NCBI GenBank assembly: GCA_963969365.1
Contig: OZ017757.1
Location: 868,001 to 932,000 of the forward strand
Length of the DNA stretch: 64,000 bases
Direction: 5' to 3'
DNA from: Asterochloris sp. CNOR1
Taxonomy: Eukaryota > Chlorophyta > Trebouxiophyceae > Trebouxiales > Trebouxiaceae
A program made the translations under genes and the position numbers. Under the pieces are notes generated by a model. The model saw only the letters and a list, made by a program, of their open reading frames with translations, ran no database searches and was not told where the DNA came from. Shown here piece after piece: positions 1-64,000 of the stretch (positions are counted from its first letter, which is position 1; every line of letters starts with the position of its first letter).

Positions 1-289
1 GTGAGTGCTGCAAAGCACAGGCACCGGATAGTTGTCTAAGCTGTACAAAGCAGCTCTTAGCAGCAGTCTGTGCAGATGACACCTAAGTGTTTGGAACATG
101 CTGCTATTGTTGATGAGGCCAATGCACAACAAGCTTAATCACGAGCTTGGATGCATGTTGCAGAATCACACTTCGTCAAAGGGCCTCAGCGGCACACAAG
201 CGCCTGATGGGCCACAATCCAGGCTCCTCATGAGCTGGAGGACCGTGAGCACCACAGCGCAATGGCCCAAGGTGGAAAGTCAGAGAGCA
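1..289. other. Left-edge non-coding stretch
   Basis: This lies downstream of the minus-strand DHH gene that stops at 290 and should hold its 3' untranslated region. No recognisable gene, repeat or TGTAA poly(A) signal was seen on the minus strand. The short open frames here have no family resemblance. Confidence 0.4.
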
Positions 290-3200
290 TCACTTGTCAA
301 TTTTCGCCTGTTTGGTGAAGCCAAATTTCATCAAGTTGCTTTTCTGTGTAGGAGCTGTATCTGCAACTTTGCGTTTCTTGCCAGCCTCGCTTTTGTTGGG
401 AGACCCTGCCCCTGTTCCATCAGGGTTGAAGCCCATGGCCCTCAAAAATACCTCATAAGCTGCCTTGGGCACAGAGCCTCCTGATGCCTGCGCACTAACA
501 TCACCAGCTGTGAGCAACCATCTATGAAGAACCTCACCCCAACACTGCAGGACTCCAGTCGCAGATGTGCAGGTCAAAGGTGGCATTGCTGCAACACAGG
601 TTGCAACACAGACAACCTCGAAGGCTGCCGCCGAAAGGATGCCACACATCAGTTTCGTGCCAGGACTCTGCTTTCCAAAACACGAGGTGGTACATAGACT
701 GCAGGTCCTCGACAGTGCTGCTGCAGTATAGATGCTGTTGCACACAAACACAGTCCCAGATTTCCAAACATCCGACTGAACCTGTGCGTGTCCTCTAGCA
801 AAGTTGTCGCCTAGCTGCTCGCGCAGGCCCTCCTCTCTGGCAGCAAACTCCTTAAAGATGGCTATCAGATCGATGTCTTCTTCCGGATTAGACTGCACAG
901 TCATATTTATGGTCAGCATGCGGTTCAAAGATTGCTACATAGCCCCCGTTGTTCTTACCAGGTTCGCCAAGGGTAGTTCGCACAGCATGTAGTTGATGGA
1001 CTTCACCATGGTCAAGTGAGCCCGCCGCACATTGCTATGATGGGAACATCCTCGACAGCATCAGGCAAGACAGGCACTGCAGTCCTTTCCTCTTGACAAG
1101 TAGATGCTCTTTTGAAGTTAGTGTGCATGGCATGTAGTAGTGAACTTGCCAAGCCGGAGCTTGAGTAGGCTCATGGCTGCCTCCACATGGTGACCCTGAC
1201 ATGGTTGACGCATGCCAGTACTGTGCCTGCCTGGGACAGCTTTTGCAGCAGCTGCCTGCCCACTGTCTGTAGTGACTGCAGTGAGACTTTGCTGTGCACA
1301 GCCCATGGTGACCCCCACACCCTGTCCTTGGCAATGCAAGCAGAGAAGTGGATGCTTGCAGACCCGCGTGTGCAGCTGTCAATCAGTGAGGGCCTGCCAT
1401 GATGTGAGCAGGCCCTCACACAAAACAACTCCAGACTGCCTTCCTCACCCTGTGCTTAGCAATGCGGGCAGAGAAGTTGACGCGCTCTGGAATGTAGCCC
1501 GTGTTGGCCACCTGCACGCACAGCCAGCAACAGCAGTGAAGCTAGACACTTTGCCTTCGTCTGCACAGTGATACCCACTTGCATGGACGAAGGCAAACCG
1601 TCCACTGAGGAACCATGCAGCTTGTTAAGCACAAGGCAGGAGCCCAATATATTCAAGAAGAGGGCACACAGCCTTTTGAAGGGTATGAACAAATCATGCA
1701 GCCATGGTGATACAGTAGGTCATGGACACAGACACTGACTCTGAAAACCCTCAGCACCAGACACTGAGAGCTCATGTCCTTGGGACAGGGCACCACCTCA
1801 AACCAACCCCTGCAGGATGACAATGCATGCAGCTGATGCCCAGCACAGTGTCCAAGTCCCAAGGCAAAGCTTTAGACAAGAGGGTGCAACATGCTGCAGG
1901 GCGCAGGTTCATGCCAGCAATTGCTCACCATCACAAACTGCAGGTTCTTGCCCTTGAGGCTGCTGCACCATCGGGAAGCGATGACTGGATGGATCTGAGC
2001 TCCTGAGTTGATGGTGATTAGCGCAGCCCTGCCTGCAGAGCAAAGGCCACAAAGGTCAGCATGTGAGAACATAGTGCATAAGGGACAGCTGCAGGGCTGT
2101 CAAAGTAAGCATCGCCGTGGCAAAACGTGCTTGAGACAGGGGAGTCAAGAGGTCTTCCAAAGCAGCACAGCTGTGATAGCAATGGAAAGCTGACCTCAGG
2201 CAATGTGGCAGCGAGCTGTCAGGAGCAGAGGTATATCTGACAGCAAGGACAACAGCAAGTATGGGCTAGTGTCAACCACTGTCCTCCCAGCAGTAAGCCG
2301 TCAAGTGCCCTGCGTCAGCGCGCTTCCTAGGAACTGAAGCTTTTAGATCTGACTGCTTTTGGGTGCAGTCATTCTCACCATCAGACCCAAATTTAGGCGG
2401 CGTCCGTGCCCAACGGTTGACCTCTGCATTCACAGAGTCGCGCGCGTCCTGCAGAGCCCTGACCTCAGGCTTACTGACGTCCAGCAGGTCTGCTGGGCAG
2501 GTGGCCTGCATCAGTGCGCCCCACACGCCGGCCATGCTGCAATTTGCTGTGCGCCTGGCTGCAGGTAGCAGGCACACATCAGCAGGGCTGCCAAGCCAAA
2601 GGAGCATCGTGACCCACGTCCGCCAAACTGCAAAGTTATCTGTGCCCGGCTGCAGATGGCGGTCACACAGCTGCACCTCGTGATGGCAGGCTCACTTGGA
2701 TTTATCATGCAGCCCGGCCTGACAAGTCCAACTTCCTGGACCGTTCCACAGGTAACCCTCAGCACAGGGGCATAAGCCTGCAGGCTGCCTCAATCTGAAC
2801 AAGAGTTCTATCCTGGCATGTGTTCATGCAAACATTTGAGCATGGATGTGTTATGCAGGCTGCTTGTCGTGCTCCCTGTGCACAGTCTGATGCGACCAGG
2901 GGCCAGCAGGACGTGGGCAGCTTCAAGCAGGTGGCAGACGTAGATCCAGCCCATGCACTCAGCCTGGCCAGACAAGCAGCAGCAGTGCTCAGAGGCATGC
3001 CGTCTGACTTGATGAGCCACAGCCTGCTTGCCATAGTGGTTCAGCATAGATTGGCCTGGCAGGAGCGTACAGCAGGGGGTATGGATACTCACGCGCATTG
3101 ATGAGCGACACCGCCTGTGTGCATTTCTGTTTGCCATGCCTCTTCAAGGTGGCAGCCATGTCTGGCAGCGGGGGCTGCCACTTCACACTGCTGCCCAGGT

Positions 3201-4451
3201 CGCCAAAGGTCCCCATCACCGCCAGCCAGTCTGTGAGCTCTGGCAGGCTACTGTGCAGCTCGCAGCAGCAAAGGTAGGCCAGCAGGCTCGTAGTGGCCAC
3301 TGGCTCATGGCCGTAAGCAGAGAGCACCTGCAGACAGCACACGTTGTCTTGCGCATCCAGTTTATGCACCTGCCAGGTGAAGCTGAGGCCATTGGCGCAT
3401 CATGCAGCATGCAAATCACGCCGTGTGCAGCACAGCATTATGCTCTCAGAAATGGAACTTGCACCCATGGTCAGTATAGGCACTGATACATTTAAGCCAG
3501 TAACGTTCTTTCGTGGGTGGCAAACCACATGAATTGGCCTGCAGTCAGCTTGACAAGGCGGCTTGCACATCTCAGCCTCACCATGTGCACAAAAGGCTGA
3601 GACCAGTGGCTGCTCGGGCACTCCCAGCATGCTCTGTGCAGCATGCATGCTCACAGCTCTTGCACACACCTCTGCGTCAGCCGGGAAGTCGAGGCTCTGG
3701 TGATGATCGATGACAAGTGTGGGCACGCCAGGTAGTATTGCGGCCCCTCCCCTACTTCCCTACATGCAGCGTTGTCCGTCAGCGCCTTCATGGCAAGGCA
3801 AGGTTGCAACTACAGCAGGGCGAGGCGCATGCAGGCAGTGCTTGGCTTGAAGGCTGGTCTAGGACACTGGCAGGCCCCACCCCTGTTCCTGTGCAGACAG
3901 CTCTGTCAGGCTAGCAGTGGACGCGCACATTCAGGAAAGATCATTCAGCAGTCAAGCAGCTGCAGCACATGCACGTGCGGGGTATACAGCCCCTGAAGTT
4001 CGGGTTGGAGGACAGATGGCCACTTGTGCACTGTGGGGACATTTCCAATGATGCGAGGGTGTTGCACACGGCTTGATGGCCTGTGCAGCCATATGCAGCA
4101 GCACCTGATCTAGGACTATGACGCTCTCTGGTTCCAGTTCCTGGAGTGCTGCTGAAGCATCTGGCGTGTGTATGTTCTCCCCTTTTGGCACAAAGTAGAC
4201 ACTGATTTCCTTGCAGCCAAGAGCATTCAGGGTCTGCTGAAGAATGGCACCTGCAGCCAGCTGGCCTGAGTAAACTCAGAGGCTCAACAAAGACCAGCAC
4301 ATGCAACTACACCTGCACAAAGGCCATCAGCGTCCCTGTCGGGAGCCAATACAGTCCTGCCCTTGGCAGCTGCCTGTATGAAGCGCTGTGCCTGCTGCAT
4401 TGCTTCCCGAGGTGCAGGCCAGTCCCTAGTGCTGCTACAATCTGTTGCCAT
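290..4451 (-). CDS. DHH/DHHA1-family phosphoesterase, 10 exons
   Basis: Predicted phosphoesterase or nuclease of the DHH superfamily, about 430 residues; the substrate is unknown. Exons on the minus strand are 4451-4313, 4250-4105, 3759-3670, 3327-3093, 3007-2897, 2492-2379, 2032-1929, about 1015-959, 892-782 and 487-290. All junctions agree in phase except the acceptor of the eighth exon, where a small exon may be missing. Exon 1 carries the metal-binding motif DRDADG (near residue 40). Exon 3 carries VIDHHQS, the family's signature DHH. Exon 4 has WLAVMGTFGDLG and ends in LINA. Exon 7 has QIHPVIASRW. Exons 9-10 join FARGHAQ to ASGGS, the glycine-rich DHHA1 substrate-binding motif. The C-terminus is lysine-rich (GKKRKV), which could be a nuclear signal. 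The domain order matches DHH-DHHA1 proteins related to RecJ. There is no obvious transit peptide. Confidence 0.82.
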
Positions 4452-4790
4452 GGCTTTACTGCTCTGAAGTCCAACGGCAACGTGGATCTCCGATGGCAGC
4501 CTTGCTCTTCGCAACCTTGCAACGCTGAAGGCCAGGCGGCAACAAAGGACGGGTCGGTGCAGAGCAGCCTGCATGCCCGGTCAAAATGCCAGTCAACCAG
4601 GGAATATTAGACTTGCATGCAATACATGCCACTGATGAAGGGACTGCCATCTTTGGAAATACTTCTGCTAGTGTCTACTATCCCACATTCATTGCATCAC
4701 TGCTCAGCGGTGTCAGGTGGCGGCGCTGTTGTCTTTTGCTTCTCAGCTACAGAAGGCCCCCTGGTTCCCTAGTGTCTGTGCTGCCCGTGA
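4452..4790 (-). promoter_or_regulatory. Gap between SPX 3' end and DHH gene start
   Basis: This 339-base gap separates the stop of the SPX gene (4791) from the start of the DHH gene (4451), both on the minus strand. It must contain the SPX 3' end and the DHH promoter. No TATA box or TGTAA was identified. It is assigned by position only. Confidence 0.3.
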
Positions 4791-7700
4791 TCAGGCCTCA
4801 GATTGGTCAGTGGCAGCACTGGAAGTGCAGTGCACCACGGAGGCAGGAAAGCGCGGCAGCACTGTGGACGGCGTGGAAGCCGTCTCGTGCAGCTGCTCCC
4901 ACAGGCCCAGCGCGGCCTGCGTCTGGCGCATGATGCTGGGCAGCATGTGCAGCGCTGCCAGATCTGAAGGCGCCTCAGAGGCAACGCTTGAGCCTGCAGG
5001 CACCACCGCGCCTGCCAGAAGGTCTGCGCCAGGGTGCCGCTGCGGCTGGCGCGACCCTGCGTCCCTGCCAGGGCCAGGGCCTGAGCCAGGCTGGTCCTCA
5101 GGGGGGCTGCGGCCTGCAGCCGCCTCAGGAAGAGGGCCGGGAGCAGCCTGGCTGCCGCACCAGGCAGCTGTGCTGCCGGCCAGCGGGTTGTGCGCATGCA
5201 CAGCAGCTGCTGGCGGCCTGCTGTGCAGCTGCTGCCCTGCGCTGCTGGACTGCGAGCTGTCTGAGCGGTGCAACCTCTTGCTGGGCGGCTTCTTGTTCTC
5301 AGAAACCTGCCCATCAGCATCAGCGTCGGGAATGCAGCCTTGAGGGTGCGCACAGTCAGGCTCCACAGCCTGCCCGTCAGCAGCTGCCCTGCTGTGCAGG
5401 TGCATGCGCTTGGCCCCTGCAACTCTGTGGCGTGGGGCGCAGGGAGCGCCATCAAAGCTGTCCGCAGCACTGGACGCCGCCTCCCTGTCAGCAGCAGCAG
5501 CCCAATTCCCTGCAGCCCTCTGCCTCTGAGAGTCGGCTGCATCAGAGGTGCCGTCCGAGGCACCAAGCCCCTGCTGGTACCCGTCTGCAGCAGGAGCCTT
5601 TGCCTCAGGCGGTGAGGACGGGGAGGCCTGCAGTGCCTCAGCAGCTGCAGCCATTGCTGCTGCTGCAATGGCAGCCCCGGGGCTGGGGCGCGTGCCGCGC
5701 TGCGGGGGCTTGCAGAGGTCCTCAGCTGCAGAGCCCTCTGCCTGGCCCATGGAGGCGCCTGACCCAGCCTTGTCCTGCAGCACACACACCCGGCGCAAGT
5801 CATGTTGCATGGCATACATTGTATTGTTATTTGCCCTGCTGGGGACAGGTGGCCTAAGGCAACATGGCTCGCTTTTTTGCAAGCCAGAGCACAGCCAGCT
5901 GCAGGAGAGCGTCTGATGTGCACATCAATACACCGCGAGTCTCAGTCACTTTCTCACTCGTCGCTGCCAGTCCAACAGGGTGATCTAAACTCGCCAGAAA
6001 GGCAGAGCCAGGCTTCAGGCGCGCTTATCTGCACAGCGTGAGTCAGAGGAACGTTCACACACCTCCCAGTCACTTTCCTCATCGTCCAGCCTCTCAGAAG
6101 ATGACGCAGGCTCAGCATCCAAGGAGCCCAGGACGCTGCCACTGCCCGCCGCTGCCATCTCCTCCACAGAGCTGCGGGTGGCGTTCAGCAGCTGCTCCAC
6201 TGAGGTCTTCTGGGGACTGCTGCTGAGGGTGGGGGCAGCCCCATAGGCTCCAAGCTTGTTAGTGAGGCGATTGACTGCCTGCTCTGCCTTGCGTATCAGC
6301 TCCGTCAGGACCTGCACAGTTTGCGCAGGCAGCATATGAGCACAGTGCAGGTAACCTGTGGGCCAGGTGATTCACGGCCTGCAAGACACCTCTGTCACAA
6401 TGTGCAAGCAGCATTTGAACGGAATGCAGGCAGCCTGTTGGTCAGATGAATGACTGCCTGCTCGGCCATGCAGATCAGGTTTCTTTGATGACCTGCACAG
6501 TCTCAGATACTCATTAGAGGGGTGGCCCCTGTTCCAACTAGGCCACATTGCTCTCTGACTTTGGCATAGCACACATAGCAGGCTGTTCACCGCCCGCTCT
6601 GTCTTGGCAATCAGCTTTGTGAGGACCTGCAAGGCATGCTGTGGTGCTAGGTTTGTGGCCTTGGGTGTTTATGTCACAGGCATGCCCGAGCCTTGTGGGG
6701 AGCTCTGAGCAGCATTTGAGGCAGGATAGTGGCGGCATAGGCCTTGAAAGGTGGGTCATCAGTGCAAGGTACCCTGATGCAGCTCAGAGTGGGGCATGGA
6801 TGAAACAATGCTGATCAACAGTTCCTCTAAACGCTGCAGCCTCACCAGAGAGGCAGTTCCCCAGCCAGGGCACAGCAGAGCAGAGGCTGATATAGCAAGA
6901 CAGCCTCCACATAGCAAAGGGGTTGAGACAGCACCCAAGAAGCCATTCCTCACAGAGCAATGTGGAGCCCAGGCATTCAGCCTGCTTGAAGTGCATGCTC
7001 ACCTCCACTGAGCAGAAGGGCTGGGACAGCAAGTTGTCCAGGTGGGGAGCTTTCACCAGCAAGCCTGTCCTCTTGTGGTGCTTCTTCAGGATCTTGACCA
7101 GGCCAGTGTAGGCCAGGATGCTCCAGTGCACCAGCAGCAGCAGCTCACCATGGAAGTCAACGAACTGCTTGTACACCTGAATAGGCAGACAGCTGACGTG
7201 TCAGGGCTACACAGAAGCTGATAGGCTGCCTTTGCACCTGCACAAGTTGCAGCTGGCATCCAAGATGCTTCCGGGCGCCAGCAGCATGATACATTATGTG
7301 CTGCCAAACCTGCATAATCAGACAGCTGGAGCGTCACAATGAAACCAGCGCGGCAATAGCAGCTGACATTTGACTGAGTATCAGTGCACCTGAGCAGACA
7401 GGCACTGGGGATGCTAATTGCCCCACTGTGCCAGCAGCAACAGCTTGCTTTGAATTTAAACAGACTGCTTCTACCCCTGCAGGTGTGGTGCCAGGCCTGC
7501 TGCAGCAAAGAAGTTGCGCAGAAGGTGGCAGGCTGCCTGTGCTGGATTGTGCAGGCAGGCGGCTGAGAAAGGAAGATGCCATATGCTGGCAGACCTGCGC
7601 AGGCAGGCAATGGGTGTGAGGCGCCACTGACATCTCATTTACCCCACTCTCCCAAGTACCTGTGAAAATGGCAGCTTGTGCTGCTTGAGCAGACCGCAGC

Positions 7701-9467
7701 AGCTTGTGCTGCTGGCGTGCTGTGCAGGTGGCCAAGACAGCAGTAGCCATGCACTGTGGACCAGGAGTGATGATCAGACAGCAGATTGTCCAGGGGCAGC
7801 AGAGTAGCAAGAGCAGCACTCACGCTCACTGGCTCAATGTGATGTGTTGCTGCTGTAGGACAAGTCGCAGGGACTGGTCAGGGAGACCCCAATGCAGCCA
7901 TCAAGCCTCAGCCCCTGGGGGCAACAGGGTGGCTCACCCGCTCGATGTGGTCAGTTGTTGTTGCAGCAGCTGCAGCATCTTCCAGACTCCGCAGGCGGAT
8001 GACGTTATCTTCCTCCTTGTCCAGGAATAGGCTGCAGGCAGGGAGAGGCACCTGTGAGCAGGCAAGGGGGCACAGTGACCTGTCTGTGAGAGGTTGCTCC
8101 TCGTCTTGTCCGGGATGAGCTTGCAGCCAGCATGCAGCATGTAGCAAAGCAGACTAGGGCGATTGTGAGCTGTGCAGAGAAAGGACTATGGCCCCTCTCC
8201 CTGTCAGGGATTGGTCTAGAGGCGGTCATTAGCAGTGGGTCCAGACATTCTTTAGCAACTAGGCTGCAAGCAGGGTCGAGGGCAGGGTAAGCTGTGGATG
8301 CATGATGCTCACGCGCTCCGAACTGACTGTTGCAGATGACAGCAGCACAGCAGCGGCTCCTCAGGCTGTAGACGCAAGGGAGGGCTGTTCCTGTGTGATG
8401 ATGCATGAGACGAGGCAGGCCTCCGCCCCAATTTCAGCGGGCGCTCTGGACAACTTATTCACACTCATGAGTTGTGCAACAGGCAGTGAGTAGCCAGCTT
8501 CAGAGAAGGGTGCCCAAGTGATGCATAGATGCCCCTTGACTGCCACCACTGCAGCAAAGCAAAGCCTCTTGCGTAAGGAGCGCATCCCTGTTTATGCACT
8601 GCTGATAGGGAGCACCATCTGGAAACCCATAAGCTGAGAGTGCTCCACAGTGGCCTCGAGTTACCACATGGCATGATTCATGTGGTGATCCCATTCCAGA
8701 ATCAGACGCCTATCATGGCTAGGAATGCGTCATGTGCTGGAACCCCTGTGCTGAACATGCTGCAGCTGCCTGGGGCCAGCATGAGCTGTGTTCCTCTGGT
8801 GCAGAACCGAACTCCTGCTGGCCATCACAGGTGCACGCAGCAGAAAGATGCCTCTTGCCCACCAGGAGCTCCTGTGCTGGCCTGTGCTAGACTGTGCTTG
8901 CCTTTATCATTTCCCTCACTTGTTAGGCAACTGTGCACTTCCTCGGCTCAATAGTGTCAGTCTCCTGAAGCAGCCATGTACAACCCCCAAGATGCAGGGT
9001 GAACTTGGGGGAAAGTCTGTGCTGCAAAACGATCTGCATCGGAACACAGTCCACTCTCCCTGAGCTCTTGTACTACTGCACTTCCTGGTTCAAGGTTGGA
9101 CAGACTCAGTCCCAGATGCGGTGGCTCCACTGGCAAGGGATCATGCAGCATGCAGACCCCGATTGGCAACCACAGTCCTGCTGGCGGTCTTCCAAGCGAG
9201 CTTCCAAGCACCCTTCACACTCCCTCACCTGTTGAACTCCTGCACATCCTGGTCCAGGGTCTGAACAAAGTCCGTCTCCTGATGAAGCAGCTCTCTGACA
9301 TTCACTGCTGGTCTCTGGCCCTGAGCCACCCTGTCTGCCTGCCGTGCAAGCTCCTGCTTCTCTGGCAGCAGCTTCAGGCGCTTCTTGAGCTGCTTGTAGC
9401 AAGAGTACAGCTGCTGCAGCTCCGGCACCTCCTCTGCGGAAGTGCGCAGAAGTGCCCCAAACTTCAT
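4791..9467 (-). CDS. SPX-domain protein with long low-complexity tail
   Basis: Minus-strand exons are 9467-9229, 8031-7938, 7176-7003, 6311-6063 and 5774-4791, all in consistent phase, giving 579 residues. SPX domains bind inositol pyrophosphates and report cellular phosphate status. Exon 1 opens with the canonical MKFGALLRTSAEE and a lysine cluster YKQLKKRLK (residues 24-32). Exon 3 has FVDFHGELLLL and KILKKHHKRTG, the basic helix that forms the ligand pocket. The SPX part ends near residue 195 with an acidic DEESDWE. The remaining ~330 residues (one exon) are Ala/Ser/Pro/Gln-rich and look disordered, except for a short helix-like piece near SDLAALHMLPSIMRQ. No RING, EXS, MFS or VTC domain follows, so it is nearest to SPX-only proteins with an unusual tail. 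The first intron is 1.2 kb. Confidence 0.85.
6440..6632 (-). repeat. Two decayed copies of the SPX exon-4 start
   Basis: The first ~60 bases of SPX exon 4 plus its acceptor (6257-6316) recur twice in the preceding intron, near 6440-6502 and 6572-6632. The copy at 6632 still reads QVLTKLIAKTERAVN against QVLTELIRKAEQAVN in the real exon. The middle copy has stop codons. Both still carry the cctgcac/cctgcaa acceptor region. They are judged non-coding because exons 3 and 4 join in phase without them. Confidence 0.7.
7426..7830 (-). repeat. Decayed duplicate of SPX exon 3 in an intron
   Basis: Minus-strand sequence around 7480-7426 resembles the 5' end of SPX exon 3. Sequence at 7802-7768 reads LPLDNLLSDHH, matching APHLDNLLSQP at the 3' end of exon 3. 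Frames are broken and no splice-competent exon remains. It lies in the intron between exons 2 and 3. Confidence 0.55.
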
Positions 9468-10029
9468 GCTGGAGGGGCGGGTCTGGTGCTGCTACTGGTG
9501 CAGCCTGAGAGTCTGGCGGGTGCTGGCTGTTGCCGGTGGTACCTGCCGCAGCAAGAAGGTTGTGGCCATCAAGGGTACTCGATCACCTCTCAAGCTTTTC
9601 CAGGAGGGGATCTTGGACGCAGCAGGCTATGCAGGCAGGGGGATGCTGAAGTGACGGCATCAGCATGCCACATACAGTCGACATGTACAGGACGAGCAAT
9701 GCATGCAGATGTACCTGACAAGACATGGCTTCACCGAGAGCTCTCATGGTTGTAAGGAATCTGTGGGTGTCATATAGGCTTCAGGCAGCAGGGTGCAGCA
9801 TTTTCCGAGGGGGTTCGTCTCAATGTGCTGAATTGCTGCGGGACGTTCCAACAGTGAGTCAGCTGGGGCCAGCAGAGAAGGGCAGTCATGTTGTAGAACA
9901 TGCAGTTCTGCAAAGCACTGAACAGGTCACCGCAGCGGCTGCATTGCAGACCCTTCGAGTGGGGTCCTGCAGACAGGTCCCTGTCCCTGTTTGACGCCGG
10001 AATCCTGATGTCATCGTCTTGAGTGCAGG
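9468..10029. promoter_or_regulatory. Upstream region of the SPX gene
   Basis: This non-coding sequence lies between the SPX start codon and a zinc-ribbon pseudogene. It presumably holds the SPX promoter. A P1BS-like phosphate-response site was looked for by eye but not found with certainty. Nothing else was recognised. Confidence 0.3.
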
Positions 10030-10475
10030 TCAAGCTGCAGGCCCAGACATCAGTTGCCTGCCGCCGCACTTGCAGCAAGAATAGGACCATGATGCCAATG
10101 CCACCTGGACAGCATCACCATCACACCTGGGATCGCTCCGGAGGGTCTGGTGGAGCAGTGGCATGTGCAAATCAAGGCAGCCCAAAAAATGGGGAACACG
10201 AGTCTACAATCCCATAGGGGACCGGACGAGCAGCTTCTGCATCAGTGGCCAATTGCGTGCCTCTGCAATGGATGGCGCACAACTACCCAGAGGTGGCAAA
10301 GGAGTGGAACTGAGACGCCGACGGCAGCAGGACGCCAGAGACTGTGGCGGGCAGCAGCAACAGCCCAGAACAGCCCAGCAGCCTGGAGATGTCACTGCTG
10401 TGGCAACAGATGGAACTCAACAACAAATATCAATCAGAACCCAGCACAGAAGGGGATGCCCAGGCAGGTGCTAGG
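10030..10475 (+). pseudogene. Decayed copy of the zinc-ribbon (treble-clef) gene
   Basis: The plus strand carries a degenerate copy of the intact minus-strand gene at 10707-11612. DISCLPPHLQQE followed by a TAG corresponds to DISRLAPHLQQEW in the gene. VWWSSGMCK, AHNYPEVAKEWN and DGSRTPETV follow in different frames, so there are at least one nonsense change (TGG to TAG) and several frameshifts. The copies are inverted relative to each other, about 230 bp apart. No start codon or intact domain remains. Confidence 0.8.
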
Positions 10476-10668
10476 CTGCTTAGGCAGGCATGCGACACAT
10501 TCTTGAGGTCTTATTTGACAGGCTGCCCCAAACCAAGAACATTGGGCCTTGTGAAGGACCACTCTTGCAGATTCCAGACAGAGTCACAGGCACCTGCACA
10601 CTAAACATGTCATTGCACACCTCTGAAGGGTGTGCCTCATACTGGCACAGACAACGTCATAATTGAAA

Positions 10669-10673
10669 TTACA
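10669..10673 (-). terminator. TGTAA poly(A) signal of zinc-ribbon gene
   Basis: TGTAA on the minus strand lies 34-38 bases beyond the stop codon at 10707. This is the usual poly(A) signal of chlorophyte algae and lies at a plausible distance. Confidence 0.5.
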
Positions 10674-10706
10674 TGGACATAAAAGGTGGAAGTTGTAGTG
10701 ATGAAG

Positions 10707-11612
10707 CTACTTGAGTTTCACTTGATGTTTTCTGACAAACTTGACAAGTTGATCAACTCTTTGCTGCCACTGCCTGCCATCTGGACTCCTCCAGGCCACG
10801 ACTTTGTGTGACTGAACTGCTACAGCACTGGGAGTCAAGTCTCCATTCAAGGAAAGATCCCACAGGTCTGCTGCGTCTGCGCACTGGATGGCCAAAGAGT
10901 TGCAAGCACATACAGCACGGCCAGATGGGAATGGGGAGCCACTGTTCAAACTTGTGCGACTTGGTAGTGATGCCTGCCATCTGTGCGCCAGGCCCAGCTT
11001 GCACTCGCCCTGCACAACCCAGTGCACCTGCTTGTGCGAGCCCAGAGTGACCAGGTCTGGACGCCAGCCACACCTCTCATTGGCCTCCCAGTCCCACTCA
11101 GCCAGCAGATGGGGTGCCCCAGTGCTGATGCTGGGCTGGCGTGGCTGGACACGGCGGGCCTCATGGGCACATTGGGGGCATCCAGCCCCATTGAACGTCC
11201 TTCTGTGTACAGGGGCGGTCCAGCTGTGCCCACAGAGGCCACACCTCCAGGCTGACTCGACTGCGCTGCTTGCCGTCACAGTCTCTGGTGTCCTTTCCCC
11301 GTTGGCCTCCCAGTCCCACTCTGCTGCTATCTTTGGGTGGTTGTGGGCCAAGTCATTGCAGGGGCAGACTGCTCTGCCAGTGTCGTAAGGGCAGCAAAAG
11401 CCGCTTGAGCGAAGGCTTACTCTTGTCTCCCATTTGTGGGGCTGCCCAGTCTTGCACATGCCGCTGCTCCACCAGACCTTCCTTGGACTCTTAGGAGTGA
11501 TTGTGATGCTGCCCAGGTGGGCGTTGGCCTTATGGTCCCACTCTTGTTGCAGGTGTGGAGCCAGCCGGCTGATGTCAGGGCCAGCCTGATCTGCAGACGT
11601 GCCTGCAGTCAA
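10707..11612 (-). CDS. Intronless tandem zinc-ribbon (treble-clef) protein
   Basis: A single open frame of 301 residues. It contains tandem units of the probable zinc-ribbon/treble-clef family (DUF4379-like). Each unit has a PHLxxEWD segment, a TPxxV strand, a W-x-C element and a closing C-P-x-C or C-x-C knuckle. Examples are LQQEWDHKANAHLGS, ClNDLAHNHPKIAAEWDWEAN, WRCGLCGHSW with GAGCPQC, and LLAEWDWEANERCGWRPD. Roughly four units are present and the last lacks a full cysteine set. The start Met opens just before the first unit. It is the only intronless gene in this window, and two broken copies lie nearby (10030-10475 and 56020-56715), which suggests a mobile or retroposed family. The function is unknown. 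Such domains resemble nuclease-associated zinc ribbons, so DNA binding is possible but unproven. Confidence 0.8.
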   Translation of the reverse strand: MTAGTSADQAGPDISRLAPHLQQEWDHKANAHLGSITITPKSPRKVWWSSGMCKTGQPHKWETRVSLRSSGFCCPYDTGRAVCPCNDLAHNHPKIAAEWDWEANGERTPETVTASSAVESAWRCGLCGHSWTAPVHRRTFNGAGCPQCAHEARRVQPRQPSISTGAPHLLAEWDWEANERCGWRPDLVTLGSHKQVHWVVQGECKLGLAHRWQASLPSRTSLNSGSPFPSGRAVCACNSLAIQCADAADLWDLSLNGDLTPSAVAVQSHKVVAWRSPDGRQWQQRVDQLVKFVRKHQVKLK

Positions 11613-11954
11613 CGTAGGTGCTGCTGTGCTTACGCAGGAAAAGGTCCTGAATGACAGCAGTGCTGTACCAAATGAATGTGCTCGCCTTGAATTCCACTGA
11701 TCTGTCTTTGCTTGGCCTTGCTTGATGCGGCTGCCTGGTGGAGTACTCTCTGCGTTTGTGCCAATTGCCTCATGTGTGGCAGTGATAGCACAGCTGGGGT
11801 CTGGTAGCTACACCACGGGCCAGTCACTTTAAGCATGCTTCAGCTGCCTCTGTCTGATGGATTCTGAGGAGGGCAGCATGGAATCACATGACTGCAGACA
11901 AGGGAGTGGTTACTGTAGCTATCAGATTGACGGCTGTCATACCCCCGCAATACG
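11613..11954. promoter_or_regulatory. Divergent promoter region, zinc-ribbon gene / DNAL1
   Basis: This 342-base interval separates the start codons of the minus-strand zinc-ribbon gene (11612) and plus-strand DNAL1 (11955). By position it must contain both promoters. No core element could be assigned. Confidence 0.4.
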
Positions 11955-14900
11955 ATGCCCACCACCGTCAAGGAAGCCATAGCCAAGTTTGAGGCTGCCA
12001 AATCAGTCACTGCAGCTGATGCCGAAAAGGTGCACCGGATGCCCTTAACATTGCCTCACTGAGCTCAGCTGGAATGCTGTATCCAGATAGCTGCATGCGC
12101 TGCAGGTGGAGCTATTTGGCCAAGTCCCTCCCATTGAGAAGATGGACGCCAGCCTGTCCACACTGAAGGCCTGCAAGTGCGCAACTCCACTGCAGGGAGT
12201 TTTGCGCTGCACTGCTCGCGCTGATGTGCTCAGTGCCACAGCTGTCCTGCTGCAAGGGTCTGTCTTGCTTCATGCTGCAGCACTCAGCAGACACTCAGCC
12301 TTCTGTGCCATCCTGCAGCATTTGCTTGCTGCACAGGCCTGGTTGACCTCAGGCCAGAGCTGGTGTTTGCTCCCAAAGCTGCTATATGCTGCTGTTTTCC
12401 GCTGCAGGGCAGGGGGTTGCTCCGGATGATACTGCCGCAGCATGATGTCATAGTAGTGCCTCATGCAAGGCTCTTCCGACAATGCAACAGCATTTGACAG
12501 AATCTTGGCGTGCTTTGATGCAATCCACAGCACTGCTGCATGCTGCAGATACTGCACCCTTCCAGGCTGCAGCGCACCTGCAGGGTGCCTTTTATGTGCT
12601 CTGCCATTGAGCTGCAGCTCCTGACCCTCCCGGTGTAGGTCGTAATAGCAGGTGCCTGCTCTGCTGCAAGTAAGAGCTCTGCTGCATGCAAGTTCCGAAC
12701 CCTTCCCAGGCTGCATCTCATCTCATCTGCAGGCGGCTTCCATCTGCAGGTAGCTCCATCTGCAGGTGGCTGTTATCTTGCTCTGCCTTCATGCAGCAGG
12801 TTGCAAAACCCGCCCCCCCAGATCTGTTCCCCTCGTCAGGGCAGGGACCTGCTCTGCTGGAAGCCACAGTACTTGTGCTTAGCTGTTGTTTGGACGCTGA
12901 TTCAGGTACCTGACCCTCTCCACGAATAACGTTGAGAAGATCAGCAGCCTGTCTGGCCTGGACAACCTGAAGACTTTGTCGCTGGGCAGAAATCAGATCA
13001 AGAAAATCGAAAACCTGGACAGCGTGGCAGAAACGCTGGAGGAGCTCTGGATCTCTTACAACCTGCTGGAGCGCTTGGTGAGGAGCTGCTGGCACGGCCT
13101 GCATGCTTCTTCAAGTGTACTTGCTTGTGCAGGATGGGTGTTATGGCAGTGCACCTCGGAGGCACCCTAGACGGGGAGGCAGCTGGGATCTGGTGAGGGG
13201 CAGCTGCCAGCAAGCTGTGCGCCTTTTGCAGGCGCAACATTTCTGCAGGTGGGGCTTGTGCCAGTCCGCATTGAAAGCACCCTGTTCAGGGAGGCAGCTC
13301 GGATGCTTAGGTGCCTGGCAAGGGGCTGCTGGCAGCAGGCCCTGCGCTTCTGCAGGCGCATACACCGGCAGGGTGGTGTCTGCAGCAGGACACATCACAG
13401 ACACCCTATGCAGGGAGGTAGCCTGGATGCTGGACTGTCTGGTGGGGTTCATAAAACAATGTGATGGCTGGGCCAGGTTCTTTGCGGCCACAGCAGTGAC
13501 GCTTGTAGATCAAGCCACAGGTGCCCAGCAGCACTGCACCTCATGAGCTGAGTCGCTTGGATATGAGTGCAAATGACTTCTGTGTACTGCACAGCTGCGA
13601 GCGCATAGTGAGGTGTCTTCAAAAGCTGCATTGCTCTTGGTGTAGGACTCTATCAAGGCAGCTCACATGGCTGTGCTGCTAATCCGCATAGTTGGCTTGT
13701 CGCCACCATGCGCACTGGCCACCTCCCATGGCCTCAGTGGCCTGTGGGGATCACCAGTGACATGTAGTGCAATTGAGCTGGCAATGCTTGTGAGAGGCAG
13801 CTGTACCTGTACATTGTTGCAGTGCCTTTGAGAGAGCCAGTTGGATCAACAACAGAGCCTGCAGCGCACCTGCATGTGCACAGGGCAGGTTGGCAGCCTT
13901 GCGTCAGTCAGCTGCTCGAGCTTTCTGTGCCTGACTGCATTTCGTGCACGCACAAGCACTTATTGAGGTGACGCTTGGAGCGGGCACCTGCCTACAAATC
14001 AGCATCCAAAGATGACGCAAGACAGCGTGTTGCCTACAGGTTGGGGTGGAGAAGCTGGGTGCCCTGCGGGTGCTGTACTGCAGCAACAACAAAATCAAGG
14101 ATTGGAGCGAGGCAGACCGCCTGGGCCCCCTGGTGAGCACTCACAGTACATGCGCTCACGTGCATGCTCGCCCATACTTGCAGGCACACTGCTGCAGCTG
14201 GGGCGCCTCTGTATGTGAGCGTACCTGACAAGTCATGCGCTGCAGCAAGGTGAACTGGCTGGGGTTCCGGGCAAGCAGTCTCACATCACATGCACTCAGG
14301 TGCAAGCACACCATTCTCGTAGGCACACTGCTGCAGCTGGGGCTGCTCTTCTATGCCGACTCACCCAACAAAAGCAGGACAAGCCAGGCGGACTGCATAG
14401 GCACCTATTCTACTGGGCCACGCAAATCCTCTGTCTTTGGCAACTGGCGAACTGCTGTTTGCGGAAGAGGTGCACCAGCACCCCTTCCACTCCTCCACTG
14501 CTGCACACACGCAGCAGCTCTCAGAGGCTCGCACGTCAAGCTATGCACCTTCAAAGTTTTCATCATCTTCCCTGTTTGCACAAGCTGCCCTGGAGGAGCC
14601 GCTGCTGGCTCCCGTCGCACCACCGGTTGGGGAGGCCAGCTTGGCGTCTGCAAGGCGGCTCCCTCTGTCTTCAGGCTACCGACAGGCACTGCCCCTGCAG
14701 AAAGAACAATTTATGACACAGTTGCAATTCAGAAGATTCATCATGAGAAGCGCTGCTGTTGGTGCCAACACCAGCTGTTCAATCTTCGACTTTCTTCTCA
14801 TCACGTCACTCCCATTGCAGGCAGAGTGGCCTGAAAGCTGCACCTGCAGCTCAGACAGATGCAAGGAACAGATGCAATACCTCCCCAGTCCTGAAAGAGC

Positions 14901-15701
14901 TGACCTCGCATAAGACATTGCAGGATGCAGCAACCAGTGTTTGCCAGCATAACAGGATCAGAGCAGCACAACTGTCTGCAGGCTGCCCTAGAGGAGCTGC
15001 TACTGGTGGGAAACCCTCTGTACAATGAGTACAAGGACAAAGGCGAGACACAGGCATACCGGATAGAGGTGAGGCCCTGGCAAGCTGTCCTTTTGTCAGG
15101 CAGGGCATAGCAGCAGTGGGAGTGGGCGGCAGCGGCTGGTCAGAGCACAGCACAGCCAGTGGGATACAGGACAAGCAGTAGCCAAGGATCAGCAGGCAGC
15201 ATGGTTTATATCCAGGCAGCCTTGCAGCCACCTGAGCAGCAGCTAGCAGTTGACATGCAGCATTGCTTGACAATGTGCAGGCCTGAGGCAAAAGTGCAGG
15301 CCTTTCTGTAGTACAGCGTGACAGGGACCCTTAGGCAGCACAGCTGTCGACACGAGAAATCTTGTGCAGAGCACAGTTTCAGGGAACCCTCGTGGGCTAT
15401 AGCCAGGCTGGCAACTTCTTTCAGCATTAGCAGACAGCTGCTGTAGTTATCACAGCCAGCCTGTGTGCAAGCTGTGCTAGGCGTGCCAATGCTGTGTCCA
15501 CTTCATATTGCTGGCTGCAGCATTTGCAGGCAGTTGTTTCTCCTGCAATTTTTAGTTGGTCTCAGAGATTCCTTCTGACCCACACATGGAGTCACTCCCT
15601 GCCTGCAGGTCTTGAAGAGGATCCCACAGCTCAAAAAGCTGGACGGGATTCCTGTAGACGTCGACGAGCGGGATGCTGCAAAAGCAGCTGGTGGCAAGTG
15701 A
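11955..15701 (+). CDS. DNAL1: Axonemal dynein light chain 1 (outer-arm LC1)
   Basis: A leucine-rich-repeat light chain of outer-arm dynein. It binds the motor domain of a heavy chain and tunes flagellar beating. Exons are 11955-12029, 12106-12176, 12906-13077, 14040-14132, 14982-15068 and 15609-15701, in perfect phase, giving 196 residues, close to the ~190-198 typical of the family. The protein begins [14 protein letters not shown]. It then shows [17 protein letters not shown], the LRR core [12 protein letters not shown] and [14 protein letters not shown], the family hallmark [39 protein letters not shown], and ends with [14 protein letters not shown]. No exon is missing. This gene indicates motile flagella at some stage. 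It is convergent with SmB, with 138 bases between stop codons. Confidence 0.96.
13078..13443 (+). repeat. Three decayed ~120-bp tandem copies in DNAL1 intron 3
   Basis: The intron begins GTGAGGAGCTGCTGGCACGG right after exon 3. Related units follow near 13192 and 13317: GTGAGGGGCAGCTGCCAGCA and a degenerate GCAAGGGGCTGCTGGCAGCA. Each is preceded by a caccctag/gcaccctg...gggaggcagct block. The first two units keep donor-like GTGAGG. No coding potential fits DNAL1. Confidence 0.6.
14134..14350 (+). repeat. Tandem duplicate in DNAL1 intron 4
   Basis: Two related blocks, about 14150-14215 and 14285-14350, share cactcac/gcactcagg...aagca and a long ggcacactgctgcagctggg core. The second copy differs by point changes. 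It lies wholly inside the intron after exon 4. Confidence 0.6.
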
Positions 15702-15752
15702 TGCACTCTGCTCTTGCCCTGTCAAGGACTGCTGATCTGCTTCTTGTGACAT

Positions 15753-15757
15753 TTACA
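15753..15757 (-). terminator. TGTAA poly(A) signal of SmB gene
   Basis: Minus-strand TGTAA lies 83-87 bases beyond the SmB stop at 15840. The site is inside the probable 3' untranslated region of the convergent DNAL1 gene, so the two transcripts likely overlap. Confidence 0.5.
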
Positions 15758-15839
15758 AGTTCAATTGTGTCTCGCAAGTGTGACATTGACAGCTGCCCGT
15801 CAAAAGTATCAAGAATGAAGCTCTGAAAGCAGCGATGTA

Positions 15840-18800
15840 CTACTGTGGCGGCGGGAAGAAGCCAGGCCTCTGCGGAGGAGGCATGCCTGGGCGCCAGCCA
15901 GGAGGAGGGCCGCCAGGGAATGGAGGGCGCATCTGCAGGCAGATAGGTCATGTTTGGCTGCTTCTGGACAGACCACCTTCGAGACAGGCCCCTTCCAGAG
16001 TCCAGAAACAACACAGCCATCATATACATCTCTTGTCAGTTGTTTGGGCATCATCTCAGCCAAGGATGCACATTGCCGTTCTCAGTCTCACCCCTGGTGG
16101 TGGCATGCCTGGCGGCGGCATTCCTGGCCGCGGGGGCATGCCCTGAGGGGGGAAGCCAGGCCTGGGCATGAAGGGGGGAGGGCCGCCTGCAAGCACATTG
16201 TCAAAGACATCTTCAGCAGGTATTGACTGCCTTTGCTCTCATGAGCATGGTGGCAGTGCGCAGTGCTGGGCAGAGCTGGCGATGGTAACGGTCTCCACAG
16301 TAGCAAGTGCAGAGCTGGGCAAGGCGCATGCAGGTGCCCGGGGATGTTTACGCAGCAGAGCTGCACAGCACAAGTTGCTAAGTGCATCTCTGCGGTCTGT
16401 GAGCAGTCACCTTGAGGAGGCCTGCTGCCAGGGGGTCCGAACTGCCCTGGAGGTGGCATTCCTGGCCGGGGTGGACCACCTGCAGACAGCATGGGGAGGT
16501 TTCTTAGGACAGAGCGGACAGGTTTCAGCTTGGCAGCCCTGCTTGTTGTGTGGCCAGGCTCGATCAGGATGAGGATAGTCCCACCAGCGCTGCACACCTG
16601 AGCAGCAAAGTCGTGCAGGTTTGACGATGCTGTGGCCGGCTGCAGACAAAGACGTGGTCCAGATGCATTTGAACAAGGCTGAGCCACATCTTGGCCCCAC
16701 ACGCAGCGCAGGTGCATACATGCAGCCTGTGACCCCCTTCTGAAACCTAGACCATACGTGACCCTAGACAGCATCTGAACTCTCCTCCATGGAGCGCCCG
16801 CCTGCTGAGGGCCCTTCTGCTAGATTGAGGTTGCGAGGTGGTCCAGCAGAGCCCAGTGGTCCTGCTGACAATGCAGGTGATGAGACAGTGTGTGAGACCT
16901 GACCTCCTGGGGGTCCTGCTGCTGGAGGAGGCCGCATGATGGGTGCAGCAGAGACCTGGGGCCGCGGCAGCATCATGCCGGGCGCGGGCCCGCCCACTCC
17001 CCGCGCAGGTCCCGCCAGACCCTGCACGCAGCCCCGGCCGCGTCAGTGGTCTGCAGAAGGCACCCCGGCAAGGCAGCGTCTGGTGAAAGCGTGTCAGGCA
17101 GCTGAGTGCACACTGGCATGCCAGCACAGGGGCCAGGCATGCCAGGGTGACGATTGGCATGGCTCATTTTCTGTTCCAGGGCTTTGCCAGTGCTTGGAAG
17201 GAGGTCCCTCACCGCTGGTGCCTGCCCAGGCGCAGCTGCTGGCATGCCCCGTCCAGCTGCACGCCCCATGCCTGGTCCGCCCTGCAGCATGTGGGTAACT
17301 CTCGCAGTCGATGGCATACATCTGCAGGTACAGGCGATGGTTCAAAACTGAAGGTGCAGCCTGGTGCTCAGAACCATTAAGTACAGTGGATCCACCATCT
17401 TCAGGGGACGCACTTTCAGGTCAGCCTATGCAGACAACACAGCCAAATGCGGCAGCTAATGGGAAGGCTGGCATGATCCACACCATGGCCTGTGCGCCAT
17501 CCAGTCAGTTGCGCTAAGCAACTTGCAGATGCAGACAAACGTAGGCGGCGCAGCCACTCCATGGCGGGAGCCCTGATTCACACAGCAGGTGCATCACCAA
17601 ACCAACTCCAACAGCTCTGAAAGAGCGCCAAGACTTACTGGAGCAACCTGAGACTTGAGTGTGAGCTGGTTATCCTGAGGAGGGGGCCCCTCAATCGTCA
17701 GAGACAGGACCTCCTCGCCCCGCAGCAGCACCAGCCCCATCACTCGCCGCTCTTCTCTCTGCAGCAGCAGCAGACAAAGGTTTGAGTGTTGGCAGCTATC
17801 TCAGCGTTGCACAGCACATGCACTGCGGCTGCACAGCAGCACCAGTCCCATGACCTGCTGCTCTTCCCTCTGCAGTGGAAAGAGGCGCACACTTGTGCAG
17901 GTTGGCCTGTGACAGGCACCGCCCTGCATCCGTGCAGCAGCTCCATCACCCGCTGATCCTGCCACTACAGTAGCCTCTCGAGTATTGGCAGCAGTCCCGG
18001 CCTGCCACAGCAGCCGCTGCGCTGCACCATTGGCCTGATCAACTGTTGCTCTCCACCGATAAAAGGTGGCAGGCAGAGGTCTGTGAGTGTCATTTGCAAA
18101 GTGAGCACCAGAAGCAACAGTGCCATCACCCCTTTGACCAAGCAGCAGACCCCTTTAAGAGTGTCGACAGCTTCTTTGCAAAGTCCTGGATCTTCCAAGC
18201 CCTGCATGCTGGGCTCTGCAAACCCCAAGCAGCTCTTTGCTGGACCTGGAAATTTGAGCACCCTGCAAACAATACTACCACCGACAGCTCCAACATTCAT
18301 AAGACGACTCTACCCTCAGCAGCACCCTCAGGGGAAGAGGCAGCAGACAGCAACACCGGTGGTGACAGCCAGGACGCGTCTCCAACAGCAGATGTGCGGG
18401 GTCCAAGACGGCAGCAGGTGTAACCTCATGGGGAAGTAGCCTGATGTGAGCAACAGACATGACTAGCACAGCAATTGACGCCGCTCCCCGTCGAGGGCAA
18501 GCCGCATGGCACGCACCTCTGTGTCTGCCTGGCCCTTCTTGGGCGGCAGCTTCCTGAACTCCTCTGAGTCCCCCAGCACGATATTCATGTGCCTGTCAAA
18601 AGCCATGAACCTGCGTGCCACCACAATAACATGACTTCAAGGCCTTTCTGGCAGGAATAGCTGCCAGACACTGGGTTCAGCCTCACCTGCCCACGATTTG
18701 CCTGCCATCAACAATGGTGACACGCATGCCTGCAGGGTGAACAGGAGAGGGTCACATGCTGTGCGCTGCACCTCAGAGGCAGCATTCACAGATCTTACGG

Positions 18801-18847
18801 TAGTTGATGAACTGCAGCAGCTTAGAGGACCCTGTGGGAGTCTTCAT
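15840..18847 (-). CDS. SNRPB: Spliceosomal Sm protein B/B'
   Basis: Core Sm-ring subunit of U1, U2, U4 and U5 snRNPs, acting in nuclear pre-mRNA splicing. Minus-strand exons are 18847-18799, 18729-18687, 18610-18517, 17758-17639, 17281-17213, 17021-16904, 16479-16411, 16186-16092 and 15932-15840; all phases agree, giving 249 residues. The Sm1 motif spans exons 1-3: [17 protein letters not shown], then [18 protein letters not shown]. Sm2 is [17 protein letters not shown], followed by IEGPPP. The tail is the expected Gly/Pro/Met-rich region with repeated PPGM and PRPGM motifs, as in plant and animal SmB. Start: the first Met before [10 protein letters not shown]. It is head-to-head with an SR splicing factor, with 240 bases between start codons. 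Confidence 0.96.
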
Positions 18848-19087
18848 GCTGTCCGAGGCCTCTCAGCACGATGGGCGTGCTGCCCAGTGTTCAGACCTCA
18901 GATCAATCTCTGCCTCGCTCTCTCAAGCCCGCCTGCCAGGTCAAGATGTGAGGAATTGTCTGGCCGCAGTGGTCAGAGCAACCTAGCAATTTAGATTTCC
19001 GCCGTTGTTGGCTCCAAGCTCAGCAAACAACGGTGTCTGGTGCTGGACCTGCTCATCAAGGGGACCACACAGTCGTGGTGAACCACC
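18848..19087. promoter_or_regulatory. Putative bidirectional promoter of two splicing genes
   Basis: The 240 bases between the SmB start (18847, minus) and the SR-factor start (19088, plus) are the only space for both promoters. No TATA box was seen. Shared control of two splicing factors is inferred from position alone. Confidence 0.4.
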
Positions 19088-21996
19088 ATGCCGCGATCTC
19101 GCAGCCCTTTCTCCCCAAGGGAGAGGAGAGGGGCCAGCAGAGAAACCACCCCCATGAGGAGGGAGCCTGCCAGCCGCTGCAGCCTCCTGTGCAGGGGCCT
19201 CTCCAAAAGTGCCAGGTCTGTCCAGTGGCGTTTGCTGCAGCAAGTGGGCTTGAATGCCTGCTGCTGCTACCAGCATGCGTCTGCCCCCCACGAAAAACAC
19301 TGCTGAGGCCTTCTGCAGGCTGTACATGGCAGCAGCTTCAGCAAACTTAACTTTTGGGTCTGCAGGGCAGATGACCTGCGTTACATGGCAGACAAATATG
19401 GGCCCGTAAAGGACGTGTACGTCCCCAAGGACCATTACACAGGCAAGCCCCATGCACCCCTCAATGTCCACCCCACAAGTTGCTGTTCAGAGCTGGCACT
19501 GGTAAAATACTGCCTGCTCCCCTGTGCATCTCGCCTGCACATCAGCATCACCTACCTGCGTACACTTCTGGCTTGTTTCTGTCACTGGCACATCAGCAGA
19601 TTCGTGTGTTGCCTGCCTGTGGAGTCGCCTTGTAACCATTAGGCACTGCACCTTGCCTGCACATCAACTGGGATGCGTGCCGGCAGGAGCCTGGCTTTGC
19701 CAACAGGAGCTCACACTCGGTGTGTGGGTGCAGGTGAGGGGCGTGGCCTGGCCTTCATCGAGTTTGTGAACAACCGGGATGCAGAGGATGCCAAGTACGG
19801 CATGGATCGCCAGATTATGGATGGCAAAGAGGTGAGGAGTTGTCTGACTCTGCGGCTGCTTGCGCATATCCATCATGTCGCAGAGCAAAAAGCACACATC
19901 TGCACAAATTGTCAAGAGCGCCCAGAAGCTTCCCTGCAGGAGGCACTTCGGCCCGCCACCCTGCAGACTGCTTGTTGCTGTCAGCCTCTCCATGTTCTGT
20001 GCTCAGGTTTCTGCCCTGCCTGTGTTCTTTTGTGTCAGGGGTCTGCAGATGTCTTTGGAGGTTGTTCTGCACAGTACAGTTGAACATTCTGCCTGCCACA
20101 GGCTGGTGGTGTCTGCCCTGCAAGCGCCTAAAGGGCTAGGGACACAGGTGCCAAGTACTGCAGGCCATTGAACTGCTGCATGTGCTCAGGCAGCAGATGT
20201 GCCTGCAGATCTCAATCCCTGTGCTGCCTTGTGCGCAGATATCAGTCGTGTTCGCTCTGCAAGGGCGCAAGCGCCCCGAGGACTACAGGTCTCAGGGAGC
20301 GCCGCGGCCCCCCAGCCGCTATGGTGGCGGGGGCGGAGGCTACGGGGGCGGTGGAGGGTACGACAGGTATGCACCTGATGGCTGGTTACTTGTGAGTTTG
20401 GGATGGCTCTCTGATGGGGCAGGACTTCGACCTGTCAGGGTGTAAAATGACTGGCATGTTTGTGGGCATGGTACTGTTGTGGGCATGAGCATCTGCCTAG
20501 TACTGCGCCTAACCGGCTGACATGAATGCTAGAGGCTGTTGCGGCAGCGCTGCTGAATGCAGTACTGCTGGGCGAATCACAATGGATGGCCTACATGTGG
20601 GGTCGGCCACAAGTTGTAATGGTGCTGCCTCTCACACCTTCACTTGCTGATGCAGGGGCTATGACAGAGGGGGACACGACAGAGGCTATGATCGGGGCTA
20701 CGACCGAGGGGGCTATGGGCGCGATAGGGACTACAGAGGCGAGTACCAGCGCTTCTGCGGTGCTGTAGTCGGCAGCCTGTTGCTAGCCATTTGGAATACC
20801 CAAGACTGGCAGGCTGGCTGTGAGAGGGCTTGGTCTGCCTCCGCCAGGCTGCTGAAACAACATTGGGAACTTTTGTGGGCGACAGGCTGGCCGTGCAGGG
20901 GCAGCCCCAACTGGCTTGCAAAGACAGTGCTGTGCTGTTTCAGCTATGCATGCTGTGGTATGCGGCCAGGGTGAGCTGTGCAAACTGGAAATGTTGCTGA
21001 CTACCTTGATGCACCAATCACGCTCTGTGCAGCCAACACAGCTCACTGTCAAGCATGTTGGACCCTGTCCAAATGCAGGATCTGTGTGCAGCTGGTGCTG
21101 GCACGGCGCAATACTCCTGCTTCCCCTGCTGCTGCTGGTGCCTGAGCGGTCTGAACTCAATCCACCGCAAGACCTCCACGTGGTCTGCAGGTGGCGGCAG
21201 CAGCTACAGGAGGCGCAGCTACAGCCGCAGCCGGTCCCCTGTCAGGCGGCGGCGCAGCTACAGCCGCAGCGTCAGCCGTTCCCCACGCAGGGGACGCAGC
21301 CCCAGCAGGTGAGGCCCTGTCTCTTGCATGCATGTTAGGTTCTGCATGGCCACAGCTCCAGTTGCCGTCCCCGCAGAAGGCGCAGCCCCAACAGGTGGGT
21401 CAATGCTGCATGGTACTTATGTGATGTGCTGCCGGTGTTAACTTGCCATTGAGGTGTCCAGGGCACAGCCTGCAGAACCCATAGCCCCAGCAGATAGGTC
21501 AGCTTTTGCGCAAGGTCCTGCTTGTCTGTGAGTGGCTCTGGTGCGCTGCCAGTGTTGGGTCATCACTGAGTGTTCCAAGGTGCTTTCAGCAGAGGAGCGC
21601 GGATCAGAAGGTGAGGAGCCTGTATAGTTCAAGCACTGGCCAGCAAGCTGCTGAGCTGGGTGGGGTCAGCCTCAAGTTAGGCGTCTTACACATAGCAGGC
21701 AGTGGACCTGGACCCCTCAAGGCAGGAGTGCAGCCCCAGCAGGGGAAGGCCTGCATTCCAATCATTGCGCTCACATGCTGCACTGGAATCAACACACCAC
21801 GGTACGGAGGCCTCTGCCCTGCAGGTCCCCCTCTCGCAGCCCACGCCGCAGCCGCGGAAGGAGCCTGACCCGCAGCCGCTCCCGCACCCCAGCTGAGCGG
21901 GCGGTGTCTGGGTCACCCCGCCCTGCAGATCGCTCTGTGTCGCGCTCACCTGGCAGGGCTGACTCCCCGCCCAGGTCACCTGCCAGAGTTGACTGA
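19088..21996 (+). CDS. SC35-like (SCL) SR splicing factor
   Basis: Nuclear SR protein that selects splice sites. Exons are 19088-19215, 19366-19442, 19734-19831, 20239-20366, 20656-20759, 21191-21308, 21377-21394 and 21825-21996, about 280 residues. An optional in-phase exon lies at 21590-21610. A short RS-containing N-terminus (MPRSRSPFSPRERRG), typical of plant SCL proteins, precedes one RRM. RNP2 is SLLCRGLS; then DDLRYMADKYGPVKDVYV; RNP1 is RGLAFIEFV; then AKYGMDRQIMDGKEISVVFA. A glycine/tyrosine/arginine section follows (GGGGGGYGGGGGYDR), then RS repeats (YSRSRSPVRRRRSYSRS). Intron 2 uses a GC donor (CAG/GCAAGC at 19443); with it the frame restores YTGEGRGLAF. Exon 7 is only 18 bases. 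The last-exon choice is less certain because of decayed repeats nearby. Confidence 0.88.
21296..21745 (+). repeat. Serial copies of an RS-encoding mini-exon
   Basis: The motif gcAGCCCCAGCAG followed by an intron-like sequence occurs at about 21296-21308, 21380-21394, 21482-21492 and 21727-21739. The first two end in functional-looking GT donors (gtgagg, gtgggt). The third reads agatag and the fourth agggga, so their donors are lost. They encode R-S-P-S/N-R when used. Confidence 0.65.
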
Positions 21997-23331
21997 CTTG
22001 CCCATTCAGGTGGGGATCTGCCTGTGCTCTGCCAAGAGTTGCTGCCTCCCGCAGACTCTGTGTCGCGCTTGCCTGCCAGAGCAGACTCGCCGCCCAGGTG
22101 GGATGTGGGGTCTTGCCCTGCTCTGCCATGCTGTGCTGATCCTACAGCCTGTGTGCTGCCCTTACATGTTAGGGCTGACTGGCTGCCCAGGTGGGGCCCG
22201 GGTGACCCAGCAGTCACAGTGTCTGCTTCAGCATTACGCCAGTCACAGCTGGCTGCATCCATCATCTGCAACCAGGGCACCCAAGAATTGCTGGCTCTGG
22301 CCTCTTCCCCTCTGTTTCCGGAGTGCAGGGTGACCAGCAGCGCTGTTGCCGAGTGCTGGGCCAAGGCGCTTTTGCTCAAGCTGCTCACAGAGGGCCGCTA
22401 AGCAGTGACATTGCCAACACTGCTGGGCACACGCATATGTGATGCATCATGGCAACTGAAGGTGCCTGTACTTTGCCTGTCTGCTGCATCAGGCAACACC
22501 TCTGAGCTGCATGTGCTTGCCCTTTCTACTTTTGTAAAGTACCGCCCCCACTGCGTTGCAGGGATTGAGTTTCAAAGATGGGAGAGGCAGGCCAGCAGCT
22601 GATGTCCTGGCGCTGCACAGCTCACACCACATCAGGGTCCCAACCTACTCACCAGCAGCAAAAGTTGCTCAGCACTAGAGCAGCATGGCCTCTGCCACTG
22701 CACTGCACACAAGTAGCTTGTCATAGCAGTCTATCATGTCCCCTGTGCGTGCACTGCACCCATCTAGTCCACCCACTGGGCCGCTCAAGCGTTTCTACAA
22801 CTGCAGGCCCCATTGCATGAAGTGCACCGCCCTGTCCCGTCACAGAGCAGCTCCACAGCACTGTTGAAAGTGCAGGCCCCCACAGCAGTGATGACCGACG
22901 CTTTGCAGATTGATGGCTGATGATGAAGTGTCAAAGGCCTCCCGCTGCTTGATGATGACGAGGGCACCTCTCCATGATGCGATGGCTGATGATGACTTGC
23001 GCACAACAGAGCTTGAAGATGAGGGCGTTTCCAGTCAAGAGACGATGCGGTCATGAAGAAAGGGTTGAAGATGAGGGCAGCAGGAATGTCACCACAAAAC
23101 CATCACAGAGCTGGGCGCTGAGGGCACATGTCAGTTTGATCCAGAGTTGGTGTGCCCAAGACAAGCGTCCGTCATGTGCAGCCAGCCTCTCATCTCCTCT
23201 CATTCCTGCATGTGGCCACATGTGCAGAGCAACCCTTTTTTGGGACAGCCTCAGGTGCTGAATGATGGAACAGTGGCAAATCCACTTCAGGTGGGGCATC
23301 AGTGAAGAGGGTCACATGCGAATGTCAGGAG
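21997..23331. other. SR-gene 3' region and intergenic stretch
   Basis: No gene was recognised. Near 22055-22098 a decayed copy of the end of the last SR exon appears (DSVSRLPARADSPPR against DRSVSRSPGRADSPPR). Around 22915-22995 there are short gatgGCTGATGATGA repeats. The plus-strand TGTAA at 22533 may end the SR transcript. The rest shows no coding signal on either strand. Confidence 0.45.
22533..22537 (+). terminator. Possible TGTAA poly(A) signal of SR gene
   Basis: This is the first plus-strand TGTAA found after the SR-factor stop (21996). It would give a 3' untranslated region of about 540 bases, long but possible. Confidence 0.3.
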
Positions 23332-23336
23332 TTACA
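23332..23336 (-). terminator. TGTAA poly(A) signal of adenylate kinase gene
   Basis: Minus-strand TGTAA lies 38-42 bases past the adenylate kinase stop codon (23374). Position and motif fit the chlorophyte pattern. Confidence 0.5.
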
Positions 23337-23373
23337 AAGCAAGGGTGGGCGGGCGGGCACTGCAGGAGGGGCT

Positions 23374-25937
<2,564 letters not shown>

Positions 25938-27456
25938 GATGAGATATACAGGGGCTTTGACCTAAGCAGCCTTTCGAAATCTTGCAATGCCGTTTTGGCC
26001 TGCCTCAAATCTGGTGCAGAATTGATCTGTCAATGACAGTCTTGGATCCACCTGGAGGTCAAGCATGTTGCTATGCTTGGCGCCTGGCATTCGGCTTGAA
26101 GCGATGCCCACATGACACTCTGGCATTACTGACGAGAGGTCTCCAGCTGTCTATTTCATTGGAGACACAAGCTGTACACAACTTATTGTGAACACGCCGG
26201 CAGCAGTGTACCTGTCATCTACAAAGTACAGAATCTTCTGAGCTCCTGGTCGGCCAGTGCTGAGACCTGCCTCCTAGCAGTGTTGTTGTTCAGATGATAG
26301 CTTGTCTGCTGCCAGCATCTGCAATTGGCCTGCTGCCAGCATCTGCAAGTGACTTTGCTGCCTCAACAGTGGCAGTGTCACACGTGAAGGGCCCTTAGTC
26401 GCATGGTACCACGACACTGCTGCTTTCATGGACTGCTCAGCCAGGGGGAGCAGGCACATACAGCCAGGCCGCAGGATAACAGGAGGCCTGCATCACGCCC
26501 AGCGCAGCTGTTTGGTGGTGCATGTCACCTGTGCTCCTGGTCACGAGTGCATGCTTTTCCCGGTCGTCAGGGCATTTTCAAGGCTGAGCAAAGTATGACC
26601 TTGTCTGGCATTCAGTCCTTCACACATGCTTGCTGGCCTGTTCCAATCGGCCAGCAGGAGAGGGGCCCCAACATGAATGCTGGGCTGGCAAGTTATAATG
26701 CAACGAGGCACCGTTGTTTTGCACTCTGGACAGACTGTTCATGATTCTCTTCAATCCACGCTCTACATCTGTGGCCAAAGCAGCCACAGCTGCAGGCTGC
26801 TGCTGCTGGCTGCCAGACTCTCTGGTGTGCTGCCGTATACTCACTCCTTTGTTGTTGCGCACCAGGTCATTAATGAAGAATATTCCAGGGGTACAACAAC
26901 TTGCACTGAAGGAGCGGCTGCCATACCTGATTGTGCGGCAGTACATCTGTGCCTGCCATCTGTGAATGTCTGGTCAGGGCTGCACCATGACATTGCCCCA
27001 GTTGAGGTAATTTGGGTGGCTGACAGGGTCAGGCCCTTGCAGCAGAAATGCCCTGCCTGAAACGTCTTGCAGTGCTGATATTAATCATTCATTCCACCAA
27101 GGACTGGGCATTTCAAGTCTACCAGCAATATACATTGATGGAGCTAGACTGGGGTGCCCACATCAGGCCTCTGCTTCTGCTGCACTCTGGAGTGGTGCTG
27201 TGTTTCTTACAGCTTGTCAAGGGCAACTTAGCAGATGTAAATGTGAAGCAAGCTAAAGTCAGCGGCAACCAAAACTCCAACAAAGGAAGGAAGGCATGCG
27301 TCCAGAGAGCATTCGGCACCATACAGATCGTCAACACTCAGCAAAACAAGACTGTATTGCCAGCCAGGGGGTTAGGACCACTCATCTCTACAGTATGTGC
27401 GTTCGCAAAACAAGGGTAAATCGACAACATCAAAGCAGTGTGGGTGGCCCCTCACA
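25938..27456. other. Intergenic stretch upstream of adenylate kinase
   Basis: About 1.5 kb holds the adenylate kinase promoter and the 3' end of the plastid membrane-protein gene. A short imperfect duplication (ctgctgccagcatctgcaa) lies at 26307-26348. Open frames in both directions show no family resemblance and no exon-like phase continuity. Confidence 0.4.
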
Positions 27457-30400
27457 TCAGTCAAGATCGCGTTCGACGTCCTTGGCGCCCTTCTTGATGT
27501 CCTTGCCCGCCTGGACAGTGATCAGCACTGCATTGAACATCGAGCAAGCCAAGCAAAACTGGGCAAACAATTTTTGGGATCTGTAAACAAGGTTGAGCAG
27601 AGTTGCCAGCACAGTCGACCCCTAAGAGCCAAGTTGCCATGCAAGCATGTCTGCTCAGAGTGAGGTCGTACCTTTTCAGCCTGTTCTGCACCTTGTCGCC
27701 GGCCTTCTCAGCCTTGTTCGTCACCTTATCCACCAAGCCCTTGCCTTCAGACTCGGCATCCTCAGCCTTGCGCTCAGCCTTTTTGCCATACTTGTCGGCC
27801 TTGTTGCCAGCCTCGTCAACCTTGTCCTCCCTGCGGGCACACAGCCTTCCTCTGGATCCACACCAGTAAGCTGTGCCAATCAGCAGCACACCCTTGCATG
27901 AGCACTGATCAACGTGAGAACCTGTCCATCAAGCACCTCTGCTCTGGGCAAACTGCATGCAGCCTGCTGCAGCAGATCACAGAGGGACGCCTCAGAAGGA
28001 GGCAGGGTGGCAAGGACATGCACCGAGTCCACAAGCCTGATTGCTGGAACAAGAATCTGACTAGCTTGACTGTGTTGAACCCACCATGATTAAAGCCTGC
28101 TCAAAATTGTCCACAAAAAGTGTGCTGACTATGACAGAGAAACTACCATGCAAGTTCCTGAGAGTGGCTGACAGTCCGCCTCGCCCCTTGTCCAGGACAT
28201 GCTGCAGGTTGTCCAAGCATTGGGCTCAGCATGGTCCCAACCACCTGGGTATCACCCTCAGCCAGGTGTGGCCCACTCAACAAGCAACTGTGCTCAGCCC
28301 CTGTCCAGGGCGCCCTTGTTCACTGACGTGCAGCAGACCCTCATGGCGACACCTACAGAGCATCCAGCAGGACAGCTCACCCCCTGTCCAGAACGTGCTT
28401 CAAGTTGTCGACGCTGCCGTCCAGAGCATCCTCAAACTTGCCAGCCACGTTTGACAGAGGGTTGGAGGCACGGTCGTCCTCGCCAGCATCCGTGTACCTG
28501 AAGACGGCGGCGGACGCAAGCTGAGTGTTGAGTTTGTGCGAAACAAAACATTGCTGAGGGCAAGGTGATACTCCCCAGGTGGCCTCGGCGGGTCACGTGC
28601 AGTGTTGCAGCACCAGCCTGGCTGGGAGGCGCAGAGCCTTGGCGGGACACAGTCAGCACAACTCTGTGGCAAGGTTGATGCAGCTTGCAGGCAGCTTGCA
28701 GGCAGCCACACAGCAGGCGCTTCAGCAAGCACATATCAATAATGCAAGGCTGCTGAGTGATAACCACAGCTGTGCAAACTGGGCAGGAGAGGGGGATCTC
28801 CATCACAGCAAGGCGTGAAAACACAAAGCAAGGCTGGGCATGCAGGGATGGAGCTTGCACAGACAAGAGCGGGACTTCACAAGCCAGCCAGGCAGCTGAG
28901 GTGCTGGACAGCAAAGCAGAACCATGCCAAGTGGTGCCAACCCCAGCATTCAGCTAGCTACATGCAGGTGCAGCACAGCCCACCTTCCAGGATTGCAGAA
29001 GCCCATGCAAAGCCCAGCAGTGGTGCACCTCAGGCTTGCCAAGCCCGACAGATTGATGGTGAGATGGGCACAACATGTAAGCCATTTCTAGAATCGTCGC
29101 GGCCTCACCCAGCCAGACAGGTCAGCGCAGCAAGGCCCAGGATGACTGTCCTGACCAGCAGAGGCTTGCTCCATGCCAGCTGCTGGCTGAACTGGTAGAC
29201 GTACAGGGTGGCTGTGAGGGCTGCCGCCCCAAAGCTGGCCACCCCCAGGTTGAGGTTCTTGAAGGTGCTGCCCCCCAGGCGGCCACGGTCAGCCGCATTC
29301 TGCAGGCCCACACACACACACATGGTCTGGTGTTGCCTCTGGGGAAGGCTGGGGCAGGACCGCTTGTGCCTGACTGGGCAGGTGGATCCTAAAGGCCAAC
29401 ATGCGATATGGGGTGCAGTGGCTGCGGCAGTTTCCGCAGCATCTGTATCAACCAACAGGGGGATGTAGGGAGGGACAGCCCTATCTCATGGGTGGAGGCC
29501 TCAATGCATGACAGTGTTGCTGCTGAGGGTGTCAGCGACCGGGCTTGGCCAAGCTTAGGTGTGTTGGGCACATGACAGAAGTGACCAACAGGGCCTGTCT
29601 GTGACAGAGTCCACTGGCAGGGACCTGGTTTACTAAGATTTGAGGTGCAACACCTGCCAAGCTGCAGAGTGACAAGACAGCAGGCTGACCTTGAGGTTGT
29701 ACAGGATGGCAGCAGAGGTCACCAGCAGGGCACCCAGTTGCCGGGTCAGAACGTTGGTGGCCTCTCCACCTGCGATGCCCACCCACTTGCTCACGGCCTG
29801 CAGAGGACTGGCTGCGTCAGCCTGGCGGCAATGCAGAGGAGACGCACTGGGATGCAGGCACTCGCACAGGATGTCTTCTGCAGCGGCTGGCATGCGGGTG
29901 AGTACTATACTAGGGTAGAATCTCATGAGTGCCAAGGCTCAGCATGCTGCGCAGCTGATGTTGTGTCCTGCTCAGCACAGGGTGAAAGCATGCATTTGGC
30001 TCAAGGTGCCACAGGAGTTGCAGCAGCTGAGTGTTGCTGGGTGCTCAGCACTCTCAGATGCTGTCCATCAGGGCAGGGCGGCAGCTGAGTACGGCATGAA
30101 GCTCCCCTGCCAGCACGGCCAACAACTCAAGGGTGCAACCCTCACCCCATAGGCTCCAAAGAGCGTCACTGCTGAGTAAAAGGAGAAGCCTGCTGTCAGG
30201 ACGGCATACATCAGACCCTGCAGGGCAAAGGCAGTCGTCAGGCCCTCCTCATATGACACCAGTCCAGCATCAGCAATGCTGCATGCAGATGTTTGTGCTT
30301 TTCAAAACAAGTCAAGGACGCTCAGGCCAGGTGCAGGCTGGTGCCGTCAGGCTTCCCATGCTCAGAGTGCATGAGCCACACGATCTCACCACCCCAGCAC

Positions 30401-33039
30401 CACACAGCATCATCAGGGAGGGAGGCAACAGCTGCATCACCATCACCAAGGCATGAACACAGCAGCCTGAGCCACATCGCCAGCAGTTGCCTAGACGACC
30501 TCGTAGGCACCGTGCCAGAAAGCATCAGGATGGTTGCCTGCACCGGCTCACCTTGCTGTTGTCCCATTTGCCAAGGTTCTTGGCGCTGTCAGCAACACCA
30601 TCAACAATGCGGCTGATGTCGAAGCCAGACACTTGGTGGTAGATGATGCCGCACACAGCCGCAGTGGCAGCAGCCACAGAGAGCACCGCCCTGCAGACGT
30701 GACAGTGTCACCTCCACATGCACCACACAGACGCAAAGCACTGTGTTGCACAGCACCGACCAGCAGAGAATGAAACAGCATGGGCTCATGTGGCACTGAC
30801 TTGTGGGGCATGGCCCATCGGCAAGCGCCTGATGCTTTTTATGGTGCCAGAGGCAGCATCTCTGGCAAGATGTCACACTGTGTGCAGTACCTGAGGGCAG
30901 CACCTGCAGTAGCAAGTCAGCCTGACACGCAGCTGAAGAGCCAGCCGGGCCGGAGCTCAAGGACCTGTGCACAATCCCATTGTCTGACAGAGCCACAGAA
31001 GTGGTCCAGTACAAGCAGAGGGGCCTTGGCATCATGAACCACTTGACTACTGCACCTGCAGCAACCACCTGCCAAAGCAGCTGGGCCTCAGACCCTGAGC
31101 TCCAGATTCAGTTTTTATTTGATCATCACCTCCAATGATGGCACGGTGCCCCACCGTGACAGCGTGATGGGCCCCCACAATCCAGCACAATGCTTGCAGC
31201 ATGCAGTCAGCTCCTGGCTGAGAGAGCTGCCCACCTCTGGTAGGCCTGCGACAGAATGTTGGGCATCTTCCAGGTGAAGATCAGCAACAGCACGCCTGAG
31301 GACACCAGCCCCAGGTTGAGGCGCTTGTATGTGTCACGGTCCAGCCTCCGAGCCTGTGCTGCTGCCTGCAAGTAGGGAAGCTGAGGGCTGACTACCAGCT
31401 GGGACACGCTGAAAGCTCTTGAAACATGTGCAAGGGCTCGACAGATTCCCAAGCCTGTGCGACTGCCTGCAGCCACACTGGGCGACGTGAGGGCTGACTG
31501 AGAGCAGGGACATGTGGAGAGCCTCTTGGAGGCCCCCACAGATGAAAAGTAAGTTGGCCCCCACAGATGAAAAGTAAGTGCTCTTCCAGGCCCTGAGCAG
31601 CTGCTGCTGCCTGCAGGACCTGTTGAAGCAGAGCGCCCGATCCTTCCCTGGAGGCAAATGCTTGTCACACAGCAGCTGCTTTCCAGGACAGCCTGCCCTG
31701 CTCGCATCAGCATATCACTTGATGCACAGAAAGGGCCCAGCACAATTCGACATTGGCAAAACAAGGCGGCACATGGCAAACCTCATGCTCGCGGTGGCAT
31801 TGGGGGATGTGGGTGCCAGCTTGCTCTGATCTAGAACCTGCAAAGCCGGGTCACGTAGCACAATGCTGCCCTTTGCTGAAGCAAACCTGTTGCTATTGCT
31901 GTGGAGTGCTGGGGTGTTCCAACAGAAAAGAGTGCAAGGCCCATGCAATGTGGACATGGGCAGCAGCCATAAATTTGCTTGCAAGCTCCTTCAGGTGTTG
32001 GGGTGTCTCACCTGAAGGGAGTAGAGGGCAGTCGCAATGGGGATGTGGGCAGCTGCCACAATCCTCTGGTTGAGCGCCAGGGCAGCCCCTGCGCCGGAGC
32101 CCAGTGTCCACTCCAGGTACTGAGGCGTGAAGAACACGCCTGCAGTCAAGTAATGTGGAAATTCAAGCTGTCAGATTGAGACATGTGGCAGGAGCTGTCG
32201 CACAGTGAGGTCTGCAGCAATGGGTCATGCTGCATTGAGACAGAGTTTGCACGCCCTAAGAGGACAACATGTTGGGCACCTGAAGCTGCGACAGGAGATG
32301 TTGTGGGCAGCTGCAGGCTGCTGCACTGCACAGGGTGCTGCTCCCTGGGGGAGTGCCTGCAATGTGCATTGGCATAACTCCATGCATCCAAAGCTCTGTG
32401 CATGAATGCTGTGGGACACGGCATTGCGCGATGGGGACACGGCTGTACGGCAGGTGGTCCTCCACAACAGAGGCCGAGGGCAATATGAGCTCACCAGCAA
32501 TGGCCGCTGCACTCCACAACAATGCCAGCACCTGGTAACCCAGCTTCTGCTGCCCCTTGTGAGCAAGGAAGCCTGCGCGCAAGTCACAGTCACAGTCAAC
32601 AGGTGCCGTTATGGCAGCATGACAGTGCAATGCTCAACTGGGTCACCTTCGGCCTCCTTCTCAACATCTCTAGCGTACACCCTGAAGGATGCGACCTGCA
32701 TGAGCATATTGGTCAAAGCAATTTCCTGGGAAGGCAAGGGGCACCTGCCATGCATGTCCTGTCTTGAAGGGCTTCCTAAAGGATACTGATACATTGCCAA
32801 TCATGTCTGACCTGCCGAGGCTTTGTCTGACGAGCCAGGAAGCTGTACTGTCCTGCTTGACCGCTCTTGAAAGCGCTTGTTGGCTTGAAGACTTGACTCC
32901 GAGGCTGCTGTGGGCCTGCAGAGGGCACAGGCTCGCAATCCACGCACTGTCCTGCCCGGTCCGAAGGGGTGTTGTTGAGGCCAGACCGAGACCCACCTCT
33001 TAGCGCCAGGCATGTGGGAGTCCTCAGGAGTGTCGACAT
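27457..33039 (-). CDS. Predicted plastid multi-pass membrane protein, LEA-like tail
   Basis: Family not recognised. Minus-strand exons are 33039-32812, 32695-32647, 32572-32495, 32139-32012, 31837-31763, 31365-31235, 30690-30552, 30217-30146, 29797-29690, 29299-29109, 28497-28381, 27830-27672 and 27580-27457, giving 532 residues. All phases agree, though the exon-5 donor is weak. The N-terminus (MSTLLRTPTCLALRGG...) looks like a chloroplast transit peptide. Hydrophobic segments occur in exon 3 (VLALLWSAAAIAGVFF), exon 6 (LVSSGVLLLIFTW), exon 8 (MYAVLTAGFSFYSAVTLFG), exon 9 (LGALLVTSAAILYN) and exon 10 (TVILGLAALTCLAG). Exon 12 is a charged, Lys/Glu/Ala-rich amphipathic stretch (KADKYGKKAERKAEDAESEG) like LEA proteins. 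The likely site is a plastid membrane; the function is unknown. Confidence 0.7.
28178..28480 (-). repeat. Decayed copies of exon 11 of the plastid protein
   Basis: The exon-11 end (ccctgtccagaacgtgctt, near 28381) has imperfect relatives at about 28185-28215 (ccttgtccaggacatgctg...gttgtccaagc) and 28300-28325 (cctgtccagggcgccctt). They lie in the adjoining intron and lack open frames. Confidence 0.45.
31531..31580. repeat. 25-bp tandem duplication
   Basis: A 25-base unit (31531-31555) is repeated immediately at 31556-31580 with one mismatch, inside an intron of the plastid protein gene. Each unit contains aaaagtaagt, which resembles a plus-strand splice donor, but no plus-strand gene is here. 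Confidence 0.85.
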
Positions 33040-33183
33040 GATTATCAGGTTTCGGGACCAGAACGATTCTGCACGGGGAGCTGTCAGCAGAGATTTGGGA
33101 ATTCTAAACACGGCTGACACTTTGCTTTCTGTGCTGCATAGCACAGTCTGCCTCTCAGTCAGGTGTCAGTGGATCGTGGAGGC
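33040..33183. promoter_or_regulatory. Compact divergent promoter, plastid protein / TAF1
   Basis: Only 144 bases separate the start codons of the minus-strand plastid protein (33039) and plus-strand TAF1 (33184). Untranslated leaders and both promoters must share this space unless one start is misassigned. Confidence 0.4.
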
Positions 33184-36100
33184 ATGTCTTCTGATGATGA
33201 GGAAGGCAACGATGCCATCGGAGCACTGCTGTTTGGGGATGTGGACGAGCTGTCCGAGGTGCCCTGGAGTCCCGTTGAGCTAGCTGAAAGGATTATGTGC
33301 AGCGTCACTGAGGCCTGTTTGCCTGGCATAGGCTCCTCATGACAAAACGCAACATAGGCTGCATGCAGCAGCCAGGCCCTGAACTGCAGCACTCTGCTGC
33401 TGCAGGGCGAACGTGAAGCCGTGGCAGGCCTTTCGGGCAAGGATGTCGGTCTTGATATGCAGGTGACAGTGCATATAGCGCTGTTGTTCAGCTGCCTGCC
33501 GTCACGCCCAACGTCAGTAACACCTCTTCCCATCTGAACAGGAGCTGCGCAATTCTGCCAAGGCACACAGCTCTGCTGGCCTCATCAAACCAGGCGAAGA
33601 TGCCATCGATTTTGAGGACTTTGATGAGATGGCCAGCGATGAGGATGAGCCACAGCAGCAGCAGCAACTAGGGGCAGTGCAGCAGCCCAGTGACACCCCT
33701 GGCCCAGCTGCACACGCCGGGTGTGCTTCTTGCCATTGGACGTCATGCTGCCTGTCGCCCCATGCTGCCACACATCAATGCCAACAGGCCTGGAGCTGCA
33801 TGTCCGACACCTTGCTCTGCATACATTTGTGCAAATGCGAGCAGGCTTCTACAGGCCGCTGCAACTGCAGGCTGGCTTGTCTCAAACAGCAGGCAGCATT
33901 GTGCATAGATGCGAAGCAACATGTAAGCCATGGTGCCTTTCGTCTTGCTGCAGGCAGCTGCATTTGCAGCACCTAACACTAGGTGCAGCATCAAAGCGCA
34001 TCCTGTAATTGAGGGCCTCTAGCATTCTGCTCTGCAGGCTGCTGCAGGCGGCTGCAAGTGCGGGGCCTGGCACAGCTGCGGATGAGGATGACTATGACAT
34101 GGAAGAGGAGGAGGAGGCTGTCCCGGCTACAGCAGCTGGCGGTTCCCAGGTCAGCTGTGCATTAGCTGCATCGATATTTGGTCATAAAAGCTGTGTGCAT
34201 GGGCGTGCACTGCACCAGTCAGCGACTGGCTGCACTGTTCAGCACACCACAAGGCTGACTGGCCTCAGTCAGCGGTGCGAGAGCTTGCAATGGACAGCTG
34301 AGCCCTGCTAGCTGTGCGCAACAGCTTGTGCTGCCTCAGCTTGGCCTGCCAAGTGGTACAGGTCTGCACGGTACCAGTCAGCAGCTGGCAGCTCGATGAA
34401 TCGTGCATGAGCTTGTATGACTGACTGCACTGCAATGCCGCCTGAGAATGGGTTGATGATGCACTCTTGTATCCAGCATCCTTAGTCCGCCATAACGCAA
34501 TACCCATTCCTGCAGACTAAGTTGATCATCAAGGTGAACCCTTCCCTGCAGGCTTCCATCATGCCGTCCTCTCAGGTGCCCCTGCTGCTCCCCAGCAGCA
34601 GCGTGCAACCTGGGGCGGGCAATGCCCTGCAGGTGACCAGCGGGCCCCAGCAGCAGCAGCAGCAGCAAAGGCCGCTGATGTCTGCTCCAGGGCAGGCTGT
34701 TCGTGCAGTGATGCCTCACCAGCAACTGACTGCTGCACAGCTGGCGGGGCAGCATCCCAGGCCGCCCCTGGTCCTGGCGTCGCGCCCTGCCATGCCCGGC
34801 TTCCCTGTGGTGCCCTCCCAGGCTGTGCCTATGCTGGCCCGGCCAGCCGCGCCAACCCAGCAGCAGCTAATGCAGCAGCAGATCGAGCGGGCCAGGGCAG
34901 CAGGCATCCGCCTGCCAGTCATTCAGGCCACGGATGGGCGCCCCATCATGAGCTTCGCAGACATGTTCACCCCCCAGGAGCAGGCCGCAGCTCGCCGTGA
35001 GGGGCACAACGTGATGGTGTCCCGTGCACAGCGCCGCGTGCAGCGCATCGCTGGCAGGGCTGCAGTGGAGGGCGCTGGTGAGTAGCTGTGCTGTGTATCA
35101 AGGTGTTACTTTCAAGCATTGAAGCATTTGCAGGCAGGGCTGCAGCAGAGGGTGCATGAGAGCACGCCTGCTTGGTGTGTGCCCTGTTTGAGTACAGTTC
35201 TTACATACCATGTGCAGCCGGGTTGCTGGCAGGGCTGCTTTGGACGGCGCTGGTGAGCAGCTAGTATGTGTGTCAAGCTGTTGCTTTCCAGTGTCAGGGG
35301 GGGTCGCAGGCAGCGTTGCAGCAGAGGGTGCATGTGAGGAGACCTGCTTCGTTTGTGCAATGAGTGCATACTGTCCCTCTCAGACTGTGTGCAGCGCTTT
35401 CCTGGCGGGGCTGCAGTGCATGGTGCAGGTCGCACATGTGCTGGCTGTCAGGCTGCTTCCTCCCTGTCCTGGAGCACACTTCTTCTTAGTGCTGCAGGCA
35501 GGGCAGCAGAGGGTGCATGTGAGGACAGCACACTTGCTTGGCTCCTGCACTGTAGGAGTCCTAACCTTTGCGCTCAGAGCAGCGCAGCATGGCAGGGCTG
35601 CAGTGTACAAGTGTCTGTCTCTGTCAGCTGAATGCTGGGGGTCCCAGTGCAGTGGGCGCACACTCTTGGTGTGCACTGGAGCTGCCCCTGCAACGTGACA
35701 GTCACGGCCTTGACAGGCATGACTGCGCCCGCTTCGTCCACTGCAGGTGCAGCTGCTGGCAGCAGGAGCTTGAAGGTGCCCCGCTGATCTTTTGCCAAGC
35801 AATCCTCAAAAGCAGCAGAGCAAGTCCCACACTTGCCACAATGAGTCGGTTCGTTGTGATGGAGCTGCCCACTACTGCTGAAGGCATCATTGCTGGTGCC
35901 AACCTTGATCCAACTGGCAGACGGTATTCATTCTGGTGCTTGCCACTGCCTGCAGACGGCATCCATGCTGGCACCGATGATCAGGAGGATGCCCTGCATG
36001 CTGAGGATCACGATGCGCTGGAGGGCCTCACAGACAGCAGCGAGGCTGGCGACAGCGACAGCGGCATTGCTGAGACCGACAGGCAGGAGTTGAAACCTGC

Positions 36101-39100
36101 AGAGGAGAGCAGCCATCAGGCCACAGATGGAGAGGAGCAGCCAGATGGAGGGGGCGCAGCTGCAGCTGCTGGGGGCGGCCCCGCCGGCATGCCCTCAGCT
36201 AAGTCCCGCAGAAGGTGTGACCCCTATCTGCAGCCTGTGTGGCAGCTGTGCCTGATCAGGTCTGGCACCTACATGCTGGGACACTGGTACAAGTGCTAAC
36301 TCAAGGTTGTGTGTGCAACTTGTCACCTTTGCCTGGCAGCCAGGCAATGCAAAAGCTGCACATCCTGCCTTCACTCTGTGCTGCGTTTGATCTACTTTGG
36401 TATCCAAACGCTTTGCAGTTGCATGCATCCCCATGCTGTGTGTTGCCTGTCAGCTGTCCTAGCGCCTGACAGCTCTGCTTGTGACACGTGCTGCATCCTG
36501 GCAATCAGCCTTGAGTTCTGGCACTGCCTGGAAAGGAACGGTCTTTGGTGCTACAGGCAGCTCATGCCTGCCAAGCCGCTGCAAGTGCCCAGCAGCAAGG
36601 CTGCAACGGCAGCAGCTGTGCAGGCTGGCGCTGCAGAGCAGCTAGCAGAGTTTGTGGCACTGGATGATGTCGACCTGGAGGCTGTGCACCTGGTGAACTG
36701 GGAGGAGCAGATCAATTGGGCTCCTGGCAGCCCCTCGCGCAGCGCAGAGAGCACCCTCACCATCGGTGAGCTTTCCTGTGCATCAGCCACTCCCTGGCAT
36801 TTTGGCGGCCTGACATTGCTACCTCTCAGCACAGCTGCTTTGCTTTGCGACGTTGCCATCTCTGTCAGCTTGCTACACATAGCTCAGAGAGGCGCCCTTA
36901 CTGTCAGTCCCCCATTGGACTCAGACTTTGAAGGCCTGCGAGATTGGACTTATGTGGGGACAGTGGTGTCAGGTCGGTGGGGTGGACGTCGCCACACCTT
37001 GAACAGGCTAATGTAGCTGGGCTCCCCAGCCGCCACAAGCACTGATTTGTCTTCCTAGGCCCCCAAAGACACAGCTGCAGCAGACAGTTTGCTGTGTTGG
37101 CATGCAGGGACATCAGCCCTCATTGGATCGCCCACCACCATTGCCCCAACTGGGCAGCTGTCGCAGCGGGCTGCGAGGCACCCCTCGCAGTATGCAGTGT
37201 TGGAGAATCTTCCAAGGACACGGCTGTCAGGTGGGCTGCTGTTAGACATGGGTTGGGTGGCGACTCCTCCGGCTGGGCAGATGTTGTCAAGTTACTTAAA
37301 CAACCTGCCTATACCACATGACTGGCACACAAATGTTCACCTTGTGCTACAGCACCTTTGATTACCAGCTTGCATCAAGGTGGCAGAAGCAGCCGACTCT
37401 GGGCACCTGCAATGCATAAGGCACATCTCCTGCTTTGGCCACACTTGGATCAGCTTGCTGGCTGTGGTGCAGCCCTTGGCAATGCCCCTGCCGGCCACCT
37501 GCATCCTCAGATGCTGCGCTGGCATGATGATTCTGGGGCCGCTCTCGTCCAGCCAGACACAAAGGTGAGGCAGGGCTTTGGCAAGCTCGTCCAGCCCTCT
37601 GCAGGATCAGTCATGTGCAGGGCAGCGCTCTACTGTGCTCTCCTTCTGCTGCAAGGGTTGATGGCATACCTGGCCTGTGGCTCCTCTGCTCTACATGTAG
37701 GTCAGATCCCTTCTGGTCCGCTGGGAGGTCATGACACCACAAGGTTGCCATGTTTGCCTCGCAGCCTCAAATAGCAAAACTCAGTGACCCTCATATAGGC
37801 TCACCCATTGCAAGCTGCAAGGCTCAGAGGGCTGCTGCGGTGGCTGCCCTACTTCCATGGCTTTTTCCGCAACAGTCAGCAGCCGGACGTGACTACAGCC
37901 TTGATGTCCCCAGCTGTGCTACTGCAGATGCTGCCCAGGTACAACACCTCTCTGAGCAGCAATCAGTGGCTGGACAATGTGGTTTGGGAGGAGGCTGACA
38001 GGGAGGAGCACCCCGGGGAGGACCTGCTGCTGGACATGAACGATCAGGGCCTGACCTTTGAGATGCTGCGGGGCAAGGGAAACATCGCAGACTATGAGGG
38101 AGCAGCTGCAACAGTGCTTCCCCCAGCTGCCAAGGTGAGGCCGGGGCCGCAGGGGTGACCCTTGAGTGCTGCGGGGCAACTTTATTCATTTGATGTGGAA
38201 GCATCTGAGCGATGCAATAGCGTCATGGTTGAGATGGGTGGCCTGGTCGCACAGCAGGAGCTGACCTCTGAAACCCCGTCAAGAACAGCAGCAAGAGTGT
38301 TGAGAGGAGTTTGTGATCCCAATGGTGGCCCCTGGGTCCCATGAGTGATCTGGCTGGGCAGCAAGGCACCAAGATCGTGACAGGGAGCCTCTCCGACTGC
38401 ACCTGGTGGTACATCACTGAGGGCCCAGCGTCAGGCGTCATTGCTTGTCCTGGTGCCACCTTGGTGGTTGCTCCCAGGCGGTGAGCCCTGGTGAAGTTGG
38501 CTAATTGTGCTGTAGCTGTAGCTGTCACCTCCTGCTGTGGCTGCACAGCTGCGCACCCTTGATACCGTCAGGCAGCTTGCTGCAGTCTGGGGCAGGGGTG
38601 TCATGCGTGCCTGCCTGGAGCAGAAGCTCATGTTGTCCTCCTGATGTGACTATACAGCTGGAGTATCTGAAAATGCTATGGGGCAGTGGGCCACAGCACT
38701 TGCGCACAGTCGCTATGCTGCCCCTGGGTGGCAGCTGCTGCTGTACCAGGCCTCTGTGGGTGCACAGCTGGAGCAGCTGTCTTCATGACGTCCGCCATGC
38801 GCATGCATATGGCCACTGCCCTGTTGGCTCATAGGCCGCTGCTGCACACGGGTACACCCCATTGCTTGCAGTACTATCTACTGCTCTGTGCTGCGCGCCT
38901 CTTGCCCGCCAGGAATGTGCACAGCACAGCTTCTCTACCATGCACACCTCCTGGCTTGCACTGGAGGAACTCCCGTGATGCAGCAGCAATGCAGCGGCCC
39001 TGGGATCCGTTCCCCGACATCAGTCTTGAGAATTCCCTGCCCCTTATGCCTGCAGATATAGCCACAGTGCACATGTATGACCAAGGCGCTCAGCCCCTCT

Positions 39101-42100
39101 TGTCGCCTGATCATCCCCCTGGTGCCTGCTGCTTGAGATCGTCAGGATGGCTAATCGCCCTAAGGCACAGGCGTGAGCAACGCCCTCAGGCCTTTTCATT
39201 GCCTGAGTCTGCCCTTGTTGCCTGCAGCTTGAGCTTGTCAAGGTAGGCAATGGCCCCATGGCTCGCTACAACATGTCCAAGGACCCGTATTACTTCCCCA
39301 AGGATGCCCGCAAGCTGGACCGCAGGATGATGGGCCACAAGCTCCATGCTGTGCCTCCCCTTAGCATGCTCACGATGCCCTTTGGGCTGCCAACGGCAAC
39401 AACGGCTTTTCATCGCCCACGCAGCGCCTTTGCTCCCGCCAAGAAGACCTCTCAGATCATGCAGAAGAGGGAAGGTAAGAGCCTCAACTGAGCCGGCCTA
39501 CAGATGTGGCAGGAAGCCAGTGCAGGTGCCACAATCCTGCAATGCACACAGTGTGGAGACTTGTCAGCTTGCAGCCTGCCTCAGGGTGTGTTCTACACCT
39601 TGGACACTCTGTATGCCTCTTCAGAGATCTGCGCATCTTTTCACACTAAAAGCAGTTGTGGTATGGCAACCTCTTGGGAAGATTTCAACATCAGCTGTCT
39701 ATACTTCGTACAGCTTTCAGACCTCATCCACCCAGAGGTTTCCAGGCTATGCTCTGCACCCCTGCAGGCTTCGTCCAAGTGAAGGTGGCCAGCCTGGTGG
39801 ACTCTGTTCAGCAGTTGTCGCGCACACCTGGCTTCAGTGCGATGCTGAAAGACATTGACATGAGCAACACTGTGCGGCAGCTATGGGAGAAAGTGAGTGA
39901 GGACGGCACATTGTTGGGCAGCACTCAGCTGCAGTCAGCATTAGAGAGCTGCTGGCTGCAGGCCGCAGGCCCAGGCAGACAGCAGCTCTCCTCCTTTCTA
40001 TGTGCAGTGTGGGGCCAGCCAATGTTGATCTGGCAGAAACATTTCTGCAGCACTCATGCCTGACAAGCATGGCAACTATGTGCCAATGCATTCTTGTCAT
40101 CCTCCTCAAGGCAGGCCTGCACCATTGTATGAAAAGGTCACCACACAGGTGACGGCTGGTCTTCACATCATCCAACTAGCTGGTCCAACGCTCACAATCA
40201 TAGGGCCCACCAACCTAAGCTTGCTGCTTCCATGCTGACAGCAGCATCTGTTGCAGGGTCGGGCGATGAAGTTCAAGATAGGCATCAGGCTGGACCCCAC
40301 CTCAAACCCCCTGGTGGAGGAGCGACCCCTGCTGTTTGACAGGCGTCACCCAGCACAGCCCCTGCAGTTTAAGGACTCGCTGCTGCAGGTATGTCAGAGA
40401 GAGCTTGCTGCATGTCAAGGGAATGCTGCCGCCTGCTTAATGTGGTCTGCATAAGCAGCCGGCATCCTGCTGTAGGCATGTCTGCTGGATGTGGCATGAA
40501 CTGGCTGGTGTGACCTGTAGCAGCAGGCAGGTCTGTGCCTTCCAGCTTGTGGGCTTGCGTTGGCGTGATGCCCACTCAACATGACCCACAGCCAGTCATT
40601 GTTGGGTAGAAATCGAGCGCTAACAAATGAAAGCTGTCTGGGATGCGTGTCTGGCCTCGGTGCTGTCGTGACCTGCTCAGGTTTGCCAGACTGCAAGATC
40701 AAGTGCGACATTGCTGCTGCAGGCACACTGCGAGCAGGAGCACCTGATCGACCTGGTGGCAGTGTTCTCGCGGGTGGTGCCCTTGCCCTCCAGCGTGATC
40801 CTGGCTCTGCCAGACCCAGCTAAAACAGCCGTCAAGCCGCCTGGCGCTTTCCAGGTGAGCTGTGTCACCTGGCGGCTGAGGTCTGACGTCCTCCATGACA
40901 GGACACTGCTTGTCGCATTGCCCCGCTTTGCAACCTCAGCTGGGCTTGAGGCCTGGCCACATCCGCACTGCCCTCTGTGGTGCAATTGACTGCGCGGCAG
41001 TCGAGGAATCCTGCTGCCTGCAGAGCAAGGGGATCCTGCTGTCTTGTATGGCGGCATGCTGCAGACAGGCCCAAGCTGATCCCAGCCCGTGACTGCCTGC
41101 AGAACAAGAGGGACCTGACTGCTATGAACGGGCACATCCTACTCCTGGAGTTCATGGAGGAGCGCCCTCTGCTGCTGGGGGAAGGAGGTGAGCTGTGCAT
41201 CCCAGGGTGGACTGCCCTGTGAGTCTTGGTCTTGCACATTGCCGTGGCAACAAGCATTCTGGGTGACTGCAAAGCTGCTACCTGCTGCCTGGCATGGTCG
41301 GTCTGTGATACAGTTGAAAGTGTTGCTCCTATCACAACGCTGCTGCAGTGGGCAGTGTGACTGTCTGCATTGCTGTTGCTGCCAGGAGGGCTGCGAGGCA
41401 AGGTCACCGGCACCCTCCTGCAGATTGCCTTGGGCTACCATGTTTTGCTGCAGCAGGAGGCAGCCTCAAACCCTATACTGCTGACATGAGCCTCTGGCAT
41501 GAGCCTGCAGGTAGCACTGGCGCACCAGCTCTGTAGGACTGCTGCCTTGTCTGTCAGGATTGCAGCCAGGCTTTACCAGGCTGACTTTGCACCGATGCTG
41601 CTGCAGGCATGGGAGTACGATTGACAACCTGGTACAGGCGCACTGACAGCAGCGATGACTCCTACCAGCAGCTGCTGAAGGGTGAGTTGCCCTCAGGAGC
41701 ATGAAGCCGACAATGGCAGAGACCAGGCTGCGCAGCAGCATCAACCCTGCAGCACAGGCTTCCAAGCTTGTTGCACCAGTGCTGCTTTCAATATGCTGGC
41801 TTCATGCACCTGTTGCTGAGGGCTGGCATCTCACACTAAGGGCTCCCTGATGAGGTGGGCAGCAGCTCAATTCAAACGGGCCTCAGCAATCAGTAACCAG
41901 CCCAAAACTTGAACCTGCCATGCATGAGTGCTTCACAGGCCCTGCTGCTGGCACCGTCTGCAGGTGGCATGAGGTGCCCAATCTGCTACCCAATGCTGCT
42001 CACACTGGTTGGTCAATGGCAGAATTGCTGCATCTTGATGATGGCATCACCTGCAACTGCATGGGCATGCTGGCGTGTGAGGCACAGGAACACCATGTTT

Positions 42101-45100
42101 TGCTCAGAACCCCCCTACTGCTCTGCCTGCAGATGGGAAGATGAGGTGGCGTGTGGGGCATGTGGAAACGCTGCGTCCGAACAGGGAGGAGGATGAATCG
42201 CCCCTTCTTGGGCCCATAATGCCAGGCCAGCACCTGCTCAGCGTAGATGCCTCCATGTTCAGAGCTGCGGCCATTGCCCATGACCCGGCCCCTACAGACT
42301 TCTTGCTGGTCAGAAGGGCCACTGGGGAGATGGCGCTGCGGGAGCTGACGGGGACAGTTGCTGTGGGGCAGCAAGTGCCTCACATGCGGGTACCAGAGCC
42401 TGGCTCTCTTGACTCAAAGTAAGGACGCCAGGGCTGCACTGTGTGATCTATGCGGCGGCCAGTGCTGCACATGGAGGATCAGAGCTGGACTTGGGTGGCT
42501 CAAAGCAAGGAGGCCAGGGCAAGCTGCGGTCTGACTGGCGCAACCTGTGTGGGGCAGGAAGGGGGTCCCCATTTGTTGTGGGTGCTGGCAGTCGAAATGG
42601 CCGGCTTGGAGTGAGCGTGCCAGACTTGCAGTGCCAATCTGACAGAGGCAGTCTCTGTGGGGCAGCTGGTGCCTCACATGGGGGTGCCTGTGCTGGATGT
42701 GGCCGTGACACTGTGCTTGCATGCCAGCCATCCAGGGACGCCAGCCTGTCCTGCATGCACAGACCTGGGCTTGGTTCAAAGCCACTTTGGTGGGCAATGT
42801 GAACTGGGTAGCACAAACCAGTTTGTCAAGGAGGGCAGCTTGTGCAGTCTGCATGCAGCATGCTGTTGCAGGCTAATGCTCTGCCAGTCACTGCTCCCAA
42901 GATTGTGTGATGCTTTGGTCTGCTTGTGTCTGTCCCTACCCATCTTTACGGGTTCACTTCCAGCTTTGCTTGTGCTGAGCTCTGGCTTGCTACTCTGCTT
43001 GTTGCACAGCGAATTCTGACAGGTAGTCACTGGCTCCCCTGCTGTCTGCAGGACCTGTCTGCTGAGCCGCCTGACAGCGTAGGCTCAGCACAAGGTGCTC
43101 TGTGCAGTGGCCTGCACACTTGCAGCCCGCACCCCTCTGCACCCTGAGCTCTGCTCATTCCTGCAGAACCTGCCGCAAAGTCTGCCCGACAGGCCAGGCC
43201 CTGTGCGTCCTGCCGCGTGACAGCACCAATGCCTGCATGCCCCACAAGCCTCAGCAAAACTCAAGTCAATGTATTCTGTGCCTTGAAGGGGCTACTTGGA
43301 GAGCTGCTTGATAGCCCAGGCCCAGCGCATCCTGCGCAAGAAGGAGCTGCAGAACAGCAGGCGAAATGCCAATGCTGTGGGCGTCTCTGACCGTGCCACC
43401 GTCACTGTCAATGAGCTGAAGAAGCTCTTTCCCGCCCTGGGGAAGCAGCTCATTCAGAGCAAGCTGGTCACGGAGTGTGGCTGCGAAAACATCAAGGCAA
43501 GCTGTCAGCAGCCTTCTAACTCTGGCACACATTGCTCAGCGCCTATGACAGAGCACAGCACATCCTTCGGACAACGCAAGCAGAAGCAACTTATTGCTGG
43601 TTACCTTCAATTCACTTGTTGCTAGGAATGTGCTACCTAACCGTTCAGGCACTATGGCAAAGCAACTCTCCTCAGGGGCCCGTATGATATCATAGCAGGC
43701 TGCAGTGATGTGAGCCATGACTGGCATCTTGCAGCAGACTCAGGGTGGGTTCAAAGCTGCAGATCGCCTTGTGCAGGGATCAGCCTGTGCTTTGCTTTCT
43801 TCAGTCCACACAACCTTCCTGCTCAGGGGACCTTTACACTGACAGCAGGTCGTCAGAAGACCCCGCTAGCAGCATGATGAACAGGGCTGTCTCAATAGTG
43901 GTGACATTCAGACTTCACTTGCGCCTCCCTGCAGGAGCCGTGATGGGACGCACATGGCTGCGTCAGCATGTCCACCATCCTCTCACCCGACCCTTGCAGA
44001 GGATTGGGGCAAATCAAAGCCTGCCTGGCCCTTGCAGGGGTCAGATGTCTACCAGCTGCGGGACGATGCCCAGCTGGTCTCTGAGGCAGGGCTGCGCTGC
44101 ATGATCACCCCTGACCAATGGTGTGCCTACTGGAGCATGCTGGCAGGTGGGGCTGCAAGCTTGTATTGCCACCCAAACATCTGTGCAGTGTCTTTTTCTA
44201 TCAGCAAGTGCTGGCGTGGGCCAGTGCCCTTCTGTGGTGCACCAACCTTCAATTATCCCTGGAGTTAGGCTGTGTCCAAGCCTGTTCAAAGTGTGGCTCT
44301 CGGGGAAGAAGGGCAATGCAAGCATAGCTTCATTACATTTGACCTGATGTGCTGAGCGTGACCAGTCCTTCAGCTGGGACTATGTGCAGGGGCTGCTTCT
44401 GTTGCACAGCCTGCCCAGTGTTGCACAGGCTCCCACATTTGCGCTGCAGGACACCACTACCTGCACAAGGTCTGCAAGGTTCCAGAACTAAGGGGCGACG
44501 AGCGCCACGGCGGAGACAAGCCAGCCCTTATCAAGCTGCTGAACACGCCTGAGCGGCTGCAGACTGCCCTGCGGCACTTTCCGGATGAGGTGTGCTGCCC
44601 TGCAGTGTTTTGTGAAGGCAGCAGGGTACCGTTTCAGGGCAGCTGCTACAAGTTTGTTGTGGCTGCTAGTGCTGTTGACAGCCTGACTGCTATGCTGTGG
44701 GCTTACATACTACCCTGCCAGCCACATTGCTGGAGATTTGCTCGTCTATCAAGTTAGCAGCACCAAGTGCCTGACTGTTTGCTGTTCTTTGCAAGCTGAT
44801 GTGGTGTGGCCCTCCGCACCTGCCTTGAACTCAACACTTTGGGCTCTATATCATGAATGTGCTAAACAGCATCTTGCATTCTTCAGCAACTGAAGGAATA
44901 CTGATGAATTGCTGCCCACAAGTCCAGCTGCTGCGACAGACCGCTGTCCACCTTGTGTGGACTCATCTGCAGGTTGCCTTATAGGCCATTCTGCTCAAAC
45001 CGCTGCACAAGATAGCAGACTTGTTGCAGTCCGAGAGCTGGCTGATCTGCAGGAACGGCGCCACGCAGCTGCCGTGCTCCAGCTGCTGTATCAGACCACG

Positions 45101-48100
45101 CCCTGGGCCATCAGCAAGAGCTACATCTCCTACCGCAACAGCCTGAGCACAAACCGCACCCAGAATCTGGTAGCTCTGGAGATGTTTGGCCCAGGAGATC
45201 CCACTGGGAGAGGCCTGGCGTACTCATTTGTCAGGCAGAGGGCCAGGGTGAGTTGGACCTCCCTTCACTGGCCCCTGCTCTGCATTTTGGTGGACCTTGT
45301 GCCACCAGGTGATGCCAGCGGCTTCAACATAGAGGCTTGAGCCTTGGGAGGTGGCCTGGCTGGCCCCTCCTCCTGCACGGCCTTCAAATGTGCGGGCATC
45401 AAACAATGGGCAGACTTCATGCAGAGCTTTGCGCCCATCCTGACAGCCGGTCTCTGGCTGCTGCATATTTTCACATCCAGCGGCCTTTGCACTGCTGATG
45501 CTGGTTGCACACAAAGGCTGTTTGGATGTCCTGGAGCACATGCCCCACACTCCCAGCACAAGCTGACTTGCTGTCTCGGTCATGCAGGAGGAGAAAAAGG
45601 CCAAGGGCAAGAGTGAGGCCAAGCTGACAGGGACCAATGCAGACCTGAGGGCTCTGAAAGTCACTGAGGCCAATGATATGCTGAGGTGTGCAGCTGACAT
45701 TGCTTTGAAGCTGCCTGGGTGGGGTCAAGTGCGACTTGGCAGCAACATGCAGAGTTTCGGAGCTTACTGGCATCAAGCTGCCTGCTTGGCAGAGACTGCA
45801 AGCCCTGAGGTCTGCAGCTCACAGGCGCCCAGCTGCCTGTTGCACCCCAGGGAAGCTTGTGGCACAGTGTCCACCAGGGGCAGTTGTTGCCGGCCTGTCC
45901 TGCTGTTTGGCAATGCTGCAGAGTGAGCGACTGTACGCTGCTGTCCCTTGTGTCTGCTTCTGCCTGCCCACACGCTGGCCCCTGATGTCCAACCATGCAT
46001 GGCTGCAGTCCATAGTGTGGACTATGGCCAGCAGAGAAGGACAATCCTATCTGAGTTGCACTTCACCTCACTTGCTGATGTCACATGGTGGCTGGCCACT
46101 AAGGGGTCCTCAATTCTGTTCAGTAGGCCGGCAGGAGAATGGGCTTGGCTGTTGGGCACACAGGTCCCCCCCTGCACTATAGGACATGATGCCCGCTGGC
46201 CACTGAGGCGGTGCAGGGGGGATGAACAATGCTGTTGAGACCGCCTGCAGGAAGATGGGTGTGGCTGATGGGGACATTCCCGCTGCGCGGTGGGACAAGA
46301 TTGCCCTCATTCGGCGGCTAGCTACCGAGGGTTTCATGGGGGATGACTCTCGCTTTGCACGAGACAAGCGCAGCAACCCTATTGAGGTCCTGAAACACAA
46401 GGATGACAAGTCAGCCATTATCTGGGAGCGCCAGGTGGGCCCAGAGTGTGTTCCCAGTGGTTGTAGCAATGTCAAGCTTTGCAAGCATAAGGCTGATGAC
46501 ACAGTCGTTTCGAGCGCTGCATAGGCTCACCGTGTTGCAAGCCCACCAAGCAGCAGGAAAAATTGGTCAGTGCATATGCTGTGCAGAACTGGGGGCAGCA
46601 AGTGGGCCCCTGCTGGCCTCAGAGGCCCCTGTTTGGCCTGCATCCAAGTGTTTGCTGCTTTGTCCTGCAGCCATGGGCTTCCCGCTGGGCGCCCATCTTG
46701 CACCTTTGAGTGTTCTTGAGCACTTTTCACAAAATGACAGTGTGTAAAATGGTGTAGCAATTCCTGGCTGGAGAGATTGCGAGAGTCTTGCCTGCTGCTT
46801 GCTGCTGGCACCATGATTTGCTGGTACACCTGCGCACAGTGTCATGCATCTCTGCTATACAGGGCGTCAAGCCATGCACAGACCACCTGCCCCTCCTGAT
46901 GCAGCTTGCAGCGCTGAGAACTGTCATGCCTCCCATCTTTGAGGCATCATCAAGCCTGTTGCTTGGGTTGTTGTGCCACTGCTCTGACACTTCTTCTTCT
47001 GCTTGTTGCAGCTTGCAACACTGAAAGGTGTCACGCCTCCTAACATTGATGAAGGCGCTGTGGAGTCAGAGGGGCAGGAGGATCCTGCGCTGGGCCCTGC
47101 CAAGCTGGAGGTGGCTGCCGAGACTGCTGCAGACAAGGTAGGCGGCAACAACTGCGTCTGCAGCAGTTTGCGCTAGGCACGCCTGGCACGAGGTTGCTGC
47201 AATGCCTACTACAGACGAGCTCAGCTGCCTTGTTGCTGGTTCGGTTATGTAGTCCCAGCCACAGGGCGTCTTCAGCAGTCTGCGCCGGGTCCTGCCCGCT
47301 CGAGCTTGCCTCAATGTGCCTGCCATCATCTTCAAGGCATGTCAAAGCCTGCAGCCGAGCAGGAGGCTACCAGCTGTGTCATGCCAGACCTGCTGCTGCC
47401 TTCCATGTTGGCTTAGAGATTAGTCTATGGCTTGCAGCCAAGCTTCAGGCTGCCTGTGGCTCTCATGACTACATCTTCTGGTGCAGCAGCCCTCTGCTGA
47501 GTGACGAGAGGCTGAGTATGCATGACTGCTGTCCCCCACCACGCTGCCTGACAGCTGCATTGCCGCAGGCGCAGGAGCCTCCTGCTAGTTCTGCAGCCAA
47601 GGTAGAGGCTGCAACTGGAGACCCTGGCTGTGGCAGCAGCCAATGCAAGCTGTGCATGCAGACTCTGCACAGGAGAAGTCAGGCCCTTTCGTACTCATGC
47701 AGGAGCCTGCTGGCAAGTCTGCAGCCCAGCTGGACGAGGAGGATGAGGAGGCTTTGGCTGAGATGAGGGAGGAGGGCCTGGCTGAGGCCTCGGCTGAGGA
47801 CAGAGTGAAGGCGGCCAAGACGCGGCCGAAACTGGAGGTGGACCCTGGAACGCGGCGGGTCAGGCGCATCATCACGCTCAATGCGACCAAGGAACCTGCC
47901 GCCCAGCAGACGAGGGAACTGATATTCACTGGAAAGGAGGAGGTGTGTGCTGCATGCTCCGCCCCAGCAGCTGCATCTGCAGCAGGTTAGAAATTTGATA
48001 GTCCCTCCAGACTGGGTGTCAATTCCATGATGCACATCAATCATTGCGGTGAGGGCAATAAAGAAGGTGTGAGAACCAGTGCTCTTTGGCACTCAGACAG

Positions 48101-51100
48101 CGAATTCAGCCTCTGTTTGTGTTATACTATTGTTCCTCTGCCTGACAGAATAAAGACCCCTCCGCCACCCTGCTTATGGCTGACCTGGCTGTCTCCGGGC
48201 AGGCTGTTCATCACTTCTCACAGTTGCACACTGTCCTTGCCCAAACCAGTTGACCCAGGCAGCTGGTGGCATGGAGTTGCCTGGTGGCTGTGCATGCAAC
48301 CGCCGTCAGGTATGCTGTCTGTGTCAGTCAGGACCTTCAGCCTGCACCATCCATTGCACTGGCAAACCAACATCTCTGTGCCTCTGCCTGCATCTGGCGC
48401 AGGGCATGTTAATGGCCTCACCTGATTGTATGGCAACCACCACCTCCTGTGTAGCCTCCTTCTCTGCCTGCATGTGCCCCTGCTCAGACCTGACTACCTA
48501 GCAGCTTCTAGGTTTTCCTTGACACTGTTCATGCTTGCCTGTGCCGGCCTGCTTGCAGCTGGCCCTACTTTATGGCTGTAAATGGCCACACGCGCCCTAC
48601 CACTTCATGGTCCTTCATCTCTGTGATCCTGGCCGCTGCACCACACTGACACCTGCTCTTCCTTGCTGTGGTCAGCCCTGCGCAATGATACCCCTCACGG
48701 GCACCTAACCTGCATCACGTGGTGTGTCGCACCGCCTCTCCACTCCTTGACGCCCTGCCCGTCAGCAGCTCCTGAGTCCCTGGCCTTGCATGCCTGCAGC
48801 TGGCCCTGCTCCAAAACCTGATGGTCGGCGGCACCCTGCCCATCAGCGACTTTGGGCGCCGCACCATCCACGCCGGCAAGAAGAGAGTTTTAGATGCAGA
48901 GGAGAAGGCCCGCCAAGATGCGCTGCGCCAGGCTCGCTTAGAGCAGCAGAAGCAGGAAGCCGCTAATCCACAGTCAGACTATGTCACTGGAGATTTCCAA
49001 GAGTACCCTGAACTGGCGAATGTGGAGGAGGCAAAACCCAGCAAACCGCAGAAGGTGGAGGAGGACTATGACCCCAGCAAGGAGGGGCACGATGTAAGTG
49101 TGCTTGATTGTCATGTGGACCTGGGGTTGGTTTGCTGTGATCCTGAAAATGAGCGCCCAAGGCGGTGCTGGCATGGCCTGGCGAGTAGAGTTGAGACCCC
49201 AGCAAGGCAGGGCACTGTGCTACTTGGCTGCTTATCACCTCAGCCAGGGGGTGTGCTGTGGCCTAGGAGGGAAGCGCCTGGGTGGTGCTGGAGGGGGGCC
49301 CTGCAAGTAGAGATGAGTGCCTCGCCAGGTGGTGCTCGAGGTAAGCTGGTTGTGCAGAAATGTGATGGGGTTTGGCGCTGATAATGGCGGCCCAAGACTT
49401 AGCCTTGCACAGGGCCATGTCGAGTTTATATGAGTGCAGACGTGGCTTGGGGGCTGTGTTGTGGGGTTGGCAACAAGGGGAATCAGGTGGGCCCTGGCAG
49501 GACGTTCTTGGGATGCTTTTGTGGCCTCAGCAGGCAGGTACTCATTGCCAGCATGTGCTATGCTGGCGGACTTACTGCAAAATTTAGGTTGAGGGCTCAG
49601 AAGGCCTGTGTAGTGAGCCAAGGAGACTCATTGGTCACCTGCTGCAGTGCCAGTAGCAGCTTGCGTCAAGCGCTCGGTGCCCTAGGCCACGTCAACTCTG
49701 CAGTGCACCTGTTGCTGCTGCTGTGCAGGCTGACGCAGATGAGTGTCATGTCCAGTTGCCTTCATCATTGGCTTGGCTGTCATGTAGGCTGATTTTTTGG
49801 ACCAAAGGAAGCCGGATGACAATGCACTATTGTCATCGGTCTGTCTGGCAAACAAGAGCTGGGCTGCAAGTGAACAATGTGTCACATTGCTTGGCCGCTG
49901 CATAGAGTGACCAGCAGCCATCAGCGTTGCTGCTGACAGGCTGAGAACCCAGTACATTGCTTGTGTTTATGAGCAGGATAAGATGAGTGGTCCCAGCGGA
50001 CCAAGCATGCCAGGGTTGCATCTCATTTGTCTCCTTCATCACTATGTTGCCGTTGTGCAGGGGAAGCCAGATGACAGATGATGAGGGTGGATCCACAAAT
50101 GCACCTGCATGCCTGTGCCCCTGGGTGGCATAAGACCTCCGCTTTCCTGCACAGCAGGTTGACCCTGAGGACTTTGAGCTGGATGAGGACGAGTGGGCCC
50201 AAAAGAAGAAGCCGGGTACTGTCAAGAAGACAGTTGCCAAGAGCAAGCCCAGCGGCAGCGTCGGCTTTAAGAGCAAGAGCAAGACCACCTTCAACAAGGG
50301 GTTTGGCAAGAACAAGGGCAGCATTGGAGGGAAGAACAAGATGGGAGCGCTGGCCAGCAAGAAGAGCCACAAGTTCCAGGCAGTCCAGAAGACTTGCAGG
50401 GACTGTGGGCAGGTAAGTCTTCAGGGGTGCTGACTGGGGTGACATGCGCCTGCCCAGCAACAGGGCTGATGCAAAAGCGTCCCAGACCCGCTTTTGCGGT
50501 GGTGGGAAGGTGATGCTGCACAGCATAGGGTGCAGTCTATCAAGCCGTTGTGGTCAGCTTGCCATACAGGTTGCTGTGACAGCAAGCATGAACATGCCTG
50601 CTCCACAGGGGCGTGAAGATGTGGGTGCCCCAGCACCCAACCCGATGGGCTGAACACCTTTGCCACCATCATGAGGGGCCTGTAGCTACTCTGTTGAAGC
50701 GCCAGGGGAATCTGGTGTTCAGGGTGCTTTCCAAGTGATTTTTGGTCATCTGGTACTGGCAGTCCAGGGGGCTACATCTTGAGAAAGGTGCTTTGACCTT
50801 TTCAACTAAGAGAGGACTGTCCTGCCAGCTGGACACTTTTAGTTCCAGGCTTGATGTGCGTGCAACCATCTCACTGAACACAAGCTGCCACCTGCTGTGC
50901 TCTTTCACGCCAGCCAGCTAGCGTATTCTCCTGCCTTTTACTGGCTCGCCTGCAAGCTCACCGCCACCCAGAGCCTCACCACCTGCAGCTCTGCTTTCCT
51001 GCCAGCAAGCTGCATCCCAGAAATACGCCACCTTTACTAGCCTTCAGATCTGTTGCTGTCCTGGCTGTCAGTGTCCCAAGTCTCCATCCTGCACCTTGCT

Positions 51101-54100
51101 CTGCCTGCAGGCTGGGCACATCTCCAAATTGAATAGGAAGTGCATGCACTACGTGGAGCCTACGCCGCCCCCCCTGCCGACCTACGTGCCCCCTCCTGAG
51201 GGCAGCTTGGTGCCAGCCAGCGCCGCTCTGGGCCTGGGGGGTCCTCCGGCACTTGGTGGGCCCACTATGTCAGCGAGCGCTCTTTTGGGGATGGATGCAG
51301 GTATGGCACCTGGCTGCTGTGGCTGCCATGATGTGACTGCCATGACTTTCAAGCTTGAGTCCTGCTGGGCTAGTCTGCGCTGTTGCCACATGCACGTTCA
51401 GCAAAGCCCGTCAGCATGCAGCTGGTCTGGCCTGAGTGAATTGCCGGGGACCTTGCTACATGTTGGTCCTCCTGCACCTTGTGCGTCAGGTGCCTTTGGA
51501 TGCTACACTGTGCTTTCCGCCACTCTGCAGATGTGCATTCCCTGCTGGCTGGCCCACGAAGTCTGTACACAGGCAGCAGCAAGCAGTGATACTGGTTCAG
51601 TCTTATCAAGGCCTAGCATGCCCTAAGTCATGGCCGTCAGCGGCTAAACCCTGAATGCCGGTGCCAGATCTGGCCTGATGACTGTTCCCTGCAGGTGGCA
51701 TCGCGCCAGCCGGGCAAGCTTTGGGGCTTGACTCCCTGCCAGGCTCCCCAGGGCTGTCATCCCCTGGGAGGGGGAGCCTGGGCACCCCACAGCTGCCGGG
51801 GGCGCGCGGGCGCCACCAAGGGGTGCGGTCACCAGGTGGCCAGGTCAAGCGGGAGGGGCTCAGCAACAGCTCCAGAGGTCCATTGGGCAAGGTGGGCTGC
51901 TGGCCTGCACTGCTGTACAGAATACACATGTCTGGGGCAGCATCACTTCTCAAGGCTTGTGGGTATAGTGGTGTTCCTGAGTTGGCCTGCTGCACAAGCT
52001 GGAGCAATATTATATGCACTGTGGCAAGATTGGCTGTGTCAGATGGGATACGGTGGCTGGTCTGCACTACTGTGCAAGCTCAACACCCGCTGAAGGCGCA
52101 AGGATAGCGGCAGCTCCAGGGTGCAGTCGGCAAGGTGGCTGCTCTGCTGCACGAGCCTGCACAATGCGGTGCAGGGCCCTGTGCCTGCGATGAGATTAGA
52201 ACTGCTGCTGCAGGACAGTTGTGACTGCATGACACATCCCCAGGTGCTACGCTGCACTACTATAAACATTGATATGCAGACTGTGCAGCAACAGAGCTGT
52301 GTTCACGATGCGCCAAGGCCTGGTCTTGGCAGCCCCACTGCCTCTTGGCTGCCTTGCAACACCATCTGGCTGCGTGTTGCCTGTGTTGCTGCCGCCAGTC
52401 CCAAGTGATCACTGGATGCAATACCTGCCTGCTGCAGAGGACAAACAGTGGCTTCAGCCAGGATGATGCTGCCAACAAAAGGATGAAGGTGAACTTGTCC
52501 CGTCTCTGCTGCCTGTAAGAAGGTTCCCTGTCCCAGTCTTTTCTTTTGCGTCTGAGCAAAGCAGACACCGTCACTGCATGCCAAGCAGTGACGTGACTCA
52601 GCCACTGCCACCGCTCGGCCTTGTGGCCCTCTGGCCTTGCTGCCTGCAGCAACACTTCTATTCGTTCCACCTCCATCATCAAGCTTCGCTGTCACAGCAT
52701 TGGCGCTCTGCTTGACCATATCTTTTGCCAGCCCTGCTCTCCATCTCTGCAGCTTAAGCTGTCCAGGAAGGCGGAGGCAGGCGCAGGTGAGCTGCAACAG
52801 TATGGCAGCACTGCTGCTGCTGCCGCCACAGCGGCAGCTGCAGCAGCAGAGCTCATGATGCAGCCACCCCCCCAGCTGGGCGCGGGGCAGGCAGCCAGGA
52901 GCGCGCAGGGACCACCTGGGGGTGCGCCCAGGGCAGGGCCTGGCGTGGCGCGGAAGCACCTGAACACCAAGGTGCTCAGTGGAGTGCTGCGGCAAGTCAA
53001 GAACAACGTCCCCAAGAACTACCTGGCCCCCTTCATGGTGAGCTTGTATGCTGTCGCTGTGACTCTGGTCCCTGCCTCCCATCAATGCTCTGGGAAATTA
53101 AAGTTGTGCTGAAGACCAGCTGCTCCCCAATCTGGTAGTAAGGATGGTGTGCAGCAGCGGCAGGCCTTGTTTCCTTATTCTCAACAGTGCAGCAGAAGGT
53201 CAAGATCAGCATGCCCAAAGAGCAGCTGCATACCTACATGCTGATGTCGTTGTGCTTCACCAGGCACTGCATAGGCGGGTCAACAAAGTAGAGTTGATGG
53301 CTCAGCACCTCATTGGGCAGACAACTGTCCTGCTGGCGCCAAGTGCTGGACTGCCCTCTCATCCTCCAGGCTGCAGAAAATTGCCTCGTACGCACCTGCC
53401 CGTGCCACCTTCCTGCTGCTCGCCCGTGCAGCAGTCAGGGCAACCCCAGCAGGCCGCTGCACCATGCTGATCTGACAATGCACATGCCTGCTGACACCAT
53501 GCCATCTCAGTGAAGTGTTGGCGCTGCAGACGCCTGTCTCACTGAAGCTGATCACTGACTACCATGACTTTGTACCACCTGATAAGGCCATCTGCATTGC
53601 CAACATCCAGAGCAAGGTGGGCCTTTGTGCGTTGCCAGTACTGTGCGGACCGAAGGCATGCATCTCCCAGTGATGCAACCAGGCAGCCTTAGGGGCTGAG
53701 GTGCGTGGAGAGCGTCGTACAGTCTGCGCCAGTGCTGCCTGCACAGCGGCTTGCTGAGTCCTTACCACAGATAGCTGCACGCAAGCTGCACCTGGAACAA
53801 ACAGCAGAGGTTTCACCAGCTGCATGCCTGCACAAGCGTCTCACACGCAAAAATGTTGCTGCAGTTGAAAAGCTCCAAGTATGGAAGTAAGCAGGAATTT
53901 CAGGCAGACTTCCATCAGATGCTGGAGGTCTGCCGGCTATACAACACCGCAGCAAGCCTTGCTGCCCACCCAGGTACAGAGCAAACGACCACAGCCCGCT
54001 GCACCTTGCGTGATGGTGCCACTCTATTTGTTCACTCAGGTACAGGGCACACCGCTCATAGTCACTGCGATGTGCACAATGCTGCTGCCAGCTTGGCTGC

Positions 54101-55182
54101 CCACTCACGTACAAAGCGCACCACCCACAAGCGCTGCACTGCCTTAGCCTCTGCCAAGTGCGTCTCGGCATGTCAGTCTGAAAGCCTTCCATGTGGCACG
54201 CTCCTGCGACATGTGCGTGGAGGCACTCCGCAACTGATAGTCAACTTACCGCTGTTGCAGTGGTGGCAGCGAGCATGATGTTGACTTGTGACCTTCTGCA
54301 GATGTGCTGAGGTTCTGCACACCCTTGAGCATTGCTGCAGCACTCGAGTTGCAGCAGCTGTCCTGCAACTCAACACTGCCGGGCTTCAGGCTTGCTCTGC
54401 AGCACCTGCCCCACAGATGGGCCAAGCCTCCGCCATGGCTCCCTGCCATGCAGATGTGCTGAATTGGCAGTGCCCCTTTGTCTGCAATCACCCAAGCACT
54501 TCTGCCCTACACGTGCTGAGGTTTTGCAAGGAGATTTTGACTGCCTGACTCCTGCAGATGTGCTGAGCATCAGCGAGCTCATTGCCACTATCTGCTCTGC
54601 CCTGCGACGGTGCTCACTACCCGGTGCCTGCTCTACAGATGTATTCAGATTCTGCAAGGAGATTGTGGCCACCTGCGACAAATTTCTGGACCTGTACGCA
54701 GCAGACTTGGCGGAGGCTGAAGCAGCTGTTCAGTTTGAGGAGCAGCAGGTTGCGCAGCAGATTATGCAACTCCCAGGGCAGCCTTCAGGTCATACAAGAA
54801 CCACTGTTGATTGACTCCTCGCTCTGGTCAGGGTGATGGGCAGCCTCCAATCAGAATTGCAATGTCCAGCATGGTTGCTTTGCTTTGCATGCTGCTTTTG
54901 GTGGAAGCGCGCATAGAACAGCCTTGTTGCTCTTTTGAGTACTTTGTCGATGTTCTGGGTGCAGGTATGGTAGTGCTGGGCATGTGTAAAGGACGAGTGT
55001 ATCTGAATGCAGGCGAGGTATGGGTGCAGTGCGACAGATGCCGCAAGTGGCGTCTTGTGACCCCAGCTGTGTACGCGCAAGCAGAACATTTTGACAAGTG
55101 GTATTGTGAGATGAATCCTGACAGGGAAAACCCAACATGTGAGGAGCCTGAAGACAAGGACCCTGCAGCTCAGCCCATTTGA
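33184..55182 (+). CDS. TAF1: TFIID subunit TAF1 with C-terminal CW finger
   Basis: Largest TFIID subunit; scaffold for RNA polymerase II initiation. There are 36 exons, 6108 coding bases, 2035 residues. Exons: 33184-33258, 33406-33462, 33542-33720, 34038-34149, 34516-35077, 35956-36214, 36557-36765, 37108-37230, 37473-37564, 37928-38134, 39228-39474, 39768-39892, 40257-40388, 40723-40854, 41103-41187, 41607-41681, 42133-42418, 43289-43496, 44038-44146, 44450-44589, 45053-45247, 45588-45685, 46251-46434, 47012-47137, 47569-47601, 47673-47942, 48800-49093, 50158-50412, 51111-51300, 51695-51891, 52438-52488, 52753-53037, 53530-53616, 53865-53973, 54639-54788, 55013-55182. Every junction is in phase. 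Domains in order: acidic N-terminus (ALLFGDVDE; EDAIDFEDFDE), the DUF3591 core, a CCHC zinc knuckle, one bromodomain, then a CW zinc finger. Intron 18 has a GC donor (AAG/GCAAGC). Exon 25 may be a duplicated cassette. The first exons and exon 31 are the least certain. Confidence 0.9.
35043..35610 (+). repeat. Higher-order tandem array in TAF1 intron 5
   Basis: The end of TAF1 exon 5 with its donor (ctggcagggctgcagtgg...gcgctg/gtgag) is repeated as a two-part unit of about 178 bp. The A part recurs near 35219 (ctggcagggctgctttgg, again followed by gtgagc) and 35400. The B part (ggcagggctgcagcagagg gtgcatg) recurs near 35131, 35308 and 35497. A short remnant is at about 35591. The copies diverge stepwise and the real splice uses the first donor. 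Confidence 0.75.
35879..35905 (+). repeat. Decayed copy of TAF1 exon-6 start
   Basis: gaaggcatcattgctggtgc at 35879 mirrors gacggcatccatgctggcac at the start of exon 6 (35956), 77 bases upstream within the intron. Confidence 0.5.
37473..46434 (+). other. TAF1: TAF1 DUF3591 core (exons 9-23)
   Basis: This is the conserved centre of TAF1 (about residues 530-1297), which in other eukaryotes packs with TAF7 and contacts promoter DNA. Landmarks in order: HPQMLRWHDD; WLDNVVWEE and LLLDMNDQGLTFEML; ARYNMSKDPYYFPKD; FHRPRSAF; LTAMNGHILLLEFMEERP; GMGVRLTTWYRR; MPGQHLLSVDASMFRA; PTDFLLVRRATGEM; VGQQVPHMRVPEPGS; MITPDQWCAYWSMLAG; LYQTTPWAISKSYISY; ALEMFGPGDPTGRGLAYSF; LTGTNADLRAL; ARWDKIALIRRLATEG. The order matches plant TAF1 closely. 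Confidence 0.9.
46893..46955 (+). repeat. Decayed copy of TAF1 exon-24 start
   Basis: gcagcttgcagcgctgagaa, then ctgtcatgcctcccatctttgagg, parallels the exon-24 acceptor and start (47009 onward: gcagcttgcaacactgaaag, then gtgtcacgcctcctaacattg). It lies about 110 bp upstream in the intron. Confidence 0.6.
50389..51150 (+). other. TAF1: TAF1 zinc knuckle split by an intron
   Basis: Exon 28 ends in TCRDCGQ and exon 29 begins AGHISKLNRKC. Spliced, this gives a CCHC knuckle (C-x2-C-x4-H-x6-C) at about residues 1618-1635, as expected in the TAF1 C-terminal half. It follows a Lys/Gly/Ser-rich basic stretch (about 1555-1610). Confidence 0.85.
53960..54150 (+). repeat. Three copies of the TAF1 exon-34 end and donor
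   Basis: gcccacccaGGTACAGAGCA (the real donor, 53974), gttcactcaGGTACAGGGCA (near 54040) and gcccactcaCGTACAAAGCG (near 54108) recur about 68 bp apart. The third has lost AGGT. They suggest serial duplication of a splice-donor segment. Confidence 0.65.
54290..54680 (+). repeat. Serial copies of the TAF1 exon-35 start
   Basis: The real acceptor and exon start (acagATGTATTCAGATTCTG, 54635) has relatives at about 54298 (gcagatgtgctgaggttctg), 54451 (gcagatgtgctgaattggca), 54513 (cacgtgctgaggttttgcaa) and 54556 (gcagatgtgctgagcatcag). Most keep an AG acceptor. The exon at 54639 is the only one that continues the bromodomain. Confidence 0.7.
55013..55182 (+). other. TAF1: CW-type zinc finger exon fused to TAF1
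   Basis: The terminal exon encodes GEVWVQCDRCRKWRLV, then FDKWYCEMNPDRENPTCEEP. This has the two tryptophans and four cysteines of a CW domain, a fold that in other proteins reads methylated H3K4. It joins the bromodomain exon in phase (CCT TCA G / GC GAG GTA). If intron 54789-55012 is retained, translation stops at 54814 with a short tail (PSGHTRTTVD) and no CW. The intron's donor (CAG/gtcata) is weak, so the junction needs transcript proof. A separate small CW gene is possible but has no good start. Confidence 0.72.
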
Positions 55183-56019
55183 AGCCATTTGATTCCATTT
55201 ACTTCCCATCTTGTTCAAGCCCCACGTTATGCAGTCTCCCTGCCTCCCCCGACTTGATATGTGTCAAGTATCCATCTGTATGCTTGTGTTTCATTGCATT
55301 AACATCCCTCTAAGAGTCTTTGCTCTTCATTGCCTTTTAGTGAGTCGGATAGGGACTGTATTCAGATTTAAGGGGTCCCTGACCCCTGCCTGTATGTCAA
55401 GGCCAGCTCCACATGAGTTGAACTTGACATAGCATTACACTCTTTTGTGTGGCATATGTGCGGCGCTAGGCCAGGGTGTAGGGTCGTTGCCGCTGCTGCT
55501 GCAGAACATGGGGCAAGGGACCCTCTGCCAGAGCACCAGATGTGCCCCTGGCAGACAGTCAGGGGGTTCTCAAGTCAAGATGTTGGGATGTGCCAGCATC
55601 CTCAAGACCAGGTCTACCCCAGCCAACTGTGGCAGGAAGGGTTCCACAACTATGATTGTCAGCATGCAGCAGTAAGGTTGCTGACCCAGGTGCTGACCCT
55701 TGGCAATGACACTGATGATGTCTCAGGTCTGCTTGAGCAATGGACATCTCTGTCTAGACCTGCCTGTCTCTCTCTTCTCCATGTGGCCTACCCCGGCAAT
55801 GTTGAGCCTCAGACATGGCAATGCGGGCAGCTGTGCAGTGCCGTCCACCACCACAGGCCGGTGATGGTGGACCAGCCGCCTCCCAGCGAAGCGCTCCTGG
55901 GGGCTGCGACAGTCTGTGATGTGTGGAGTTTGAGGCGCAGCTCTTGTAGGCCTATGATACAACTGCTGCACCCGGTGGGCCAGCCTGTGAGAGAGGCCGC
56001 ATCAGCACCTTGCCCTCAG
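55183..56019. other. Region downstream of TAF1
   Basis: This should contain the TAF1 3' untranslated region. A 250-codon open frame (55447-56199, plus) crosses it, but it has no recognisable motif and overlaps the inverted zinc-ribbon relic, so it is treated as chance. No TGTAA was seen on the plus strand close to the TAF1 stop. Confidence 0.35.
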
Positions 56020-56715
56020 ATTTTGGCCTGCTGTGCTGCAGAGGACTTGCAGGCAGGGCGCAGCAGAATGGGAAGCCTGGATTCTGCCCAAAGCAAACAT
56101 ATGTGCATGCATGCGGAGCTGCTTGCCATGTGTGGTACCAGCCGAGTGGGCATTCCCTCTGTCTCTTTCAGTGCAGCGTTTGGCCTAAGCCAGATGTGAC
56201 ACTCTCTGGCAGCCAGCCCTCCCGCAGGTTTGCGTCCCATTCCCACTCCTTTAGGCGATGTTGCTACACTCTTGCAAGCCGTTCCTGCTCATACTGGCCG
56301 CGGACATGCTGCCCTGCTGTTGCTGCACGCTGTCACAGGCTACGGCATACTGCTGCTGCTGGCAGCCCAGTCCCACTCCTGTGCACAATCTGCGCAAAGG
56401 CGGGGATTGTGTTCCAGATCATTGCAGGCGCATGCTTGTCTGCCATTGACATAGGGACCACTTCCCCATTGTCCAGCGCGAATGCATTTGCTGCCTGTCA
56501 CCTGTGTGGCTGACCTGAACTTGCACATGCCGCTGGTCCCTCAGACCCCTAGCGCTTTCAGGCATGCTGATGATGCTGCCCAGGTGGGCCACGGCATCAT
56601 GGCCCCACTCCTGTTGCAGGTGAGGCACAAGGCTGCTGATGTCTGGGACCTGGAGCCCAGCTTGGGAGCTGGTGTGCCTGCGATTCACTGGCTGACCAAC
56701 GCCTGGGAGCATGCA
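56020..56715 (-). pseudogene. Second decayed zinc-ribbon gene copy
   Basis: Minus-strand fragments match the intact gene at 10707-11612: DISSLVPHLQQEWGHDAVAHLGS, then in another frame RQACACNDLEHN...CAQEWDWAA, and further on LPESVTSG and ECPLGWYHTWQA. Frames shift repeatedly and stops interrupt, so the copy is dead. It lies between TAF1 and the unidentified gene, about 45 kb from the intact copy. Confidence 0.75.
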
Positions 56716-56825
56716 CAAATAGTTGTCTGTGGTTCCAGCTGGACATTAAAGCTGCCACACTGTTCATCCCATTAATGTCTGGCAATGTATAATGCCACTG
56801 AGACAGGAGGCAGGACTCATATGCT

Positions 56826-59800
56826 TCAAGGTCGAAGAGTTTGATTACTGGCAGCCTCATTAGAGGCGTCCCCTGGCGTCGCCTGAAGTGCGCCTGACTT
56901 CCGGTACACAAAGTCCATGAACGCCCCGAGAAACTCCTCCACGGGCTCCTTGGTGCGCTTGCGCTGCTGATACAGCCAGAAGCTCATGGCCACCAGCAGC
57001 CGCTCAAACTCGCTGCACGGCAGTTCACAAGTTTGAGCCTGCACACCAGATTGGCTTTGAGAATAATGATGTTTGAGCCTCCTTGGGGCGTTGCTTCTCC
57101 GCATCTGCTGTAGGCAGCGCAGGTGACCTCCTCAAGGCTGCCGCTGCTTTTGACAGGCGTTCACAACAGGCAGTACCAGCTTTGTTGCTGCAGGCAGGGC
57201 AGGCAAATGATTGTCAAGTGGGGCCAGGGTGGCCCTATGGCTACCCTGCGGACAGCTGCAGCAGCCTTTCTGTCAGTAGAACAGCAAGAGTCTCATGGCC
57301 ACCATGAGTTTTCTCGAAGTCTGCTACACGCAGTACAAATGACTGGCAGGAGTGTCAGGGCAGATGGAATAAACCTCTGGCTGCAGCATGGGACAGCAAC
57401 CCACCTGAGGTCCAGCCACACAAGGGGAGGCTGCAGGGTGTAGTCCTCACTGATCATACAGCTGTCACTACCAACATGCGCAGGGCCACTCACAAACCCA
57501 CAAGTAGTGAAGAGCATGAGAAGTAAGAAGGCCTATCGTCAGGCAGCAGTCAGGCAAGCAGCCCTCTGGTGGGTGCAGGCGTCCCTAATGCCAGGCACAA
57601 TGCAGCAAAGTGCAGCCTCTGTGAACCTTGAACAGAACTGTGGCCAGGCCCTGCATGGCCCTCATTCATCATCAAGGTGGTGTGTCCGCTCACTTGTAGT
57701 CCAGCCACAGCGGGTGGGGCTGTAGGGTGAAGTCCTCCACGTGGGGTGCCTGCTGCTTGGCGAATAGGACCATCACTGCCAGGTCGGGGAGGTTGAACTC
57801 CTTGTTCAGCAGGCGCCACCGGACCAGGTGCATGCACAGATGCTTCAGGTCCACATGCACCTGCAGGCGAGGGCACAGGGCTTTAGGTCAGGTCTCACAG
57901 TAGGGCAGTGCCGCCTGCAGAAACTGCAAGTACAGCAGGCAATCTAGGCCGGGTGCTTGCAAAGGTGCTCCAGGTCCCTGTGCACCTGCAAAGGAAGACA
58001 GCAACAGTCATGTGCAGGACTCATGTGCAACAGTCATGTACACCTGCAAAGGAAGACAGCAACAGTCATGTGCAGGACTCATGTGCAACAGTCATGTACA
58101 CCTGCAAAGGAAGACAGCAACAGTCATCAGCCTGACAGGCGGTGCACGCCCAGGAGCGTTAGGTCACACTGAGCTGGACGCGCAGCCTTCATGAGTTGCC
58201 ATTGCACTGCAAAGCCCACCCAGGGCTGCCAGCAGGCGCTCAGCAGTGACCGCACAGCTGCAGCATGACAGACTGGCAGCGCCACAATCATCAGACTGCT
58301 ATGCTGGAGCTGCAGCCATTCACATGGCTGCAGCGGTGTCCGTGCTTGACCTCACTGTGTTTGCCCTGAGGCGTTTCAGCTGGCAGCTGTTGAGGGTCTG
58401 CTCTGTCAGCCGCCGCCCCTTCTGCAGCAGCAGCTGAGACCCTGTCGTCAACCCAGGGTGCAGCCTCTCCACCTGCATGCCAAGAGCAGCATCAGCGCTG
58501 CCTGAGGTGCCCTGCTGGCCCGTAGGGCTGTGCCTGTCACCATCACACATGCATCTCTTTTGGCAAAGCGTGAGCTGAAGGGGCATGCATGATCACGCAA
58601 ATGATTCCTGCTGGCCCGTAGGGCTGTGCCTGTCACCATCACACATGCATCTCTTTTGGCAAAGCGTGAGCTGAAGGGGCATGCATGATCACGCAAATGA
58701 TTCCTGCTGGCCCGTAGGGCTGTGCCTGTCACCATCACACATGCATCTCTTTTGGCAAAGCGTGAGCTGAAGGGGCATGCATGATCACGCAAATGATTCC
58801 CTTGCAGCATGCTCACCCGCTTGCTGATATCTGGGAACACATTGACCTGCAGGTTGGTGCGAATGAGAGTCTCCACCTTACTGCTGAGCTGCGTGAACTG
58901 GGCCGTGTTGGGCCCAGATCCCACAGCTGCCGCTGCCTTCCCATACGCCACATGCACCAGACCTTCAGCAGCAAACACGGATGGCCATCAGCATGGCTGT
59001 AAAGAGCAGCACAGAGACCGGCTGCACCATGCAGTGCACCAACGATGAGAGACCTCACGCCTGCTGACTTGTGCTTTGGTGTTGCACCTACCTGACAGCA
59101 GAAACTGTGGCAGAACAGGCAAAGCATGAGGCCTGTAAGAGAAGTAGTGGCATGGCTGCTGTGCCTCTTTGTGATGGCTGACTGCTGCAGCCTCCAGTTT
59201 GCAAAGCTGCAGAGCTGATGTCTGGCAGTGAGGGACTGCACTGCGGCGGCTGCAAGCAGGGATGGGGAAGGTAGCAGCCCCAAGACAGTGTGCTGCTGCT
59301 GACCTCTGTGGGGTCGGCATGGAGGGGCTGCGCGTCCTAAGCTGGATGCTGACTTGTCAACCACGCAGGAATGATTTGCAGGGGGACATCTGCCAGCAAG
59401 CCAGCAGATGACCCGGACAAGGAGCCGACCTGTGTCAGCCATATGCAGGCTAGGAAGCCCTGTGTCAATGGCCCACCTGCCAGGAAGCCGGCAAAAGTGA
59501 CACTGGCTGCGCCTGCCAGCTGCTCGCCCATGCCCAGAAGGGGGCCCTGTTGTTTCTGCAGCCAAGCAGGCTGGCATCAATTCGATGCCAACACTGTCAC
59601 ATATCTGCCTGCTAGCTGGCCCATGCCTGGAAGTGGTCTCTGCACTGAGGCAGGCAGGCACCAGGGTGTCTGCCATGTCACGCAGCTGCGCCTTCCAGCT
59701 CTCCCATGCCCAAGAGAAGTTTGTGCAGTCAGGCAGGCATACAGAGATTTCTCCTGAGCTGTGATTGCAGACTGCTGAGACCTGCAGCAGCACAGCTCAG

Positions 59801-62606
59801 TTCCTTACACAGCGCACAGTGAGACCAAGCACTTGCTTGTCACTTGTGCATGGTCACAGTGCAAACACCTTCTCAGAGCAGGCAAAGGTGCTGGCATGCC
59901 TGACACAGATCTGTGGAGCCATGCAAGGCAGGCATCAGGTGCGCCATCACAGCTGTGCCTGCAAGGCGCAGGAGCTCATCGTGAGGGGCTCACCTTGAGG
60001 GTCAGCCATAGCAAAGAATAGTGTCAAGCATAGCTTAGCCATGTGTATGCAACACCTCAGCTGATGTTGCTGCACCTGGCAGCCAACCAAAAATTCCTGT
60101 TTATTCATTTTACAAGCCATCCCTTTTTTTGTGGCATCCTTGCCCCATACACCAATGCCTTGAGCATGGCTGCCAGCTGTCCACTGGTCTCCCCTGCCAC
60201 AACTTACCCTACACAGGGCTGCCATGTTGTTGAAGATGTCGTCCACTTTGTCGCTGCTGTAGCTGGGCGACATAAGTTTGGCGGTGGCCATGACCTGCCT
60301 GAACTGGGTTACGTTCATGCGAGCCACTTGCTCATAGGTCACATCACCCTGCACATGGCAGAGCAGCAGCTGCTCAGGCAGTGTGGCTGCCACAGCTGTA
60401 GCAGCAATTGTTGGGCTGCACTCCACAGCAGAGATTGTGGGTGTTTTGCAAGAGGCCATGCCTACAGATGCAAGCGGTGTGATGACACCCTGTACAGGCT
60501 GCAACGGCTGCTTGGCGAGTTAACAAGGCTGACCTTCCTGCAGCAGCTCTGGTAATTCTGAAGAGGGCAGCCATAGGGGGACATAGGTTGCACAGGCAAC
60601 AGCAACTGTTCAGTATCTTTTGCGCACACAGAGGCATCCATGTGCGCTTGAACAGAGCAGCAGAGGCCTGATGCACTTTTGCAACATCCTGAAAGCAAAC
60701 AGCAATGTGGCACATGACACGATGCGGGGGAGACTTTGGGACCGGAGGAAGTGCAGTCATTATTGCAACCATGAGGTCAACCTACGTATGAAACACGCAA
60801 AGGCAGTGCACCACTGACTGGCACATCAGTCACCTGAAGCTGGAAGACAGTAAAGACAGCCTGCAGGGCGCCACCCCACTGCATCAACACGTCCTACAGA
60901 CAGACAGGAGGCCAGCATCAGCACAGCAGAGCAAGGCCAAAATAAGCGGGTCCCCTTGAACAATAAAGCGGGCTAAGGCAGACACCCGGCTGCAAGCTGG
61001 GCAGCCAACTAAGCGGACATGCGCTGCCAGCTCTGGCAGCATGCCATGCTCGGAAGGGAGGCTACCGCAGCCACGCTGCTTGCGCCTGCAAATGGGTGAC
61101 AAAGTCTCCTCTCTGCAGGCGTGCAAAGCAGCCTTGGACCCCACCAAGCTGACACATGCAACCCAACAGCCAGAGCGCTTAGAGAAGACTTTCTCACAGC
61201 AATGGCATCTACTGATGGGTCTGCCACTGAAGACTGAATGTTGCCTTGCTCCATGCACAACCGTGCTGTAGGGATCGTCCAGATCCCCGCTGCACTGACT
61301 TCTTCACACTGCTGTTGCCAGAAAAGCGCTGGCCCAGCACAGCCCTGGTTGATGGCCATTTTGCAATTGCTGATGGCCCCCACTGGGAGTGCTATGGCTG
61401 ACGCTGTTCTCAAGGGGGCAGTTCTCAAGGGGGCAGCCTGTCACCTTGGTGGCCTGCAGGTCCTGGTGTAGGAACTCTGGGTCCTTGAGCAGCAGGGCTG
61501 GCTGCACAAGCTTGTCCAGGCCCCAAGCTGCCATGTTCATGTCGCGTAGCCACTGGTCATGAGGGGGCAGGACCTCTCCGCTGTCCCCCCACTGGAAGGG
61601 AGGCGTGGACGGGCGCCCATCCCACCTGCCACAGCAGTTGCACACAACGTCAGCTGGAGCTGGCTGGGCGTGGAGGTGGCTGGGCATGGAGGTGGCTGAG
61701 CTGCATATTGAGGACAGCAGGACCCTTGCTGTTGCTCCTGACACATTGGGGCCGACACTGTCAGCTGAGCAGGCTGCCATGCTCATGGCGTGCAGCCACC
61801 AGTGGTGGGTTTGTAGACCCTCCCGCTGTTCCCCACTGAAAGGCAAGCTGAACCCCCCGCTAGAGGCAAACATGGCTGAACACCCCTTCCACCTGCCACA
61901 GCAGGCGCACACACTGTTGGCTGAATGAGGATGGCGTGGCTGAAGCAATGGCCCTCGTGCGGGCAACTAGAGTCTCACCTCCTGAAGGCCAGTCAGCGCT
62001 CCAAACAACGCAGCAGTCTTAAGCTGACCTGCCTGACAGCAGGCGCCTCACATGGCAGCACAGGGCTGAACACCTACCACATGTCCCACACATCAGCCAG
62101 CCACAGAGCAGCAGCTGGTGCCTCACTGCCTGCACTGCCAGACCACAAAGGGACATTGCCTCGCCTGGCAGCAAAGGGCTTGGGGCCTGCAGAGTACTCG
62201 ACATGCAGCTCATCGCCGTCCTTGAACATCTCATTCAGGACAATGTCCACATCCAGCACGTGGCCATCTGACGTCATCACAGACTGCGGCACATAGCAGT
62301 CGACTGCCTCGCCCCTGCACAGTGGCCTGAGGGCTGGAGCAGCAGCATTTCCAAGTAGGCAGCTGCAGGAGGCAAGCACAGTCTGCAATTGCTGGCCAGC
62401 CTCAGCACTGCAGGACAGACTTGCAGTAACAGGGCGATTGCCAGGGCTTGTTGCCATGCGAATCGCTACCTAGCATGCGCCAGCCGTGCACATGCGGCGT
62501 AGCCTATCCACTGGAGGATCTGCGTGCCTGGCCCGCACTGCAGCTGAATGCTCTGCTCCTTGTCCAAGCCTGCGCCATATGGAGCAAGGTGAACCTTGAC
62601 CTTCAT
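56826..62606 (-). CDS. Unidentified 11-exon gene, possible EF-hand-like module
   Basis: Family not recognised. Minus-strand exons are 62606-62470, 62314-62078, 61625-61445, 60893-60834, one starting near 60690 (end uncertain), 60348-60208, 60069-59994, 58962-58817, 58472-58356, 57860-57694 and 57012-56826, giving about 490 residues. All other junctions agree in phase. The N-terminus (MKVKVHLAPYGAGL, then QSIQLQCGPGTQILQW) and exon 2 (VDCYVPQSVMTSDGHVLDVD, FKDGDELHVEY) look like a compact beta-rich, perhaps ubiquitin-like, domain. Exon 3 has PPHDQWLRDMNMAAWGLDKL. Exons 6-8 (MNVTQFRQVMATAKLM, SSDKVDDIFNNMAALC, GLVHVAYGKAA) resemble the degenerate EF-hand arrangement seen in some axonemal proteins. 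The C-terminus is EFERLLVAMSFWLYQQRKR. Given the DNAL1 gene, a ciliary role is possible but speculative. Confidence 0.6.
57983..58127. repeat. 58-bp tandem repeat, 2.5 copies
   Basis: A 58-base unit beginning cacctgcaaaggaagacagc starts at 57983, 58041 and 58099; the last copy is partial. The copies are nearly identical, so the expansion is recent. It lies in the intron between exons 9 and 10 of the unidentified gene, and each unit has an inverse CTGCAGG-like splice-acceptor sequence. Confidence 0.9.
58511..58798. repeat. 96-bp tandem repeat, three near-perfect copies
   Basis: Units start at 58511, 58607 and 58703 (cctgctggcccgtagggctg). They appear identical over 96 bases. Because 96 is a multiple of three, the minus strand shows a spurious 32-residue peptide repeat. 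The array sits in the intron between exons 8 and 9 of the unidentified gene, directly beside the exon-8 donor at 58816. Confidence 0.92.
61406..61435. repeat. 15-bp tandem duplication beside an exon
   Basis: gttctcaagggggca occurs twice in direct tandem, just inside the intron after exon 3 of the unidentified gene. Confidence 0.85.
61660..61925 (-). repeat. Decayed copy of exon 3 of the unidentified gene
   Basis: Minus-strand sequence starting near 61910 (ctgtggcaggtggaaggggt) parallels the acceptor and start of the real exon 3 at 61625 (ctgtggcaggtgggatgggc). It continues with recognisable relatives of FQWGDSGEVLPPHDQWLRDMNMA (for example FSGEQREGLQTHHWWLHAMSMA). It is open in frame but poorly conserved, so it is read as a decaying duplicate, not a used exon. 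Confidence 0.7.
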
Positions 62607-62792
62607 GAAATTCCCCTGCCTCCAAGACCTCTGGCAGCTGCCTTCAGTGCATGAACTGCCCTGCTGCACGTTGCAGTCGAGCTCTCGATGTGCACATTAT
62701 CGCCGTCTGGCACTTCAGATGATGGGATGAGCTGATGGAATCCCAATCGAGGCTAAGTTTGACCAAATTCATAGAAGGCCAGTGGCACATTC
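62607..62792. promoter_or_regulatory. Divergent promoter, unidentified gene / F-box gene
   Basis: 186 bases lie between the start codons at 62606 (minus) and 62793 (plus). The interval must serve both genes. No core element was assigned. Confidence 0.35.
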
Positions 62793-63768
62793 ATGCAGAG
62801 TGCTCTCCTAGCGGTATTTCGGCTCACTGACCTCGTCACTAGAGCAAGAGCAGCAGTGGTGTGCAAGGTGCGTTATACATAATACAAGTGTGCAGTCCTC
62901 TCCCTCGCTGGACATATCTGACATGCCCATTGCTGCTGCAGGAATGGAGGCTCGCTCTGCAGCATGCCAGCTTGTGGGAGGTGCTGGACTTGCACAACCA
63001 GCAGGATGCTGCCCACATATTGGATGTCCTGCCATTCATGTGGCGCTTCCAGCATGTCCTGAAGGTGAGCTCCTGGCAGCAGATAGGCCATCTCTGCAGC
63101 AGCGGAATGGCGGGACTACTTGCAAAGCTGAATGCCCCCTTGGCAGCACTCCCGCTGCAGTACACATATGCAGATGTTGTGCTCCCTTGCCTGCAGGAGG
63201 TGAACTTGGAGTTTGCTGCCGGCGTTTGTGATGAGCACCTTCACTTGCTACAGCAGTATACTGACAGCATTCAGAGCCTCAACCTTAATGCCTGCCAACA
63301 GTGAGAAAAAGTTACTGTGTAGACAGTGTGACTGGTCGCAGCTGGATCTAGTCTGCTGTTATGGCATGTTGGACACGGTTAATGCCTGCACAGCCCAAGC
63401 CCTGTGCTGTCCAGTCCCAAGCCAGCAGTGACCACCTAGAGCAAGGCTCAGAACTGCCTGGTCACCTGTGATGCAACAATACATGCCTGGGGACAGCTCA
63501 CCCTACATCTTCCAGGCACTGACAGCTCTGCCCCACCCTGCAGGCTCAGCAAGCTGGCTCTGGCAGACCTCCTAGGGTCCTGCCCCAAGCTGCAGAGGCT
63601 ACAGCTGTACTGGAACCTCAATGTGACTGATGTGGTGCTGCACACCCTGGCCAGCCACTGCCCTCAGCTCACCCACCTCAACCTAAGCGGGTGCAAAAGG
63701 ATCACAGATGCTGGCGTCAAGGCTGTGGCCGCCTCGTGCAGTGGCCTGATTGATGTCGACCTGACGAG
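62793..63768 (+). CDS. F-box/LRR protein, 3' part outside window
   Basis: Substrate receptor of an SCF ubiquitin ligase, plant FBL type. Exons seen are 62793-62867, 62942-63064, 63197-63300 and 63544 to about 63768; the gene continues beyond the right edge. Exon 1 gives a short F-box end (LLAVFRLTDLVTRARAAVVC) that joins KEWRLALQHASLWEVLDL in phase. LRRs follow: KEVNLEFAAGVCDEHLHLL, SLNLNACQ, LQRLQLYWNLNVTDVVLHTL, and LTHLNLSGCKRITDAGVKAV. The spacing and the NLEFA/SLNLNACQ words resemble an Arabidopsis single-copy F-box/LRR protein. An in-frame stop at 62772 supports the start at 62793, which gives an unusually short F-box. The exon-4 donor appears to be GC (ACGAG/GCACGG). Confidence 0.82.
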
Positions 63769-64000
63769 GCACGGCTTGCAGTGTGCCTGCTGCTTGCTGT
63801 AGCATTGTGTTACAGACAGTGAGCAAAGCAGTAGGCAATGTCCTGGTCATTCCAGCAATGGCCACAGGATGACAGCTGTTGGTGGCACTTTATAATCACA
63901 CTTGTTGAGCCACAGAACCCCATCAGCTCCTCTGCTGCTTGCAAGGCATCTGTTGTGGGTTGCCTTCCAGCATTGACAATGAAAGGAGCTTCCTGCACTG
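63769..64000. other. Probable intron at right edge
   Basis: Stop codons appear soon after the fourth F-box-gene exon, and no LRR-like sequence is visible up to the window end. It is taken as intron sequence. Confidence 0.45.

Follow-up and report, generated by a model that had tools for sequence, protein, structure and literature searches.

The window, by which we mean the whole stretch of 64,000 nucleotides that was analysed, lies within contig C12 of a genome that was searched over 56.4 Mb in 21 contigs. From approximately 34 to 55.2 kb its + strand carries a gene that we identify, from its predicted protein, as the green-algal gene for the TFIID subunit TAF1, because it contains DUF3591 stretches, because of the score of its spliced bromodomain, and because human TAF1 ranks with the best PDB matches. 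A profile search of the genome gave 31 chlorophyll a/b-binding matches, and the best PDB matches of one genome exon were chains labelled chlorophyll a-b binding protein or CP26, the leading entries being presumably green-algal, judging by their entry codes. The genome search for DUF3591 showed two matches, both inside the TAF1 gene of the window, namely the top PF12157 match at 42183-42407 and the second and last at 45041-45250, and with the TAF1 exon pieces placed end to end the domain scored 96.7 bits (cut-off 25). Between DUF3591 and the bromodomain sits a zinc-knuckle candidate, which scored 16.3 bits against PF00098, under the cut-off of 20.8. The TBP-binding and ubiquitin-like N-terminal regions gave no match in a frame-wise hmmscan of 36.7-55.3 kb, a range that begins downstream of the 34-36.7 kb part of the gene, and Rfam gave no match within the window. 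The spliced TAF1 model used here comprises the last exons only, was assembled from GT-AG joins, and does not extend to the exons at 43-45 kb. The features are listed below, with a slash marking a junction.

42183..42407, + strand: TAF1 exon stretch with DUF3591 (acetyltransferase region), hmmscan of the X-translated frame, PF12157 profile positions 142-222
45041..45250, + strand: TAF1 exon stretch with DUF3591, PF12157 profile positions 333-394, 32.8 bits
50395..51143, + strand: TAF1 zinc-knuckle candidate, intron-split (CRDCGQ/AGHISKLNRKC), pattern recognized by eye
52963..53037, + strand: first part of the bromodomain (NTKVLSGVLRQVKNNVPKNYLAPFM), donor GTGAGC after 53037, from the spliced model aligned to human TAF1 and BRD4
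53530..53616, + strand: bromodomain exon (TPVSLKLITDYHDFVPPDKAICIANIQSK), from splice candidates and the Pfam bromodomain match on the spliced protein
53865..53973, + strand: bromodomain exon with Tyr-Asn (CRLYNTA), from splice candidates, Pfam and PDB alignment
53974..54638, + strand: intron with decayed copies of neighbouring exon ends, direct repeats D1-D4, 70-85% identity to the reference copy
54639..54788, + strand: last bromodomain exon (VFRFCKEIVATCDKFLDLYAADLAEAEAAVQ...), 150 nt, phase 1 to phase 1
54789..54964, + strand: proposed last intron, 176 nt (224 nt with acceptor 55013), donor CAG/GTCATA
54812..54814, + strand: in-frame TGA; with the intron retained, TAF1 would end ...GHTRTTVD
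54965..55182, + strand: proposed terminal exon, 16 residues beyond the 55013 version, then CW and stop
55018..55158, + strand: CW zinc finger, PF07496 match and residue alignment to MORC3 and ZCWPW2

The bromodomain was spliced from 52753-53037, 53530-53616, 53865-53973 and 54639-54788, and the joined protein scored 41.6 bits with Pfam (cut-off 21.7), compared with 14.8 bits when unspliced. The top PDB matches to the spliced domain are BRD4 and human TAF1, and aligned to both is the Tyr-Asn of CRLYNTA, which we take to be the pair expected to bind acetyl-lysine, with the corresponding role of its Asn. As an observation in its own right, the region 53941-54675 holds decayed copies of 64 nt at 70%, 42 nt at 74% and 29 nt at 79% identity, together with three copies of a 20 nt donor region, and the repeats look as if an exon border had been duplicated repeatedly. 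By eye, one decayed copy has an in-frame acceptor with an exon start at 54558, which could add 27 residues to the exon.

The CW domain adjoins TAF1 on the same strand, approximately 0.2 kb downstream of the last bromodomain exon. The predicted domain, with 47 of 47 positions of PF07496 aligned at 55018-55158 (E 7.2e-14, 57.8 bits, cut-off 27.5), is far above chance, and its open frame closes at the stop at 55180-55182. In the 55-residue exon peptide, the zinc cysteines C6, C9, C31 and C42 (codons starting at 55030, 55039, 55105 and 55138) and the core W29 (codon 55099) are all intact, and W3 and W12 (codons 55021 and 55048) align with the cage pair of MORC3 and ZCWPW2. When the peptide was compared with PDB by phmmer, 29 distinct sequences matched at E <=1 (best E 1.5e-8), the top ones being CW domains of MORC3, ZCWPW2 and ASHH2, with MORC3 closest; NCBIfam gave no match for the peptide, and a genome search found no second copy of the region. 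The first-pass annotation, which had read the end of this gene as a bromodomain followed by a CW domain and had proposed structure prediction as one check, was right about the domains, their strand, their order and their reading phase. The structural check proved only suggestive: with Foldseek, 11 of 18 matches of the predicted model were CW structures, none of them significant (best E 0.26, probability 0.87), and the AlphaFold model, built from an alignment of two sequences, was poor (mean pLDDT 62.7). The observation of a complete CW, a bromodomain exon and an in-frame join between them holds, and joining at the RNA level is what we infer from it; the domain observation is solid and, judging by the sequence, the fusion is likely.

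The most economical gene model is a fusion of TAF1 and CW in one protein, which we predict with a probability of roughly two in three. According to this model, the last exon (54965-55182 or 55013-55182) would be spliced onto 54788 and would add the CW domain to the C-terminus of TAF1, placing it some 20-40 residues past the EAEAAV stretch, where bromodomain homology ends. The weights that we attach to the various readings overlap, because two of the alternatives considered below, a pair of isoforms and a finger that does not read methyl-lysine, are themselves variants of the fusion.

Such a finger would be encoded by an exon of TAF1 but would have DNA, protein or unmodified H3 as its ligand in place of methyl-lysine, which we regard as unlikely. 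There is precedent in the MORC family, in which the CW of MORC2 lacks one cage tryptophan and does not recognize histone, and DNA is also bound by the CW of MORC4, according to PMC7596504. Furthermore, ZCWPW1 and ZCWPW2 have a third aromatic cage residue (PMC9043364), whereas the tail of the TAF1-adjacent CW has no such residue, for instance none like F78 of ZCWPW2. However, both cage tryptophans and all of the zinc ligands are intact here, and the closest PDB match is MORC3, whose CW, according to the entry titles, was solved with H3K4me3. Methyl-lysine binding by this CW is putative, the cage residues being what the sequence shows. That CW domains can read H3K4 methylation, as the first-pass annotation had stated, agrees with PMC9043364, in which the cage pair of ASHH2 is W865/W874.

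For the evaluation of the join between the bromodomain exon and the CW exon, generic splice weights, under which the last join reached only 2.1 (54965) or 1.3 (55013), below most of the other TAF1 joins listed, were replaced by weight matrices derived from 19 introns of this genome, which lie in Ras and proteasome genes and were fixed by continuity of the Pfam profiles. These genes were used as the reference in order to limit circularity; the TAF1 introns, which had been picked by the generic weights, were scored too but are biased and were kept out of the training. Of 20 exon pairs tried for the reference, one had no candidate, and the top-listed candidate was taken for the other 19, of which 18 fit the profile gap exactly; since the candidates were ranked by generic acceptor score, the reference acceptors are slightly favoured. 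With these matrices, donor 54788 scored 3.75, the best of the eight GT sites in 54640-54811, and in leave-one-out comparison it outscored 2 of the 19 reference donors and was outscored by 17. Its +3 base is C and its +5 base is T, as in 2 and 0, respectively, of the 19 reference donors. Two of the 19 reference introns (loci L056 and L063, both in proteasome genes) have GTCAGC donors, and therefore GTC donors are possibly not rare in this alga. The two best of 18 AG sites in 54820-55075 were acceptors 54965 (7.86) and 55013 (7.65), both of which are in phase with the donor. The 54788/54965 pair sums to 11.6, which in leave-one-out comparison exceeds the sums of 6 of the 19 reference introns and falls short of those of the other 13.

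Shuffled sequences put these scores into perspective. Among 3000 dinucleotide shuffles, 7.9% reached the score of the 54788/54965 pair, and 87.5% of the shuffled sequences offered some in-phase pair of donor and acceptor; in 2000 further shuffles, 36% contained at least one acceptor scoring at least 7.6. An in-phase join alone is therefore weak evidence, because such a pair is so commonly offered by shuffles, and the p of 0.079 is likewise weak. These splice sites could well belong to a real intron but do not prove one.

Joining 54788 to 55013, as the first-pass annotation had proposed, gives ...GQPSG/EVWVQCDRC... in frame, and the phase of that join was confirmed; the acceptor, in contrast, is probably 54965, so that the last exon would be 54965-55182, because coding-like codon usage begins there and because its score is slightly above that of 55013. 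On a codon log-odds score for which exons of Ras, of proteasome genes and of upstream TAF1 served as the training set, the last bromodomain exon scored +0.11 per codon and the eight read-through codons -0.38; the stretch 54811-54963 scored -0.28 (54th percentile of random open windows), 54967-55014 scored +0.04 (88th percentile), and the CW part scored -0.01 (90th percentile). This score separates poorly, as illustrated by the trusted bromodomain exon 53865-53972, which scored -0.00. In addition, the shift in codon usage at 54965 fits an independent start at ATG 54967 equally well.

It could also be proposed that one gene gives two isoforms through part-time use of the weak donor, such that retention of the last intron would give a TAF1 ending in GHTRTTVD and splicing would give TAF1-CW; we consider this rather improbable, and equally so the corollary that the amount of methyl-reading TFIID is regulated at this intron. 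The low score of donor 54788 beside good acceptors, an in-frame stop codon whose first base is intron position 24, and two in-phase acceptors 48 nt apart are what such an arrangement would look like. However, weak donors can be constitutive: the donor candidate of the preceding TAF1 intron scored 3.1, and two of the 19 reference donors were also below 3.75. The sequence TGTAA is a polyadenylation signal in chlorophytes, and one is present at 54985. It was discounted as a sign of intronic polyadenylation, since TGTAA shows no enrichment (241 occurrences on both strands of 263 kb, in which some loci overlap, for an observed/expected ratio of 1.00). TGTAA was found within 900 nt of 9 of the 17 candidate 3' exons of Ras and proteasome genes, many of which seem to end in introns.

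The end that TAF1 would have if the intron is kept is plant-like, which counts against the fusion. For comparison, Arabidopsis TAF1 has 1919 residues with the bromodomain at 1806-1901 and ends 18 residues after it, and, unlike the protein proposed for the alga, its domain scheme names no CW in the figure legend of PMC4949998. TAF1 could also end at the TGA at 54812-54814 and the CW could be a separate protein of approximately 71 residues starting at ATG 54967, expressed from its own promoter or from a dicistronic mRNA, a reading that we find doubtful. In its favour, ATG 54967 has G at both -3 and +4 and stands at the onset of the codon signal; the open frame of the CW reaches back to 54811, a feature matched by 8.75% of shuffles; and green algae do use bicistronic mRNAs, with a median spacing between ORFs in Chlamydomonas of 183 nt, near the 152 nt that separate the alternative TAF1 stop from ATG 54967, the point at which coding-like sequence begins (PMC11291117, a preprint). 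According to that preprint, however, ORF 1 of green-algal bicistronic mRNAs is short (medians 357 and 291 nt), and, since ribosomes get to ORF 2 by leaky scanning, the sequence ahead of it is depleted in start codons. TAF1 and CW depart from this pattern of a short ORF 1 with few ATGs before ORF 2, since 79 ATGs were counted over 3,719 nt of TAF1 exon pieces (joined, and some of them unverified), with five more between the two ORFs. With respect to a promoter of its own, 152 nt is far less than the median distances of 3415 and 2518 nt between colinear genes in two green algae (PMC11291117), and the 3' end of TAF1, a promoter and a 5' leader would all have to share it. Moreover, the acceptor-like TGCAG just before 54965 would have to be a coincidence. 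The fusion is therefore favoured, as the space for a separate gene is cramped and TAF1 as ORF 1 is long and rich in ATGs.

If the fusion is correct, acetylated histone tails would be the ligand of the bromodomain and the H3 tail methylated at K4 that of the CW domain, and in this manner TAF1 alone would anchor TFIID on promoter nucleosomes that are both acetylated and H3K4-methylated. In animals, TFIID binds H3K4me3 via the PHD finger of TAF3, as the first-pass annotation had stated and in agreement with PMC3770614; animal TAF1 and TAF3 together do the job that is proposed here, the simultaneous engagement of H3K4me3 and H3 acetylation. The difference, according to PMC3770614, is that methyl reading in animals belongs to the separate subunit TAF3, with a tandem bromodomain in TAF1, whereas in the alga the CW would be part of TAF1. 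Genome searches for Bromo_TP and PHD, by which intron-split domains can be missed, showed no TAF3-like gene, and a CW on TAF1 could take over the methyl-reading role. These searches gave 17 PHD and 5 Bromo_TP matches, with none of the former within 20 kb of any of the latter, and the sole Bromo_TP match above the cut-off is TAF8-like, being followed by a weak TAF8_C match (17.5 bits, cut-off 21). The predicted algal protein resembles plant TAF1/HAF1 (Arabidopsis AT1G32750), in which DUF3591 is likewise followed by a single C-terminal bromodomain.

How TFIID recognizes methylated promoters in organisms without the PHD finger of TAF3 is, to our knowledge, an open question, and a TAF1 with its own putative reader of H3K4 methylation would answer it, for one lineage, directly and in a testable form. 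The fusion, if true, would point to more than one evolutionary origin of methyl reading by TFIID, and would offer a single-polypeptide system in which bivalent acetyl/methyl reading by a general transcription factor can be measured. More speculatively, the weak last intron might serve as a switch between an acetyl-only TAF1, when retained, and a TAF1-CW that anchors at H3K4-methylated promoters, when spliced; we hold this to be improbable, and if true, a switchable two-mark TAF1 would be an independent solution to the task that the PHD finger of TAF3 has in animals, and this in a lineage for which the searches turned up no TAF3-like gene. The passages returned by full-text searches of the open-access literature contained no TAF1-CW protein, and nothing was found in the open-access literature on a CW-type zinc finger with a bromodomain in a green alga.

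The CW domains of MORC3, ZCWPW2 and ASHH2/SDG8 share with the algal CW the CW signature, the four zinc cysteines and the two cage tryptophans. Their known neighbours are GHKL ATPase, PWWP or AWS-SET domains, not a bromodomain. The genome search for CW gave two further matches, L002 (G000:C1:3829597-3829680) and L003 (G000:C9:2563023-2563103), both of which appear by eye to be cut by an intron after ...QPW. The CW beside TAF1, in contrast, lies in one exon without the ...QPW intron. L002 looks ASHH2-like, as it is followed downstream by an AWS match, though a weak one (19.3 bits, cut-off 23.3). A scan of viral contigs for CW, from which records very near the genome of the window may be excluded, gave no match, and a scan of genome contigs gave 17 matching stretches, with two loci confirmed, L012 and L013. 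The latter (37% identity over residues 4-54, with the common stretch EDKDPAAQP) was taken as a chance match, as its open frame is without the CW cysteines. L012 (8635-10147), on a contig filed as a Verrucomicrobia MAG, does not bear on conservation of the architecture either, its CW following a Myb-like domain, not TAF1. The CW of L012 lies downstream of the Myb-like domain in another frame and is 53% identical to that of the window; the contig is probably a eukaryotic contaminant, perhaps carrying a Myb-CW gene.
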